64,000 nucleotides of DNA from Enterococcus mundtii (GTDB lineage Bacteria; Bacillota; Bacilli; Lactobacillales; Enterococcaceae). The DNA is taken from contig NZ_AP019810.1 of the NCBI RefSeq assembly GCF_013394305.1, positions 1,619,501-1,683,500 of the forward strand, given 5' to 3'. Positions 1-64,000 of the stretch are shown here, in pieces. A program made the translations under genes and the position numbers. Each line of letters starts with the position of its first letter. Within the stretch, counting starts at the first letter, position 1. Below the pieces are notes generated by a model. That model made no database searches and was not told where the DNA came from. It saw nothing but the letters and a program-made list of their open reading frames with translations.

Positions 1-257
1 TCTGGCACTTCTTATTTGTTGAAGCGCGAAGCGGCTTAGTGTTGGCTTATACTACGACAACAGTTAGTATGATCTCTTATTCCACCGTCATGGGTGTCGT
101 AGGTGGTGGCGGAATCGGTGATTTTGCTGTCCGTGTCGGCTATCAACGGTATGAGTATGGTGTCATGTATGTTGCTATTGTGATCATGATCGCTTTGGTC
201 TTCTTTTTACAAATGTTTGGAAATTTTGTTGCACAATCATTAGATAAACGAAAGTAG
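1..257 (+). CDS. metI: Methionine ABC transporter permease MetI, C-terminal part
   Basis: This is the 3' end of an inner-membrane permease whose start lies before the window; the frame is open from base 3. The glycine-rich stretch VMGVVGGGGIGDFAVRVGYQRY matches the conserved loop of MetI-type permeases (methionine uptake, MetNIQ), and it is followed by one last hydrophobic helix and a basic tail. The stop lies 10 bases before the lipoprotein gene metQ, as expected for a metNIQ operon read rightward. The substrate is inferred from the family and from the neighbouring MetQ-like protein. Confidence 0.88.
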   Translation, partial: WHFLFVEARSGLVLAYTTTTVSMISYSTVMGVVGGGGIGDFAVRVGYQRYEYGVMYVAIVIMIALVFFLQMFGNFVAQSLDKRK

Positions 258-267
258 GAAAAAAGTT

Positions 268-1083
268 ATGAAAAAGTTTTATTTATTTGCGTTTGCTTTA
301 GTTGGAGTTCTAGTTTTAGCGGCTTGTGGTGGAAGCAATGAAACCGCAGAAAGTAAAAAAGAAATCACTGTAGCGGTTCAATTGGAATCCTCAAAAGATA
401 TTCTAGAAATTGCCAAAAAAGAAGTAGAAAAATCAGGCTACACGATCAATATCATGGAAGTCAGTGATAATGTTGCTTATAATGATGCCGTCCAACATAA
501 GGAAGCAGATGCAAACTTTGCGCAACACGAACCCTTTATGGAACGATTCAATCAAGAAAAAGACGCTGATTTAGTAGCTGTCCAACCAATCTATTTTTTT
601 GCCGGCGGATTTTATTCAAAAGAATATGATGATGTTAATGATTTGCCAGAAAATGCAAAAGTCGGTATTCCGAGTGATCCAACAAATGAAGGTCGTGCGC
701 TAGCGATTTTGAATGAGAATGAGATCATTCAATTGAAAGATGGAGTTGGTTTTGATGGTACAGTCGCAGATATTATAGAGAATCCTAAAAATCTTACCTT
801 TGAAAGTATTGATCTTTTGAATCTAGTAAAAGCTTATGATGAAAGTGATATTGCGATGGTCTTTTGTTATCCAGCATATTTGGAACCAGCAAACTTGACG
901 ACAGAAGATGCCTTGTTACTTGAAGACGAAGCAGCAAGTAAACATTATGCGTTGCAATTAGTTACTCGAGAGGAAGAAAAAGATAGCGAGAAAATCAAGG
1001 TGTTGAAAGAAGCGATGACTACACCAGAAGTCGCTGACTACATCAAAAATAATTCAAAAGGCTCAAATATCCCAGCTTTTTAA
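268..1083 (+). CDS. metQ: Methionine-binding lipoprotein MetQ (NlpA family)
   Basis: This is the extracellular substrate-binding lipoprotein of the methionine importer, 271 residues, the usual family length. The N-terminus has a lysine-rich start, a hydrophobic core and a lipobox LAAC with Cys20, so the mature protein should be lipid-anchored outside the membrane. The body has NlpA/MetQ hallmarks such as KEADANFAQHEPFM, FAGGFYSKEY and VGIPSDPTNEGRAL. It directly follows metI and ends before a very long hairpin, so it is probably the last operon gene. Some members bind D-methionine or dipeptides, so the exact ligand is inferred. Confidence 0.92.
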   Translation: MKKFYLFAFALVGVLVLAACGGSNETAESKKEITVAVQLESSKDILEIAKKEVEKSGYTINIMEVSDNVAYNDAVQHKEADANFAQHEPFMERFNQEKDADLVAVQPIYFFAGGFYSKEYDDVNDLPENAKVGIPSDPTNEGRALAILNENEIIQLKDGVGFDGTVADIIENPKNLTFESIDLLNLVKAYDESDIAMVFCYPAYLEPANLTTEDALLLEDEAASKHYALQLVTREEEKDSEKIKVLKEAMTTPEVADYIKNNSKGSNIPAF

Positions 1084-1151
1084 ACAACGTGCTCACCATA
1101 ACGAAAAATGTTGTGAGTGATATCTTTAGGTGTTATGTTTTGATAGATTGA

Positions 1152-1214
1152 TTTTCTTGGATAAAATAAAAAAATACAGCCATGTGCTGTATTTTTTTAT
1201 TTTATCCAAGAAAA
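1152..1214. terminator. Very long bidirectional hairpin terminator
   Basis: Two perfectly complementary 29-base arms (1152-1180 and 1186-1214) are separated by a 5-base loop. The inner stem GC block is flanked by long A and T runs on both strands, so the hairpin can terminate transcription from either side. It follows metQ. The arms are longer than those of most rho-independent terminators. Confidence 0.9.
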
Positions 1215-1439
1215 GGAATAATTGAAATCATTCGATAAACTTAGTGGACTGTTGATTTTTTGCGGTTATTATACATTACTTTTTTTTTGTTCATCGTTAT
1301 GTTTCCATAAAAATATTTTTCCAGAAAAAAGTGTTTTCTTATTGAGATATTTATCAGTTATTCTTTTTAAAGAGCGAGATAGATTATGTTTTATGGTTTA
1401 CTGTATAACGAACTATCCGCTATCAATAAGGAGCTTGAG

Positions 1440-2606
1440 ATGAAAAAAAACAACTTGAAAAAAATTGCAGCAACAAGCATGTTACTTCTTTCGTTAGGAG
1501 GACCAGTCGTGACATCTGCGGCAAGTCAATCAACAGGTGATTCGGCGAATATCAGTAATCAGGTAGAAGAACAGTTGACGATCAAAAACGGTGATTTCAA
1601 TGAGGGTTTGAACCATTGGATCGTTTCTAGTCCAGGTACACAGAATCCAACAATCGAAGAGTTAAGCGGGAATAAATATGCAGTTGCTACTTATGGAGAA
1701 AACATTCATCAATATTTGGCACTGAAACCAAACACGACCTATACATTTGGCTATGATGTAGCAGGTAGTGCTGATTTTTCAGCAAAAGTTGAATTTGGTA
1801 CGATGAATCATGATGAAGGTTTTATTTCGTTAGAAGAAACATCACACAACAATGAAAACTGGACACGTAGAGAATTTACATTTACTACACCTGAAACAGA
1901 CAATACATACATTATTCGTTTCTCTTCAACAGGAAATGGCTGGGCGAAATTTGACAATATTCAAGTAGAACCAGAAAAAACAGAAACGAGTTTATTGACT
2001 GTAGGAACACAAGATCGTGAAGCTTATGCGTATTTAAATCTAGATGCAGAACGTTTCAACAGTTCAGAACGATTGATGGTCTATATTGATGGTCGTTATC
2101 ATTTTGAAACCTATAAAGGTAAAGCTTACTATTCATTTACAAGCAAAACCGATGAAGGTACTCAAGTACGTCGTAGCATTTCCGGTGTCAAAGGACAAGT
2201 AATCGAAGTCTATACCGCACCAAATTCACCTGGTCACAGCTCAACAGGCAAGCGCTTGTTAGAATCGATCACATTAGAAGAAGATTTAGCAGTGGACACT
2301 TCTTTATTAGAACATGCGGTGAAGAATATTCAATTATCAGGAAACAGATTAGACGTTGATTTTGATCGTGCAAGTTTCGAAGGGAACAACCGAATGATCA
2401 TTCGTAAAAATGGTGCCTATGTCGCAGAAATCCATAAAGGCAAAGTTTATTATGCATCGGTACGTGAAAGAGCAGAGGACAGCGTAAAAGTTAGTAAAAC
2501 AATTGATTATAAAGCTGGCGATGTAATCTCAGTTGAATTAAGCAGTGGAACACCTGGTGGTTCATCGAATTCGTTGCAAGTATTAGCAACGTATGAAGTA
2601 GAATAA
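1440..2606 (+). CDS. Secreted protein with a carbohydrate-binding-like domain and two tandem repeats
   Basis: The product has 388 residues. The ATG at 1440 follows an AAGGAG at good spacing; upstream in-frame codons lack such a site. Residues 1-29 form a Sec signal peptide. Next comes a domain of about 150 residues with the pattern NGDFNEGLNHWIVSS and WAKFDNIQVE, which resembles the jelly-roll CBM4/9 sugar-binding fold. Two repeats of about 85 residues follow, sharing RLMVYIDGRYHFETYKGKAYY versus RMIIRKNGAYVAEIHKGKVYY. There is no sortase motif or transmembrane anchor, so it is probably released or wall-associated. A binding or adhesive role is inferred; no catalytic motif was recognised. Confidence 0.75.
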   Translation: MKKNNLKKIAATSMLLLSLGGPVVTSAASQSTGDSANISNQVEEQLTIKNGDFNEGLNHWIVSSPGTQNPTIEELSGNKYAVATYGENIHQYLALKPNTTYTFGYDVAGSADFSAKVEFGTMNHDEGFISLEETSHNNENWTRREFTFTTPETDNTYIIRFSSTGNGWAKFDNIQVEPEKTETSLLTVGTQDREAYAYLNLDAERFNSSERLMVYIDGRYHFETYKGKAYYSFTSKTDEGTQVRRSISGVKGQVIEVYTAPNSPGHSSTGKRLLESITLEEDLAVDTSLLEHAVKNIQLSGNRLDVDFDRASFEGNNRMIIRKNGAYVAEIHKGKVYYASVRERAEDSVKVSKTIDYKAGDVISVELSSGTPGGSSNSLQVLATYEVE

Positions 2607-2618
2607 ATCGATCATAAG

Positions 2619-2657
2619 AAAAAAGATCAAAAACTTAAAAAGTTTTTGATCTTTTTT
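2619..2657 (+). terminator. Rho-independent terminator
   Basis: Perfect 17-base arms (2619-2635 and 2641-2657) flank a 5-base loop. A T run continues to 2660. It lies just after the secreted repeat-protein gene. Confidence 0.9.
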
Positions 2658-2815
2658 TTTGATACGATAAACGGTATTATGTCTCAAGGAGCTAATCCAT
2701 TGCCTGATAAATCCCCTAGAATATCTTGGTTTTGATGTTTTTTCTTTTAAGAAAAAACATGTTGCAATAGTATACAAATAGTATTTATCAATACAAACGA
2801 GATGGGAAAGAAAAA

Positions 2816-3336
2816 ATGAAATTAGTGTAAAATTTTTATTAGGTGCAGCGGCATGTGCAAGTTTCGGCTTATTCTCCGGAGGTAATGATGTAGATGCAGG
2901 TACTGTATCAGCTAATGGTGGAATTGACTATAGAGAACTATTTGATAACAGAGAAATAAAAATTAAAAGTGTAGATGATCCTTCTTATGCTCTCACGTGG
3001 ATATGGGAGACAAATTGGGATGAAGTTAAAATGACTAAGGATACTGAACATGATAGACGAAAATGAATCTTGAAGTATGATGATGCGTCAGGTACCCACA
3101 TAGTTCAAAGTAAACTACCTTATGTAAATGTTAATGGGATTCAATATGGAAATTTATATTCTTTGTCCGGTTGTGATCAAAATAGTGATAGACTGGTAGG
3201 AGCGAGACCATTAGCTAATCCAATTGAAGGACGACAATGGAAAATTCGTCATATGATGACAGATCCACAAAAAGGGGATGCCTATCGATTGATCAATAAT
3301 CATGAACAGCGAGTATTAAGCCACAGAGGACTTTAA
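2816..3336 (+). pseudogene. Broken secreted beta-trefoil (ricin-type) lectin-like gene
   Basis: An ATG at 2816 is out of frame with a long reading that begins at about 2818 as a signal peptide (VKFLLGAAACASFGLFSGG). A single-base deletion in the A-rich start would explain this. The reading then continues to 3336, interrupted only by a TGA at 3064. That TGA falls where a tryptophan is expected (RRK-stop-ILKYDD), consistent with TGG to TGA. Together with RQWKIRHMM and YRLINNHEQRVLS, the pattern resembles the QxW repeats of ricin-type lectins. The lectin assignment is tentative; the frameshift and stop are directly visible. Confidence 0.55.
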
Positions 3337-3412
3337 TTTGGAGGTAGAAATATTGAGTTACTCAAGAATTTACTAATGCTTCATACCAATACTTTATTAT
3401 TGAATAAACTAA

Positions 3413-3657
3413 ATCCTTTGGGCCTTTGTATCTTTTCTGATTATGACGATTGTACAAAATGAGGTCTTTTTTCAACTATACGACTTATCAAATGATATTC
3501 CAGTGTCCTCAGGAGCTAGAGATGCTTGGAAGCTTTAACAGGTAGAAAAAAACGATTACGAAGATTTGATATCTGAAAAGTACTTTGATTTCAAAAAAGC
3601 TAAAGTCGAATTCGAGGAATCGATGCTAATTTTAAAGTTAATCAATCGAAGTAGAAG
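3413..3657 (+). pseudogene. Decayed small membrane-protein remnant
   Basis: One frame is open from 3413 through an ATG at 3443 to a TAA at 3536, then continues in the same frame to about 3656. The first part is hydrophobic (ILWAFVSFLIMTIVQ). The second is charged and helix-like (EKNDYEDLISEKYFDFKKAK). It looks like one short gene interrupted by a stop. I do not recognise the family. Its position after the broken lectin-like gene suggests that both belong to one decayed cassette. Confidence 0.3.
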
Positions 3658-3673
3658 TAAACTTCGATTGATT
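3640..3673 (+). terminator. Hairpin terminator
   Basis: Arms of 13 bases (3640-3652 and 3661-3673) pair perfectly around an 8-base loop. A T-rich run follows at 3675-3680. It closes the decayed region before the invertase gene. The stretch 3681-3902 is AT-rich and holds no gene I can support. Confidence 0.75.
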
Positions 3674-3902
3674 ATTTTTTGTTCTGAATTGATTTTGGCA
3701 AACTAAGCCCTAGATCAAGGAAAATATTCATGGTAATTTAGAAAGTTATGATAACCATAAGCGACTCGTTGCATGCTTTTTTTATTACAGTAGTCATTTT
3801 TACAGTTAAGTCATTGTATAATTGGCTCTACTCATATCTATTCTATAAATATATTATTGATAATTATGAGTTTTTTATTAGATAACTTATTGGAGGAATT
3901 AT

Positions 3903-4481
3903 ATGACTAGAAAAATTTACGGCTATGCTCGAGTTTCAACTAAACAACAAGATCTTTCGCGACAGTTAGATTTATTAGAAACTTATCATTGCGAAAAAAT
4001 ATATACTGAAAAAATCAGTGGTGTCCGTGCAAGTCGTCCAGAACTAAATAAACTAAAAAAACGTGTAAAGACCGGTGATCAAATAGTCATTGAAAGCTTC
4101 TCACGATTTGGACGTAGCACAAAAGATTTAATTAACCTTGTTTATTTTTTTGAAAAAAAAGGAGTTAAAATAATCAGTATAAAAGAAAATTTTGATACTC
4201 AAACTCCTCAGGGAAAATTAATGATCACTGTTTTCCAAGCTTTTAGTCAATTTGAACGAGATATTATTGTTGAAAGGACCCTTGAAGGATTAAACTCTGC
4301 ACGTGCAAGAGGTAAGGTTGGTGGCCGGCCAAAGGTAGATCAAGACGTTCTTCAAGAATCACTCTCATTACACCTTACAAAAGGATTATCTGTCTCAGAA
4401 GTTTGTAAAAAAACTGGGATTAAACAATCAACTTTTTATCGCTATTTAAAACTAGAGAGGAATCTTTCTGAATTGAGTTAG
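3903..4481 (+). CDS. Hin/Gin-like serine DNA invertase
   Basis: The product has 192 residues, matching Hin and Gin in length. The N-terminal catalytic domain has YARVS with nucleophile Ser12, and SRFGRS supplies the two active-site arginines. The long E helix includes QFERDIIVERTLEGL. The segment ARARGKVGGRPKV leads to a C-terminal helix-turn-helix (VSEVCKKTGIKQSTFYRYLK) for site binding. GGAGGAA precedes the ATG. All catalytic residues I can place are intact. Directly downstream lie two inverted hix-like sites and a WxL surface operon. This suggests that the enzyme inverts the promoter region of that operon, although a resolvase role cannot be excluded from sequence alone. Confidence 0.9.
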   Translation: MTRKIYGYARVSTKQQDLSRQLDLLETYHCEKIYTEKISGVRASRPELNKLKKRVKTGDQIVIESFSRFGRSTKDLINLVYFFEKKGVKIISIKENFDTQTPQGKLMITVFQAFSQFERDIIVERTLEGLNSARARGKVGGRPKVDQDVLQESLSLHLTKGLSVSEVCKKTGIKQSTFYRYLKLERNLSELS

Positions 4482-4603
4482 TTCTTATGGCCCAGTATTT
4501 TTTAAGTGACCAAAGAAATATATCACTTTATTTGGAAAAATATTTCTGGTATAGTATGATGTAAGTATAAGTCATGTATAATAGTTATTGGCTTAACTTT
4601 TAA

Positions 4604-4629
4604 TTCTCAAAAACCTTCGTTTTTAGTAA
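4604..4629 (+). repeat. Left hix-like recombination site
   Basis: This 26-base site has two 12-base half-sites, TTCTCAAAAACC and CGTTTTTAGTAA, around a TT core at 4616-4617. The layout (26 bases, 2-base core, A-tract and T-tract half-sites) follows Hin/Gin crossover sites; compared from memory with hixL, 19 of 26 bases agree. It lies 123 bases after the invertase stop and has an inverted partner at 4722-4747. Confidence 0.7.
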
Positions 4630-4648
4630 TTTAAATTCGTTATTTATC

Positions 4649-4677
4649 ATTATAAATAGGGAACCTAATCTAATCAC
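4649..4677 (-). promoter_or_regulatory. Minus-strand promoter inside the invertible segment
   Basis: A perfect TATAAT reads on the minus strand at 4654-4649. The -35 position 17 bases away reads GTGATT, only 3 of 6 matches to consensus. At present it points toward the invertase gene and away from the surface operon. The weak -35 means it may need an activator. Confidence 0.45.
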
Positions 4678-4683
4678 TTTTTC

Positions 4684-4716
4684 AAGACATCTGATGGTAT
4701 CAGATGTCTTTTTTTT
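4684..4716 (+). terminator. Terminator blocking the WxL operon
   Basis: Perfect 12-base arms AAGACATCTGAT and its complement surround a 3-base loop, followed by eight T bases (4709-4716). It would stop transcripts coming from the invertase side before they reach the gene at 4772. On the opposite strand it lacks a T run. Confidence 0.85.
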
Positions 4717-4721
4717 GTGCT

Positions 4722-4747
4722 GTCCTTAAAACGAAGATTTTTGAGAC
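4722..4747 (-). repeat. Right hix-like recombination site (inverted)
   Basis: Read on the minus strand, the half-sites are GTCTCAAAAATC and CGTTTTAAGGAC around a TT core (4735-4734). It matches the left site at 21 of 26 positions. Because the core is TT in both sites and the sites face each other, recombination between them would invert the DNA between them. Confidence 0.68.
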
Positions 4748-4771
4748 ATCTAAGAATATAGGAGGAGGGGT

Positions 4772-5134
4772 ATGAAACACTTAAAAAGATGCATATTAAG
4801 TATAGGTGTAGTATTGATTCAAGTTTATGCACCACTAGTTGTTCATGGGACAGAAGTACACTCGGTGGAAACTGAAGGAACAATTGGTTTTACTGGGGTA
4901 TATGAAACACCAGGAATACCAGAGCCAGCACCAGAAGTTGAGGTAAAACCAAGCTTTCCCAAAGAAATTGTTCAATCACCATCAGAAGTGCGAAAGAGTG
5001 AACATAAAAAATTACCTCAAACGAACGAGAGTCAGATGAGTGCTTGGAAAATATTGGGCATTCTGATCATCGTAGTCATACTTGGCTTTTGGTTTTGGAA
5101 AAAACAAAAAGAAAAAAACAATCAAAGAAAGTAG
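4772..5134 (+). CDS. Small LPXTG-type wall-anchored protein of the WxL operon
   Basis: The product has 120 residues. A signal peptide (about residues 1-26) is followed by a short proline- and glutamate-rich stretch. The sortase motif LPQTN is at residues 81-85, followed by a hydrophobic helix and a basic tail (KKQKEKNNQRK). AGGAGGAGGGG precedes the ATG. Short LPXTG proteins of this type are regular members of WxL gene clusters in enterococci and lactobacilli. It is the first gene of the operon and the first that the putative invertible promoter would reach. Confidence 0.85.
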   Translation: MKHLKRCILSIGVVLIQVYAPLVVHGTEVHSVETEGTIGFTGVYETPGIPEPAPEVEVKPSFPKEIVQSPSEVRKSEHKKLPQTNESQMSAWKILGILIIVVILGFWFWKKQKEKNNQRK

Positions 5135-5145
5135 GATTTAAATAT

Positions 5146-5937
5146 ATGAAATTCGTTAGATTAGCAACCATTGCAACATTATCAACTACTATTTTCGCCG
5201 GAGGAGCGATTTCTGCGTTTGCCGACGAGACTCGTCAAGTGACGACCAACGGAAATATCGAATTTACACCTAGTACAGACGAACCAGAAATCGTTGTTCC
5301 ACCAGTAGAAGAACCAGATGTAGAGATTGAACCAGAAGTACCCGGAACCACGGGTCCTTTGTCAATTGTAAAGGCTGCGACAATGAATTTTGGTTCACAA
5401 GTGATTTCAAATCAAGATCAAACGTACAATATGATTGCAGAAAGACAACAGAAGACCGGGACGACTGGTGAGGAAAATAAAGTTCCTTTTGCCAGTTTTG
5501 CACAAGTTTCTGATACTAGAGGAAGCAATGCAGGCTGGAATTTGAAAGTCAGTCTAAGTGACTTTCAAGCGGGAAATACGCAAAACGCTATCTTGAGAGG
5601 AGCCAAAGTCACTTTAAAGGATCCACAAATTCGATACATGGGGAACAATCAAGAGTTAGCTCCAGCTGCACATGCAAATACTTTGGAATTGGAGCCTAAT
5701 AGTGGCGCAGTTTCAGTTATGACCGCTGAGTCAAGTAAAGGAGCAGGGCGTTCATCTGTTGTTTGGGGAAATCAACCAGACTTAGATGCCCAATTTGAGG
5801 CAGATCCAAGTGCAACTGTGACAAACAATGCCATTCAATTATTTGTACCTGGCGCGTCAGCCAAAGACGCGACCACTTATACCTCAACATTGACATGGGA
5901 ATTAACGACTACACCAGGTAGCGATGTAGGAGCCTAA
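5146..5937 (+). CDS. WxL domain surface protein
   Basis: The product has 263 residues. The ATG at 5146 begins a clear signal peptide with cleavage near FADE; upstream codons overlap the previous gene and are unlikely. A proline- and acid-rich linker leads to a C-terminal WxL domain with the two signature motifs: WNL at residue 131 and LTWEL with Trp251, followed by the final P. WxL domains attach non-covalently to peptidoglycan and to DUF916 partners. The start lies 11 bases after the LPXTG gene. The function is a wall-bound structural or adhesive component; the ligand is unknown. Confidence 0.9.
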   Translation: MKFVRLATIATLSTTIFAGGAISAFADETRQVTTNGNIEFTPSTDEPEIVVPPVEEPDVEIEPEVPGTTGPLSIVKAATMNFGSQVISNQDQTYNMIAERQQKTGTTGEENKVPFASFAQVSDTRGSNAGWNLKVSLSDFQAGNTQNAILRGAKVTLKDPQIRYMGNNQELAPAAHANTLELEPNSGAVSVMTAESSKGAGRSSVVWGNQPDLDAQFEADPSATVTNNAIQLFVPGASAKDATTYTSTLTWELTTTPGSDVGA

Positions 5938-5977
5938 TAGATTGGTGTATCTAATGATGGATTAGGGTCATGACTAA

Positions 5978-6011
5978 AGTAGCGTTACATAATATGTAGC
6001 GCTGCTTTTTT
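5978..6011 (+). terminator. Intra-operon hairpin with T run
   Basis: Arms of 13 bases (5978-5990 and 5994-6006) pair with two G-U wobbles around a 3-base loop, followed by six T bases. It sits between the WxL gene and the DUF916 gene, so it may reduce downstream expression. Confidence 0.65.
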
Positions 6012-6038
6012 GAATGAAACATCGAAGGAGTGTGTTTG

Positions 6039-7094
6039 ATGATAAAAAGTACGATATATCAAATAAAGAGGAGGATTCAATGGAGTGGACGATTACTTAT
6101 TATGTTAGCGTTTTTGTTCTCTCCAATTCTTGTTTCTGCAGAAGAAAATTTAAGTTTTTATGTCACACCAGAGTTTCCAGAGAGTCAAGTAGAAGGAAGT
6201 GGCCGTTACTTCGACCTTAACAGTGAACCTGGAAGTACAGAGGAATTGACACTGAAAATTCAAAATGCTAATGATCAAGCAAAGACGATTGAAATCACGG
6301 CTCATACGGCATTTACTAATGTCCAAGGAGTGGTGGAATATGGTAAAGATGCCGAAAAAGCAGACCCAACCTTACCCTATTCTTTGGCAGACTTAATTGA
6401 ACCCCCAGTCCCTATTGAGCTTGCAGGAAACGAAACAAAGACTGTCAAAGTAATGCTAAACATGCCTAAAGAAGCTTTTTCAGGGTTTTTAGCGGGAGGC
6501 TTAAGAATTGCAGAGGTGAAAGAAAAGCCACAGGAAACAGAAACAAGTGGAGAAGGAGTGGCGATCAAAAATGAATTTGCCTATGTCATAGGTGTAGTGG
6601 TGAGTAATGATCGCTCTGCCGTAAAACCTGATTTAGATTTATTGGATGTCTTTGCCGATCAACTCAACTATCGCAATGTTATCAGTGCGAACTTACAGAA
6701 CTTTACACCTACCTTTGTCAATCATTTAGAAGTAAAAGCAACGGTACAAAAAGAAGGGGAGAACGATATTCTCTATCGAGCTAAGCAAGAACAGATGCAA
6801 ATGGCACCTAATTCTAATTTCAACTTCCCCATCTCTTTAGAAGGGGATCGCTTTCGAAGTGGCGACTACGTGTTGAAAATGACGGCACGTTCAGGAGAAG
6901 AGGAATGGCAATGGGAACGGAAATTTACCATTGAAGCAGATACAGCCCGAGCATTGAATCAGCAAGATGTCACAATTGATACGAGTATTAATTGGTGGCT
7001 CGTTGCCGCGGTCATCCTGATTCTTTTCTTATTGTTGATTATTGTTTGGTTACTTATTAAGAAGCAAAGAGCTAAAAATAAGGAGGACCAGTGA
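6039..7094 (+). CDS. DUF916/DUF3324 WxL-interacting membrane protein
   Basis: The product has 351 residues. AAGGAG at 6025-6030 favours the ATG at 6039. After a signal peptide, the N-terminal domain begins SFYVTPEFPESQVEGSGRYFDL, typical of DUF916, with Ig-like strands. The second half fits DUF3324. A single transmembrane helix (INWWLVAAVILILFLLLIIVWL) and a basic cytoplasmic tail end the protein. Such proteins bind WxL proteins and peptidoglycan and tether the complex to the membrane. The stop is one base before the next ATG, so translation is probably coupled. Confidence 0.9.
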   Translation: MIKSTIYQIKRRIQWSGRLLIMLAFLFSPILVSAEENLSFYVTPEFPESQVEGSGRYFDLNSEPGSTEELTLKIQNANDQAKTIEITAHTAFTNVQGVVEYGKDAEKADPTLPYSLADLIEPPVPIELAGNETKTVKVMLNMPKEAFSGFLAGGLRIAEVKEKPQETETSGEGVAIKNEFAYVIGVVVSNDRSAVKPDLDLLDVFADQLNYRNVISANLQNFTPTFVNHLEVKATVQKEGENDILYRAKQEQMQMAPNSNFNFPISLEGDRFRSGDYVLKMTARSGEEEWQWERKFTIEADTARALNQQDVTIDTSINWWLVAAVILILFLLLIIVWLLIKKQRAKNKEDQ

Positions 7095-7095
7095 G

Positions 7096-10000
7096 ATGAA
7101 AATTAAAAAAGTCTTGGTCGTGGCAAGTGTTAGTCTTCTTTGTTTTCCTTCGCTCTTTTTCTCAGTGATTTCAACGAGTATGCCTGTGTTTGCCATTGAG
7201 AATTCTGTGGAACTATCGAGAGAATCAGAATTGATGGATCCACTGACCAATACAACAGAAACAAAAGCGCCCATTTTTTCATTCGAAGAAAATCAAGAGC
7301 CATCTATAGCAAATAAACAGTTTCAATTAGTCGTACGTTCCAGTCAAGATGTTTCCGAGTTTGTGTTGAATCTCCCAGAGGGAGTCAGTATCGTAGAAGA
7401 CAAATCTGCTGATAGTAAGTTCACTAATATAGAAGGAGGCCAGTGGCAAGTACGGACGAATTCTCCACAAATGATCTTTTCCATTCCACTAGTTGTAGAA
7501 AAAGCAGGAGCCTATGAGATAGCTGTCGGAGAATCAAAAATGACGCTTAACATTCAATCAGAGGAGAGTCAACAACCCAGTGAACAAGAAGTCACTTCCT
7601 CGGAAGAAAAAGAAACAGCGAAGACCGAAGAATCAACAGTCGAAGAAGAAGCGAGTGTATCAAGTGATGAAAAATCATCAACCACAGATACTTCGCAAAA
7701 TGATCCAGAACAAGTAACAGAAAGCGCTCGGTCAACAAAAGAAGCGAGTGTCCAAGATGTGGCGAATTGGGAAGAGTTTATCCGTGCATTTGTAGATCCG
7801 TCAATAACAACGATTAATGTTGTTTCTGATTTTCAAACACCAGATAATCCTCGACTCAATCTAACGGATATTACAACAGGTGGAACGAATAATCCTAATG
7901 GTGGGACAGCATTTGTTTATCTTAATGTAGCTAATATCTCTAGAAATCTAACGGTCGAAGGAAATGGCCATCAAATTGATTTTCGCGCAATCACTTTATG
8001 TTTTAACAATATTACGGCTAATTCTTCAACTCCTTGGAATATCGCGTTAAAAGATTTAGAGATATACCACGGAAACTATTATGGACCGTTGACTTTCAAT
8101 GATTTGAACGTGACGAATCAAACTGCTAGTCAGATCACTTACCATAATATTACGAACTACGGAAATCAACTGATTCATTCACCTTACAGTAGTATTAAAA
8201 TCTCAGGTAAATCAAGTAGTAAACAAGTATCAGAGTATACTTCCTCTTTTGGTACGTGGCGCATCAATGCACTAGATCAAACGAATATCTATGCTTCAAA
8301 TTTAACGATAGTTGAAGATGCTGAGGTTGAATTAGAAACAATTAGCGCAGGTAATTTAGATTTAGGAGGAGTAGTACACCCCAATAACAACTTTAGAATG
8401 GAAAAAAATTCATCTTTAAATGCTGTATCAAAAGGAAATGCTGGCGAAGCTGATGGAACAAGTTTACTCGTTCGAAGAGGCAGTGTTGAAATAGATGAGG
8501 GTGCAAAGCTGAACTTAGTACCACAAAATCTAAGATCAGCAATTTCTTTACGTACTGCGAACTCATCGCTCAGAATAAAAGAAAAAGGCGTCCTTACCAT
8601 CGATTCTCAAGGAACAAAGGCGAATGCTAATGGTGCCCTATATAATATTATTTGGATGGCGGCAGGAAGTAATCTACTAGTAGAAAGCGGGAGTACACTG
8701 AATATTGTTGCTACTGAAATGGCTGCCTCACCATCGAATCTTTTACATGTTAATGGAGATGCAACGGTATCCATCGGCAAAGATGCCACCTTGAATATAA
8801 AAAGTGACAGCACCTCAAATGATCAAAATTTGATGTACTTCGCTTCTGCTGGGTCAACTTTTGAATTTTCTGATGCTCAAGAAGTCAATTTGGAACGAAC
8901 TGGAACGATTGCCGGAACGTCGACCGCCAACGGATTGATTAATATCGCAGGAAGTACCGGTCTATTAGATATCGATGTCCAATCAGTGAAACAATGGGCA
9001 AGAGGAAATTTTGAAGAGATACCTGATCATTCATGGACACCTATCTTCAATTTGAATCTACGCTATACAGGAATTGTACCTAGGATTAACGATGATGTTT
9101 CTTCTATTCCACAAGAAACAGCGGATAGTTTTAAACAATATTTCACTACGCAAAATGTCCAACGGGTTTTATTTGAAAAAATTCCAGATGTCGAAGTCAC
9201 GATTGATCCGTTAACAGAAGATCCGAATGAAGTGAATTCTCATACGATTACTGGAAAGGCGAATCCTAATAGTATGATCCGCTTCTCAGGCGATCCGGCG
9301 ATTCCTGCAGGCTCTATTACTTCACCTGATATTTCTGAAAGTGAAAAGTATCATACAACGGCAGATGAGAATGGGGATTATCGTTATGAATTACCGGAAG
9401 ATCGACGATTCACTGCTGGAAATACCGTGACAGCCTATGCTTTTTTGAATGGGAAAAATGATACCGCTAGTACAATGGTAGAGGAAAAAATTGTGGTGGC
9501 ACCTGTGGATCCATTAGATCCTGAAACGGAAGTTGAACCGGAGAATAAACCAGAAATCCCAGAAGATCAAGGACGTTTGAGTCTAGATTTTGTGTCCCAA
9601 TTTAACTTTGAGACACAAAAAATATCTGTTAGTGATCAAACGTATTACGCCCAACCACAACGGTTATTAAATGAAGATGGAACGGTTAACGAGACGAAAG
9701 AGCGTCCAAACTATGTGCAGATCAGTGACCGTCGTGCCGCCAATGAGCGCAATGGATGGCAATTATCAGTTACTCAGAACGGACAATTCCGTAATGAAAG
9801 CGGACATGAATTGATTGGGTCTGAAATCCAGTTATTCAATCAAGAACTAGTGACTGCACAAGGCGGGACTAAACCTGAACTACAGGAAGAACCTGTACAA
9901 AGAATCGTACCAAATACAAGGAAAGTACTCATACAAGCAAACGGAGAATCTGGTACAGGAACGTGGATCTATCGTTTTGGGGATCAACAAACGGCAGATA

Positions 10001-10098
10001 AAAGTGTCAGTCTCTATGTCCCTGGAGGGACAAATCCAGAAGCAACTAGTTATTCGACCAAGCTGACATGGGAATTAAGTGCAGTTCCTGGTAATTAA
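7096..10098 (+). CDS. Large WxL surface protein with beta-helix-like adhesin region
   Basis: The product has 1000 residues. The signal peptide ends near VFAIEN. An Ig-like region follows, then a Ser/Glu-rich spacer at about residues 155-215. Residues of about 230-650 form a repetitive, Asn- and Ser-rich stretch with the regular pattern of a right-handed beta helix (pectate-lyase-like adhesins). An Ig/bacterial big domain (ITGKANPNSMIRFSG) and a C-terminal WxL domain (NGWQLSV, then LTWEL with Trp992) finish it. GGAGG overlaps the DUF916 stop. It is probably the main adhesin presented by the operon; the binding target is not evident. Confidence 0.87.
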   Translation: MKIKKVLVVASVSLLCFPSLFFSVISTSMPVFAIENSVELSRESELMDPLTNTTETKAPIFSFEENQEPSIANKQFQLVVRSSQDVSEFVLNLPEGVSIVEDKSADSKFTNIEGGQWQVRTNSPQMIFSIPLVVEKAGAYEIAVGESKMTLNIQSEESQQPSEQEVTSSEEKETAKTEESTVEEEASVSSDEKSSTTDTSQNDPEQVTESARSTKEASVQDVANWEEFIRAFVDPSITTINVVSDFQTPDNPRLNLTDITTGGTNNPNGGTAFVYLNVANISRNLTVEGNGHQIDFRAITLCFNNITANSSTPWNIALKDLEIYHGNYYGPLTFNDLNVTNQTASQITYHNITNYGNQLIHSPYSSIKISGKSSSKQVSEYTSSFGTWRINALDQTNIYASNLTIVEDAEVELETISAGNLDLGGVVHPNNNFRMEKNSSLNAVSKGNAGEADGTSLLVRRGSVEIDEGAKLNLVPQNLRSAISLRTANSSLRIKEKGVLTIDSQGTKANANGALYNIIWMAAGSNLLVESGSTLNIVATEMAASPSNLLHVNGDATVSIGKDATLNIKSDSTSNDQNLMYFASAGSTFEFSDAQEVNLERTGTIAGTSTANGLINIAGSTGLLDIDVQSVKQWARGNFEEIPDHSWTPIFNLNLRYTGIVPRINDDVSSIPQETADSFKQYFTTQNVQRVLFEKIPDVEVTIDPLTEDPNEVNSHTITGKANPNSMIRFSGDPAIPAGSITSPDISESEKYHTTADENGDYRYELPEDRRFTAGNTVTAYAFLNGKNDTASTMVEEKIVVAPVDPLDPETEVEPENKPEIPEDQGRLSLDFVSQFNFETQKISVSDQTYYAQPQRLLNEDGTVNETKERPNYVQISDRRAANERNGWQLSVTQNGQFRNESGHELIGSEIQLFNQELVTAQGGTKPELQEEPVQRIVPNTRKVLIQANGESGTGTWIYRFGDQQTADKSVSLYVPGGTNPEATSYSTKLTWELSAVPGN

Positions 10099-10125
10099 AG
10101 GAAAGAGAATCGTTCTCTTTCCTTT
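10097..10125 (+). terminator. Rho-independent terminator of the WxL operon
   Basis: Perfect 13-base arms AAAGGAAAGAGAA and complement flank a TCG loop, followed by a T-rich stretch. It overlaps the stop codon of the large WxL gene. Confidence 0.85.
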
Positions 10126-10500
10126 CTTTGTATAGGAGTAAATTCAGGGAAACTCGTTTTAGTTTGTTTAGAAGGTTCAAGTTTGAACTTACATAAATCA
10201 TCAATATATATAATTTATCCTTAGTAGGATAATTCATATTTAATGAATAAAATTTTGAGTAAAATACGATTATGCTCTAAAAAGAACACTTTATGAAAAA
10301 AATAACTTATCCTTTTATATTCATATTATAATTTTCTTAAAGAAAGGAATGAAGGATATGAAGAGAATAAAGTAAATATTGTGAATAAGTTAAAAGAAAT
10401 ATATATCATTTAACCGCTGAAGTTTCTACTCAATAAAGATAAGATGATGAAAAAAAGTTGATAGAAAGTGATTAAATAATAGAAAGGAATTTTCTCAAAC
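10126..10500. other. AT-rich intergenic stretch
   Basis: No gene is supported here. The stretch is strongly AT-rich, with several short frames broken by stops. GAAAGGAA near 10481-10489 is the ribosome-binding region of the next gene. Confidence 0.5.
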
Positions 10501-10971
10501 ATGAATTATTTAAAAGATTATCGTTTATGGTTATGTCTTGTAGGAATCGTTGGGTTAGGATTTTTATCAAGTATTTTTAGTGGCAACCCAGGAGACTATT
10601 ATTATTCTTTACAGTTACCGCCATTTGCACCGCCTAGCTGGATATTCGGACCGATGTGGACCCTTCTATATATTATGATGGGAGGCGCGTTGTATTTAAT
10701 AATCAATCTACCTTCTACAAAAATGAAGGGCAGATTATTAATCCTATTTGCGATTCAGTTTATTTGTAATTTTTTATGGACGATATTATTCTTTAATTTG
10801 AAGAATAGCTTTATTGCAGCTATTGATATCAGCTTACTTTTAGTTTTCTTAACGATTTTACTCTATCAATTGTGGATGAATAGTCGGAAAGCTATGCTAT
10901 TGATGATTCCCTATTATATATGGGTAATATTTGCTACTATATTAAATTATTCAATTTATTTTTTGAATTAA
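10501..10971 (+). CDS. TspO/MBR family membrane protein
   Basis: The product has 156 residues, the usual length, with five predicted transmembrane helices. The family signature LPPFAPPSWIFGPMWTLLYIMMG is clear at the first loop. TspO proteins bind tetrapyrroles and cholesterol-like ligands and are linked to stress and porphyrin handling; the role in firmicutes is not settled. It appears to be a single-gene transcript, with no functional link visible to its neighbours. Confidence 0.9.
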   Translation: MNYLKDYRLWLCLVGIVGLGFLSSIFSGNPGDYYYSLQLPPFAPPSWIFGPMWTLLYIMMGGALYLIINLPSTKMKGRLLILFAIQFICNFLWTILFFNLKNSFIAAIDISLLLVFLTILLYQLWMNSRKAMLLMIPYYIWVIFATILNYSIYFLN

Positions 10972-11050
10972 TTCACGTGGAAATATATCAATATTAGTCT
11001 CTAAATAATAAAATTTTTTATTGAATAAAGTATCTTTTGTTGAAATTACT

Positions 11051-11093
11051 AATACCACACAGACTGAACGATCACTTCAGTTTGTGTGGTATT
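11051..11093. terminator. Bidirectional terminator between tspO and the response regulator
   Basis: Arms of 18 bases (11051-11068 and 11076-11093) pair with one wobble around a 7-base loop. It lies between convergent genes and has T-rich flanks on the plus side. Confidence 0.8.
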
Positions 11094-11122
11094 TTATATA
11101 AATAGTCAATTGAATTTAATTT

Positions 11123-11851
11123 TCAAGTAATTAGTTTTTTCAGACCACGAATGGATACTGGAATAATGTCCCCGTTTTCTAAAGTAACTTCCCGTATTTT
11201 TTTATTAATCATTTGAATATTCTGGGTATTTACTACAAATGATTTATGGCAACGAATAAAGTGATGGTTTCTATCTTCAATCTCTTTTATGTTGCCATAG
11301 AACTGGAATTGACTATAAGGGAGATGTACCTCTAATTTATGAGGTACACCAGGAGAAGTAGAAAAGTATTGGATATCTTTAACAGGTAAAAATTTGATTT
11401 CATCGTTGAATTCGATTTTAAACATCTCTTTTTCTAAAGGAGCTATTTGAAGATCTTTAAATAGCTTACTTAAAATACGTTCGATATTATCTTTCAAATG
11501 TAAAATATCTTCCTTGATAATATAATCAGTGGGTTCAATATTATTTTTCAAAATAATCAACGAAAGATCAGTATAAGAAGTGACATAAATTATTTTACCA
11601 GATGGATCAAGATCACGAATTTTTTTACCGAGTTCAATCCCATTCAATTCACTGTCCTTCAATTCGATATCTAAAAAATAAATACCAAAAGGAGATGTAT
11701 TTATTTGAACACTTGTGAGTAAATCTTGGGGATTTGAAGTAACGAAATGGATATAGTAGCCTAAATTTTCAATCATGATTCGATTCTTTATGACAGTAGT
11801 TATCATCTCCAGTTGTTTCGGATCATCTTCACATATATATATTGGAATCAT
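11123..11851 (-). CDS. AgrA/FsrA-like LytTR response regulator
   Basis: The product has 242 residues. The receiver domain has an acidic pocket at Glu8, Asp9 and Asp10 and a phosphoacceptor Asp61 in FLDIEL. The C-terminal LytTR DNA-binding domain contains HHFIRCHKSFVVNTQNI, the conserved core of AgrA, FsrA and ComE. It follows its histidine kinase by 14 bases on the same strand. In related systems this pair reads a secreted cyclic peptide. No agrB- or agrD-like gene is next to it here, so the signal is unknown. Confidence 0.9.
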   Translation of the reverse strand: MIPIYICEDDPKQLEMITTVIKNRIMIENLGYYIHFVTSNPQDLLTSVQINTSPFGIYFLDIELKDSELNGIELGKKIRDLDPSGKIIYVTSYTDLSLIILKNNIEPTDYIIKEDILHLKDNIERILSKLFKDLQIAPLEKEMFKIEFNDEIKFLPVKDIQYFSTSPGVPHKLEVHLPYSQFQFYGNIKEIEDRNHHFIRCHKSFVVNTQNIQMINKKIREVTLENGDIIPVSIRGLKKLIT

Positions 11852-11865
11852 TAAAAAAGCTCCTT

Positions 11866-13146
11866 TTAATGTGTTTGTATATAAATTGTTTGAGAAAAAC
11901 GCTGATTTTCAATTGAAGTTTCAATCAATAGATAAGGGTTCGTTTTTGCCAAATTATCCAGGATATGCAGACCCAGTCCTTCATTTTTAGGATTGCTCTT
12001 CGTAGAAAAACCCTTTTGTTTTAATTGGTTAAGTGGTAGTGTATTGATAGTTGTATTAACTACTCGAATAACTAACGAATTTTTCTTCTTTAAAATTAAC
12101 AATTCGATTTTTTTCTTTTTTGTCACAGCAGCTCCTTCTGTTGCGTTATCTAAGACAATACCAAGTATACGAACTAAATTAACCGTATGCTTGGAATCAA
12201 TTTTTACTTCTTCAGGTATGGTTATCTGTAGAGAGATACTTTTCTCTATTGCCATCATCAATTTTAATGACAATAAACTTCTTATTTCCGGTACATTTAT
12301 TTTATCTAATAAACTAAGATTTACTGGGGTAAGATTCATTATCTCACGTGTAGGAAGTATATTTTGATCGTAATATTTTTGTAGTCCTTCTAGATCCTCT
12401 TCAATAATATAACTATTCATCGAAAATAATAGATTCTGATAGTCATGCTTGAATTCCCTAAGTTCTTGATAATTTTTCTCAATATCTCTTATATAATCTT
12501 GTTGTAGCTGGATTCGTTGTTCTAATAATTGTTCTTCCATTTTTGCATTTGAAATTTTCCAATAATAAATAAAAATAATTAAACCAATACATAGATATAG
12601 AATAAAAAAAGTAGTATTTAATGCAAGAACTTCCGGATTTCCTCCCGAAAAACGAGTATATAAGATAATAATATAATAAGTTGAAAGAATAAATACACCG
12701 ATTGTACCGATTATTTGGTAATCAATTACATAAGACCAATTATCAAGAGATTTTCTAAAACTATAAGCAAGGATAAAAGACAAAAGAGCTGAAAGCGCAA
12801 TATGAAAGTATTGCGAGCTGTCTCCGGGTTCGATCACTGGAGAACCAAATACTATAAAATCTCCTATACTTGCTAGATGATCTCCTAGTAGGGAAGATAA
12901 TAATCCCAAAGTTAAAGCATATACTAAGGGTCGATGTGATGAAGATAAACAATGGAATATCATAGCTAACATAAAAATTGCTATTAGTGTAGAAAAAATC
13001 CCAAATAGTGGGTACAAGACACTTAATAAGATAGCATTTAAACAAGTAACAATTAGAAAAAGAGATTTATGTACTATTTGATAATCGATGAGTAATATAC
13101 AAATTGTATATATGAAATATTGTAAGGCTATAGGCCATAAAAACAT
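11866..13146 (-). CDS. AgrC/FsrC-like sensor histidine kinase
   Basis: The product has 426 residues from the ATG at 13146. AGGAG ends directly against an earlier ATG at 13155 but stands 8 bases before 13146, so the second start is preferred. Six or seven N-terminal helices form the sensor. A coiled stretch (EEQLLEQRIQLQQDYIRDIE) leads to the phosphoacceptor His in REFKHDYQN. The ATPase part has NATEGA and GLGLHIL, the N and G boxes of the HPK10 family. It is co-transcribed with the LytTR regulator. The ligand is presumably a peptide, by family analogy only. Confidence 0.9.
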   Translation of the reverse strand: MFLWPIALQYFIYTICILLIDYQIVHKSLFLIVTCLNAILLSVLYPLFGIFSTLIAIFMLAMIFHCLSSSHRPLVYALTLGLLSSLLGDHLASIGDFIVFGSPVIEPGDSSQYFHIALSALLSFILAYSFRKSLDNWSYVIDYQIIGTIGVFILSTYYIIILYTRFSGGNPEVLALNTTFFILYLCIGLIIFIYYWKISNAKMEEQLLEQRIQLQQDYIRDIEKNYQELREFKHDYQNLLFSMNSYIIEEDLEGLQKYYDQNILPTREIMNLTPVNLSLLDKINVPEIRSLLSLKLMMAIEKSISLQITIPEEVKIDSKHTVNLVRILGIVLDNATEGAAVTKKKKIELLILKKKNSLVIRVVNTTINTLPLNQLKQKGFSTKSNPKNEGLGLHILDNLAKTNPYLLIETSIENQRFSQTIYIQTH

Positions 13147-13231
13147 AGAATACATCTCCTAATGTGTTTTCTAAAATTATAACATAAAGCTTATAATATA
13201 ATTTTTTAGTAATTAATTTAACCTTTTTAAT

Positions 13232-13258
13232 TGTATAGAAAATTACGTTTTCTATACA
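13232..13258. repeat. Perfect inverted repeat upstream of the kinase gene
   Basis: TGTATAGAAAA and its complement flank a 5-base spacer (TTACG). It lies about 85 bases upstream of the kinase start and 180 bases before the Fst-like gene, between divergent transcripts. It could be an operator or a weak hairpin; neither reading is proven. Confidence 0.5.
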
Positions 13259-13403
13259 GTTGGATATTTTACAAGTTATATTAAGTTTAATAAGAGTTTT
13301 TCTTTTAGTCAGGGTATGTTTTATTGTGATGGTTTATCAATATATATAGAAATGTACTAAAATGAGATTTTCAGTTAGGGTATGATATTTATGCTGTCTG
13401 CTA

Positions 13404-13425
13404 CCCTGGCCTATTCTGGCAAGGG
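13404..13425 (+). promoter_or_regulatory. Leader stem pairing near the toxin ribosome-binding site
   Basis: CCCTGGCC at 13404-13411 can pair with GGCAAGGG at 13418-13425 with one mismatch, enclosing the start of the ribosome-binding region (AGGGGAGGAGG). An outer pair AGGGTA/TACCCT (13377-13382 with 13402-13407) competes with it. Leader structures of this kind restrain translation in Fst/par loci. Confidence 0.45.
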
Positions 13426-13439
13426 GAGGAGGTTGTATT

Positions 13440-13571
13440 ATGAATTACCTTTTCGATATGTTTTTTGCAATCGTAGCAGAAGTAACCGCGCATTACATCT
13501 GTAAATGGCTTGATTGCAAAATTATTGCCAAAAAAGACAGTAAGCCTACCTTTAATCTGAATAGAACGTAA
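13440..13571 (+). CDS. Fst-like type I toxin peptide
   Basis: This 43-residue ORF starts with MNYLFDMFFAIVAEVTAHYI, one transmembrane helix, followed by CKWLD and a charged, polar tail. Small firmicute type I toxins of the Fst/Ldr group have this shape and often carry a WLD or similar motif after the helix. AGGGGAGGAGG precedes the ATG. It is followed by a bidirectional terminator, a repeated start-codon sequence and a convergent promoter, which together support a toxin-antitoxin locus. The peptide would act by inserting into the cell membrane. Confidence 0.72.
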   Translation: MNYLFDMFFAIVAEVTAHYICKWLDCKIIAKKDSKPTFNLNRT

Positions 13572-13631
13572 AAGAAAACCACTAGCCCGCCAGCTAGTGG
13601 TTTTTGGTGTATCATGAATTACCTTTTCGTT
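13571..13631 (-). ncRNA. Predicted antisense antitoxin RNA (RNA II-like)
   Basis: A promoter at 13665-13638 would start a transcript near 13631. It would read through the complement of the repeated start-codon sequence and end at the shared hairpin, giving about 60 bases, close to the 65-base RNA II of par. Its pairing with the toxin mRNA at both the repeat and the terminator would block translation. The ends are estimates. Confidence 0.6.
13575..13604. terminator. Bidirectional terminator of the Fst-like locus
   Basis: AAAACCACTAGC and its complement surround a 6-base loop. T and A runs on both sides allow termination of both the toxin mRNA and the convergent antisense RNA. Confidence 0.85.
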
Positions 13632-13637
13632 AAAACA

Positions 13638-13665
13638 ACTATACCATATCTACTAAAAAATACAA
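13638..13665 (-). promoter_or_regulatory. Antisense RNA promoter
   Basis: On the minus strand TTGTAT (-35, 13665-13660) and TATAGT (-10, 13643-13638) are 16 bases apart. It drives transcription toward the toxin gene. Confidence 0.65.
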
Positions 13666-13717
13666 TCAGTAGATAATGGACGAATTATCATTACCACTTT
13701 GATGAAAAAATGAATAA

Positions 13718-13949
13718 TCATTTACCAACAAGATATTGAAAGGCAGGATCGTACTCTGTTGATGCTTGAGATATTAATACATCCATCTCATCAGTTAAGC
13801 TTTGTTTTTTTGAATTGCTGCTTGAAGTTTTTCCTTATCTAAAAATCTAAAAAATTATATCTTCAGGATGTAACCCGTTTTCTTTGAGAAACGCCTTTGA
13901 AATTGTTCATACTACTTAATTATCCAAATTTTCTTTCTTCAATTGCCAT
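13718..13949 (-). pseudogene. Decayed MazE/AbrB-like antitoxin gene
   Basis: An ATG at 13949 is preceded by a strong GGGGAGGG. The pieces MAIEERKFG, then ISKAFLKENGLHPEDI, then LTDEMDVLISQASTEYDPAFQYLVGK lie in different frames in the right order for a protein of about 77 residues. Stops and frameshifts interrupt it. The middle piece resembles the SpoVT/AbrB fold of MazE-type antitoxins (xxIPKAFLKENGL). No intact toxin gene adjoins it. The family call is tentative. Confidence 0.45.
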
Positions 13950-13975
13950 ATTCTTCACCCTCCCCTTTTCTCTTT

Positions 13976-13992
13976 GTATATACCGTATATAC
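13976..13992. promoter_or_regulatory. Operator-like palindrome
   Basis: Two copies of the self-complementary GTATATAC are separated by one C. It lies just upstream of the decayed antitoxin gene, where such systems bind their own repressor. It may be a leftover operator. Confidence 0.4.
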
Positions 13993-14050
13993 GCTTGTTG
14001 ATATTAAATCAACTGTATTGTCTCTTATGTCTAATTATATAGAAAGATAA

Positions 14051-14212
14051 ATTTTCCTTTACATTATTGTTTTCAGCTCAGTTCGCAAAGTAAGTGAAAT
14101 ACAAAGTCGCTTATTCCGTGAGTGGAATATAGCTGATACGATAAGAAAATCTTTCAAATTAGCGAAACAAGATGAATTAGTTTCTATTGACAGTGAAAGT
14201 AAGAAGAGTTGA
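14051..14212 (+). pseudogene. Unrecognised gene 3' fragment
   Basis: The frame is open from 14051 to a TGA at 14210, reading VRKVSEIQSRLFREWN and then FKLAKQDELVSIDSES, which looks like real protein. It has no start codon with a ribosome site and no homologous upstream part. I do not recognise the family. It is probably the tail of a gene lost by deletion, in line with the neighbouring antitoxin debris. Confidence 0.35.
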
Positions 14213-14307
14213 CAAATAAATCAAAGATATCGTCTATACAAGATGTTGCTGTTTTAGAATAGATCTTTTCTCGTAACCATTGTTCAACTAACGAATCAAG
14301 CGCAAAA

Positions 14308-15246
14308 TCAATGATTTTTTGCGTTTTTTTTTCGATAATTTGACGGAGTCATTTGGGTTTCACGTTTAAAAAGGCTACTGAAATAATTCGCGTCTTCAAA
14401 ACCAGCTTCCAAGGCAATATCGATGATTTTCAACTCAGTATGCAGTAACAGGTATTCGGCTTTTTTGATGCGCATTTGATTTAGATACGTAAAAAAAGTC
14501 ATACGGAAATGTTTTTTAAAGAAACGACAGAAATGCTCTTTGCTATAGCCAATATGACGACTGATTGCTTCAAGAGTGATGGTGTTTTGGTAATTTTCTT
14601 CAAGGTATAGAATGATTTTTTTACAGCGATAGGTGTTGAGTTTGTTTTTACTAGCAACTAATTTTGTAGGATTTACCTGAGTACTGCAGCGCGAAAAATG
14701 TTTGAGCAGTAAGAATAATTGTGCTTTGATCGTCAGTTCAAAGCGAGATTCTTTCAAGGCAAATGTATCAATGATCGTGATAACAAGTTGTTGGATCTCC
14801 AAAATATCTGAGCAATCATTTGTAAAATGGATCGCTACTTGTTCTGGTGAATGGAGCAATGGATCAAGATAAGTTTGCTGAATATGATCAGAAACGCGAC
14901 TTTCAATGAATGAAGCATCAAATACGATGGCAAAAAATGCACAGGCATTCATTTGATGATTGAGTGCTTCATGTAATTGATTCGCAGGAATAAACATAAC
15001 CTCTCCTTCGTGAACAACGTAAGTTACTCCTTCTATTTTGACTTCCATGAGTCCTTGATAGACATAAAGAATCTCTAGTTCTCGATGCCAATGGGGGTGG
15101 ATCATATTTTCCTGATGGGTTGGGTGATTCGTATAGTGAACGGCAATTGGAAACAAACTATCCCCATGTTCGGTCATTTCCTTTAGCGTGGTATCAATAT
15201 CTTGTTGACTAGGATTGGGGGTAAAAATATCGTTTGGTCTAAACAT
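14308..15246 (-). CDS. AraC-family regulator with cupin sensor domain
   Basis: The product has 312 residues from the ATG at 15246, which stands 7 bases after GGAGG; a GTG at 15249 is closer and less likely. The N-terminal half has a cupin pattern (HPHWHRELEILYVYQG). The C-terminal 100 residues carry two helix-turn-helix units (ITLEAISRHIGYSKEHFCRFFKKHF and IIDIALEAGFEDANYFSSLFKRE). It is divergent from the sugar ABC transporter and GH31 operon and most likely activates it when a sugar is bound. Its stop falls within a hairpin with a T run on the plus strand. Confidence 0.9.
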   Translation of the reverse strand: MFRPNDIFTPNPSQQDIDTTLKEMTEHGDSLFPIAVHYTNHPTHQENMIHPHWHRELEILYVYQGLMEVKIEGVTYVVHEGEVMFIPANQLHEALNHQMNACAFFAIVFDASFIESRVSDHIQQTYLDPLLHSPEQVAIHFTNDCSDILEIQQLVITIIDTFALKESRFELTIKAQLFLLLKHFSRCSTQVNPTKLVASKNKLNTYRCKKIILYLEENYQNTITLEAISRHIGYSKEHFCRFFKKHFRMTFFTYLNQMRIKKAEYLLLHTELKIIDIALEAGFEDANYFSSLFKRETQMTPSNYRKKNAKNH

Positions 15247-15359
15247 CACATTTCCTCCATTTTGATCAATATTACAAGGTATTTTGATTAAGATAGCGAT
15301 TACATACCGTTGTAAATATCAATATAATCAATTTGTTAATAAGAGGAGGAGGAATAATC

Positions 15360-16640
15360 ATGAAGAAACAACGAGGATTTTTAATACTTGCTTTTATCAT
15401 GGTGTTTGGAATTACTGGCTGCGGGACGGCACAAAGCGGGTCTTCAGATGATGGTAGTGTAACATTAGAGATTTTCAATATCAAGACAGAAACAGCCGAG
15501 CAAATGGATGCCTTAGTGGAGGATTTCGAGAAAGACCATCCGCAAATCAAGATCAACTTGACGACGGTTGGCGGAGGAACTGATGCGACGGCAGCGTTAC
15601 AATCAAAGTTTTCCTCAGGAGATGAACCGGATATCTTTATGTTGGGTGGCTTAGCAGATACGCAGATTTGGCAACATAAACTCTATGATCTTGGGGAAAC
15701 GACATTAGCAAAACAAGCAATTGAGGGGACATTAGAGGGGGCTACACTCGACGAGACGGTCTATGGGGTACCGATGAATATCGAAGGATATGGCTGGTTG
15801 ATCAACCAGGATATTTTTAAACAAGCTGGCATCGATAGTGGATCGATCAACTCATTTGAGGCATTTGAAGAAGCCGTTCAATTATTGGATAGTAAAAAAG
15901 ACGAACTTGGGCTACAAGGCGTATTTGGTTTTAGTGGGGCAGAAACGTGGGTATCCAGTCAATATAGTTCGAATTTTCTTGCTCCGGAGTTTGAGAACAG
16001 CTTAGAAAAGACTTATCAAGCGTCTGAATTAAGCGTAGATTATGCCGAGCAAATGAAAAACTACACCGACTTGGTCATTAAGTACAATGCACAACCAATG
16101 GAGGCAATGGATTATAGTACATCTGTTGAAGAATTATTTGCCAGTGAAAAGGTGGCTATCATCCATCAAGGAAATTGGATCGTACCAACATTAGATAGCT
16201 TAGATGAGACGTTCACGAAAGAAAAACTAGGGATTCTTCCTATGCAAATCGAAGCATCGGGAGAAAGCAACATCGTGGCGGGGCCAGCTTGGTATTGGGG
16301 GGTCAATAAGGATAAAGATCAAGCAGTCATTGATGCGTCGATCGAATTTTTAACGTGGATGTATACGGATGAGCAGGCGATGACAGCAATCGTTGATGAG
16401 TTTCAATTTATTCCGGCGTATACCAACTTTTCGAGCGAAGCGATCAATGATCCGTTATCCAAGGAAATCTATACGTATTTAAGCGAAGGTAAAACCGTTC
16501 CATGGGTCCATAATTCCTATCCAGATGGATTTGGACAAAATATATTTGGTGTCCAGATCCAAGCGTATGCAGCCGATCGAATCTCTTGGGAGGAATTTAT
16601 TGATACCTTGCAGACCAGTTGGACACAAGAAAGGAAGTAA
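15360..16640 (+). CDS. Sugar ABC transporter substrate-binding lipoprotein
   Basis: The product has 426 residues. The ATG at 15360 follows GAGGAGGAGG. The signal peptide ends in a lipobox ITGC with Cys21. The rest follows the family 1 extracellular solute-binding fold (MsmE/MalE type), for example EPDIFMLGGLADTQ and VAIIHQGNWIVPTL. Two permeases and a GH31 enzyme follow in one operon, without an ATPase gene; such systems often share a housekeeping MsmK-type ATPase. The ligand is probably an alpha-linked oligosaccharide, inferred from the GH31 gene. Confidence 0.88.
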   Translation: MKKQRGFLILAFIMVFGITGCGTAQSGSSDDGSVTLEIFNIKTETAEQMDALVEDFEKDHPQIKINLTTVGGGTDATAALQSKFSSGDEPDIFMLGGLADTQIWQHKLYDLGETTLAKQAIEGTLEGATLDETVYGVPMNIEGYGWLINQDIFKQAGIDSGSINSFEAFEEAVQLLDSKKDELGLQGVFGFSGAETWVSSQYSSNFLAPEFENSLEKTYQASELSVDYAEQMKNYTDLVIKYNAQPMEAMDYSTSVEELFASEKVAIIHQGNWIVPTLDSLDETFTKEKLGILPMQIEASGESNIVAGPAWYWGVNKDKDQAVIDASIEFLTWMYTDEQAMTAIVDEFQFIPAYTNFSSEAINDPLSKEIYTYLSEGKTVPWVHNSYPDGFGQNIFGVQIQAYAADRISWEEFIDTLQTSWTQERK

Positions 16641-16687
16641 GCGGTGATCGGTTGATTTTTATCTAGCGAGATACAAGGAGGGTTCTC

Positions 16688-17554
16688 ATGTTAACAAATC
16701 GCACAAAAGCTTTTTGGTTATTACTTGCACCAGCGTTATTGGCGTTAGCGATCGTTTTGTTCATTCCATTAATGACAGGGGGGTATTACTCACTCACAAA
16801 CTGGAATGGCAATACAGTAGGTGAATTCGTTGGATTTGAAAACTATCTTCGGGCATTTAATGATCAAGGATTTATCGACAGTTTACTGTTTACCGCAAAA
16901 TTCTCATTTTTCAGTGTGATTTTGATCAACATCGTGGCTTTAGGTCTAGCGATGTTCGTGACACAAAAATTAGGTAGATGGACGACTTTTTTCCGAACGA
17001 TCTTTTTCATGCCAAATCTGATTGGAGGGATCATCCTAGGATTTATTTGGCAGTTTATTTTCAATAAAGCATTTGAAAGTCTAGCAACTATGACGGGTAT
17101 CAATTTTTTTGCCGGTTGGCTGAACACGCCAGAAACGGGGTTTTGGGGGCTCATTATTTTATTTGTTTGGCAAATGAGTGGCTATATGATGCTGATCTAT
17201 ATCTCATTTCTCAACAATATTCCAGAAGAGATTCTGGAAGCGGCAGATATGGATGGGGCAAATCCTTTGCAAGTCTTTTTCCGTATCAAATTACCCATGT
17301 TGATGCCAGCTTTCACCGTCACTTTGTTCTTGACGTTGTCCAACGCATTTAAAATCTATGATCAAAACTTAGCCCTGACACAAGGTGGTCCGTTCAATTC
17401 CACCCAAATGGTGGCGATGAATATCTACAATGAAGCATTTGGAATGCGAAAAATGGGGTATGCACAGGCGAAAGCGATGATTTTTCTGGTCATTATCGTG
17501 ATTATCTCAGTGGTTCAAATCTCACTGACACGGAAAAAGGAGGTCAGCGCATGA
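16688..17554 (+). CDS. Sugar ABC transporter permease (MsmF/MalF type)
   Basis: The product has 288 residues with six predicted helices. The cytoplasmic EAA loop reads EEILEAADMDGANPLQVFFRIKLPML, which contacts the ATPase. AAGGAGG precedes the ATG. The stop overlaps the next permease start by four bases (ATGA), so the two permeases are translationally coupled and form a heterodimer. Confidence 0.92.
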   Translation: MLTNRTKAFWLLLAPALLALAIVLFIPLMTGGYYSLTNWNGNTVGEFVGFENYLRAFNDQGFIDSLLFTAKFSFFSVILINIVALGLAMFVTQKLGRWTTFFRTIFFMPNLIGGIILGFIWQFIFNKAFESLATMTGINFFAGWLNTPETGFWGLIILFVWQMSGYMMLIYISFLNNIPEEILEAADMDGANPLQVFFRIKLPMLMPAFTVTLFLTLSNAFKIYDQNLALTQGGPFNSTQMVAMNIYNEAFGMRKMGYAQAKAMIFLVIIVIISVVQISLTRKKEVSA

Positions 17555-18390
17555 AGCAATCAAAAGTGAAACATCCACGACAGGTTAAGAAGTCTCTACT
17601 GATTTTTAGCGGATTGTTACTTGCTAGTCTGTGGTTTTATCCATTTTTCTTAGTGGTGATCAATTCATTCAAAACTAAAGCAGAGATATTCCAAAACACA
17701 CTCACTTTACCAACTGGGCTAACATTTGATAACTATATCGAGTCGTTCGAGCGATTGGATTTTTTCAAAAGTGCAGCTAATTCGTTACTGATAACGATCG
17801 GATCACTAGTGTTGATCGTGTTCGTTTCTTCAATGGCGGCCTATGCGTTATCGAGAAACACGAGTCGCTTAAGTTCATTTCTTTATTTTATTGTCGCAAT
17901 TGGCTTATTGATTCCTTTTCAGGGAATCATGATTCCCTTGATTTCACTTTTTGGGCAAGTCAGTATGCTGAATCAACCAGGCTTGATGGTGATGTATCTA
18001 GGATTAGCAACAAGTATGTCGACCTTTTTATATTACGGTGCTTTACGAGGGATTCCGAAATCATTAGATGAAGCGGCATTGATCGATGGGGCAAATACCT
18101 TCCAAATCTATTGGCAAGTCATTTTTCCTTTGCTGAAGCCTACGACAGTGACAGTGATCGTGTTGAACGCCTTATGGTTTTGGAATGATTATCTGTTACC
18201 TTCATTAAGCATCAACAAAGCAGGGATGTATACAATTCCTTTACAGATGTTTTATTTCTTCGGCGAATTCAATAAGCAGTGGCACTTAGCACTGGCTGCG
18301 CTAGTGATCGTCGTCTTACCGATTATTATTTTATTTGTTGTCTTGCAAAAACATGTCGTAAAAGGCATTTCAGATGGCGCAGTGAAGTAG
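17551..18390 (+). CDS. Sugar ABC transporter permease (MsmG/MalG type)
   Basis: The product has 279 residues and six helices, with an EAA loop SLDEAALIDGANTFQIYWQVIFPLL. It is the second half of the permease pair and overlaps the first gene by four bases. The GH31 gene starts 11 bases downstream, which fixes the operon as binding protein, two permeases and hydrolase. Confidence 0.92.
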   Translation: MKQSKVKHPRQVKKSLLIFSGLLLASLWFYPFFLVVINSFKTKAEIFQNTLTLPTGLTFDNYIESFERLDFFKSAANSLLITIGSLVLIVFVSSMAAYALSRNTSRLSSFLYFIVAIGLLIPFQGIMIPLISLFGQVSMLNQPGLMVMYLGLATSMSTFLYYGALRGIPKSLDEAALIDGANTFQIYWQVIFPLLKPTTVTVIVLNALWFWNDYLLPSLSINKAGMYTIPLQMFYFFGEFNKQWHLALAALVIVVLPIIILFVVLQKHVVKGISDGAVK

Positions 18391-18401
18391 GAGGAAAATA
18401 A

Positions 18402-20663
18402 ATGAAGTTTACAAACGGCTATTGGTTGGCAAAAGAAGGATTTCATCTTGAACACCCGAATCATGTCTATGAAGCTCAAGTGAAGGAGGATAACTTAACT
18501 CTTTTCTTGCCTTATAAACCGATCCAGACAAGAGGAGATACCTTGAACCTAGGGATGACGACCTTGTCTTTTGAATCACCAAGAGAAGATATTATCAAAG
18601 TACAACTGGTGCATCATGACAAAGCACAAATCGGTCCTCATTTTCAACTAAACAGACAGTCATCTTCTGTCATGATCGATATAGAAAATGAAGAATTTTA
18701 TACGTTTCAATCAGGAAAATTAGTCGCACGAGTGCCGAAAAACGCCACATTCCAAATTGATTTTCTCGCGGAAGGGAAGCTTTTGACGTCTTCTATGCCA
18801 AAAGCACAAGCCACGATTCAAAGTAGTGACGGTATCCATTATATGCGGGAACAGTTGTCATTAGATCCGTATGAATATGTCTATGGCTTAGGTGAACGAT
18901 ACACCCCATTCATCAAAAATGGGCAAATCATTGACTGTTGGAATCAAGATGGCGGTACTGGTAGTGAACAAGCGTATAAAAATATCCCATTTTATTTAAC
19001 GAACCAAGGGTATGGTGTCTTTGTCAATCATCCTGAAAATGTCTCATTTGAAGTTGGTTCGGAGAATGTTTCACGCACACAATTTAGTGTAGTAGGTGAA
19101 CGATTGGAATACTATGTCATCTATGGACCCGATATGAAAACGGTCTTAAGAAAATACACTGATTTAACGGGTAAACCCGCATTGCCACCTGCATGGTCGT
19201 TTGGTTTGTGGTTATCAACTTCCTTTACGACGGACTATCGTGAAGAAACAGTCATGGGATTTATTGAAGAAATGCAGACACGAGAGATTCCGTTTGATGT
19301 TTTTCATTTTGATTGTTTTTGGATGAAAGAATTCGAGTGGTGCGGTTTTGAATGGAATCGCGAGCTGTTTCCAGATCCGCAACAACTGATTGAAAAAATC
19401 CATCAGAAGGGCTTGAAGGTCTGCGTATGGATCAACCCGTATATCGGACAAAAAGCGGCGGCCTTTCAAGAGTGTAAAGAGAAAGGCTATTTCATCAAAG
19501 ATAAACATGGCGAAGTTTGGCAATGGGATCTTTGGCAAGCGGGTCAAGGAATCATTGACTTTACAAATCCAGAAGCACGTCATTGGTACAAAGAAAGGCT
19601 GAAGGAACTCATAGAAATCGGTGTCGATTCCTTCAAGACGGATTTTGGTGAACGTATACCTACGGATGTGAATTATCACGATGAGTCTGATCCGCAAAAA
19701 ATGCACAACTATTATGCGTATCTTTATAACGAAGTCGTCTTTGAATTATTAGCAGAATTACGCCCAGATGAAGCGGTCGTATTTGCTCGTTCTGCTTCGG
19801 TTGGTTCACAAAAATTCCCAGTTCATTGGGGTGGGGACAACTTATCGGAATACCCGTCCATGGCAGAATCATTAAGGGGTGGACTCTCATTTGTGTTATC
19901 CGGCTTTGGCTTCTGGAGCCATGACATTGGTGGATTTGAAGAGAATGCGACAGCGGATATTTATAAACGTTGGACACAATTCGGATTACTATCTACTCAT
20001 AGTCGCTACCACGGCAACATTGAGTATCGAGTGCCATGGAACTTTGGGGAAGAAGCTGTGTTGGTCAGTCAACGATTTTCTAAATTAAAAAACCGCTTGA
20101 TGCCTTATATCTATGAGCAAGCGGTAGAAACAGCGCAAACAGGTATCCCGATGATGCGCCCGGTGATGCTGGAATTTCCAGAAGACTATACGACGCATAC
20201 GATCGATAAACAGTATATGTTCGGTGAACGGTTGTTGATTGCACCGATTTTCAATGAGCAAGGAAAGGTCACTTTTTATTTACCAGAGGGACGTTGGACG
20301 AATTATTTAGATAATCATGTATATGAAGGACAACAATGGCACACACAGACCTATGATTACTTCCACTTACCCCTCATGGTCCGTCCTAATTCATTGATTA
20401 TTGAAGGTTCCGTGGATACGACCGCTGCATATGACTACACGAAAGACTTGACCGTACATGTCTTTGAGCTGACTGACACAGTGACGCAACAAGTGGTAGA
20501 TCAACGGGGGTTTCCAGTTGGTACGATCACTGTTACCCCTGAAGATGATACCTATCAGGTCAAGATAGAAGGGTTATCACATGTTCAAGTCGTGCTTAGA
20601 AATCGGAAAGTACAAGGATGGACGGAACATCCACTAGGCTGTTCCATCCTCGTTGAACACTAG
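18402..20663 (+). CDS. GH31 alpha-xylosidase, YicI-like
   Basis: The product has 753 residues, close to E. coli YicI. The nucleophile region SFKTDFGERIPTD places the catalytic Asp at residue 414, and the acid/base Asp is at 479 in HWGGDN. The stretch SMAESLRGGLSFVLSGFGFWSHDIGGFE is the YicI-type signature, and KTDFGE favours alpha-xylosidase over alpha-glucosidase in this family. There is no signal peptide, so the enzyme is cytoplasmic and acts on sugars brought in by the neighbouring transporter, plausibly isoprimeverose or related xyloside disaccharides. The substrate is inferred. Confidence 0.9.
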   Translation: MKFTNGYWLAKEGFHLEHPNHVYEAQVKEDNLTLFLPYKPIQTRGDTLNLGMTTLSFESPREDIIKVQLVHHDKAQIGPHFQLNRQSSSVMIDIENEEFYTFQSGKLVARVPKNATFQIDFLAEGKLLTSSMPKAQATIQSSDGIHYMREQLSLDPYEYVYGLGERYTPFIKNGQIIDCWNQDGGTGSEQAYKNIPFYLTNQGYGVFVNHPENVSFEVGSENVSRTQFSVVGERLEYYVIYGPDMKTVLRKYTDLTGKPALPPAWSFGLWLSTSFTTDYREETVMGFIEEMQTREIPFDVFHFDCFWMKEFEWCGFEWNRELFPDPQQLIEKIHQKGLKVCVWINPYIGQKAAAFQECKEKGYFIKDKHGEVWQWDLWQAGQGIIDFTNPEARHWYKERLKELIEIGVDSFKTDFGERIPTDVNYHDESDPQKMHNYYAYLYNEVVFELLAELRPDEAVVFARSASVGSQKFPVHWGGDNLSEYPSMAESLRGGLSFVLSGFGFWSHDIGGFEENATADIYKRWTQFGLLSTHSRYHGNIEYRVPWNFGEEAVLVSQRFSKLKNRLMPYIYEQAVETAQTGIPMMRPVMLEFPEDYTTHTIDKQYMFGERLLIAPIFNEQGKVTFYLPEGRWTNYLDNHVYEGQQWHTQTYDYFHLPLMVRPNSLIIEGSVDTTAAYDYTKDLTVHVFELTDTVTQQVVDQRGFPVGTITVTPEDDTYQVKIEGLSHVQVVLRNRKVQGWTEHPLGCSILVEH

Positions 20664-20692
20664 AAGAGTCGTTTGATTTGAGACAACCAAAA

Positions 20693-20755
20693 AGACGAAA
20701 CGACACTTTCACATCAACCAATGGGAGTAGGTAGAGTGTGCGTGCTGTTTCGTCT
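20693..20755. terminator. Hairpin after the GH31 gene
   Basis: AGACGAAAC (20693-20701) pairs with GTTTCGTCT (20747-20755) across a long loop. A convincing T run is absent, so the terminator function is uncertain. Confidence 0.4.
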
Positions 20756-21085
20756 GTCTTGTCTAGCTATCAATGGTGGTTCCGAATGAATGGGAAATCG
20801 AAAGAGAGAAATTACTCTCCCATCACCATGACGTGACAGGTTCGGTTTCGTACACGGTTTTGGTCAAAGTCTATGAAGTATTAGAAGATATAAATGTGGT
20901 TCTGATACGTATAGATTCACCTTTTATGTAAAAAAATAGGTAGTTGAAGTGATTGGGATGCTTAGTGAGAAACTTTAAAAATGATTTAAGACTGGAAGCC
21001 TAGATACCTCTCAGTCTTTTTGTTATTCATTCCAACTTTTATTGACAAAGAGCCTGTTTCGTATTCCATTAGTTACAAAACAAAA
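20756..21085. other. Intergenic stretch without a supported gene
   Basis: Short coding-like pieces are present (for example a frame reading VSYTVLVKVYEVLEDI near 20850-20900), but none has a start, a ribosome site or a recognisable family. It is probably decayed sequence next to the island boundary. Confidence 0.35.
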
Positions 21086-21122
21086 AACTGTGAATCCCTT
21101 CATTAACAAAGGATTCACAGTT
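21086..21122. terminator. Hairpin at the distal island end
   Basis: AACTGTGAATCC and its complement flank a 13-base loop. Fourteen bases later comes the repeat of the guaA 3' end, the same order (hairpin, then TATTCCCACTCCAC) seen beside guaA itself at 24898-24960. Confidence 0.7.
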
Positions 21123-21135
21123 ATTTTGATTATTC

Positions 21136-21149
21136 TATTCCCACTCCAC
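21136..21149 (+). repeat. Distal att-like repeat of the guaA 3' end
   Basis: TATTCCCACTCCAC is identical to 24947-24960, the complement of the last guaA codons and stop. Integrase sequence starts at once on its right. It is the expected footprint of an element inserted into the 3' end of guaA. Confidence 0.7.
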
Positions 21150-21150
21150 T

Positions 21151-21611
21151 ATGAAAATAGTATTACTTATGAATTTGTTGAGCTTAAAACTAAAGCTAGT
21201 AAACGAGTGATTGCTTTAGATGATGTAACAATTAAATATTTACATGAAAGGAAACAACGGCAAGATGAACAAGGTGGAATTACATTCGTATTGTCATATA
21301 ATAGCGTTCCAACACAAAAACATACGATTCGGCATACTATAAGAAGACATGCTGACATTGCAAAAGTACACAGTATACGAATACATGGTTTAAGACACTC
21401 TCATGCATCTCTCCTTATTAGTATGGGTATGAATGCTCTTTTGGTAAAAGATCGTTTGGGTCATGAAGACATTCAAACTACTTTAGGAACTTACGGGCAT
21501 TTATATCCCAATACGAATTTTACAGTTGCGGAATCTTTAAATAATTATATAAAGACTGAGATGCCAAAAGAAAGTTTAGTAAAAGATGTTAAGAACCAAT
21601 TTAAGAAATAA
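21151..21611 (+). pseudogene. Tyrosine integrase, C-terminal fragment
   Basis: About 150 residues of the catalytic domain remain. They contain the HGLRHSHASLL box, DRLGHEDIQTTLGTYGHLYP with the catalytic tyrosine, and the beta-strand lysine region LKTKASKRVIAL. The N-terminal arm-binding and core-binding domains and the first catalytic arginine are missing. The reading runs directly out of the att-like repeat, so the gene was truncated there. A second, more decayed integrase tail lies at 24750-24864. Confidence 0.8.
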
Positions 21612-21662
21612 AAGGAGTAGCTGTGATAAAAGTATGATAATGAAAAGACAAAGAGCCGACAA

Positions 21663-21854
21663 ATGTTGATTAAAAAAATGAAGATCGCACAAAAGGCACC
21701 ACATTATCTGGTCGCCAATGCAGACCATGGTTCAGAAAGCAATTACCGCTATTTGGAGGAAGAACTTCCCCGGCATACAAAAGTTAGGCTTGCTCATTAT
21801 AGCAATCAACATGATGAAATTGAAAAAAAGCAGTGCCTTATCTACCCAAAATGA
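21663..21854 (+). pseudogene. IS1182-like transposase remnant
   Basis: The reading ANADHGSESNYRYLEEELP resembles the conserved DAGYGSESNYRYLE segment of IS1182-family transposases. Only about 60 residues are left and frames shift around it. It indicates an earlier insertion into this island. Confidence 0.55.
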
Positions 21855-21862
21855 AAAGAAAA

Positions 21863-21907
21863 ACAAGGAGCACTCGAAAAATCACATGATTTTCGAGTGC
21901 TCCTTGT
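21863..21907. terminator. Perfect 18-base hairpin after the transposase remnant
   Basis: Arms 21863-21880 and 21890-21907 pair without mismatch around a 9-base loop. It may be the original terminator of the insertion sequence. The plus-strand T run is short. Confidence 0.65.
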
Positions 21908-21956
21908 TTGGGGAGAGAGTGTAACTAATGAACGTATGACACACTCTGGGGCTATA

Positions 21957-22139
21957 TCAATTCTTAAGCTTATTTAATTCGTCACGCATTTCATTTAATT
22001 TGTGAAGTACATCGTCAAAGTCTTTTCTATTCTGCAAAATTAAAGTTTGAATTTGGACAATACAAGAAATTAACATCAAGATAACAATTGAAATAACAAC
22101 GAAAAAAACAATATTATCCACTTTCATGCTCCTTTCCAT
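21957..22139 (-). CDS. Small membrane protein of the bacteriocin-like cassette
   Basis: The ORF codes 60 residues from the ATG at 22139, or 56 from 22127. One transmembrane helix (IVFFVVISIVILMLISCIV) is followed by a charged coiled tail (KDFDDVLHKLNEMRDELNKLK). It overlaps the thioredoxin-like gene by 26 bases, so translation is coupled. AAGGAG sits just one base before the second ATG, so the start is unsettled. The family is unknown; immunity or assembly roles are plausible from position only. Confidence 0.6.
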   Translation of the reverse strand: MERSMKVDNIVFFVVISIVILMLISCIVQIQTLILQNRKDFDDVLHKLNEMRDELNKLKN

Positions 22140-22569
22140 TATCTCCGAAATGAAGAAATTCCAATATTGACGCTTTCGTTTGTTTCCCGCTTTTTTTGTA
22201 AATAACTTCTCCGTCAGAAATTTTTATAAGAGTGGGCACTGCATCAATAGATAAGTTTTCAGCAATGTCATCTAATTTCTTTGAATCAATTTTCCTAGCT
22301 TCATCAGTATTATAATAGAATATTTTTTCAGAAGCATCATTAAGAACATCTCTGAGTACCGGTTCAAATTCGTGACAATCTGGACAAGTGGGGCGTCCGA
22401 TGTAAACCATAATATCCTCGTGCATATTCAGCTTGTTCTGTAATTCTTCGGATGTAATTAGTGGCAATACATCTGATAAACTAGCAAAACTTCGATAAGA
22501 AAATACAGATATTAACGATATTACAATAATAAAAACACTTATAATGAAACTCTTTCTTCTTTTGCTCAT
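22114..22569 (-). CDS. Membrane-anchored thioredoxin-like protein (bacteriocin accessory type)
   Basis: The product has 151 residues. An N-terminal helix (residues about 8-24) anchors it with the catalytic domain outside. The redox motif CPDC (Cys62 and Cys65) lies in IGRPTCPDCHEFEP, and VPTLIKISDGEV supplies the cis-proline loop. This fits the bacteriocin transport accessory group of thioredoxin-fold proteins. It follows a precursor with six clustered cysteines by four bases, so it is likely to form or correct disulfides in that product. Confidence 0.85.
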   Translation of the reverse strand: MSKRRKSFIISVFIIVISLISVFSYRSFASLSDVLPLITSEELQNKLNMHEDIMVYIGRPTCPDCHEFEPVLRDVLNDASEKIFYYNTDEARKIDSKKLDDIAENLSIDAVPTLIKISDGEVIYKKSGKQTKASILEFLHFGDNGKEHESG

Positions 22570-22573
22570 ATAT

Positions 22574-23419
22574 TTAGAGTTTGAAACAACCGCCGATTGT
22601 TGTCAACGATACACCAGCAAATGCACAAAATCCACCGATACAAGCTGCACAAGCAGTGCCTAAAGTGGCAATACTTAAAGCGCTACAAGCTGCAAGAATA
22701 ACTCCTGCTAAATAATAACTAACACCCAAAACAACAACAAGACAAGCGATTATCTGCACAGCTCCTCTTTTGTTGGAATTTTCTAGTACTTCATTTGTAA
22801 CATTTTGAATGTCATTTTTGATTTGTTCGTTAGAAACGAATGTATCATCTAAAATTTCATGATTTACCAAGTTATTGTTTGAATAAGAATGAATTTCAAA
22901 TGTATTTTTTTGTGACTTAGTAATCAAAGTTTCTTGAAGTGCTTTCAATTCTCCATTTGAAGAATAAGTTGCAGTAACATTACTAATGAAACTATAGTCT
23001 TCACTAGCAACAGGGAGAGTAATTACATAATATTCTTCATTTGTTATTTTATCTATCGTTTGTACAACAACTATTTTTGCTTTGTCTAGGTAGGTGTTAT
23101 CGATGTGCAGCTGTACTTTATTGTTCGCTAAATCTTTTGAAAAATAGTTGGTTACATTTTCTTTTTCGATTTGGCTTACTTCAAAAGTATTTTGAGAGGT
23201 TTCTACCATTTTATCTACTAATGTATTCTGTTCATCAGTAAGTGAGGTTAAGTCAACTCCCATTTTTTTAATCTCTTGCATGATTGATTCTTTGGTTTTA
23301 GATAATTCATTAGTATTTTTGATTTCTGATGCTTTAGCAATACTTGTCATTGAAGGTACTATAAAAGAAGCTAACGTAATAACTGTCAGTAATAATGTTA
23401 GGAACTTGAATTTTTTCAT
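22574..23419 (-). CDS. Secreted precursor with a six-cysteine hydrophobic C-terminal peptide
   Basis: The product has 281 residues. A Sec signal peptide ends near AKA at residue 30. Residues 31-215 are polar and contain no cysteine. A dibasic KR at 217-218 precedes a hydrophobic tail of about 60 residues with all six cysteines (226, 245, 257, 260, 265, 278). A large propeptide releasing a cysteine-rich hydrophobic peptide recalls SdpC and halocin C8-like precursors, but I cannot assign a family. The downstream thioredoxin-like gene and the upstream Rgg regulator support an antimicrobial or signalling peptide. Function is inferred. Confidence 0.7.
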   Translation of the reverse strand: MKKFKFLTLLLTVITLASFIVPSMTSIAKASEIKNTNELSKTKESIMQEIKKMGVDLTSLTDEQNTLVDKMVETSQNTFEVSQIEKENVTNYFSKDLANNKVQLHIDNTYLDKAKIVVVQTIDKITNEEYYVITLPVASEDYSFISNVTATYSSNGELKALQETLITKSQKNTFEIHSYSNNNLVNHEILDDTFVSNEQIKNDIQNVTNEVLENSNKRGAVQIIACLVVVLGVSYYLAGVILAACSALSIATLGTACAACIGGFCAFAGVSLTTIGGCFKL

Positions 23420-23548
23420 ATAAATATTCTCCTTACAAATTGAATTTACATAACCATTGGAGTTGCTCTTAATTTCCTGAAAATTATCGATATATTAATC
23501 CATCAGTCATCAGTTCAAATTCTTCTGTTTTACAAGGTAATTCATTGA

Positions 23549-23602
23549 TTATTGAACATCAATGAACCACTCTCTGAATAGTTGCATTAAAAAATCAAAC
23601 AT
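23549..23602 (-). CDS. Possible 17-residue peptide ORF upstream of the precursor gene
   Basis: The ORF reads MFDFLMQLFREWFIDVQ and is preceded by AGGTGG 8 bases before the ATG. A TATAAT-type -10 lies upstream near 23640 with no good -35, as in activator-dependent promoters. It is amphipathic and lies between a Rgg gene and its probable target, where short signalling peptides are often coded. It lacks the SHP sequence pattern known to me, so it may instead be a leader peptide. Confidence 0.4.
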   Translation of the reverse strand: MFDFLMQLFREWFIDVQ

Positions 23603-23718
23603 ATTTTCACCACCTTATTATTTTATTCTTCACATATGGTATTATAGTAGCAAAGAAAAAGGAATTTAAATTATGGTCAAAATTTTCACATCAAAAAAAA
23701 TAAAATAACGGAGGATGT

Positions 23719-24618
23719 ATGGAGGTTTATGAGCTATTGAGAAAACTTCGTGTAGAAAGAGGTCTTTCTCAAAAATATTTATCCGATAAAATAACAACCA
23801 GAGAAACTTATGTGAAATACGAAAATGGCAAAACAAATATTCCGTTTGTTATTTTAATTGGATTACTGGAAAAAAGGAATTTAAATTTAGATGAGTTTAT
23901 TTTTTACCTAGACAAGGATAGTGTAAGAGAAAAGAATTGGAGCTTAAAGAAATTAGTAAAGAATATTAGGAAAGATGAACTAAATTTCCAACGTACATTG
24001 CGAGTACTTCGAGAGAAAGCTAGAGATACAAATGATATAGTAGATATTAGGAATTATTTAGTTGTTAAGACAGTGGAGTGGTACCAATTAGTAGATAGCG
24101 AAAGAAAATTAAGTAATTCTGATAAAAAATATTTATTGAAGCTAAAAAATTATTTGGAAGCTGTTGATGAATGGGGTAGATTTGAAATAGCAACCTTTAG
24201 TACACTTTTATTTGTATTTGAAACAACTTATATAAAAGGTCGGTTAGCAGATATTGAAAGGAAAATAGAAAAAAATAAAGATTTTGAGATTTTTCATTCA
24301 ATATTACTTGGTATGTATAACAATGCTTTTTTATTAATGCTCGAACGCAAAGAATCAAATTTAGCTAAAAAATATTTAGAGAAGATAAGTGATGTTCGTC
24401 ATAGTCTTTTATTTTTTGGAGATACAGGAGTTTACTATAATTTTTATAAATTACTTTTCAATCATTTAACAGAAGAATCTGGACGAGTTGCTGACTTGTT
24501 ACAGTATTTTCAAGGGTTAAAAATGGTAGGTTCTCATAGCTTATCCAGACGTTTTAAAAGCGATTTAAGGAAGTTTGAACTTATTTACAATATTACACCA
24601 ATATTTTTTGTGGATTAA
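23719..24618 (+). CDS. Rgg/MutR-family transcriptional regulator
   Basis: The product has 299 residues, typical for Rgg. The N-terminal helix-turn-helix reads LRKLRVERGLSQKYLSDKITTRETYVKYENGKTNIP. The rest is an all-helical repeat domain that in this family binds short peptides. GGAGG stands before the ATG. It is divergent from the precursor, thioredoxin and membrane-protein genes, with about 300 bases between them. It probably controls that cassette; the inducing peptide is unproven. Confidence 0.88.
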   Translation: MEVYELLRKLRVERGLSQKYLSDKITTRETYVKYENGKTNIPFVILIGLLEKRNLNLDEFIFYLDKDSVREKNWSLKKLVKNIRKDELNFQRTLRVLREKARDTNDIVDIRNYLVVKTVEWYQLVDSERKLSNSDKKYLLKLKNYLEAVDEWGRFEIATFSTLLFVFETTYIKGRLADIERKIEKNKDFEIFHSILLGMYNNAFLLMLERKESNLAKKYLEKISDVRHSLLFFGDTGVYYNFYKLLFNHLTEESGRVADLLQYFQGLKMVGSHSLSRRFKSDLRKFELIYNITPIFFVD

Positions 24619-24749
24619 TCATTACAAGCGTGGGTGAAAACGGGAACAATTCTGGAACATGCACTGCACTATCATTTAGAAAAGTAGTGAAATTTTTTCT
24701 CACTAAATTTATTAGTACATTAACTACTCATTAGTCTTAAGTATTAATT

Positions 24750-24864
24750 GAGGATCACTGGGACTATAAAGACATTCAATTTACTTTAGGTACTTCTGGA
24801 TAATCATATAAATACTGAATTATCAAAAAGAGTTTTGCCAAAGATGTAAGAAATGAAATAACGA
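24750..24864 (+). pseudogene. Second integrase tail, heavily decayed
   Basis: The stretch resembles 21460-21611, for example GACATTCAATTTACTTTAGG against GACATTCAAACTACTTTAGG. Several deletions and stops are present. The sequence after it (24866-24905) also matches that after the first integrase fragment (21620-21660). Two related elements therefore seem to have used this site. Confidence 0.6.
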
Positions 24865-24897
24865 TTAACTGTGATAAAAGTGTGATAATGAAAAAAC

Positions 24898-24941
24898 AAA
24901 CAGCCGACAAACACTGATTTAAAAGAGTTTGTTGGCTGTTT
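24898..24941. terminator. guaA terminator
   Basis: AAACAGCCGACAAAC pairs with the strand at 24927-24941 with one wobble. It is the first hairpin after guaA on the minus strand. The plus-side half appears to derive from the integrated element. Confidence 0.75.
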
Positions 24942-24945
24942 GTTA

Positions 24946-26511
24946 TTATTCCCACTCCACAGTTGCTGGTGGTTTAGAGGTAATATCGTACACGATACGG
25001 TTCACGTGTGCGACTTCATTGACGATACGTACAGAGATTTTTTGTAGCACATCCCATGGGATACGTGCAAAGTCAGCTGTCATACCATCGATCGATGTGA
25101 CCGCACGGATACCGACTGTGTAGTCATACGTACGACCGTCGCCCATGACACCAACAGAACGGATACCAGGTAAAACAGTGAAGTATTGCCAGATGTCACG
25201 GTCAAGACCGGCAGCGGCGATTTCTTCGCGTAAGATCATATCTGATTCACGGACGATCTCCAATTTTTCTTCAGTGATTTCACCTAAGACACGGATACCA
25301 AGACCTGGTCCAGGGAATGGTTGGCGCCAAACGATTGAGTCAGGCATACCAAGCTGTGTCCCTAGTTCGCGGACTTCGTCTTTGAATAATGTGTTCAATG
25401 GTTCGATCAATTCAAATTGCATGTCCTCAGGCAAGCCACCTACGTTGTGGTGTGATTTGATCGTTTGGGCAGTTTCTGTTCCACTTTCGATTACGTCGGT
25501 GTAAAGTGTTCCTTGTGCTAAGAAAGACACACCTTCTTCGCCGGCAAGCTTTGTTGCTTCGTCGTCAAATAAGTATACGAATTCGTTACCGATGATTTTA
25601 CGTTTTTCTTCAGGATCAGAGACACCTGCAAGTTTATTTAAGAAACGTTCTCTTGCATCTACTTTGATGATGTTCAAGCCGAATTTTCCGCCTAAGCTTT
25701 CCATGACTTGATCCGCTTCGCCTTTACGCAATAGACCATGGTCAACGAAAATCGATGTTAATTGATCACCGATCGCTTTTTGTAAAAGGACACCAACGAC
25801 ACTTGAATCCACTCCGCCAGATAAACCAAGTAAGACTTTTTTATCGCCAACTTGTTCACGGATTTTTTCGATCTGCATGTCGATGAAATTGTTCATTGTC
25901 CAATTGCCTTCACAGTGACAGATGTCAAAAGCAAAATGACGTAATAATTCGATCCCATATTCTGAATGACGGACTTCTGCGTGGAATTGGATACCGTAGA
26001 AGTTACGTTCTTTGTCTTGGATCGATGCAATTGGGCAATCGCTACTTGTAGCAACAGTTTCAAAACCTTCTGGTACTTTGGTTACTAGATCCCCATGGCT
26101 CATCCAAACGGTTTGTTGTTTCGGTGTTTGGCTGAATAGTGCCGCATCATCGGCTGTTACTTCAAGCAATGCTTTGCCGTATTCACGGTTTTTCGCAGGC
26201 TCAACAGAACCGCCAAGTTTGTACGTGATCAATTGCATACCATAACAAATACCCAACACTGGAATGCCTAAATTGAAGATTTCAGGATCAATGCCAAAAG
26301 CATTCTCATCATAGACACTGTTTGGTCCTCCAGAAAGGATGATCCCTTTCGGATTCATAGCTTTCACTTCTTTAGCTGTAATACGGTGGCTCAATAATTC
26401 AGAAAAAACACCTAAATCACGGATGCGTCGTGTAATCAATTGATTATATTGACTACCGTAATCTAGTACGATGATTTTTTCAACGTTTGTCATATCGGCA
26501 ACGTTCGTCAC
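24946..26511 (-). CDS. guaA: GMP synthase (glutamine-hydrolysing)
   Basis: The enzyme makes GMP from XMP, ATP and glutamine in purine synthesis. The product has 521 residues. The class I amidotransferase domain has its nucleophile in GICYGMQ and the HAEV region. The ATP pyrophosphatase loop is [13 protein letters not shown]. The C-terminal dimer domain ends [20 protein letters not shown] at 26511 follows AGGGG; an ATG six codons later lacks such a site. The 3' end is the insertion site for the neighbouring island, which restores the last codons. Confidence 0.97.
24947..24960 (+). repeat. Proximal att-like repeat in the guaA 3' end
   Basis: TATTCCCACTCCAC lies within the last guaA codons and stop. 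Its copy at 21136-21149 marks the other end of the decayed island, giving an island of about 3.8 kb. Confidence 0.7.
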
Positions 26512-26569
26512 ATTTATTACCCCTATCCCTTTAAAATTTATCTCAAAATAGTTGAACTATTTTAAAATG

Positions 26570-27493
26570 CTAATATTTTCGCATGAAAATCGAATCGATA
26601 ATATGATTTTCAGTTTTATGGAGAATTATATCGGCTCTTCCACGAGTAGGCAAGATATATTCGTTTAAATTCTTCAAATTCACATTTTTCCATACATCTC
26701 TTGCCATTTTAAATGCATCTTCACGATTACCAATGGCAAATTGGTAGTAATAGTTTTGTGGATGTTGAAAAGCTGTATCAAGTAACGCACCAAAGCGATC
26801 CAAATACCATTTTTCGATCAATTCAGAATCTGCATCAACGTAGACAGAGAAATCAAAAAAGTCACTGACGTAAATCTGTTGATTAGCTGGTAGTTGAAGC
26901 GTGTTGATTCCTTCGACGATCAAAATGTCCGGTTGTTGGATCAGTTCATATTCATCGGGAATAATATCATAGACATCGTGAGAGTAGACGGGAACTTTGG
27001 TTGTTTCTTGACCGGATTTCACTTGATTAAGAAAATCGATCAACCTTTCCATGTCATAGCTTTCCGGAAATCCTTTCCGGTCCATAATACCACGTTCTTT
27101 TAAGACTTTATTCGGATATAAAAAACCATCTGTGGTGATCAGCTGGACATTTCTTCGTTTGAATGTCCGAGACAAAATCATTTGCAATAAGCGCGCGGTG
27201 GTGCTTTTACCAACTGCGACACTTCCGGCAATCCCGATAATAAAAGGTGGGACTTGAGTATATTTATGAAGGAATAACCCTTTGCTCAGAGAGAGGGATT
27301 CAAACTCTTTCATATGCAGAAAAATCAAGTGCGCAAGTGGTACATAAATGTCGCGAACATCTTGCATGGAAATACGGTCATTCAAACTTTTTATACTATC
27401 TAGTTCATCTTGTGTCAATGGAGCTTGACCATTTCGGTAAAATTCGCGCCACTCTTCTCTTGCCACACGGTAATAATTCATTGGATCATTCAT
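26570..27493 (-). CDS. coaA: Pantothenate kinase, type I
   Basis: The enzyme phosphorylates pantothenate, the first step of coenzyme A synthesis. The product has 307 residues from the ATG at 27493, which follows AGGAGG by 6 bases; upstream codons in the frame have no ribosome site. The P-loop reads GIAGSVAVGKSTTAR, and LITTDGFLYPN and VEGINTLQ are family landmarks. It reads in the same direction as guaA, 58 bases upstream of it. Confidence 0.96.
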   Translation of the reverse strand: MNDPMNYYRVAREEWREFYRNGQAPLTQDELDSIKSLNDRISMQDVRDIYVPLAHLIFLHMKEFESLSLSKGLFLHKYTQVPPFIIGIAGSVAVGKSTTARLLQMILSRTFKRRNVQLITTDGFLYPNKVLKERGIMDRKGFPESYDMERLIDFLNQVKSGQETTKVPVYSHDVYDIIPDEYELIQQPDILIVEGINTLQLPANQQIYVSDFFDFSVYVDADSELIEKWYLDRFGALLDTAFQHPQNYYYQFAIGNREDAFKMARDVWKNVNLKNLNEYILPTRGRADIILHKTENHIIDSIFMRKY

Positions 27494-27862
27494 ACATAGC
27501 CTCCTAGATTCTCCCATCAATGGACCTATTTTAACATAAATGCGTGTCAAACCCTACCACTTAGGCGAGAAACTAATTGGTTTTTTCTCATATCAGAGGA
27601 TGGAAGAATAGGCGTTCTTTCTTTTTTGATAACTGAAAAGAGGCGAGGAGAATAGAGGATTGTGTAAGAAAAAAGTAACAGTTTAACTCAAAGTTAGCTG
27701 AAATGGCAGGAATAGAAGTAACATTTTGGGAAGTAAATAGACACCCACCAAAATTTGAAGAACAAATTCAGTGGATGCCGCCTTACTTTTCGAAGATTAA
27801 TCTCTCTGGGATCTCTTATCGGTGTTCATTTACGACATTGAAATACTTGTTTTATTTTGATT
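27494..27862. other. Intergenic stretch between coaA and the LysR gene
   Basis: A short plus-strand reading from 27703 (MAGIEVTFWEVNRHPPKFEE) looks protein-like but has no ribosome site and runs into the antisense of the LysR gene. It could be the start of a lost gene. Otherwise the stretch holds the coaA promoter region and nothing else I can name. Confidence 0.35.
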
Positions 27863-28789
27863 TCAGTATTTATCGTTTTGGCAGTAATAGGTGCCAGTAT
27901 CAGCAGAGTCCATCATTTGTGTAGTGTGACATGTTTGATTAAAAATCGCTTGGATTTCTTTTTCAACCTCTGGATAGAAGTAAAAATTTTCTGATTCACT
28001 GTTTTTATAAAGATAAAAATGAATGGTTGGAAATGTTGGTAGAGAGACAAAACAAACAGGTTCAATAGCTAAAAGTTCTTGCACAAAGGTATTGGCTAAT
28101 AGCATTCCTTTTCCTTCTGTAATCATTTTCGCTGCCCCTAAACTATCTGGACAGACGACATATTTTGGTTCATTGATCAGCTGCTTGACTACTTTTTTCG
28201 TAATCACTTGATGTTCTACATGGTCGAGTAAAAAGATAAAAGGTAACTCTTCTAGTACTTCCGCGGATAATATCCCATCTGGTTTTACAAAATAGTTACT
28301 GATTGCTACTTTAAGTTCCAAAGTGGCTAACCTTGTTTGAATAAATTTAGGGTGATCTAAGGTAGCAGAAGTAATGGCAAAGTCGATTTCTTTCTGGCTT
28401 AGTTTATTTAGCAGATCCAATGAAGGAATATAACGGTAGTCGATCGTAAAGTTTTGATGCCGGATTGGATATTTGTTTGCTTCAAAGATAAACGAAGCAT
28501 CGCTTGTACCGACACGCAAAGAAGGATAGTCTACTGATTCATTTAATGAGATATTCAGTTTCTTCGCTTCCGCCAAAATCAATTCTACGGAAGGAAGGAT
28601 TGATTTTCCATGGGTACTCAATATGATCTTTTTCCCGTGACGTTCAAACAAATCTGTCCCGATTTCTTGTTCTAAACTTTTTAAAGAACTACTTAACGAA
28701 GAAATACTAACATGTAGCTCTTTTGAAGCTTGCGAGAGGCTGTTGAAACGGGCAATCATATAGAAATATTCTAATTTTTCGATCGACAT
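27863..28789 (-). CDS. LysR-family transcriptional regulator
   Basis: The product has 308 residues. The N-terminal winged helix-turn-helix is LEYFYMIARFNSLSQASKELHVSISSLSSSLKSLEQEIGTDLFERHGKKI. The remainder is the two-lobed effector domain. Its usual divergent target would lie at 28.8-29.7 kb, where no intact gene remains, so its present regulon is unclear. Confidence 0.9.
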   Translation of the reverse strand: MSIEKLEYFYMIARFNSLSQASKELHVSISSLSSSLKSLEQEIGTDLFERHGKKIILSTHGKSILPSVELILAEAKKLNISLNESVDYPSLRVGTSDASFIFEANKYPIRHQNFTIDYRYIPSLDLLNKLSQKEIDFAITSATLDHPKFIQTRLATLELKVAISNYFVKPDGILSAEVLEELPFIFLLDHVEHQVITKKVVKQLINEPKYVVCPDSLGAAKMITEGKGMLLANTFVQELLAIEPVCFVSLPTFPTIHFYLYKNSESENFYFYPEVEKEIQAIFNQTCHTTQMMDSADTGTYYCQNDKY

Positions 28790-29693
28790 ACAGCTATGCC
28801 TCCTTTATCATTTTATTCTCCTTTTAAATGTCTCATGGGCCTCTTAAAAAAACAATAGTTATCGTGAAACACACATAGAGATTAAACAATCCTTAACATT
28901 CTGTGAAATAAATCACTATGAGATTGGATGTGAGTTGGTCATTAATAAGTTTTTTGCTGGGAGGACAGTCATTGATTTGTTGTAGTGGATGAAGCGAATC
29001 TCAACCAAGTAAGGAAATCGAAATAGTTGAAAATAGCAATAGGATACCAAGACAGCCATTTTTACGTCAAGCGTTGGTCATCGTTTTCTCGGTGGTACGA
29101 TTTTTGCTGACAACCTAAAAAAACCTCCTCAATACATAAAGGTCGGCGTACTCAAATAAACATTGGAACGTGTAATTTGCAATTGTGGTGCGAAATTGTA
29201 ATCACGTTAATTGAGCTTTGACTTTCTGAGACGTAAGAAACAAGTTCTAGTTATCTTGGAAAAGCCTTAATTCGACAATCCCTGCTTTACTCGTTACTGT
29301 CTCTCGACATTTCCGAGCGATAACCTATGTTCTTCAGAGTAACCTCACCTAATATGATTATTTTTTCATCCACATCATATCGGTCAGCGGAAGTAAGAGT
29401 CAATAATGCTCATTTGTTTAATTGGATGATTCTCTCACGATTTGTCATCATAAAGGCGATAATATCAAGGGTTATGCTCGTTCGATGTACCCTGTTCCTA
29501 CTTTCACGAAACAGATTACGCAAATACCGAAAAAGGACAAATAGAGAAATGTTAAGGGATGTGATTTTTCCTTCTGTATTGCATTAATTCGCTTGATTTT
29601 GTAAAAGACAATCGAAGACATACAGTTTCGCTTGCACCTTCTCATGGAACACGTTAGACTATGAACAACTAACAGATAAGAAGGATGGAAACT
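28790..29693. other. About 900 bases of decayed sequence
   Basis: No frame longer than about 85 codons has a ribosome site and coding character. A piece near 29069-29150 reads like protein (VGHRFLGGTIFADNLKKPP with frame changes), which suggests a lost gene. It sits divergent from the LysR gene, so it may be the remnant of the gene that regulator controlled. Confidence 0.4.
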
Positions 29694-30299
29694 ATGACGA
29701 ATCATTATTATTCCGAACACCCAGAGATTGCTCATGAGTTTGACGAATGGTCATTTGAGCTAAGAGGGAAAACTTTTCAGTTCGTGACGGACTCGGGTGT
29801 GTTTTCACGTGAAACAGTTGATTATGGCTCACGTGTATTGATCGATGCCTTTGAATGGGCACAGCTACCAGATGGCAAAATTTTGGATGTTGGCTGTGGT
29901 TATGGTCCAATCGGACTTTCTCTTGCCTATGCGAGTGAACGTTTCGTGGAGATGGTAGACATTAATGCTAGAGCGGTTGATTTAGCCCAAGGAAATGCGA
30001 AGCGAAATCGAATCAAAAATGTAGCGATTTACCAGTCAAACATTTATGAAGAGGTGACAGAAACAGATTACGCTGCAATTGTCAGCAATCCGCCGATTCG
30101 TGCAGGCAAAAAAGTCGTACATGAAATCTTGACAGGTGCGTATCCTCGTTTACGTACGGGCGGTACTTTAACGATCGTCATTCAGAAAAAACAAGGGGCA
30201 CCTAGCGCACAAAAGAAAATGCAAGAAACATTTGGGAACGCAGAAATCGTGATCAAAGATAAAGGCTATTATATTATCCGAAGTGTGAAAGAAGACTGA
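29694..30299 (+). CDS. Class I SAM-dependent methyltransferase (RsmC-like)
   Basis: The product has 201 residues from the ATG at 29694, 8 bases after AAGGA; the ATG at 29685 abuts that site. The SAM motif is ILDVGCGYGPIGLSLA. The catalytic NPPI motif is in IVSNPPIRAGKKVVHEI, which marks N-methylation of a nucleic-acid base, as in RsmC (16S rRNA G1207). The single-domain length matches firmicute homologues such as YbxB. The substrate is inferred. Confidence 0.9.
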   Translation: MTNHYYSEHPEIAHEFDEWSFELRGKTFQFVTDSGVFSRETVDYGSRVLIDAFEWAQLPDGKILDVGCGYGPIGLSLAYASERFVEMVDINARAVDLAQGNAKRNRIKNVAIYQSNIYEEVTETDYAAIVSNPPIRAGKKVVHEILTGAYPRLRTGGTLTIVIQKKQGAPSAQKKMQETFGNAEIVIKDKGYYIIRSVKED

Positions 30300-30325
30300 A
30301 AGCAACTGAATAAAAGCAACGAAAC

Positions 30326-30362
30326 AGTCGAAGAAATAAGCAGTATTTCTTTGACTTTTTTT
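30326..30362 (+). terminator. Rho-independent terminator
   Basis: AGTCGAAGAAATA pairs with 30344-30356 with one wobble, followed by a T run to 30362. It closes the methyltransferase gene. Confidence 0.88.
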
Positions 30363-30802
30363 GTTTGTACAAGAAGTTGCTCAATGGATGTGGAAGGAAA
30401 ATGACAGGACAAATAAAGTGAAAAATAAGGAATGCAAGATAGAAAAATAACATATTATTTAATGCTTTTACATATCTAAAATAACAGTGAAAAAGCACGT
30501 CGAGCTTTTTTAAAAGTCTATAAAATCAGAGCAATTTACATACACTAGGGTGGGGCGGTCGATTTTTAGAGTATAGATGTTACTACATCAAATAAACGAA
30601 TCGTCATCGGTGATGGGTAAATAAAGTAGGATGAGGGGAAATGAGAGTGAACCACGAAACATAAGACATTGTTATAAAATTTATCTAGTGAATCTCTATA
30701 TGATACTCATTTACTTTTGACCAAGCCTTTTTTCCCTCTATCCATTTCGAAAACCATTTGGTACACTGTTAGGGAATTTACATATATAAAGGGGGAACAA
30801 AA
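30363..30802. other. Intergenic stretch upstream of the LacI-type gene
   Basis: No gene is supported. A plausible promoter for the next gene is TTGGTA near 30759, with a CATATA element 17 bases downstream. AAGGGGG lies before the GTG start at 30803. Confidence 0.4.
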
Positions 30803-31819
30803 GTGAAACTGACAATTCGAGATATTGCTGAGATGGCAGGTGTTTCAGTGACGACTGTGTCACAGATTTTAAATAATAAAGGCAGCCGTTTTAGTGAAAA
30901 GACACGAAAAAAAGTGTTGTCGATCGTAAATGAACATCATTACAAGCCAGATTATTTTGCTTCCAATGTGATCAATCGTCACTCAAAAACGATTGGCATG
31001 ATCGTGCCAGATGTGACGGATTTCTTCTTTTCTAAAGTGATCGAAGGGGTTGAAAGTTATTTAAACCCCTTAGGATATGTCATCATTCTTTGTAACTCCA
31101 GACATAGTCAAGACAATGAACTGAAGTATTTAAGGGAGCTTTCTCATCGATCCGTAGATGGTTTATTGTTAGCGACGCCGAATGTGTTGCCTCAAGAGTA
31201 TGCACTTGATAGTAGTTTTTATAACAACATGCCGATCATCCTGATCGATCGTGGGTTGAATCGTCGAGATAACGGTCGCTTGATCGTGAAAGAATATGAA
31301 GGCGCTTATCAAGCTGTCTCGTTATTGATCAAAAATGGTCATACTAAAATTGGTATGCTAAAAGAGACAACTGGCTATTATCAGTTAGAAGAGCGATTCA
31401 ATGGTTATCGTCATGCACTAAAAGATCATGGACTGGCGTTCAACGGTAAGTTTGTAGAAGAAGGAGACCTGACTGTCCAAGGAGGGTACGAAGCAAGTAA
31501 GCGCTTGTTACGTCATAAAGATGTAACGGCGGTATTTTGTGGGAATGATGCCATGGCGATTGGTTGTTACCAAGCAATCGATGAAATGGGCAAGCGTATT
31601 CCAGAGGATATTTCGGTCATCGGCTTTGATGGATTAAAATTGTCTGAGTATATGATCCCTAAGTTGACAACGGTCAAGCAACCGAGTTTCGATATCGGTT
31701 TTTATGCAGCTCGCTTTTTGATTGACACGATTGAATTTCCACAAAGAAAAGTTCCGAACAAAGTCTTTGAAACAAAATTAATTATTCGTGAGAGCGTAAA
31801 AACATTGACAAAGGTCTAG
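30803..31819 (+). CDS. LacI-family repressor of the nucleoside genes
   Basis: The product has 338 residues and starts at GTG. The helix-turn-helix TIRDIAEMAGVSVTTVSQILNNKG and the hinge helix are typical of the family. The effector domain has the periplasmic-binding fold (KTIGMIVPDVTDFFFSKVIEGVE), closest by eye to RbsR/CcpA relatives. A perfect 18-base palindrome lies 61-78 bases downstream of its stop, just before the pdp promoter, and is its likely operator. A sugar or nucleoside effector is inferred from the context. Confidence 0.88.
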   Translation: MKLTIRDIAEMAGVSVTTVSQILNNKGSRFSEKTRKKVLSIVNEHHYKPDYFASNVINRHSKTIGMIVPDVTDFFFSKVIEGVESYLNPLGYVIILCNSRHSQDNELKYLRELSHRSVDGLLLATPNVLPQEYALDSSFYNNMPIILIDRGLNRRDNGRLIVKEYEGAYQAVSLLIKNGHTKIGMLKETTGYYQLEERFNGYRHALKDHGLAFNGKFVEEGDLTVQGGYEASKRLLRHKDVTAVFCGNDAMAIGCYQAIDEMGKRIPEDISVIGFDGLKLSEYMIPKLTTVKQPSFDIGFYAARFLIDTIEFPQRKVPNKVFETKLIIRESVKTLTKV

Positions 31820-31838
31820 TAGGGCGTTATATTGCTTA

Positions 31839-31852
31839 TGTAAGTGTTTACA
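31839..31852. promoter_or_regulatory. cre-like site (CcpA)
   Basis: TGTAAGTGTTTACA fits the catabolite-responsive element consensus TGWAANCGNTNWCA except at one position. It lies upstream of the pdp promoter and suggests carbon catabolite control of nucleoside use. Confidence 0.5.
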
Positions 31853-31879
31853 AAGTTGGTAAGATACATTGCAGGGAAA

Positions 31880-31897
31880 TAGTAAACCGGTTTACTA
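31880..31897. promoter_or_regulatory. LacI-type operator palindrome
   Basis: TAGTAAACCGGTTTACTA is a perfect 18-base palindrome with the central CG typical of LacI/RbsR operators. It ends five bases before the -35 of the pdp promoter. The regulator coded just upstream is the natural binder. Confidence 0.75.
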
Positions 31898-31902
31898 AAG
31901 TG

Positions 31903-31930
31903 GTTTACCTTTTTCGAAATTCCTGTATAA
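31903..31930 (+). promoter_or_regulatory. Promoter of the nucleoside salvage operon
   Basis: TTTACC and TATAAT are separated by 16 bases, with TG directly before the -10. The transcript would start near 31937, leaving a leader of about 24 bases before the pdp start. Confidence 0.75.
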
Positions 31931-31960
31931 TACCGAATGAAGAACGAGGAGGATTACGGC

Positions 31961-33262
31961 ATGCGGATGGTCGATTTGATCGAAAAAAAGAGAGATGGAC
32001 ACCAATTATCAAAGGAAGAGATTTCGTACATTGTCACGAACTACACAAATGATAACATTCCTGATTACCAAATCAGCGCATTATTGATGGCTATTTTCTA
32101 TCAGGATATGACCGATGAAGAAATCACTGATCTAACGTTGGCAATCGCTCATTCTGGCGATGTGATCGATTTAAGTTCCTTAGATGGGATCAAAGTCGAC
32201 AAGCATTCTACCGGAGGCGTGGGGGATACAACTACCCTGATTTTAGCACCTTTAGTAGCAAGTGTAGGTGCAACTGTGGCAAAAATGTCAGGGCGTGGTC
32301 TTGGCTACACAGGTGGCACATTAGATAAGTTAGAAGCTATTCCTGGATTTCGGATCGAACTATCAGATGAAGAATTCATCCGCACCGTGAACGAAAGTAA
32401 AGTAGCGGTGATCGGCCAATCGGGCAATCTCGCTCCAGCAGATAAAAAATTGTATGCCTTGCGTGATGTGACGGCAACGGTCAACTCGATCCCATTGATT
32501 GCTAGTTCGATCATGAGTAAGAAAATCGCTGCAGGAGCGGATGCGATCGTGCTAGATGTGACGACGGGTGACGGTGCCTTCATGAAAAATATCGATGACG
32601 CGAGACGCTTGGCGAAGACCATGACACGGATCGGCAAATTAGCCGGTCGCCAAACAGTAGCAGTGATCTCTGATATGTCTGAACCGTTGGGTGAAGCAAT
32701 CGGCAACAGCTTAGAAGTCGTTGAAGCCATTGAAACACTTCAAGGGAACGGACCGGAAGATTTAGTTGAAATGTGCTATGCTTTAGGTAGTCAAATGGTC
32801 GTTTTAGCCAAAAAAGTGGCATCGATCGAAGAAGCGCGCGAAATGCTAAAAGAAGCCCTTGAATCAGGGAAAGCTTTAGCTAAATTCAAAGAAATGATCC
32901 AGAACCAAGGGGGCGACCCAACAGTTGTCGATGAACCTGCGCGGTTGTTAACTGCTCGTTATATTTATGAACTGCCAGCGAAGACAACAGGTGTCGTGAC
33001 AAAAATCGTTGCGAACGAATTAGGGATCGCAGCAATGATGCTTGGTGCAGGACGTAAAACGAAAGAAGATTCGATTGATCATGCTGTTGGTTTACGATTG
33101 AATAAGAAAATCGGTGATAAAGTAGAAGCTGGCGAATCGCTATTGACGATCTATAGTAATGAAGAAGACATTTCGCCAGTGATCGACTTGTTATATAAAA
33201 ATATTGAAATCGGTGATACGGCGGAGAAGCCTATCCTGATTCATGACATCATTACAGAGTAG
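31961..33262 (+). CDS. pdp: Pyrimidine-nucleoside phosphorylase
   Basis: The enzyme splits uridine, thymidine or deoxyuridine with phosphate into base and (deoxy)ribose-1-phosphate. The product has 433 residues from the ATG at 31961, which follows GAGGAGG and gives the family start [13 protein letters not shown]. The glycosyl-phosphorylase signature is [24 protein letters not shown] and [21 protein letters not shown]. It is the first gene of the salvage operon and feeds DeoB and DeoC. Confidence 0.96.
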
Positions 33263-33275
33263 AAGGAGAAGAGAC

Positions 33276-33938
33276 ATGGAATTAAATCGAATGATCGACC
33301 ACACAATTCTAAAAGCAGATGCAACAAAAGCAGATGTGATGCGCATTATTGAGGAAGCAAAAAAACATCATTTCTATTCAGTATGTATCAATCCAACATG
33401 GGTTGCCTTGGCGAAAGAGGAATTACAAGGTGAGCCAGTCGCTGTTTGTACCGTTATTGGTTTCCCATTAGGAGCAAATACGGCCGAAACAAAGGCATTT
33501 GAAACAAAGAATGCGATCGAAAATGGCGCAGATGAAGTGGATATGGTCATCAATATCGGTGCCTTGAAATCTGAACAAGACGATGTCGTGAAAAAAGATA
33601 TCGAAGCCGTAGTCGAAGCTGCTAAAGATCGCGCGTTAGTTAAAGTAATCATTGAAACAGCCTTGTTAGAACAAGCGGAAATCATCAAAGCTTGTGAATT
33701 AGCGAAAGCTGCAGGAGCTGATTTTGTGAAAACATCTACTGGTTTCTCAACAGGTGGCGCGAAAGTGGAAGATATCCGCTTGATGCGTGAAACGGTTGGT
33801 CCAGAAATGGGCGTCAAAGCTTCAGGAGGTATCCACAATGAAGCGGAAGCCCTGGCAATGATCGAAGCCGGTGCAACACGAATCGGTACAAGTGCTGGTG
33901 TATCAATCATGTCCGGTTCAACTGGCGAAGGCTATTAA
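33276..33938 (+). CDS. deoC: Deoxyribose-phosphate aldolase
   Basis: The enzyme cleaves deoxyribose-5-phosphate to acetaldehyde and glyceraldehyde-3-phosphate. The product has 220 residues from the ATG at 33276 after AGAAGGAGAAG. The Schiff-base lysine lies in [10 protein letters not shown], and the family signature [13 protein letters not shown] is present. It starts 13 bases after pdp. Confidence 0.96.
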
Positions 33939-33956
33939 TATTCTAAGGAGAAAAAG

Positions 33957-34355
33957 ATGTCAGAAATCAAACAAGAATGGATCGATATCGCTATCGACGC
34001 TTTGGATAAAGCGTATGTGCCTTATTCCAAATTTCCAGTAGGTGCTTGTTTAGTGACAGCATCTGGGAAAACCTATCAAGGATTGAATATCGAAAATGCG
34101 TCATTTGGCTTAACGAATTGCGCAGAACGTACTGCGTTTTTTAAAGCAGTATCTGAAAAAAAAATGGACTTTACACATCTAGTCGTTGCAGGTCATACAC
34201 CTGAGCCGATTTCTCCATGTGGTGCTTGTCGCCAAGTAATGGCAGAATTTTGTGAGCCAGAGATGCCAGTCACGTTGGTTGGCGACAATGGTGTGACGAA
34301 AACGATGACCGTAAGAGAGTTATTACCTTACGCATTTTCAGAAAAAGATTTATAA
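33957..34355 (+). CDS. cdd: Cytidine deaminase
   Basis: The enzyme turns cytidine and deoxycytidine into uridines that Pdp can then split. The product has 132 residues. The catalytic and zinc-binding residues are in NCAERTAFF (Cys, Glu) and PCGACRQ (two Cys), the tetrameric all-cysteine type. AAGGAG precedes the ATG, 18 bases after deoC. Confidence 0.96.
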   Translation: MSEIKQEWIDIAIDALDKAYVPYSKFPVGACLVTASGKTYQGLNIENASFGLTNCAERTAFFKAVSEKKMDFTHLVVAGHTPEPISPCGACRQVMAEFCEPEMPVTLVGDNGVTKTMTVRELLPYAFSEKDL

Positions 34356-34368
34356 ATTATGTTCAATT

Positions 34369-34382
34369 CAGTCAGCTGACTG
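34369..34382. repeat. 14-base palindrome between cdd and the lipoprotein gene
   Basis: CAGTCAGCTGACTG is a perfect palindrome in the 63-base gap. In RNA it would form a small loopless hairpin, perhaps a processing or stabilising element. No regulator is evident. Confidence 0.35.
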
Positions 34383-34418
34383 TTGAAAAAACAACTACTT
34401 TTAGGGGGCTTTACAGAA

Positions 34419-35504
34419 ATGAAAAAAGCAAAATTATTTGGTTTAGGTGCTATCGCACTATCAGCAGGCTTACTTTTAAGCGCATGCGGTAACGGCGGTT
34501 CAGATTCTACTGATTCAACCGGTGGAAACAGTGCATCAGGAACAGCAACTGCAGCATTGATTACAGATACAGGTGGCGTCGACGACCGTTCATTCAACCA
34601 GTCAGCTTGGGAAGGGTTAGAAGATTGGGGTAAAGAGGAAGGCTTGTCACGTGGAAACGATGGCTTCCAATATTTCCAATCTGCCAATGAATCAGATTAT
34701 ATTCCAAATATCGATCAAGCGTTAAACGCTGGCTTCAAGACAATTTTTGGGATTGGTTTTAAATTGAAACCTGCAATCGAAGAACAAGCAACAAGTAACC
34801 CTGAAACAAACTTTGCAATCATTGATGATGTGATCGAAGGAAAAGACAACGTCGTTTCAGCAACATTCAAAGATAACGAAGCTTCTTATCTTGCTGGAGT
34901 TGCAGCAGCTTACACAACTGAAACAAATGTGGTTGGATTTATCGGTGGCGTTAAAGGGGAAGTAATCGACCGTTTTGAAGCTGGTTTCAATGCCGGAGTT
35001 AAAGCAGGCGCTGAAGCGTTGAATAAAGACATCGAAGTATTGAACCAATACGCAGGTGATTTCTCAGCTCCAGATAAAGGACGTTCAATCGCACAAGGTA
35101 TGTACGCACAAAACGCTGACATCATTTTCCATGCTTCAGGTGGTACAGGTAACGGTGTCTTCCAAGAAGCAAAATCATTAAATGAATCAGGCGACAAAAA
35201 AGTTTGGGTAATCGGTGTTGACCGTGACCAATCTGACGAAGGAAACTACACATTGAATGGTGAAGACAAAAACTTCACATTGACATCAACACTTAAAGGT
35301 GTAGGAACAGTTGTAAAAGATTTAGCACAACAATCAGCAGAGGGTGACTTCCCTGGTGGCGAACACACTGTTTATGGTTTGAAAGAAGACGGTGTAGGTA
35401 TCACTGAAGGCCAACTTTCTGATGAAGCGAAAAAAGCAGTAGATGAAGCAAAAGAAAAAATCATTTCAGGTGACATCGAAGTTCCTGAAACTCCTGAAAG
35501 CTAA
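34419..35504 (+). CDS. BMP-family nucleoside-binding lipoprotein
   Basis: The product has 361 residues from the ATG at 34419. The lipobox LSAC (Cys23) follows a clear signal. The stretches TDTGGVDDRSFNQSAWEGL and GFIGGVKGEVIDRFEAGFNAG are hallmarks of the BmpA/Med/PnrA group, which binds purine nucleosides. Its operon position, with an ATPase and two permeases downstream, gives a complete nucleoside importer of the RnsBACD/NupABC type. Confidence 0.93.
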   Translation: MKKAKLFGLGAIALSAGLLLSACGNGGSDSTDSTGGNSASGTATAALITDTGGVDDRSFNQSAWEGLEDWGKEEGLSRGNDGFQYFQSANESDYIPNIDQALNAGFKTIFGIGFKLKPAIEEQATSNPETNFAIIDDVIEGKDNVVSATFKDNEASYLAGVAAAYTTETNVVGFIGGVKGEVIDRFEAGFNAGVKAGAEALNKDIEVLNQYAGDFSAPDKGRSIAQGMYAQNADIIFHASGGTGNGVFQEAKSLNESGDKKVWVIGVDRDQSDEGNYTLNGEDKNFTLTSTLKGVGTVVKDLAQQSAEGDFPGGEHTVYGLKEDGVGITEGQLSDEAKKAVDEAKEKIISGDIEVPETPES

Positions 35505-35752
35505 TAAATACCATTTCTATAGCCTTGTTGGACAATTGTTTAACAGGGCTATCGTTTAGTTATCTACTTAATGTTGTTTTTTTATGCAAGTTGCTAGGTA
35601 TCCCGATTTGGATAAGGGAACAACTTGTAACAAGTAGCTTAGCTCCTTGGATTTTGGTTACTCGATGAGCGACGTTTTGTGAACGATCGTCATCGTCCCT
35701 TTTATTTTTTAAACAATGTCGTCTGGATATAAATTGTTAGGATGTGAAAAAT

Positions 35753-37315
35753 GTGGATCAAGAAAATATTGTCATCGAAATGCGAAATATCACGAAACAA
35801 TTCGGTACTTTCAAAGCAAATGACAACATCAACCTTCAAGTGAAAGCAGGAGAAATCCATGCCTTGCTTGGTGAAAATGGTGCAGGTAAATCAACGTTAA
35901 TGAATGTTTTATCCGGTCTTTTAGAGCCAACATCAGGTGAGATTTTGATGCACGGCAAAGAAGTAAACATCACGAGCCCGACGAAAGCCAATCAATTAGG
36001 GATCGGAATGGTGCATCAACACTTTATGTTAGTCGATGCATTCACAGTAACAGAAAATATCGTACTAGGTAGTGAGCCAAGTACAGGCGGTATCTTGAAC
36101 CGTAAGAAAGCCCGGGAAGAAATCAAACGATTATCTGAACAATATGGCTTAGCAGTGAATCCGGATGCGTACGTTCGTGATATTTCTGTCGGTATGGAAC
36201 AACGTGTGGAGATTTTAAAAACACTCTATCGTGGTGCAGATGTCTTGATTTTTGATGAGCCAACAGCCGTACTGACGCCGCAAGAAATCGATGAATTGAT
36301 CGTGATCATGAAAGAATTAGTCAAAGAAGGAAAGTCGATCATTTTGATCACACATAAATTAGATGAGATCAAAGCAGTTGCCGATCGTTGTACGGTCATT
36401 CGTCGTGGTCAAGGGATTGGAACGGTCAATGTGAAAGATGTTTCTTCGCAACAGTTAGCCGATATGATGGTCGGAAGAACCGTCTCATTCAAAACAATGA
36501 AAAAAGAAGCACGTCCACAAGAAGTGGTGCTTTCTGTTGAAAATCTTGTAGTTAAAGAAAACCGCGGATTAGAAGCAGTGAAAGATTTGAGTCTGGAAGT
36601 CCGAGCAGGGGAAGTCTTAGGTATTGCTGGAATCGATGGAAATGGACAATCGGAGTTGATTCAAGCGTTAACCGGTTTACGTAAAGTAGAAAGTGGAACG
36701 ATTCGTTTGAAAGACGAAGAGATCACGAATAAAAAACCACGTAAAATCACCGAATCTGGGCTAGGACATGTGCCAGAAGATCGACATAAATATGGTTTGG
36801 TCCTTGATATGACTTTATCTGAAAATATTGCCATGCAAACCTACTATCAAAAACCGTATAGTAAAAATGGTCTGTTGAACTATGGTGTGATGAATGAACA
36901 TGCTAGAGATTTAATCGATGAGTATGATGTGCGGACAACGAACGAATTAGTACCAGCGAAAGCTTTATCTGGTGGGAACCAACAAAAAGCCATCATTGCT
37001 CGCGAGATCGATCGTGACCCTGATCTACTGATTGTTGCGAATCCAACACGTGGATTAGATGTTGGTGCAATCGAGTTTATCCATAAACGTTTGATTGAGC
37101 AACGTGATAAGTTCAAAGCAGTTTTATTGATTAGTTTTGAATTAGAAGAAATTTTAAATGTGTCCGATCGTATTGCGGTAATCCATCAAGGAAAAATCGT
37201 GGGGATCGTTGATCCAAAAGAAACATCTGAAAACGAGCTAGGTCTATTGATGGCGGGGTATACTTTAGAAGAAGCACGTAGAGAGTTAGAAAAGGTTGGT
37301 GACACACATGAATGA
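35753..37315 (+). CDS. Nucleoside ABC transporter ATPase with two cassettes
   Basis: The product has 520 residues from a GTG at 35753, 10 bases after AGGA; the GTG at 35744 is one base from it. The first cassette has LLGENGAGKST and a signature loop altered to DISVGMEQRVEIL. The second has a loose P-loop GIDGNGQSEL and the signature LSGGNQQK. Unequal cassettes are usual for sugar/nucleoside ATPases of the RbsA type (NupA). It powers the two permeases downstream and overlaps the first by eight bases. Confidence 0.93.
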   Translation: MDQENIVIEMRNITKQFGTFKANDNINLQVKAGEIHALLGENGAGKSTLMNVLSGLLEPTSGEILMHGKEVNITSPTKANQLGIGMVHQHFMLVDAFTVTENIVLGSEPSTGGILNRKKAREEIKRLSEQYGLAVNPDAYVRDISVGMEQRVEILKTLYRGADVLIFDEPTAVLTPQEIDELIVIMKELVKEGKSIILITHKLDEIKAVADRCTVIRRGQGIGTVNVKDVSSQQLADMMVGRTVSFKTMKKEARPQEVVLSVENLVVKENRGLEAVKDLSLEVRAGEVLGIAGIDGNGQSELIQALTGLRKVESGTIRLKDEEITNKKPRKITESGLGHVPEDRHKYGLVLDMTLSENIAMQTYYQKPYSKNGLLNYGVMNEHARDLIDEYDVRTTNELVPAKALSGGNQQKAIIAREIDRDPDLLIVANPTRGLDVGAIEFIHKRLIEQRDKFKAVLLISFELEEILNVSDRIAVIHQGKIVGIVDPKETSENELGLLMAGYTLEEARRELEKVGDTHE

Positions 37316-38441
37316 TCGTAGCGAAAGGTTCCGTAATCTGCTAGTGCCTATATTTTCGGTTATTTTAGGGTTGATTCTAGGTGCTATTTTGATGGTTGCC
37401 TTTGGTTACCATCCAATCCAAGGATATTCTTCCATGTTGAATGCTTCGTTAGGTTCACAACGAAGTATCGGTGAAACATTAAGACAAGCAACACCTTTGA
37501 TTTTTACAGCCTTAGGTTTTTCTGTTGCAAATTCAGCCGGATTCTTTAATATCGGGCTTTCTGGACAAGCACTGTGTGGCTGGATCATAAGCATTTGGAC
37601 CGCGTTAGCTTTTCCAGATCTACCAAAAATCATTCTCTTGCCAATGTGCGTGATTTTAGGTGCACTTGCTGGGGCAATGGCCGCAGCTATTCCAGGATTG
37701 TTACGTGCGTTCTTTGGAACAAGTGAAGTTATCGTAACGATCATGATGAATTATATTTTGCTCTATTTAAGTACGTATACACTTCATGAAATAATGCCTG
37801 AATCTTATCGTTCAAGTTTAGACTCTTCAAATATGATCAGTGAGAATGCATCTTTACGTATTCCTTGGCTGACCCAGATGTTTGGAGGCTCTCGTGTGAA
37901 TGGCGGACTCTTCTTGGCACTGATTGCGTTAGTGGTTGTATGGATCGTCATGAAGAAAACAACCTTAGGCTTTGAGATCCGTTCTGTTGGATTGAATCCA
38001 TATGCCTCTGAATATGCGGGAATGAGTAGTAAACGAACAATTGTCTTATCTATGGTTATCTCTGGTGGATTAGCCGGACTAGGTGGTGTGGTCGAAGGAC
38101 TAGGAACATATCAAAACTTCTTCGTACAGACAACCTCATTATCCATCGGGTTTGATGGTATGGCCGTGTCATTATTAGGTTCTGGTTCTGCGATTGGGAT
38201 TTTGTTATCTGCGCTATTATTCAGTGTCCTAAAAATCGGTGGATTAGGAATGCAGACTGGTGCTGGAGTACCATTTGAAATCGTCAATGTATCGATTGCC
38301 TTGATCATCTTCTTCGTGGGGATCAACTTCTTGATTCGTTTCCTTATGGCGAAATTCTTCCAAGGGAAAAAACAAGAGGAAATCGTCGCAACGATTGAAA
38401 CGAAACCAAATCAACAAAATCAAGAAGGAGGAGAGCTGTAA
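37308..38441 (+). CDS. Nucleoside ABC transporter permease 1
   Basis: The product has 377 residues from the ATG at 37308, inside the end of the ATPase gene. About ten hydrophobic helices and the motif FSVANSAGFFNIGLSGQALCGW place it in the BPD_transp_2 (RbsC-like) family, as in NupB/RnsC. It pairs with the next permease, whose start overlaps its stop by one base. Confidence 0.92.
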   Translation: MNDRSERFRNLLVPIFSVILGLILGAILMVAFGYHPIQGYSSMLNASLGSQRSIGETLRQATPLIFTALGFSVANSAGFFNIGLSGQALCGWIISIWTALAFPDLPKIILLPMCVILGALAGAMAAAIPGLLRAFFGTSEVIVTIMMNYILLYLSTYTLHEIMPESYRSSLDSSNMISENASLRIPWLTQMFGGSRVNGGLFLALIALVVVWIVMKKTTLGFEIRSVGLNPYASEYAGMSSKRTIVLSMVISGGLAGLGGVVEGLGTYQNFFVQTTSLSIGFDGMAVSLLGSGSAIGILLSALLFSVLKIGGLGMQTGAGVPFEIVNVSIALIIFFVGINFLIRFLMAKFFQGKKQEEIVATIETKPNQQNQEGGEL

Positions 38442-39397
38442 TGTCAACAGTAGAACTGATTTCCTTGATCCTTACATCAACACTTGTTTATTCAACACCG
38501 TTGATTTTAACCTCCTTAGGCGGAACGTTTTCTGAACGAAGCGGGATCGTCAACGTTGGGTTAGAAGGCATCATGGTGATGGGGGCGTTTAGTGCGGTCG
38601 TCTTCAACTTGACGATGAGTGACACATTAGGCTCAATGACTCCTTGGATTGCTATTTTAGTCGGTGGCGTAGTTGGTGTTCTCTTTTCCTTGATCCATGC
38701 AGTCGCAACAATCAGCTTGCGCGCAGACCATATCATCAGCGGAACGGTCATCAATTTGATGGCACCTGCTTTAGGTGTATTTTTGATCAAAGCATGGTAT
38801 GGTAAAGGACAAACAGACAATATCTCACAAAACTTAGGTTACTTTTCATTTCCTGGATTATCTGAGATTCCAGTGATTGGTCAAATTTTCTTTAGAAATA
38901 CATTTTTACCAGCGTATTGTGCGATTTTAATTGCTGTTATCGCATGGTTCGTCATCTTCAAAACTAAATTTGGTTTACGTTTACGTTCTGTTGGGGAAAA
39001 TCCTCAAGCTGCAGATACACTAGGGATCAATGTATATGCGATGCGCTATTCAGGTGTCTTGATTTCTGGTCTTCTTGGAGGCATGGGTGGAGCTGTGTTC
39101 GCTCAATCGATCTCTGGGAACTTTTCAGCAGGAACGATTGTCGGTCAAGGGTTCATCTCAATGGCTGCAATGATTTTTGGTAAGTGGAATCCACTAGGTG
39201 CGATGGGTGCATCCTTATTCTTTGGTTTTGCACAAAGTTTGAGTATCATCGGCGCGCAATTACCAGTGATTTCTTCAATTCCACCAGTTTTACTACAAAT
39301 TGCGCCTTATCTATTAACGATTATCGTTTTAGTGGCGTTCTTAGGTAAAGCATCTGGACCAAAAGCCAACGGTAAGAATTATATAAAATCCAAATAA
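38441..39397 (+). CDS. Nucleoside ABC transporter permease 2
   Basis: The product has 318 residues with eight to ten helices. GGTFSERSGIVNVGLEGIMVMGAFSA is the conserved element of this permease subgroup (NupC/RnsD type). It completes the importer. A terminator-like hairpin follows before deoB. Confidence 0.92.
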   Translation: MSTVELISLILTSTLVYSTPLILTSLGGTFSERSGIVNVGLEGIMVMGAFSAVVFNLTMSDTLGSMTPWIAILVGGVVGVLFSLIHAVATISLRADHIISGTVINLMAPALGVFLIKAWYGKGQTDNISQNLGYFSFPGLSEIPVIGQIFFRNTFLPAYCAILIAVIAWFVIFKTKFGLRLRSVGENPQAADTLGINVYAMRYSGVLISGLLGGMGGAVFAQSISGNFSAGTIVGQGFISMAAMIFGKWNPLGAMGASLFFGFAQSLSIIGAQLPVISSIPPVLLQIAPYLLTIIVLVAFLGKASGPKANGKNYIKSK

Positions 39398-39410
39398 TCG
39401 TTTAGTGATT

Positions 39411-39454
39411 AAAAAGGGCGGGTTACGGGAAGTTTTTTTCGGCTCGCCCTTTTT
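39411..39454 (+). terminator. Hairpin with T run before deoB
   Basis: AAAAGGGCG (39412-39420) pairs with CGCCCTTTT (39445-39453) across a loop of about 24 bases, followed by T bases. It may partly end transcription between the transporter and deoB. Confidence 0.6.
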
Positions 39455-39491
39455 ACTTTATAAAGAAAATAAATAGAAAGAAGGAATACTC

Positions 39492-40658
39492 ATGTTTAAA
39501 CGCGTACATTTGATCGTCATGGATTCAGTCGGAATCGGAGAAGCACCTGATGCTGAAAAATTCGGAGATAAAGGTTCGGATACATTAGGTCACATTGCTA
39601 AAGAAGCTGGGTTGACGATACCGAATTTGGAGCAACTTGGATTAGGAACGATTCGTCCTTTAGAAGGGGTCGAAGCAGTGCAAGATCATCAAGGGTATGC
39701 GACCAAATTGGAAGAAGTTTCTGTCGGCAAAGATACAATGACAGGACATTGGGAAATCATGGGCTTGAATATCAAAACACCATTTCGTGTTTTTCCAAAC
39801 GGCTTCCCGGATGAATTATTGAAGAAAATCGAAGAATTCTCTGGACGTAAAATTGTTTGTAACGAACCTTATAGCGGAACAGCAGTCATTGACGACTTTG
39901 GTGAACATCAAATGAACACCGGCGACTTGATCGTTTATACGTCAGCTGATCCAGTGTTACAAATTGCTGCACATGAAGAAATTATTCCTTTAGAAGAACT
40001 TTATCGGATTTGCGAATATGTTCGTGAAATTACAAAAGATGATCCTTATATGATCGGTCGGATCATTGCCCGTCCATATCTTGGTGAGCCAGGTAACTTT
40101 ACGCGAACAAGCAACCGTCACGATTACGCATTAGATCCATTTGGACATACGGTTTTAGACTCATTGAAAGAAGCCGGCAAAGATGTTATTGCAGTCGGTA
40201 AGATCAATGATATTTTCAATGGCCAAGGCATCACCGATTCTGTTCGTACAAAGAGCAATATGGACGGTGTAGATCAATTATTGAATGTGATGAAACAAGA
40301 CTTCACTGGGTTGAGTTTTACAAACTTAGTCGATTTTGATGCGTTATACGGTCATCGTCGCGATGTGGTTGGTTATGCGCGTGCTATCGAAGATTTTGAT
40401 TTGCGTATTCCAGAATTATTAGATGCAATGGCTGACGATGATCTATTATTAATCACCGCTGACCATGGGAATGATCCAACTTTCACTGGTACTGACCATA
40501 CTCGCGAATACGTGCCATTACTTGCTTATAGTAAACAAATGAGTGGGCAAGGTAGTTTACCACAAGGTTATTATGCGGATATCTCTGCAACGATTGCCGA
40601 AAACTTTAACGTAGCAGCAACTGAAAATGGCGAAAGTTTTTTAAAACTATTGAAATAA
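39492..40658 (+). CDS. deoB: Phosphopentomutase
   Basis: The enzyme interconverts (deoxy)ribose-1- and 5-phosphate, linking the phosphorylases to DeoC and the pentose pathway. The product has 388 residues. The metal-binding alkaline-phosphatase-type motifs are [24 protein letters not shown] and [10 protein letters not shown]. It begins the second part of the salvage region. Confidence 0.96.
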
Positions 40659-40743
40659 CGACGTGCATCATCCATCAATGAATCATCATTGGCTTTATTA
40701 TGTAAGATAGAATAATCAAAATTTTATATATAGGAGAAAAACA

Positions 40744-41559
40744 ATGAAATTAAATGAGATGTTACAAGAGACGACTGCGTTTATCAAAAGCAAAGGTGTC
40801 GGAACGATCGATTTTGGCATGATCTTAGGTTCAGGTTTAGGTGAATTAGCAGAGGAGATCGAAGAAGCAATCGTGATTCCTTATGATAAGATTCCGTTCT
40901 TTCCAACTTCGACAGTCGTTGGACATGCAGGTCAACTTGTTTACGGAACACTTTCAGGCAAAAAAGTATTGGCGATGCAAGGACGTTTCCATTTTTATGA
41001 AGGTCATTCGATGCAAACAGTCACTTATCCTGTGCGAGTGATGGCTGCGCTAGGCGCGCATTCAGTTGTTGTGACCAATGCGTGTGGTGGCGTGAATGAA
41101 TCATTTGCACCAGGTGATTTGATGCTGATCACGGATCATATCAACTTTACAGGTCAAAATCCATTGATTGGGCCTAATGACGAAGAAATGGGGCCTCGTT
41201 TCCCTGATATGAGTGAAGCTTATACAAAAGCGTATCGCGAAATGGCAAAAGCAGCAGCGACATCATTGGACGTAGAATTAAAAGAAGGCGTGTATATGGG
41301 CTATTCCGGTCCAACGTACGAAACACCAGCTGAGATTCGCATGTCTCGCGTGATGGGTGCAGATGCAGTGGGCATGTCGACTGTACCAGAAGTCATTGTT
41401 GCAGCTCATAGCGGATTGAAGGTCTTAGGGATTTCTTGTATCACTAACTTGGCTGCTGGTATGCAAGCAAACTTGAATCACGAAGAAGTCGTTGAAACAA
41501 CTGAGAGAGTCAAACAAACATTTAAATCATTGATCAAAGAAACACTTTCTTTACTATAA
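40744..41559 (+). CDS. punA: Purine-nucleoside phosphorylase, trimeric type
   Basis: The enzyme phosphorolyses guanosine and inosine type nucleosides. The product has 271 residues. Landmarks are GSGLGELAEEI, GRFHFYEGHSMQ and VTNACGGVN, and the purine site ending in GISCITNLAAGM. AGGAG precedes the ATG. It is a different family from the hexameric DeoD coded next, so two purine phosphorylases are present. Confidence 0.93.
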   Translation: MKLNEMLQETTAFIKSKGVGTIDFGMILGSGLGELAEEIEEAIVIPYDKIPFFPTSTVVGHAGQLVYGTLSGKKVLAMQGRFHFYEGHSMQTVTYPVRVMAALGAHSVVVTNACGGVNESFAPGDLMLITDHINFTGQNPLIGPNDEEMGPRFPDMSEAYTKAYREMAKAAATSLDVELKEGVYMGYSGPTYETPAEIRMSRVMGADAVGMSTVPEVIVAAHSGLKVLGISCITNLAAGMQANLNHEEVVETTERVKQTFKSLIKETLSLL

Positions 41560-41582
41560 AAAATTGATTGAGAGGTCCGGAA

Positions 41583-42290
41583 ATGAGTGTTCATATTGAA
41601 GCAAAACCAGGAGAAATCGCAGACAAGATTTTACTTCCTGGCGATCCACTAAGAGCGAAGTATATTGCAGAAACTTTTTTAGAGAATCCCGTTTGCTATA
41701 ACCAAGTACGCGGTATGCTTGGTTATACTGGAACGTATAAAGGGGAAAGAGTCTCTGTTCAAGGAACAGGAATGGGTATGCCCTCAGCGATGATCTATGC
41801 GCATGAGTTGGTCAATTCCTATGACGTAAAAAAATTGATTCGTGTTGGCACATGTGGTGCCTTGTCAAAAGACGTACACGTTCGTGACTTGGTCTTAGCA
41901 CAAGGAGCCGCGACAAGTTCTTCTATGATCGAAAAGAATTTCAACGCGTTCCATTTTCCACCAATCTGTGATTTTGACTTGTTGTTGAAAGCATACGAAG
42001 TAGCGAAAGAAAAAGGTTTTACTACACACGTTGGCAATGTACTATCAGAAGATTCTTTCTACAAAGACGATTTGACAGAGACATTCAAGTTAGCAGAACT
42101 TGGTGTGATGGGCGTGGAAATGGAAGCTGCTGCGTTGTATTATCTAGGTGCAAAATACCAAGTGCAAACATTAGCGATCATGACGGTCAGTGACCATCTG
42201 ATCACCGGTGAAGAAACAACTGCCAGCGAACGTCAGACAACATTCAATGACATGATTGAAGTAGGATTGGAAACGGCGATTCAAGGGTAG
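41583..42290 (+). CDS. deoD: Purine-nucleoside phosphorylase DeoD, hexameric type
   Basis: The product has 235 residues from the ATG at 41583, 8 bases after AGAGG; the upstream codons in frame overlap that site. The signature [16 protein letters not shown] and [11 protein letters not shown], with the SDH loop (VSDHLITGE), defines the hexameric, broad-substrate type. It ends the operon before a strong terminator. Confidence 0.95.
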
Positions 42291-42317
42291 TAATTGTAAT
42301 GAAAGAATTTGATTAAA

Positions 42318-42362
42318 CGTAAAAGTCATAATAGGGAACTATTTTGGCTTTTACGCTTTTTG
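42318..42362 (+). terminator. Terminator of the nucleoside operon
   Basis: Arms of 17 bases (42318-42334 and 42339-42355) pair with two imperfect positions around a 4-base loop, followed by a T run. Confidence 0.85.
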
Positions 42363-42746
42363 CGTAAGTGTTACTGTAGGTTACTAGTAGATAAAAAATA
42401 CAAATGTTATCTGTACAAGATTTTACTAATAGGTTTCTTTCTCTGCACCTTGCTATACAAAAAAAGGAAGGGGTATAATGAAAATAAGTAATACTTAATG
42501 TTTTTAGATAATTGAGAAAAGTAGGATGAAAATAACAAACAGTACTTTTACATAGTAAGTTGATAAATTGGAGGGGAGATATAAGAAGATATTGTTTGTT
42601 TAATAAATATAAGCATTATATGTTAGGAATGCGATAAGAAAGAGAATGACAGTGTTTTAACTATCTATGCGATTACTGCTTGCTTTTTCAGGAGACGGTG
42701 AGAAGGGGGACAAGATGACTCATCGTTCGATTAATTGGTGGTCAAG
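42363..42746. other. AT-rich intergenic stretch
   Basis: No gene with a ribosome site is evident. The composition is AT-rich. GGTGG at 42738-42742 lies before the pseudogene start. Confidence 0.4.
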
Positions 42747-43366
42747 ATGAAGGTAGATCACATTCGGTTAACTCTAAATAAAAGTATCATTCTAACTGTC
42801 TGGATAACCATTTTTTGTATAACAAACTTCGGAATAATAATAAGTAAGACCATTCTCATATTATTAGAAAATAACCAATTGATTCTAAATCTGATAATGA
42901 TTTTATTTATTTACTTACTTTGCATGTCCGAATTAAATCGAGCATTACAAGGTCTGAATCTGTCAATGATGAAACAAGTAGGATTCACTTTGCTACTTTT
43001 GTTAGTGATGAATTTTATATATATGGTACTTGTATTTGGTAGTTTTGAAGTAGTCTCACAAAATTACGATAGTGTTGTTCTATTTTCTGTCATAGTGATT
43101 GCCCTAATAAGTGAATAGTTTACCGTTACCTATTTTTGAGTATAACTGATTCTAATTGGTTAAAAATAGTGTATGGGTTGGTTTCAACAGGATTGTTTTT
43201 CTATGGGCATAGCTTTACATATGGCGGAAATTTATTAGCAATGGTCCAAATTCTATTTTTGACTTTAGCTACAACATATCTATACGTGAAAACCAACAAT
43301 ATATTACCTGCTATTATGTTACATAGCTTATATAATCTATTTGTCCTCTCGCTATTTATGAGCTAA
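42747..43366 (+). pseudogene. CPBP-family membrane protease (Abi), inactivated
   Basis: Two adjacent readings join into one protein of about 205 residues with multiple helices. The first ends IALISE then TAG at 43116. After a one-base shift, the second continues RYLFLSITDSNW and ends ILPAIMLHSLYNLFVLSLFM, the conserved HxxxN helix. The stop sits where the EE(x3)R catalytic glutamate is expected (consistent with GAG to TAG), and the shift follows within ten bases. In bacteriocin regions such proteins often act in immunity, and it lies next to a possible bacteriocin pair. Confidence 0.7.
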
Positions 43367-43369
43367 TAA

Positions 43370-43406
43370 ATAGCCCAGCTTAGAAAGAATAGCTAGGCTG
43401 GGCTAT
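43370..43406. terminator. Hairpin terminator between convergent genes
   Basis: Arms of 14 bases (43370-43383 and 43393-43406) pair with one wobble around a 9-base loop. It separates the CPBP remnant from the minus-strand pair. Confidence 0.75.
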
Positions 43407-43486
43407 CAGTAAAATGTCTAATATTATGGATCTTTCGAGTTATTCAGAATGGATTACTGATTGATTCATAACCTAAAAAAGGAAAT

Positions 43487-43642
43487 TTAAAGTATACAAA
43501 GACAAATCATAACAAACAAGGTATACAGAACTAATCCGATTCTACTTAATTTTGTCTCCTTACCTTTCTTGATCTTGTAATAGTAATAGCTGTATAGCGA
43601 GAAGAGATAGACTACCACTATTAAAATCTTTCCTAAGATCAT
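43487..43642 (-). CDS. 51-residue membrane protein coupled to the secreted protein
   Basis: The ORF runs from the ATG at 43642 to the TAA at 43487. Its start overlaps the stop of the preceding gene as ATGA, a strong sign of coupled translation. It has two hydrophobic helices (ILGKILIVVVYLFSLY and IGLVLYTLFVMICLCIL) around a basic loop (KIKKGKETK). The size and position resemble bacteriocin immunity proteins. No family was recognised. Confidence 0.65.
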   Translation of the reverse strand: MILGKILIVVVYLFSLYSYYYYKIKKGKETKLSRIGLVLYTLFVMICLCIL

Positions 43643-44265
43643 AGCTTTTGAATTGGACTTTGTGTTAGTGTATTCAAACTTGCAATAGGGAACTCATCTG
43701 TAGCTGTGATGCGACAGCCACCTTTTGATGATCCAACATTGATCCATTTCTTCATATCAGAATTTGCATCTCTAAAGCGAGTACCTAATATTGTAGAGCC
43801 AATTAATCCAAGTAATGCGCCTGCTGGTCCTCCAGCCATTGCTCCTCCGAGAACCCCTACAGATTGTAGTAACGTTGCACAGGTTCCATAGTCGTCGCGA
43901 AGATTAGCCATGGAAGATTTTGAAGAAGCAAAAGCATTATAACCCCCTGTTTTAAACATTTCTGAGTAGGAAGCTCTGCCTGAAATATAGACAGTTGATT
44001 GCGCCCCATCGTATTTGTTTATTAAGTAAAATGCTTCTTCTTCAGAAAGTGAAGTATTTCCGGTTAATTGTTTTTTTGATTGAATCATTTGATTGAACTC
44101 TTGTTCAAACGCTAGCCACGTATCATTTGAAACACGTGTTACAGTAGCTTTTTGTTCTTCTGGAAGCTCGGAAGCATAAGCGGTTAAGGTTGAGGGGAAT
44201 ATGACGGATAAAATACAGAGTAGTCCCAAATTAGCAATAAAATACTTCTTTAACATTTTTTTCAT
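43639..44265 (-). CDS. Secreted glycine-zipper protein, bacteriocin candidate
   Basis: The product has 208 residues from the ATG at 44265, preceded by AAGAAGGAA; the longer frame begins with an unlikely TTG. A signal peptide ends near AYASE (residue 32). The middle is polar. Residues 132-161 (LLQSVGVLGGAMAGG and on to SILGT-like end) form a hydrophobic glycine-zipper segment flanked by Cys129 and Cys184, which could be disulfide-linked. Such segments occur in pore-forming peptides. The coupled 51-residue membrane protein would fit an immunity role. Function is inferred. Confidence 0.65.
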   Translation of the reverse strand: MKKMLKKYFIANLGLLCILSVIFPSTLTAYASELPEEQKATVTRVSNDTWLAFEQEFNQMIQSKKQLTGNTSLSEEEAFYLINKYDGAQSTVYISGRASYSEMFKTGGYNAFASSKSSMANLRDDYGTCATLLQSVGVLGGAMAGGPAGALLGLIGSTILGTRFRDANSDMKKWINVGSSKGGCRITATDEFPIASLNTLTQSPIQKL

Positions 44266-44762
44266 GATCAATTATTCCTTCTTTCCAAAAAAATTATTTA
44301 TTTTATAATAGTGTTTTTTGTATCAAAGTATGCATTTCTTGTATGTAAAAGTATCCACTATTTTAAAATGCTGAGTTGTTCTATCTCTTGACAACATTAA
44401 TTGTAGAATAAAAAAATGCTTTTTAAAATAAGCAATGTGAGTTATTTTATTTCTCGTTTTACCTATTTAAAAACGAGTAGGCATGAAATATAATAAAAAT
44501 AGAGAGTTTTTTTGTAAGCTTTTGTGTTCAATTATTGTGTAATAGAGAACTATCAGGGAGATACAGTTTGGTATAAATATAGTCACTGAATCAACAGAGG
44601 AAACTTGAGAAAAAGTTTTCAAGGGAATTTATTGGCTTATCTTCTTAGCTATTCTCCACACCTTATATAAATTACCAATGCTCTTTAGAAATAGCACTGT
44701 GTTTTTATTTAGAATTATCGGAGTATTTCATCGATTTAAATCGAAAGGGATGACAGATAGTA
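44266..44762. other. Divergent promoter region
   Basis: This 497-base AT-rich gap separates the secreted-protein gene from the LuxR-type regulator. It holds both promoters, but no motif strong enough to name. A short AGAAATAGCACT stretch near 44686 has no assigned role. The AAGGGATG before 44763 is the ribosome region. Confidence 0.4.
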
Positions 44763-45353
44763 ATGAAAATTATCTTATTTGATGACCATGAACTTTTTTT
44801 ACAAAGCCTTGAATTATATTTAAGGAAGTATTTTGATCACTTTGTTACATGTAATCACCGTAAAGATTGTCTTGAAGTAGTCAAGCAAGAAAAACCAGAT
44901 ATTGTGTTGATGGATATTCGGTTAGGTGAGAAAAATGGATTAGAAGAAGGGGAAAAAATACTCAAGTTGTTTCCAGAAACAAAACTAATGTTTCTTTCAG
45001 GTAGCACATTGATAAGAAATTATGAAGAAGCAATAAACATGGGGGCAAAAGCATTTGTCAATAAAACAAGTTCAGTGGAAGATCTCGTGACGAAGATTCA
45101 TCTAGTAAATGGGGGAGATACTATTTTTCCAGAATATGAAAAAATATATGTAAGTTTAACAAAAACGGAAAAAAAAATTTTGCAGTTGGTAGCTCAAGGT
45201 AAGAGCCAACAAGAAATTGCTGAAATTATTTATAGTAGTCGACGGACGGTTTCAACTCATATGCAACACATTTTCAACAAGTTAAATGTTCACTCTACCG
45301 TTACAGCTGTAGTACGTGGGATTGAGTTAGGAATTATTACAATTGAGATGTAG
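44763..45353 (+). CDS. NarL/LuxR-type response regulator, orphan
   Basis: The product has 196 residues. The receiver has Asp7/Asp8 and the phosphoacceptor Asp51 in VLMDIRLG. The C-terminal LuxR helix-turn-helix is LTKTEKKILQLVAQGKSQQEIAEIIYSSRRTVSTHMQHIFNKL. No histidine kinase gene is next to it. It is divergent from the secreted glycine-zipper gene and might control it. Its kinase must be coded elsewhere. Confidence 0.88.
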   Translation: MKIILFDDHELFLQSLELYLRKYFDHFVTCNHRKDCLEVVKQEKPDIVLMDIRLGEKNGLEEGEKILKLFPETKLMFLSGSTLIRNYEEAINMGAKAFVNKTSSVEDLVTKIHLVNGGDTIFPEYEKIYVSLTKTEKKILQLVAQGKSQQEIAEIIYSSRRTVSTHMQHIFNKLNVHSTVTAVVRGIELGIITIEM

Positions 45354-45512
45354 TTCTTATTTAAAAGTATGAGCATATTTTTTACATAATCATCTTCATC
45401 TACTTTATTGAATAGACAATTTCACATTAAGTAGTATATAAGTTTAGATGTCAATCTTACTATTTATTCGTTTAGTTAGATGAGTATTAACAATAAAACA
45501 TTAAAGAAAGTG

Positions 45513-45547
45513 GACACTATCGCTTGGGGAATAATGTGGGTAGTGTC
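45513..45547 (+). terminator. Weak hairpin after the regulator
   Basis: GACACTA (45513-45519) pairs with TAGTGTC (45541-45547), followed within ten bases by a T run. The stretch 45354-45652 otherwise holds no gene. Confidence 0.5.
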
Positions 45548-45652
45548 TATATTATTTTTTAGTCATTACTTGTATATGAAGAATAAGATTCTTTACCTAG
45601 TAACATTGATACTCTGAGCATTAAAGAGCTAAGACTACAGTTTATCCAATGT

Positions 45653-45706
45653 CTAAAAAAAAACAGCCCCTTCATCTCTTACAATAATAGGAGGTGAGGA
45701 GGCTGT
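45653..45706 (-). terminator. gpmA terminator
   Basis: On the minus strand an interrupted stem (ACAGCC and GGCTGT at its base) is followed by a long T run. It lies just after the gpmA stop. Confidence 0.75.
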
Positions 45707-45728
45707 CATACTTACAATAGAATATCTA

Positions 45729-46415
45729 TTATAAGTAGTATTTTTTGATGACAGTCAAGTCGTCGTTTAATTCATAAACAAGTGGTTGACCTGTTGGGAT
45801 TTCAAGATCCATGATGTCTTCATCAGAGATTCCTTCGATGTGTTTTGCTAATGCACGCAAAGAGTTACCATGTGCAGCAACTAAGACAGTTTTGTTGTCT
45901 AACAAAGCTGGTGCAATTTCGTCTTGCCAGAATGGCAATGCGCGTTCTAAAGTAACTTTCAAGTTTTCTCCACCAGGTACGTCGCGTTTGTCTAACATTG
46001 CATAACGACGATCGTTTGCTGCTGAACCTTCATCAGTTGCTTCCATTAATGGAGGAAGAGTGTCGTATGAACGACGCCAGATGTGAACTTGTTCGTCACC
46101 ATATTTTTCTGCTGTTTCTTTTTTATTTAATCCTTGTAATTTACCATAATGACGTTCGTTCAAGCGCCATGATTTGATTTGTGGTACCCAAAGTTGATCT
46201 GAGTATTCTAAAATCAAGTTACAAGTTTTGATGGCACGAGTTAATACAGAAGTATAAGCAACATCAAATTCGATTCCAGCTTCTTTGATTTTACGTCCGC
46301 CTTCTTTTGCTTCTTCGATTCCTTCTGGTGCTAGGTTTACATCTGCCCAACCAGTAAATTGGTTCAATGCATTCCATTCGCTAAGACCGTGACGAGAAAA
46401 AACTAATTTTGGCAT
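45729..46415 (-). CDS. gpmA: 2,3-bisphosphoglycerate-dependent phosphoglycerate mutase
   Basis: This is the glycolytic enzyme that interconverts 3- and 2-phosphoglycerate. The product has 228 residues. The catalytic histidine is His9 in SRHGLSEWN, and the second histidine is in [24 protein letters not shown] and [10 protein letters not shown] are family landmarks. AGGAG precedes the ATG. Confidence 0.96.
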
Positions 46416-46543
46416 GTTTAACTCTCCTTTAAAATAAGTGTTATTTCTGAAAATTTCAGTTCTGCCTTATTGTACAATGTTTTTCATAAGATTTCCATTG
46501 TAAAATGAAAGCTGTTTGTTTAAAAGACCACAGACGAACTAAA

Positions 46544-46608
46544 AAAAAGGCTGTAAACAAGCGTTATTACAGAGCTTTCACTCAAAAAACTTGTTTGACA
46601 ACCTTTTT
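46544..46608. terminator. Bidirectional hairpin between gpmA and the recombinase-like gene
   Basis: The strand at 46544-46561 pairs with 46590-46608 with two imperfect positions, with A and T runs at the ends. It probably ends the recombinase-like transcript. Confidence 0.6.
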
Positions 46609-46691
46609 ATCTATTAAGTAAAATAATTTCTGTTTGTTTAGTGTGGGTTCTTTCGATCAATTATTGAAATCAACGGGTTTGTACTTGCTAA

Positions 46692-47276
46692 TTAATTGAA
46701 TAATTGCTGAAGCTCTTTTTCAGGTAGGTTGATATATTTGTAGCAAGTGCCGACTGAAACGCCACATTTTGAAGAAATAAATTGGATCGTTTCTTTCTTT
46801 TCATAGTAGAGACGACGAATTTTTTTGATTGTTTTGGCATCGATTTTTGGTCGTCCGCCGATTTTTCCTTTTTTGCGTGCTTCATCTAATCCAATCAGCG
46901 TGCGTTCTTTGATCAATGCACACTCCATCTCAGCTAATCCTTCCATCAATTGGAAGTAGACCGTCCCCATAGGTTCGCGAGTATCGATTTTTTCTGTGAT
47001 GCTGACTAGATGTAACCCACGGTCTTTAAATAATTTCGTGAATTCTGTTAGTTGTCTTGTCGATTTTCCTAGATGATGAAGCTGGCAAATCACTAATGTA
47101 TCGCCTTGCTCCATTTTTTCGATGACTTTTTCTAAACAAATGGCGTCAGATAAACTGTCTTTTTGACCATACGTTTCGTGAAAAATTTCGTGACAACCAA
47201 AATCAGAGAGTTTTTGCATTTGAGCCGTCGAATCGACATCATTAATAGTTGTACGTGCATAACCGATAATCTTCAT
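46692..47276 (-). CDS. Serine-recombinase homologue with altered active site
   Basis: The product has 194 residues with the overall resolvase/invertase layout: catalytic fold, long helix (AEMECALIKERTLIGL), KIGGRPKI hinge and C-terminal helix-turn-helix. The nucleophile position reads YARTT, with Thr10 instead of Ser. The usual DRLGRS is HHLGKS, losing both active-site arginines. The frame is intact, has a ribosome site and lies between housekeeping genes. It looks like a recombinase that has lost catalysis but may still bind DNA. Confidence 0.85.
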   Translation of the reverse strand: MKIIGYARTTINDVDSTAQMQKLSDFGCHEIFHETYGQKDSLSDAICLEKVIEKMEQGDTLVICQLHHLGKSTRQLTEFTKLFKDRGLHLVSITEKIDTREPMGTVYFQLMEGLAEMECALIKERTLIGLDEARKKGKIGGRPKIDAKTIKKIRRLYYEKKETIQFISSKCGVSVGTCYKYINLPEKELQQLFN

Positions 47277-47387
47277 GGTGATTCCTTTCTAGCAAAGTTT
47301 TCTAAGTGTTTGAGACAAGTAAAAATGTAGCATAAAGTAACTGAAAAAGATAGTTTTTTTAGGCATTTTCAACGAATCTCTTTCGCA

Positions 47388-48071
47388 TTATTTTTGAAAG
47401 GGAGTATCGAGTACAGACACGCCATTTTCAGAGGCAACGACAACCTTTGAAACCATATTTAAAAACAAGCCGTGTTCGACGACACCGACTAATTGATCCA
47501 AATAAGTCGCTAATTTTTCGGGATCTTCGATTCGTTCTAAATGAAGGTCAATAATATAGTGCCCACTATCTGTTACGACGGTCTCACCAGTTTCTGTTTG
47601 ACGTAATACAGGCTGATAGTTTTTTTCTTTAAAAAGACGCATCAGTTGTTGAGAACCATAGGGGATGACTTCGACAGGGAGTGGAAAGCGCCCAAGTTGA
47701 TCCACCATTTTTGATCCATCGACGATCCAGATCGTTTGTTTTGAATAAGATGCAACGATCTTTTCAAATAAAAGAGCAGCACCGCCACCTTTGATCCCCT
47801 GAAAATCGGCACTGATTTCATCGGCACCATCGATCGTCAAATCGACGACTGGGACTTCATCAATACTTTTCAAAGGGATACCTAAGCTTTCTGCTTGTGC
47901 TTTTGTACCGCTAGAAGTAGTGACACCAGTGATTTTCAATCCTTCTTCGCGCATGCGTCGGCCAATTTCTTCTACCATATAATAGGCAGTAGAACCAGTT
48001 CCAAGTCCAACGATCATGCCATCTTCAACAAATTCTGCAGCTTTAATGCCTACTAATTGCTTTAAGTTCAT
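47388..48071 (-). CDS. rpiA: Ribose-5-phosphate isomerase A
   Basis: The enzyme interconverts ribose-5-phosphate and ribulose-5-phosphate. The product has 227 residues. [16 protein letters not shown] binds the phosphate, [11 protein letters not shown] carries catalytic acidic residues and [10 protein letters not shown]-type sequence ([16 protein letters not shown]) is conserved. GAGGGA precedes the ATG. Confidence 0.96.
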
Positions 48072-48187
48072 TTCTATCCCTCCAGCATTTTTATAGCTCT
48101 TTAACTGCTATTTTAGCTTGATTTAATCGAAAAAGATAGAGAGCATAACACAATTTTTATAGGATAGAAAAAAATGTATATGTTTGG

Positions 48188-48216
48188 TTGACATTCTTTT
48201 TTATCCGTGATATTCT
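48188..48216 (+). promoter_or_regulatory. Promoter of the str operon
   Basis: TTGACA (48188-48193) and TATTCT (48211-48216) are 17 bases apart. A leader of about 155 bases follows, with small hairpins (GTCTC/GAGAC near 48240), before rpsL. Confidence 0.85.
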
Positions 48217-48377
48217 AACCAAGGTGCTTTATCTACAGGTCTCTGTTAAGAGACGTGCTGACTGTTTATCAAAGCATATTTGATAAAGATGCATAACTGC
48301 ATTTATTTTTTATCGCAAAAAAAGAACCACCTGGATGTGTGGAACTAGATGTGAATCGTGGGAAGGAGGAACTAGGA

Positions 48378-48791
48378 ATGCCTACAATTAACCAATTAGT
48401 ACGTAAACCTCGTAAATCAAAGGTGGAAAAATCTAATTCACCTGCTTTGAACAAAGGATATAACAGCTTTAAGAAAACTCAAACAAACGTGAACTCTCCT
48501 CAAAAACGTGGGGTAGCTACACGTGTGGGAACAATGACACCTAAAAAACCGAACTCAGCTTTACGTAAATATGCTCGTGTTCGTTTGTCAAACTTAATTG
48601 AAGTTACTGCTTATATCCCAGGGATTGGTCACAATTTACAAGAGCATAGCGTGGTACTATTACGCGGTGGACGTGTAAAAGACTTACCAGGGGTACGTTA
48701 TCATATCGTTCGTGGTGCACTAGATACTGCTGGTGTGAACGACCGTAAACAAAGCCGTTCTAAATACGGTACGAAAAGACCTAAAGCTTAA
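48378..48791 (+). CDS. rpsL: 30S ribosomal protein S12
   Basis: This is a decoding-centre protein of 137 residues from the ATG at 48378, after AAGGAGG. The conserved loops [11 protein letters not shown] and [12 protein letters not shown] show the wild-type lysines at the positions linked to streptomycin resistance. It is the first gene of the str operon. Confidence 0.98.
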
Positions 48792-48882
48792 TTTTAATTA
48801 TTTACTACAAATGAAAATCGAACCTACTATATAATAGTCGTTCGATCAACTATGAAGAATATTTCGGAAGGAGGAGTTACGG

Positions 48883-49353
48883 ATGCCACGTAAAGGTCCT
48901 GTTGCAAAACGTGATGTTTTACCAGATCCTATTTATAACTCAAAATTAGTAACTCGCTTGATCAACCGTGTAATGGTTGACGGAAAACGCGGTGTTGCTG
49001 CTAATATTATCTATAATGCCTTTGATTTGATCAAAGAATCTACAGGTAACGATCCATTAGAAGTGTTTGAACAAGCAATGAACAATGTTATGCCTGTTCT
49101 TGAAGTTAAAGCACGTCGTGTTGGGGGTTCAAACTATCAAGTACCAGTTGAAGTTCGCCCTGAACGTCGTACGACTTTAGCGCTACGTTGGGTAGTTAAC
49201 TACGCTCGCTTGCGCGGTGAACACACAATGGAAGAACGCTTAGCGAAAGAAATCATGGACGCTGCAAACAATACTGGAGCTTCTGTTAAAAAACGCGAAG
49301 ACACACACAAAATGGCAGACGCGAACCGCGCATTTGCTCATTATCGTTGGTAA
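48883..49353 (+). CDS. rpsG: 30S ribosomal protein S7
   Basis: This is a 16S rRNA assembly protein of 156 residues. It opens [22 protein letters not shown] and ends AFAHYRW, the standard firmicute form. GGAAGGAGG precedes the ATG. It is co-transcribed with rpsL and fusA and in many bacteria represses this operon. Confidence 0.98.
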
Positions 49354-49431
49354 GATCCTCTCTGTCTGTCGGCTAATCCCACAGCAGAAAGTCAATTTAC
49401 AATCGATTTAAACAAAGAGAGGAGTAAGAAA

Positions 49432-51516
49432 ATGGCAAGAGAATTTTCGCTAGAAAAAACTCGTAATATTGGTATCATGGCTCACGTTGATGCAGGTAAA
49501 ACTACAACAACAGAGCGTATCTTGTACTATACTGGTAAAATCCATAAAATCGGTGAAACTCACGAAGGAGCTTCACAGATGGACTGGATGGAACAAGAAC
49601 AAGAACGTGGTATCACGATTACATCTGCTGCCACTACTGCGCAGTGGAAAGGTTACCGCGTAAATATCATCGATACACCAGGACACGTAGACTTCACAAT
49701 CGAAGTTCAACGTTCTCTACGTGTATTGGATGGTGCTGTAACTGTACTTGATGCACAATCAGGTGTTGAACCTCAAACTGAAACTGTTTGGCGTCAAGCA
49801 ACTGAGTACCGAGTACCTCGTATCGTATTCTGTAACAAAATGGATAAAATCGGTGCAGACTTCTTATACTCAGTAAAATCATTGCACGATCGCTTACAAG
49901 CGAACGCGCATCCAATCCAATTGCCAATCGGTTCTGAAGATAACTTCACAGGTATCATTGACTTGGTAACGATGAAAGCAGAGATCTACACAAACGATCT
50001 AGGCACAGACATCCAAGAAACTGAAATTCCTGAAGAATATGCAGAACAAGCACAAGAATGGCGTGAAAAATTAGTCGAAGCTGTTGCTGAAACAGACGAA
50101 GAACTAATGATGAAATATCTTGAAGGTGAAGAAATCACTCAAGAAGAATTGATTGCCGGTATCCGTCGTGCAACAATCAACGTTGAGTTCTTCCCTGTGT
50201 TAGCTGGTTCAGCATTCAAGAATAAAGGGGTCCAATTGATGTTGGATGCTGTTCTTGATTACTTGCCATCACCACTTGATATTGAAGCAATCAAAGGTAT
50301 TGACTCAAAAACAGACGAAGAAACAACTCGTCCTGCAGATGACGAAGCTCCTTTTGCTTCATTAGCATTTAAAGTAATGACTGACCCATTCGTAGGTCGT
50401 CTAACTTTCTTCCGTGTCTACTCTGGTGTCCTTGAAAGTGGTTCATACGTATTGAACGCATCAAAAGGCAAAAAAGAGCGTATCGGTCGTATCCTACAAA
50501 TGCACGCAAACACACGTCAAGAAATCGACAAAGTGTATTCAGGTGATATCGCCGCTGCTGTTGGATTGAAAGATACAACAACAGGGGACACATTGTGTGC
50601 ATTAGATGCACCAGTTATCCTTGAATCAATCGAATTCCCAGAACCAGTTATCCAAGTCGCTGTTGAGCCTAAATCAAAAGCTGACCAAGATAAAATGGGT
50701 GTTGCGTTGCAAAAACTTGCAGAAGAAGATCCTTCATTCCGTGTTGAAACAAACGTTGAAACAGGTGAAACAGTTATCTCAGGTATGGGTGAGTTGCACT
50801 TGGACGTATTAGTAGACCGTATGAAACGCGAATTTAAAGTTGAAGCAAACGTTGGTGCGCCTCAAGTTTCTTACCGCGAAACATTCCGTGAAGCAACAAA
50901 AGCGGAAGGTAAATTTGTACGTCAGTCTGGTGGTAAAGGTCAATACGGTCACGTATGGGTTGAATTTACACCAAACGAAGAAGGAAAAGGCTTCGAATTC
51001 GAAAACGCAATCGTTGGTGGTGTGGTTCCACGTGAATACATCCCAGCAGTTGAAAAAGGATTAGAAGAATCAATGAATAACGGTGTTCTTGCTGGATACC
51101 CATTAGTGGATATCAAAGCAAAACTTTACGATGGTTCATACCATGACGTCGATTCAAATGAAACAGCGTTCCGTGTTGCTGCATCAATGGCTCTAAGAGC
51201 TGCTGCAAAACACGCACGTCCTGTGATCCTTGAACCAATGATGAAAGTTACGATTACTGTACCAGAAGATTACTTAGGTGATATCATGGGACACGTAACA
51301 AGCCGACGCGGACGTGTCGAAGGAATGGAAGCACACGGTAATTCACAAATCGTTAATGCAATCGTTCCATTGGCAGAAATGTTCGGATACGCGACTACAT
51401 TGCGTTCAGCAACTCAAGGTCGTGGTACATTCATGATGGTATTTGACCACTACGAAGACGTACCGAAATCTGTTCAAGAAGAAATCATTAAGAAAAACGG
51501 CGGAAAAGCTGAATAA
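49432..51516 (+). CDS. fusA: Elongation factor G
   Basis: This is the translocation GTPase, 694 residues. The G1 loop is [16 protein letters not shown], the switch II region DTPGHVDFT, and NKMD is present. Domains II to V follow in order and the C-terminus is intact. GAGAGGAG precedes the ATG. Confidence 0.98.
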
Positions 51517-51532
51517 TTTCTTAAAGCAAGGT

Positions 51533-51570
51533 AGTCTCGTGAAGAGATTTATCTAGAGACTGTATTTTTT
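51533..51570 (+). terminator. Weak hairpin between fusA and tuf
   Basis: AGTCTC (51533-51538) and GAGACT (51556-51561) form a short stem followed by a T run at 51565-51570. It may set the relative levels of EF-G and EF-Tu; tuf may also have its own promoter in this 172-base gap. Confidence 0.4.
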
Positions 51571-51688
51571 ATGCAGTTTCGTGTAAAATAACTTTTGATG
51601 ATACGGGCATGTGATCGGCAATTTTGTCTATCACATACCTATCAGACAAATAAAAATTAAACTGTAATTTTAGGGAGGATATTTTAAA

Positions 51689-52876
51689 ATGGCAAAAGAA
51701 AAATTTGACCGTTCGAAACCACACGTTAACATTGGTACTATCGGACACGTTGACCATGGTAAAACAACTTTAACAGCTGCAATCACAACTGTACTATCTA
51801 AGAAAAACGGCGGCCAAGCAATGGCTTACGATCAAATCGATGGTGCTCCTGAAGAACGCGAACGCGGAATCACTATCTCAACAGCTCACGTTGAGTACGA
51901 AACTGACGCACGTCACTATGCTCACGTTGACTGCCCAGGACACGCGGACTACGTTAAAAACATGATCACTGGTGCTGCTCAAATGGACGGAGCAATCTTA
52001 GTTGTTTCTGCTGCTGACGGCCCTATGCCTCAAACTCGTGAACACATCCTATTATCTCGTCAAGTTGGTGTACCATACATCGTTGTATTCTTGAACAAAG
52101 TAGATATGGTTGATGACGAAGAATTACTTGAATTAGTTGAAATGGAAGTTCGTGACCTATTAACAGAATACGAATTCCCTGGTGACGATGTTCCTGTAAT
52201 CGCTGGTTCAGCTTTAAGAGCTTTAGAAGGCGACGCTTCATACGAAGAAAAAATTCTTGAATTGATGGCTGCAGTTGACGAATATATCCCAACTCCAGAA
52301 CGTGATAACGACAAACCATTCATGATGCCAGTTGAGGACGTATTCTCAATCACTGGTCGTGGTACTGTTGCTACAGGACGTGTTGAACGTGGACAAGTTC
52401 GTGTTGGTGACGTTATCGATATCGTTGGTATCGCAGAAGAAACAGCTCAAACAACTGTAACTGGTGTTGAAATGTTCCGTAAATTATTAGACTACGCTGA
52501 AGCAGGCGATAACATTGGTGCGTTATTACGTGGTGTTTCACGTGAAGACATCCAACGTGGTCAAGTTTTAGCTAAACCAGGTACAATCACACCTCATACA
52601 AAATTCTCTGCAGAAGTATACGTGTTGACTAAAGAAGAAGGTGGACGTCACACTCCATTCTTCACTAACTACCGTCCACAATTCTACTTCCGTACGACTG
52701 ACGTAACTGGTGTTGTTGAATTACCAGAAGGAACTGAAATGGTTATGCCTGGCGACAACGTAACAATGGAAGTTGAATTAATCCACCCAATCGCTATCGA
52801 AAACGGTACTAAATTCTCAATCCGTGAAGGCGGACGTACAGTTGGTGCCGGTGTCGTTACAGAAATCAAAGCTTAA
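51689..52876 (+). CDS. tuf: Elongation factor Tu
   Basis: The protein delivers aminoacyl-tRNA to the ribosome and has 395 residues. G motifs are [18 protein letters not shown] and NKVDMVDD. The Thr and His of the switch regions are in place. GGGAGGAT precedes the ATG. A strong terminator ends the operon. Confidence 0.98.
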
Positions 52877-52917
52877 TTCATTTTAAGCCTAACAAAGTAA
52901 CATTTATTCGGACGTTG

Positions 52918-52960
52918 AAGTTCGAGGTAAGGATCTTGATCCTTTGCCTCGAACTTTTTT
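52918..52960 (+). terminator. Strong terminator of the str operon
   Basis: A stem of about 18 pairs (52918-52935 with 52938-52956, one mismatch) closes on a 2-base loop and is followed by a T run. Confidence 0.93.
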
Positions 52961-53175
52961 TATTTCAGCAAACAATTGATTAGAGGAGAGGCTATGAAAG
53001 AGAGGAATATCCAAAAATATTCTTAATATGTAGTGAATTGCCTTTTTCCTCTAAATAGGAGAATGGAAATTGGAAGGAAAAACCACAAATCCTTCTATAA
53101 AAAAGAGGAGGATTTCTCTTTTTTTAATTGAATGAAAATTTATGAAAATAAATTGTTTTTTACAGCAAAAAAACC

Positions 53176-53204
53176 TTGCGTTGTGAATTTAGATATATTA
53201 TAAT
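53176..53204 (+). promoter_or_regulatory. Promoter of the S10/spc operon
   Basis: TTGCGT and TATAAT are 17 bases apart. The leader of about 160 bases before rpsJ (53212-53373) contains GC-rich complementary pieces that may form a regulatory structure. The stretch 52961-53175 holds no gene. Confidence 0.75.
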
Positions 53205-53373
53205 GACAAAGGTGCGTTTACCTTAGGTGAATGGCACAGACGAAATCAAAATGATTTTGTCGGCTAAGAAACGAGAGGTTGCGACACGCCCGGACGCTTT
53301 GCCACGAACGAGCGTGACGGAAATTTTCGTGGAGCTATGTCTACTTTTCAAAATAGGCGAAGGAGGGAACAAG

Positions 53374-53682
53374 ATGGCAAAACAAAAAATTCGTATCCGT
53401 TTAAAAGCGTATGAACACCGTATTTTAGATCAATCAGCGGATAAAATCGTGGAAACTGCAAAAAGAACTGGAGCTGGCGTTTCTGGTCCAATTCCATTAC
53501 CAACTGAACGCAGTCTTTACACAGTTATTCGTGCGACCCACAAATACAAAGATTCACGCGAACAATTCGAAATGCGTACACACAAACGTCTTATCGACAT
53601 TGTGAACCCAACACCAAAAACAGTTGATGCTTTAATGAAGCTTGACTTACCATCAGGTGTTAACATCGAAATCAAACTATAA
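53374..53682 (+). CDS. rpsJ: 30S ribosomal protein S10
   Basis: The product has 102 residues from the ATG at 53374 ([20 protein letters not shown]), the usual size; upstream codons in the frame belong to the leader. AGGAGGG precedes it. S10 also acts in transcription antitermination as NusE. It is the first gene of the large ribosomal operon. Confidence 0.98.
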
Positions 53683-53713
53683 AAACTAAACTAATAATAA
53701 TGGAGGTGTACTC

Positions 53714-54343
53714 ATGACCAAAGGAATCTTAGGGAAAAAAGTGGGAATGACACAAATCTTCACTGAATCTGGCGAATTAATTCCAGTTACTGTTGTAGAA
53801 GCTACGCCAAACGTAGTACTACAAGTAAAAACAATGGAAACTGATGGCTACGAAGCTATTCAAGTTGGTTACCAAGACAAACGTGAAGTTTTATCAAACA
53901 AACCTGCGAAAGGTCATGTTGCAAAAGCAAACACGGCTCCTAAGCGCTTCATTCGTGAATTCAAAAATGTTGAGCTAGGAGAATATGAAGTAGGAAAAGA
54001 AATTACAGTTGATGTTTTCCAAGCAGGAGACATTATTGATGTAACAGGTACTACGAAAGGTAAAGGATTCCAAGGGGTTATCAAACGTCACGGCCAAAGC
54101 CGCGGACCAATGGCTCACGGTTCTCGCTACCATCGTCGTCCTGGGTCAATGGGTCCAGTTGCACCTAACCGTGTATTCAAAAACAAACGTCTTGCTGGCC
54201 GTATGGGTGGCAACCGCGTAACTATCCAAAACTTGGAAGTTGTACGTGTAGATGCTGAAAGAAACGTAATCTTGATCAAAGGTAACGTTCCTGGAGCGAA
54301 AAAATCATTAATCACTATCAAATCAGCTGTGAAAGCTAAATAA
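53714..54343 (+). CDS. rplC: 50S ribosomal protein L3
   Basis: This early-assembly 50S protein has 209 residues. It opens [19 protein letters not shown] and has the conserved tip [11 protein letters not shown] near the peptidyl-transferase centre. GGAGG precedes the ATG, 31 bases after rpsJ. Confidence 0.98.
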
Positions 54344-54370
54344 TAGTAGGAAGAAAGGAGGAACTAAGGA

Positions 54371-54994
54371 ATGCCGAATGTAGCATTATTCAAACAAGAT
54401 GGAAGCCAAAACGGTGAAATCACTCTTAACGAAGAAATCTTCGGAATTGAACCAAATGAAAGTGTTGTTTACGACGCAATCGTTATGCAACGCGCATCAT
54501 TAAGACAAGGAACACATGCGGTTAAAAACCGTAGCGCTGTTCGAGGCGGTGGCCGTAAACCATGGCGTCAAAAAGGAACTGGTCGTGCTCGTCAAGGATC
54601 AATCCGTTCACCGCAATGGCGTGGAGGTGGCGTAGTCTTCGGACCAACACCACGTTCTTACAGCTACAAACTTCCTAAAAAAGTTCGTCGTTTAGCAATG
54701 AAATCTGTATTATCAGAAAAAGTTGCAGAAAACAACTTGGTAGCAATCGAAGGATTAAGCTTTGATGCACCAAAAACAAAAGAATTCAAAGAAGTTCTTG
54801 CTAAATTATCTATTGACTCTAAAGTATTGGTTGTACTAGAACCTGGTAACGACTTTGCAGCTTTATCTGCACGTAACTTATCAAACGTTTCTGTAGTAAC
54901 TTCTGACAACGTTAGCGTTCTAGATGTTGTATCAAATACAAAAGTTTTAGCAACACAAACTGCTCTTACTCAAATTGAGGAGGTGCTTGCATAA
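54371..54994 (+). CDS. rplD: 50S ribosomal protein L4
   Basis: The product has 207 residues. The exit-tunnel loop has the conserved [20 protein letters not shown]. In many bacteria L4 represses this operon. Its stop overlaps the rplW start by one base. Confidence 0.98.
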
Positions 54995-55284
54995 TGAACT
55001 TACTAGACGTAATCAAACGCCCAGTGATCACTGAGAAATCAATGCTTGCCATGGATGACAAGAAATATACTTTCGAAGTAGACACTCGCGCAAACAAAAC
55101 TTTAGTAAAACAAGCGGTTGAAGCTGCTTTTGACGTGAAAGTCAAAAACGTGAACATCGTGAACGTACGTGCGAAATTCAAACGTATGGGCAAATATGCA
55201 GGATATACAAAAAAACGTCGCAAAGCGATCGTTACATTGACTGAAGATTCAAAAGAAATCCAATTATTCGAAGCTGCTGAATAA
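54994..55284 (+). CDS. rplW: 50S ribosomal protein L23
   Basis: This tunnel-exit protein has 96 residues and is a docking site for trigger factor and SRP. It opens [16 protein letters not shown], the family start. Its ATG shares one base with the rplD stop; GGAGG lies inside the end of rplD. Confidence 0.98.
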
Positions 55285-55322
55285 GCAACACTCGATAACT
55301 GATTAAATTAGGAGGGGAAAAC

Positions 55323-56153
55323 GTGGCGATTAAAAAGTACAAACCTACCACAAATGGCCGTCGTAACATGACAGGTTCTGATTTTGCTGAAATCACAACA
55401 TCAACACCTGAAAAAACATTGTTACAGCCATTGAAAAACCATGCTGGACGTAATAACAACGGCCGCATCACTGTACGTCATCAAGGTGGCGGACACAAAC
55501 GCCAATACCGCGTGATCGATTTCAAACGTAACAAAGACAACGTTGTTGCTACTGTTCAAACGATCGAATATGATCCAAACCGTTCAGCTAACATCGCGTT
55601 AGTACATTATGAAGATGGAGTGAAAGCTTACATCTTAGCACCAAAAGGACTACAAGTTGGAATGAAACTTGTTTCAGGTCCTGAAGCAGATATCAAAGTC
55701 GGAAATGCTCTTCCTTTAGAAAACATTCCAGTTGGTACTGTGATCCACAATATTGAAATGAAACCTGGTAAAGGTGGACAATTGATCCGTTCTGCTGGTA
55801 CAAGTGCTCAAGTACTTGGTAAAGAAGGCAAATACGTATTGATCCGCTTGAACTCTGGTGAAGTTCGCATGATCTTAGCTGCATGCCGTGCAACAATCGG
55901 TTCTGTAGGTAACGAACAACACGAACTTATCAATATTGGTAAAGCTGGCCGCTCTCGTTGGATGCGTAAACGCCCAACTGTACGTGGTAGCGTAATGAAC
56001 CCTAACGATCACCCACACGGTGGTGGTGAAGGTAAAGCTCCAATCGGACGTAAAGCTCCAGTTTCTCCTTGGGGTCAACCAGCTCTTGGTTACAAAACTC
56101 GTAACAAGAAAGCTAAATCAGACAAACTTATCGTTCGTCGTAAAAATAAATAA
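55323..56153 (+). CDS. rplB: 50S ribosomal protein L2
   Basis: The product has 276 residues from a GTG start after AGGAGG. The conserved [12 protein letters not shown] loop with its catalytic-centre histidine is present. It contacts the peptidyl-transferase region. Confidence 0.98.
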
Positions 56154-56195
56154 TTACTTTGACCATGTGTCGCACATTTTGAGAGGAGGTTCACC

Positions 56196-56474
56196 ATGGG
56201 TCGTAGTTTAAAGAAAGGGCCTTTCGTTGATGAGCATTTAATGAGTAAAGTTGAAGCTCAAGCAGGGGCCGAAAAGAAAAAAGTAATCAAAACTTGGTCT
56301 CGTCGTTCGACAATTTTCCCAAGTTTTGTTGGATATACCATCGCAGTATACGATGGACGTAAACACGTACCAGTTTACATCCAAGAAGATATGGTAGGAC
56401 ACAAATTAGGTGAATTCGCACCAACTAGAACTTATCGTGGGCATGTCGCTGACGACAAGAAAACGAGACGCTAA
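56196..56474 (+). CDS. rpsS: 30S ribosomal protein S19
   Basis: This small-subunit head protein has 92 residues. It opens [15 protein letters not shown] and has the conserved [26 protein letters not shown] precedes the ATG. Confidence 0.98.
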
Positions 56475-56496
56475 TTCGAGGGGAGGATAAAAGCAA

Positions 56497-56844
56497 ATGG
56501 CAGAACAAATCACATCAGCTAAAGCAACTGCAAAAACAGTTCGCACTTCACCTCGTAAAGCGCGTCTAGTAATTGACCTTATCAGAGGTAAAAGTGTTGC
56601 GGATGCAATTTCAATTTTGAAATTCACACCAAACAAATCTGCTGGGATCATCGAGAAAGTATTGATGTCAGCAATTGCAAATGCAGAAAACAACTTTGAC
56701 TTAGATGTTGAGAACTTGGTAGTATCTGAAGCATTTGTTAACGAAGGACCAACAATGAAACGTTTCCGTCCACGTGCAAAAGGTTCAGCTTCACCAATCA
56801 ACAAACGTACAAGTCATATCACGGTAGTCGTATCAGAAAAATAA
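56497..56844 (+). CDS. rplV: 50S ribosomal protein L22
   Basis: The product has 115 residues. The globular part has [18 protein letters not shown], and the long hairpin that reaches the exit tunnel ([20 protein letters not shown]) is intact, without changes I would link to macrolide resistance. Confidence 0.98.
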
Positions 56845-56857
56845 GGAGGGATAATCT

Positions 56858-57514
56858 GTGGGTCAAAAAGTACATCCAATTGGAATGCGTGTAGGCATCA
56901 TCCGCGACTGGGATGCAAAATGGTTTGCTGAAAAAGAGTATGCAGAGTTCTTACACGAAGATTTAAGAATCCGTAAATTTATTTCAACTAGACTTGCTGA
57001 TGCTGCTGTATCAACAATTGAAATCGAACGCGCAACTGGCCGCGTAAACATTTCAATCCACACAGCTAAACCAGGTATGGTTATTGGTAAAGGCGGATCT
57101 GAAGTCGAAAACCTAAGAAAAGAATTAAACAAATTAACTGGTAAAAGAATCCATATCAACATCGTGGAAATCAAAAAACCAGATTTAGATGCTAAATTAG
57201 TAGGTGAAGGAATTGCACGTCAATTAGAAAACCGTGTTGCATTCCGTCGCGCTCAAAAACAAGCGATCCAACGTTCAATGCGTTCTGGCGCTAAAGGGAT
57301 CAAAACTCAAGTATCTGGACGTCTAAACGGTGCGGATATCGCTCGTTCAGAAGGATACTCAGAAGGAACAGTTCCTCTTCACACTTTGCGTGCGGATATT
57401 GATTACGCATGGGAAGAAGCAGATACAACATACGGAAAACTAGGAGTTAAAGTGTGGATCTATCGTGGAGAAATTCTTCCAACTAAAAAAAACACTGAGA
57501 AAGGAGGGAAATAA
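56858..57514 (+). CDS. rpsC: 30S ribosomal protein S3
   Basis: The product has 218 residues from a GTG after AAGGAGG. It opens [21 protein letters not shown]. The KH domain ([18 protein letters not shown]) binds RNA at the mRNA entry site. Confidence 0.98.
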
Positions 57515-57516
57515 AC

Positions 57517-57951
57517 ATGTTAGTACCTAAACGTGTAAAACACCGTCGTGAATTCCGCGGAAAAATGCGCGGTGAAGCAAAAGGCGGAAAAGAAGTAGCA
57601 TTCGGTGAATACGGCTTACAAGCTGTTGAATCACACTGGATCACAAACCGTCAGATCGAAGCTTCTCGTATTGCTATGACTCGTTACATGAAACGTGGCG
57701 GGAAAGTATGGATCAAAATTTTCCCTCATAAATCATATACATCTAAAGCGATCGGCGTTCGTATGGGTAAAGGTAAAGGGGCTCCTGAAGGATGGGTTGC
57801 ACCAGTAAAACGTGGTAAAATCATGTTTGAAATTGCAGGCGTTTCTGAAGAAGTAGCTCGTGAAGCATTACGTTTAGCTTCCCACAAATTACCAATGAAA
57901 ACTAAGATCGTAAAACGTGAGGAAATGGGTGGTGAATCGAATGAAGGTTAA
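57517..57951 (+). CDS. rplP: 50S ribosomal protein L16
   Basis: The product has 144 residues and starts 2 bases after rpsC. It opens [18 protein letters not shown] and has [17 protein letters not shown], the loop near the A-site tRNA. Its end overlaps the rpmC start by 11 bases. Confidence 0.98.
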
Positions 57952-58129
57952 AGAAATCAGAGAATTAACCACTGCCGAAATGCTTGATCAAGAAAAACAA
58001 TTAAAAGAAGAATTGTTTAATCTTAGATTCCAATTAGCAACAGGTCAATTAGAAAACACTGCACGTATTAAAGAAGTACGTAAATCGATTGCACGCATCA
58101 AAACAGTTTTGCGTGAACAAGCTAAGTAA
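57941..58129 (+). CDS. rpmC: 50S ribosomal protein L29
   Basis: This tunnel-exit protein has 62 residues from the ATG at 57941 ([14 protein letters not shown]); the earlier in-frame start lies within rplP. It is a helical hairpin ending [14 protein letters not shown]. Confidence 0.97.
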
Positions 58130-58153
58130 TTATGGAAGGAGGCCATTAAGCGT

Positions 58154-58420
58154 ATGACTGAAGAAAGAAATCAACGCAAAGTTTATCAAGGTCGCGTGGT
58201 ATCAGACAAAATGGATAAAACAATTACCGTTGCTGTCGAAACAAAGAAAAACCACCCTATCTACGGTAAACGTATGAACTATTCTAAGAAGTACAAAGTA
58301 CATGATGAAAACAACACAGCAAAAGTTGGCGACATCGTGAGAATTATGGAAACTCGTCCATTATCAGCTACAAAACGTTTCCGTTTGTTGGAAATAGTCG
58401 AAGAAGCAGTTATTATCTAA
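58154..58420 (+). CDS. rpsQ: 30S ribosomal protein S17
   Basis: The product has 88 residues. The OB-fold protein has the conserved [17 protein letters not shown] and ends in the [16 protein letters not shown] region. GGAAGGAGG precedes the ATG. Confidence 0.98.
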
Positions 58421-58423
58421 TAA

Positions 58424-58846
<423 letters not shown>

Positions 58847-58882
58847 TCTTGAGACACTTAACAAAGGAGGTGCGAAACAGTT

Positions 58883-59191
58883 ATGTTTGTTAAAAAAGGC
58901 GATAAAGTTAAAGTGATCACCGGTAAAGACAAAAACAAAGAAGGCGTTGTATTAGCAGCGTTTCCTAAACAGGATAAAGTAGTTGTCGAAGGTGTGAACA
59001 TGATCAAAAAACACCAAAAACCTTCTCAAGCTGCTCCTCAAGGTGGAATTGTTGAGATGGAAGCGCCACTTCACGTTTCTAACGTGATGGTCATCGACTC
59101 TACTGGTGTAGCTGGCCGAGTTGGCTACAAAGAAGTAGACGGAAAAAAAGTCCGTGTTTCTAAAAAAACCGGTGAAGTTTTAGATAAATAA
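58883..59191 (+). CDS. rplX: 50S ribosomal protein L24
   Basis: The product has 102 residues. The KOW motif is [24 protein letters not shown]. It is an assembly-initiating 50S protein. AAAGGAGG precedes the ATG. Confidence 0.97.
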
Positions 59192-59219
59192 AAAGTTTAA
59201 GGAAGGAGGGTCTTACTGA

Positions 59220-59759
59220 ATGAACCGCCTAAAAGAAAAATATCTTAAAGAAGTAACTCCATCATTGATGGAAAAATTTGACTATAGCTCTGTTATGCAA
59301 ACACCTAAAGTTGAAAAGATCGTCATCAACATGGGTGTTGGTGATGCGGTATCAAACGCTAAAAACTTAGACAAAGCAGTTGAAGAACTAACTTTGATCA
59401 CTGGACAAAAACCAATGATCACAAAAGCTAAAAAATCAATCGCTGGATTCCGTTTACGTGAAGGAATGCCAATTGGAGCAAAAGTTACCTTACGCGGAGA
59501 AAGAATGTACGAATTTTTAGATAAATTAGTATCAGTTTCTCTACCACGTGTACGTGACTTCCATGGTGTAAGTAAAAAAGCCTTTGATGGTCGTGGAAAC
59601 TACACTTTAGGTATTAAAGAACAATTGATCTTCCCAGAAGTAGATTATGATTTAGTAGATAAAGTACGTGGTATGGACATCGTCATTGTAACGACAGCGA
59701 ACACAGATGAAGAATCTCGTGAGTTGTTGACACAATTAGGCATGCCATTCCAAAAATAA
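59220..59759 (+). CDS. rplE: 50S ribosomal protein L5
   Basis: The product has 179 residues and binds 5S rRNA and the P-site tRNA. The conserved [14 protein letters not shown] and [14 protein letters not shown] segments are present. GGAAGGAGG precedes the ATG. Confidence 0.98.
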
Positions 59760-59777
59760 TTAAAGGAGGCGAACTAC

Positions 59778-59963
59778 GTGGCTAAAAAATCAATGATTGC
59801 TAAAAACAAACGTCCTGCAAAACATTCAACACAAGCTTACACTCGTTGCGAACGTTGCGGACGTCCACATTCAGTTTATCGTAAGTTCCATCTTTGCCGT
59901 ATTTGCTTCCGCGAACTTGCCTATAAAGGTCAAATTCCCGGCGTGAAGAAAGCTAGCTGGTAA
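59778..59963 (+). CDS. rpsZ: 30S ribosomal protein S14, zinc-binding type Z
   Basis: The product has 61 residues from a GTG. The zinc ligands are [20 protein letters not shown], two CxxC pairs, which marks the short C+ form. Many firmicutes also code a longer zinc-free S14 elsewhere for zinc shortage. Confidence 0.97.
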
Positions 59964-59999
59964 AAAAGTAAATTCGCATAAGAAGGAGGTAAAAGTTCA

Positions 60000-60398
60000 A
60001 TGGTCATGACAGATCCAATTGCAGATTTTCTAACTCGTATCCGTAATGCAAACATGGTTAAACATGAGGCTTTAGAAGTTCCTGCATCAAAAATTAAACG
60101 TGACATCGCTGAAATCTTGAAACGTGAAGGTTTCGTCCGTGATGTTGAATATATCGAAGATGACAAGCAAGGCGTGATCCGCGTTTTCCTAAAATTTGGT
60201 AAAAGCGGCGAACGTGTTATTACAAACTTAAAACGTATTTCTAAACCAGGCTTACGTGTTTATGTTAAAGCTGGCGAAGTGCCAAAAGTTTTAAATGGCT
60301 TAGGTATCGCTATTATTTCGACTTCTGAAGGTGTTGTCACTGATAAAGAAGCTCGTGAGAAAAACATCGGCGGCGAAGTTATCGCTTACGTATGGTAA
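60000..60398 (+). CDS. rpsH: 30S ribosomal protein S8
   Basis: The product has 132 residues. It opens [16 protein letters not shown] and ends in ARE(K)[11 protein letters not shown], both conserved. In E. coli S8 represses the spc operon. GAAGGAGG precedes the ATG. Confidence 0.98.
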
Positions 60399-60429
60399 TC
60401 AAGTAGAATCTACAAGGAGGTGTCTTTAA

Positions 60430-60966
60430 GTGAGCCGTATTGGAAATAAGATCGTTGTGATCCCTGAAGGTGTAACTATCACTCAAGATGGAAACAACGT
60501 TACAGTTAAAGGACCAAAAGGGGAATTGACTCGTACATTTTCTGCTGATATCAAAATGAATATCGAAGGAAATGAAGTGACATTCACTCGTCCAAATGAC
60601 AGTAAAGAAATGAAAACTATCCATGGAACAACTCGTGCTAACTTCAACAACATGGTTGTAGGTGTTAGTGAAGGTTTCCAAAAAGGATTAGAATTAATCG
60701 GGGTTGGGTACCGTGCGCAAATGCAAGGAACAAAACTTGTATTGAACGTTGGTTACTCACATCCAGTAGAAATCACACCACCAGCTGGCGTGACTGTTGA
60801 AGTCCCATCTAACACACAAGTAATTGTGAAGGGTGCGAACAAAGAAGAAGTTGGCGAATTAGCTGCGAACATCCGTGGTACTCGTCCTCCAGAACCTTAT
60901 AAAGGTAAAGGTATTCGTTATGTTGGCGAATTCGTGCGCCGTAAAGAAGGTAAAACTGGTAAATAA
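60430..60966 (+). CDS. rplF: 50S ribosomal protein L6
   Basis: The product has 178 residues from a GTG after AAGGAGG. It opens [14 protein letters not shown] and ends with [23 protein letters not shown], the conserved site near the sarcin-ricin loop. It is followed by an unusually long gap before rplR. Confidence 0.98.
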
Positions 60967-60984
60967 TCGTTTCGAAAAATTTCA

Positions 60985-61102
60985 TAGAAGCCAGCAGCAG
61001 GAAAAAAGGATTTTGCTGAAGTATTTCTTCATTAAGAGAGAGTTTACTTGTGCCGCAGCTTCTATTTTTTCAAAACTGATCATTTCTACTGTCTGACAGT
61101 AG
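60985..61102 (+). other. Structured gap between rplF and rplR
   Basis: The gap between the two genes is 164 bases, while neighbouring gaps are 2-40. TAGAAGC (60985-60991) can pair with GCTTCTA (61058-61064), directly followed by six T bases. A second hairpin TCTACTGT/ACAGTAGA (61084-61102) stands just before the rplR ribosome site. It may be an attenuator or a processing site; no ORF is evident. Confidence 0.5.
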
Positions 61103-61130
61103 AAAAAATAAAAATAAAGAGGTGACAATT

Positions 61131-61487
61131 GTGATTACAAAACCAGATAAGAACAAAACACGTCAAAAGAGACACCGTCGTGTACGTAACACTATCTCTG
61201 GTACTGCTGAGCGCCCACGCTTGAACGTTTTTCGTTCTAACAAAAACATCTACGCGCAACTTATTGATGACGTAGCGGGTGTAACGCTAGCAAGTGCCTC
61301 TACCTTGGATAAAGAAATTTCAGGTGGAACAAAAACAGAAGCAGCACAAGCTGTCGGTAAATTAGTTGCTGAACGCGCAACTGAAAAAGGCATTAAAGTC
61401 GTAGTCTTTGACCGTGGTGGATACCTTTACCATGGCCGTGTGCAAGCTTTAGCTGAAGCTGCTCGCGAAAATGGACTAGAATTTTAG
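61131..61487 (+). CDS. rplR: 50S ribosomal protein L18
   Basis: The product has 118 residues from the GTG at 61131, 8 bases after AGAGG; a GTG at 61122 overlaps that site. It binds 5S rRNA and has [30 protein letters not shown] and the end AARENGLEF. Confidence 0.96.
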
Positions 61488-61507
61488 AAGAAGGAGGAAT
61501 ACCATTC

Positions 61508-62008
61508 ATGGTTTATATCGATCCAAAACATTTGGAATTAGAAGACCGCGTTGTTGCAATTAACCGTGTAACAAAAGTTGTTAAAGGTGGACGTCGTCTA
61601 CGTTTTGCTGCTTTAGTTGTTGTCGGTGACAAAAACGGACACGTAGGATTTGGTACTGGTAAAGCACAAGAAGTACCTGAAGCGATCCGTAAAGCAATTG
61701 AAGATGCGAAGAAAAACTTAGTTGAAGTACCTATGGTTGGTTCAACAATCCCACACGAAGTAATCGGTGCTTTTAGTGGTGGTAGAATCCTAATGAAACC
61801 TGCTGTTGAAGGTTCTGGGGTTGCTGCTGGTGGACCAGTTCGTGCCGTATTAGAATTAGCAGGGGTAGCAGATATCACTTCTAAATCTTTAGGCTCAAAC
61901 ACACCAATCAACGTTGTTCGCGCAACTGTTGAAGGTTTGAAACAATTAAAACGTGCTGAAGAAGTTGCAGCTCTACGCGGCAAATCAGTGGAAGAATTAA
62001 TCGGATAA
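61508..62008 (+). CDS. rpsE: 30S ribosomal protein S5
   Basis: The product has 166 residues. The RNA-binding motif [31 protein letters not shown] includes the loop known for spectinomycin-resistance changes; it appears wild type. AAGGAGG precedes the ATG. Confidence 0.98.
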
Positions 62009-62022
62009 GGAGGACAAACATA

Positions 62023-62202
62023 ATGGCTGAATTAAAAGTAACTTTAAAACGCAGTATTATCGGACGTCCTCAAAACCAACGCGATACTGTTAAAGCGTTA
62101 GGTCTTACAAAGATTAACAGTTCTGTGGTTAAGCCTGCTAATGAAGCAATCAAAGGCATGATCAACACTGTTTCTCACTTAGTGGACGTTGAAGAAGTTT
62201 AA
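62023..62202 (+). CDS. rpmD: 50S ribosomal protein L30
   Basis: The product has 59 residues ([20 protein letters not shown] and onward to VDVEEV), the standard length. AAGGAGG precedes the ATG, 14 bases after rpsE. The place between S5 and L15 is canonical. Confidence 0.97.
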
Positions 62203-62250
62203 TTAAACAAATAAAATAAGAACTAGGACAATTAAGGAGGTGCCAAACCT

Positions 62251-62691
62251 ATGAAACTTCATGAATTAAAACCCGCTGAAGGTTCACGCCAAGTACGTAA
62301 CCGTGTTGGTCGTGGTACTTCTTCAGGTAACGGAAAAACTGCCGGACGTGGTCAAAAAGGACAAAAAGCTCGTTCAGGCGGTGGTGTACGTCTAGGATTC
62401 GAAGGGGGACAAACACCATTATTCCGTCGTTTACCAAAACGTGGATTTACAAATGTTAACCGTAAGGACTACGCAGTCGTTAATTTAGATGTCTTGAATC
62501 GCTTTGAAGACGGAGCTGAAGTAACTCCTGTTGCTTTAGTAGAAGCTGGAATCGTGAAAAACGAAAAAGCTGGAATCAAAGTTTTAGCTAACGGAGAATT
62601 GAACAAAAAGTTAACTGTGAAAGCAGCTAAATTCTCAAAAGCAGCACAAGAAGCAATCGAAGCGGCTGGTGGCTCTGTTGAGGTGATCTAA
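62251..62691 (+). CDS. rplO: 50S ribosomal protein L15
   Basis: The product has 146 residues. It opens [22 protein letters not shown] and has the glycine-rich [18 protein letters not shown] extension. The stop shares one base with the secY start. Confidence 0.98.
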
Positions 62692-63986
62692 TGCTTAAAC
62701 TATTAAAAGACGCTTTTAAGGTCAAAGATATTAGATCGAAAATCCTTTTTACTGTATTTGTTCTCTTTGTTTTTCGTTTAGGGGCACATATCACTGTTCC
62801 CGGCGTAAATGCAAGCTCATTACAAGACCTATCTAGCTTACCGTTTTTCAACATGTTGAACTTGGTAAGTGGTAGTGCAATGCAAAACTTCTCGATCTTT
62901 TCGATGGGGGTTTCGCCTTACATTACTGCTTCGATCGTTATCCAATTATTACAAATGGATATCGTGCCACGTTTTGTGGAATGGTCGAAACAAGGTGAAG
63001 TTGGTCGTAAAAAGTTGAATCAGGCAACAAGATATTTGACGTTAGTATTGGCATTTATCCAATCTGTCGGTATCACAGCAGGATTTAACCAATACGCTCA
63101 ATTAGGTTTTGTCAACAATCCAAATGTCTCTACTTATGTAACGATCGGTTTGATCTTAACTGCAGGAACGATGTTTGTTACTTGGTTGGGTGAACAAATC
63201 ACTGAAAAAGGTATCGGTAACGGTGTGTCAATGATCATCTTTGCAGGGATCATTTCAAGATTACCGGAAAGTGTACGTGAAATTTATGAAGATTACTTCG
63301 TAAATATCAATTCTTCCGATATCTGGAGATCTGCAATTTTCGTTGCCATCTTACTAGTTGCGGTTCTAGCAATCGTGACATTCGTAACATTTTTCCAACA
63401 AGCTGAACGTAAGATCCCGATTCAGTACACAAAACGTATAGCAGGTGCGCCAACAAGTAGTTATCTACCGTTGAAAGTAAATGCTGCTGGGGTAATTCCG
63501 GTTATCTTTGCAAGTTCATTTATTGCGACACCAAATGCTGTGTTACAAGCGTTAAGTGGCCGATTCGGATCTGAAAATTGGTATAAAATAATGATGGAGA
63601 TCTTTAACTATAATACGGTGCCTGGCGCAACGATTTATACGGTATTGATCGTCGCATTTACATTCTTCTATGCCTTTGTTCAAGTAAACCCTGAGAAATT
63701 AGCGGAGAACTTACAAAAGCAAGGAAGCTATATACCAAGTGTACGCCCTGGTAAGGGAACTGAAGAGTATGTCTCAAGCTTATTGATGCGATTAAGTACA
63801 GTCGGAGCACTATTCCTTGGTTTAGTGGCGTTATTACCAATCATTGCACAAATGATTTGGGATCTGCCACAATCAATCGGGTTAGGTGGTACAAGTCTGT
63901 TGATCGTGATCGGTGTGGCTTTAGAAACTGCGAAACAGTTAGAAGGCTTAATGCTGAAACGTAAATATGTTGGCTTTATTGAGTAA
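62691..63986 (+). CDS. secY: Protein translocase channel SecY
   Basis: This is the main Sec channel, 431 residues with ten transmembrane helices. The conserved SIFSMGVSPYITASIVIQLLQMD and the QQAERKIPIQYTKR loop that contacts ribosomes and SecA are present. Its start overlaps rplO by one base. It ends 14 bases before the window edge; adk would be expected next. Confidence 0.98.
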   Translation: MLKLLKDAFKVKDIRSKILFTVFVLFVFRLGAHITVPGVNASSLQDLSSLPFFNMLNLVSGSAMQNFSIFSMGVSPYITASIVIQLLQMDIVPRFVEWSKQGEVGRKKLNQATRYLTLVLAFIQSVGITAGFNQYAQLGFVNNPNVSTYVTIGLILTAGTMFVTWLGEQITEKGIGNGVSMIIFAGIISRLPESVREIYEDYFVNINSSDIWRSAIFVAILLVAVLAIVTFVTFFQQAERKIPIQYTKRIAGAPTSSYLPLKVNAAGVIPVIFASSFIATPNAVLQALSGRFGSENWYKIMMEIFNYNTVPGATIYTVLIVAFTFFYAFVQVNPEKLAENLQKQGSYIPSVRPGKGTEEYVSSLLMRLSTVGALFLGLVALLPIIAQMIWDLPQSIGLGGTSLLIVIGVALETAKQLEGLMLKRKYVGFIE

Positions 63987-64000
63987 GAAAGCGTGTTGAG

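Follow-up and report, generated by a model that had tools for sequence, protein, structure and literature searches.

The surface-protein operon that begins at position 4772 of the window, a 64,000-nucleotide stretch of the Enterococcus mundtii genome (G000:C1:1619501-1683500; the genome, G000, comprises 3.3 Mb in four contigs, C1 to C4), is preceded by a short DNA segment between two inverted recombination sites, and we consider it probable that this locus is one member of a multi-copy Enterococcus family of invertible terminator switches. In the assemblies compared, the segment of approximately 117 bases is found cleanly inverted between its sites at other loci of the same genome and on related plasmids. 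The original prediction had described a single switch at this place; a segment of this architecture is indeed present, but the description was incomplete, since it is one of six in the genome.

The first element of the locus is a gene for a serine recombinase of 192 amino acids, the candidate invertase, at 3903-4481 on the plus strand (Pfam Resolvase, E 1.3e-42), and the two inverted sites adjoin it as predicted. The left site (4604-4629, plus strand) has its TT core at 4616-4617 and the right site (4722-4747, minus strand) at 4734-4735. Between the cores lies the interior of the segment (4618-4733, no strand assigned), for which homologous interiors exist in both orientations at other loci. 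Recomputation confirmed 21 matching positions out of 26 between the inverted sites, both of which have TT as their core. This is the best inverted 26-mer match within 4482-4771, and it was reached by none of 200 dinucleotide-preserving shuffles (mean 16.8, maximum 19). The eight-T terminator that was said to face the operon was recovered by a terminator scan as a 12-pair stem at 4684-4710 with a 3-base loop and eight T at 4709-4716 (4684-4716, plus strand); a hairpin with a T run is present on only one strand of the segment. On the minus strand, a TATAAT at 4654-4649 would come to lie about 70 bases before the ATG at 4772 after a flip, so the predicted geometry is correct; the position of this element is not conserved among the copies. 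Outside the segment, TTGGAA-17-TATGAT at 4532-4560 (plus strand) is a candidate for the operon promoter (p 0.04 against shuffles), and its -10 element begins 49 bases before the left site.

Downstream of the right site, four genes follow on the plus strand. The first encodes a small LPXTG protein of the EF2685/EF0750 family (4772-5134; NCBIfam NF053819, 90 bits against a cut-off of 47), the second a WxL domain surface protein (5146-5937; PF13731, E 5.1e-52), the third a WxL-interacting protein (6030-7094; PF06030, PF11797) and the fourth a large WxL adhesin with a pectate-lyase-like adhesive domain (7099-10098; PF13731, PF20585). Near the operon, an Agr-like response regulator and histidine kinase are encoded on the minus strand at 11123-13155, both scoring below the cut-offs of the AgrA and AgrC models; at the equivalent position, plasmid pLDW-8 carries LytTR and GHKL genes.

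The closest solved structure to the product of 3903-4481 is the Gin DNA invertase (4m6f, E 2.6e-33), and gamma-delta resolvase is also among the closest. Arg10, Ser12, Arg68, Arg71, Glu124 and Arg125, which we take to be the catalytic set of a serine recombinase, are all present, so that the catalytic residues claimed to be intact are there; however, Ser67 aligns with the Asp of Gin's KLDRLGR motif. Among the relatives listed, Ser at this position is common to the orthologs and to proteins of 58-62% identity. The protein is thus a small serine recombinase with the catalytic Ser and Arg residues and a C-terminal helix-turn-helix, the latter matched by models below their cut-offs, as in Hin and Gin, and the label Hin-like fits both the enzyme class and the layout of the sites. 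The NCBIfam model for Mpi (NF009949) matches it with 78.5 bits and thereby misses its curated cut-off of 272 bits.

The recombinase is 100% identical in E. mundtii Pe161, 96-100% identical across Pe161, CVM N55263 and plasmid pLDW-8 of DSM 4838, and 72-78% identical in E. gallinarum, E. casseliflavus, E. innesii, RIT-PI-f and one MAG. Relatives at 58-65% identity are found on plasmids and chromosomes. Orthologs (E<=1e-55) occur in 11 of 106 Enterococcaceae genomes. The viral_contigs set contained no confirmed relative, and the 498 matching records of the 'phages' set are all below 60% identity. A second serine recombinase in the window (46707-47279, minus strand; G000:C1:1666207-1666779) is 33% identical to the first. 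Genes for Mga-like regulators adjoin several of the switches or recombinase genes (L083 8847-10322, by Pfam; L092 4215-5690, annotated as helix-turn-helix; L033 6332-7822, by eye).

Altogether, 21 inverted site pairs were found before surface operons, most of them WxL operons. The six pairs of the window's genome lie on C1 (the window copy and one near 1,985,369, L115), C2 (near 61,244), C3 (near 51,562) and C4 (near 26,809 and near 39,079, the latter L121). Pe161 has four pairs, pLDW-8 three and an additional damaged one, and CVM N55263, E. gallinarum and genome G089 one each; the remaining pairs are on plasmids of strains P6 (pP6-4 one, pP6-6 two), QU 25 (pQY082, one) and Pe103 (pPe10302, one). 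Not counted among the 21 were the pair on pP6-3, which duplicates the pP6-4 switch, the damaged pLDW-8 copy (L054 3014-3155) and a pair in genome G034. The core dinucleotides are identical within each of the 21 pairs (14 TT, 7 AT), an agreement that is partly by construction, because several of the search patterns demanded equal cores. With a relaxed pattern that left the core free to be T or A on each side, 12 of 12 pairs still agreed, as did L115 and L121, for which agreement had not been demanded. The cores are 116-120 bases apart in 20 pairs and 107 in one, an evenness that is partly built in because the gap in the patterns could vary over a range of 30 bases. When read backwards, the pair patterns had no match in 106 genomes, and a looser single-site pattern had 24 matches against one for its backward form. 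In an order-level sample of 396 genomes, pairs were present in five, all of which belong to the window's family, and the strict pair pattern had no match in viral_contigs.

In the window and in all ten further loci scanned among the other 20 pairs, the first gene 3' of the switch encodes an EF0750-family LPXTG protein, one of the ten being truncated and below the cut-off, and WxL proteins come next wherever the region was scanned or annotated. The E. gallinarum switch is followed by a gene that encodes DUF285 and MucBP domains and has no Pfam WxL match. In G000, seven further WxL regions (L116-L120, L122, L123), grouped by eye from 29 WxL matches, contain no convincing pair, low-scoring candidates having been judged to be chance. 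Likewise, no pair was found in the stretch read around the WxL operon of E. gallinarum plasmid pEG002, nor near the recombinase gene of E. casseliflavus and E. innesii, and in CVM N55263 only one site lies near the recombinase gene.

Several copies show peculiarities of their own. The seven AT-core pairs are L084 8245-8387, L089 5560-5702, L115, L121, L092 11856-11999, L126 and L127; as AT is its own reverse complement, these sites have no core polarity, and they might permit deletion as well as inversion. Plasmid pLDW-8 has two copies of recombinase plus switch (L054 2313-3155 and 20203-21044), the first with a damaged left site and the operon start missing. The pair in G034 (L114 7878-8013) has TT cores and precedes an ORF of 126 residues; farther on, an ORF resembles Mga-like regulators by eye, and no WxL gene was noticed. 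After one of the C4 switches of the window's genome, the WxL match (G000:C4:25625-26310, L082) is split in two and contains a stop, and the operon under this switch may therefore be a decayed one. The DNA likeness of the window to pP6-4, pP6-3 and pQY082 (L055, L056 and L057, near 10002) begins at the left site (window 4603/4604): the interior and the operon are alike and the upstream regions unrelated, which looks, as far as the sequences tell, like an exchange of promoters at this site.

The most direct evidence for inversion comes from near-identical copies in opposite states. L121 and the second pair of pP6-6 are identical at 160 of 164 positions upstream (97.6%) and 341 of 342 downstream (99.7%), whereas the interiors agree at only 58 of 117 positions (49.6%) as found and at 115 of 116 (99.1%) when one is flipped. 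Within the window's genome, L115 and L121 show the same pattern, with 92.7% identity upstream, 98.8% downstream and 50.0% in the interior as found against 96.6% flipped. Copies of this type lose their upstream likeness farther out, falling to about 74% over 600 bases; pPe10302, pP6-6 and L115 are in one state and pLDW-8 and L121 in the other. A second locus type gave a signal of the same kind, the C3 pair of the window's genome and the first pair of pP6-6 having flanks of 85% and 86% and an interior of 49% as found and 69% flipped. In a more distant comparison, the second pair of pP6-6 and the C2 pair have flanks of 63% and 74% and an interior of 55% as found and 66% flipped. When 17 pairs were scored against nine reference copies, 14 interiors fitted as found, two only when flipped (the C3 pair, 24 as found versus 90 flipped, and the second pair of pP6-6, 31 versus 69) and one neither way; flank scoring was confined to the downstream side, as found. 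The interior of the E. gallinarum copy is unlike all others, therefore no orientation was assigned to it. Among the 21 pairs, the terminator faces the operon in 16 and is reversed in four, and in the window's genome four face the operon and two are reversed. As near-identical copies face opposite ways, switches of this family have flipped. The original prediction was to be given up if no related genome held an inverted form; checked on assemblies, inverted forms were found for the family.

For the window copy itself, no flipped form was seen, as the copies in the window, in Pe161 and the intact one on pLDW-8, the three intact copies compared, all face one way. Of the proposed switch before this WxL operon, the architecture is therefore borne out, including its inversion in relatives and paralogous copies, but not a flip of this particular copy. 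By the terminator reading, the window copy and its counterparts in Pe161 and pLDW-8 would be OFF. The window copy has four T in the inner arm of its right site, where each of the other 20 pairs has five, a shortening that is unique among the 21. It is a real possibility, although we lean against it, that the loss of this base has inactivated the window copy in the OFF state and that only its paralogues flip. The shared orientation of the three intact copies would agree with this, and a precedent is found in the available part of the account of the cwpV switch of Clostridioides difficile, in which strain R8366 has a two-base deletion in the left repeat and was found in one orientation only (PMC2784873). 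However, the arms in Pe161 and pLDW-8 are full-length at the same locus, yet these copies are OFF too; OFF may thus be no more than the usual state, and binding may survive the loss of one base outside the core.

The distribution of the recombinase indicates which enzyme may act on the sites. All six genomes in which the relaxed pattern found a pair, out of 106 Enterococcaceae genomes, fall among the 11 with the recombinase, a coincidence with a probability of 2.7e-7 if kinship is ignored. For four of the 11 recombinase-bearing genomes (G031, G087, G088, G102), none of the patterns tried revealed a pair; the pair in G034 was found by the loosest pattern only, does not precede a WxL gene in the stretch read and is doubtful. 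In the window's genome, recombinase matches at E<=1e-50 are confined to C1, whereas pairs are present on C1, C2, C3 and C4; as three contigs thus have pairs without the recombinase gene, the enzyme probably acts in trans. In G089, the gene and the pair are on different contigs of a draft assembly. We infer, with good support from these distributions, that the recombinase encoded at 3903-4481 catalyzes the inversion, also at switches on other contigs. It is quite unlikely that another cellular recombinase inverts the family and that the 3903-4481 gene is a mere neighbour. The genome contains ten matches at E<=0.001, nine of them beyond this gene; different recombinase genes are annotated some kb from the pP6-4 and pQY082 switches, and neither plasmid is among the best 40 matches to the enzyme; and four or five genomes have the recombinase without a convincing switch. 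Against such a reading, an ortholog is present in all six pair-bearing genomes and adjoins a site pair in E. mundtii and, differently arranged, in E. gallinarum. It is very unlikely that the sites serve resolution or co-integration by a plasmid-type resolvase and that the inversions are by-products without a regulatory role. The occurrence of the 58-65% relatives on both plasmids and chromosomes and weaker site-like matches near two relatives (L007, 17-18 of 26; L008, 20 of 26) would fit such a role, but the inverted arrangement of the pairs, the terminator between their sites and their place immediately before LPXTG/WxL operons, both chromosomal and plasmid-borne, speak against it.

The content of the segment that is best conserved is the terminator. 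A hairpin with a T run on one strand is kept in 13 of 14 TT-core copies, judged by eye from the listing, with a short stem in pQY082. The T run is short, with four to five T, in the AT-core copies of L121 and pLDW-8, and the interior of the E. gallinarum copy has no clear terminator. In the mechanism that we propose, a promoter outside the segment would drive a transcript toward the operon. In the OFF orientation, this transcript would meet the hairpin and T run and stop; in the ON orientation, the T run would be on the wrong side and transcription would enter the LPXTG/WxL adhesin operon. The recombinase encoded at 3903-4481 would catalyze the inversion and serve the switches on other contigs, and as each operon would be ON or OFF independently, cells of one clone would carry different sets of adhesins. 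Orientation-dependent expression of the operons is thus deduced from the arrangement of these elements.

The position of the promoter decides between control by termination and classical promoter inversion. Six upstream contexts that are unrelated to each other share a sigma-A-like -10 element at 49-56 bases outside the left site. In a post hoc test with a hand-set matrix, 43 of 2000 circular shifts did as well at a shared distance, two of the six contexts scoring poorly (1.4 and 0.6), and taken singly, only two of 17 upstream regions beat their own shuffles at p<0.05. The contexts were grouped without gaps at a threshold of 55%, which was our choice and places G004C2a in the second group; an earlier grouping, which lumped nearly everything together (123/1000), was replaced by the ungapped one. 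For interiors in the ON orientation, the corresponding figure was 1145 of 2000 shifts, indicating that these interiors have no positionally conserved promoter-like element, and the internal TATAAT that the original prediction took for the operon promoter is not borne out by them. A signal in OFF-oriented interiors (24/2000) was disregarded, since most of the interiors are homologous to one another and the T run of the site itself serves as the '-35' element.

As a -10 element is found at a shared distance outside and nothing comparable inside the segment when ON, we prefer termination control over promoter inversion. An invertible terminator with its promoter approximately 50 bases upstream of the left site is suggested with weak to moderate strength, because the test was post hoc and the matrix hand-set. 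It seems unlikely that the operon promoter is in the segment, facing away at present and toward the operon after a flip, with the terminator as a secondary insulator. In favor of such a promoter, the flip would place GTGATT-17-TATAAT of the window copy about 70 bases before the first gene, a AAGTGATTAAATTAGG-like block beside the hairpin is conserved in most TT-core interiors, and two ON-facing interiors score fairly high (the C3 pair as found, p 0.09; the first pair of pP6-6 flipped, p 0.03). However, the flipped score of the window copy is unremarkable (p 0.12), and the lack of positional conservation in ON-oriented interiors also argues against it.

Among described systems, the cwpV switch of C. 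difficile is similar in many respects. It consists of a 195 bp segment with imperfect inverted repeats before a surface-protein gene, with the recombinase encoded elsewhere; according to the part of the account available, the promoter lies upstream of the left repeat, an intrinsic terminator was proposed to act in the OFF transcript, and reporter activity was kept when the switch region was absent (PMC2784873). Its recombinase, RecV, is a tyrosine recombinase (PMC5903667). Both systems thus combine a surface-protein gene, a short segment, imperfect inverted repeats and a terminator in one orientation. Differences are that the hairpin is located where the left repeat meets the segment in cwpV and wholly inside the segment here, that the enzyme adjacent to the sites is a serine recombinase in place of the tyrosine recombinase RecV, and that the Enterococcus switch is repeated before many paralogous operons, including those on plasmids. 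The segments inverted by Mpi of Bacteroides fragilis carry promoters. Mpi is a single serine recombinase that inverts at least 13 regions genome-wide, as stated in the part of the source that we draw on (PMC5903667). Likeness to Mpi consists in the enzyme class, the many sites and the model match mentioned above, and it may extend to action in trans, whereas the segments here carry terminators in place of promoters, the phylum and the targets differ, and the recombinase, although it may work like Mpi, is not filed as a member of the Mpi family. With Hin and Gin, the system shares the size and catalytic domain of the enzyme and 26-base sites with identical two-base cores, and the layout of the sites presumably resembles that of hix. 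In contrast to Hin and Gin, the motif Asp is replaced by Ser, the segment has only about 117 bases and sites also occur on contigs without the gene. In the lactic acid bacterium Lactiplantibacillus plantarum, a promoter inversion occurs upstream of the msa adhesin operon, mostly in one orientation in the wild type; like the present system, it is an inversion ahead of an adhesin operon, but it concerns one adhesin and a promoter, and the available part of the account proves no recombinase (PMC8493755). The flagellar switch of C. difficile, as far as the part of the account available describes it, also inverts within a 5' leader and has a terminated OFF transcript, but termination is Rho-mediated and the recombinase is RecV (PMC7446863).

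Invertible terminators, multi-site serine invertases and inversion of adhesin promoters are thus each known from the partial accounts cited. Their combination in a serine invertase with multi-copy, plasmid-spread invertible terminators before WxL operons was not found in the literature searched, in which mainly titles and abstract openings were covered, subscription papers being mostly outside the scope. The search returned no inversion switch for WxL operons or for Enterococcus; the original prediction, too, knew of no described WxL switch of this kind. The words WxL, phase and invert are absent from a paper on E. mundtii (PMC4076982). A survey of a defined gut community gave, in the part available, a median of 0 invertons per genome in 'Firmicutes (primarily Bacillus-like)', and the words Enterococcus and WxL are absent from it (PMC11892184).

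In enterococci and lactobacilli, WxL operons make up a large system of surface adhesins. To our knowledge, little is known about how their expression is controlled. Going beyond the single locus, one chromosomal serine invertase may run, in trans, a network of invertible terminators before chromosomal and plasmid WxL adhesin operons, a proposal to which we assign about an even chance of being right. Plasmids, including conjugative ones, would carry the cassette together with the operons, so that an incoming set of adhesins would at once be phase-variable via the resident invertase; the division into TT and AT core classes would prevent recombination between groups of loci, and the same cassette would have acquired different promoters through exchange at the left site. 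If this is true, the six switches of the window's strain would allow 64 surface states. The other orientation can be predicted for each of the 21 copies, so the question is directly testable by PCR or long reads. If our reading is right, the family would exemplify both invertons in Bacilli and the spread of related invertible terminators on plasmids, and one small enzyme would explain mixed surface states in clonal cultures, which the deletion of one gene would freeze.
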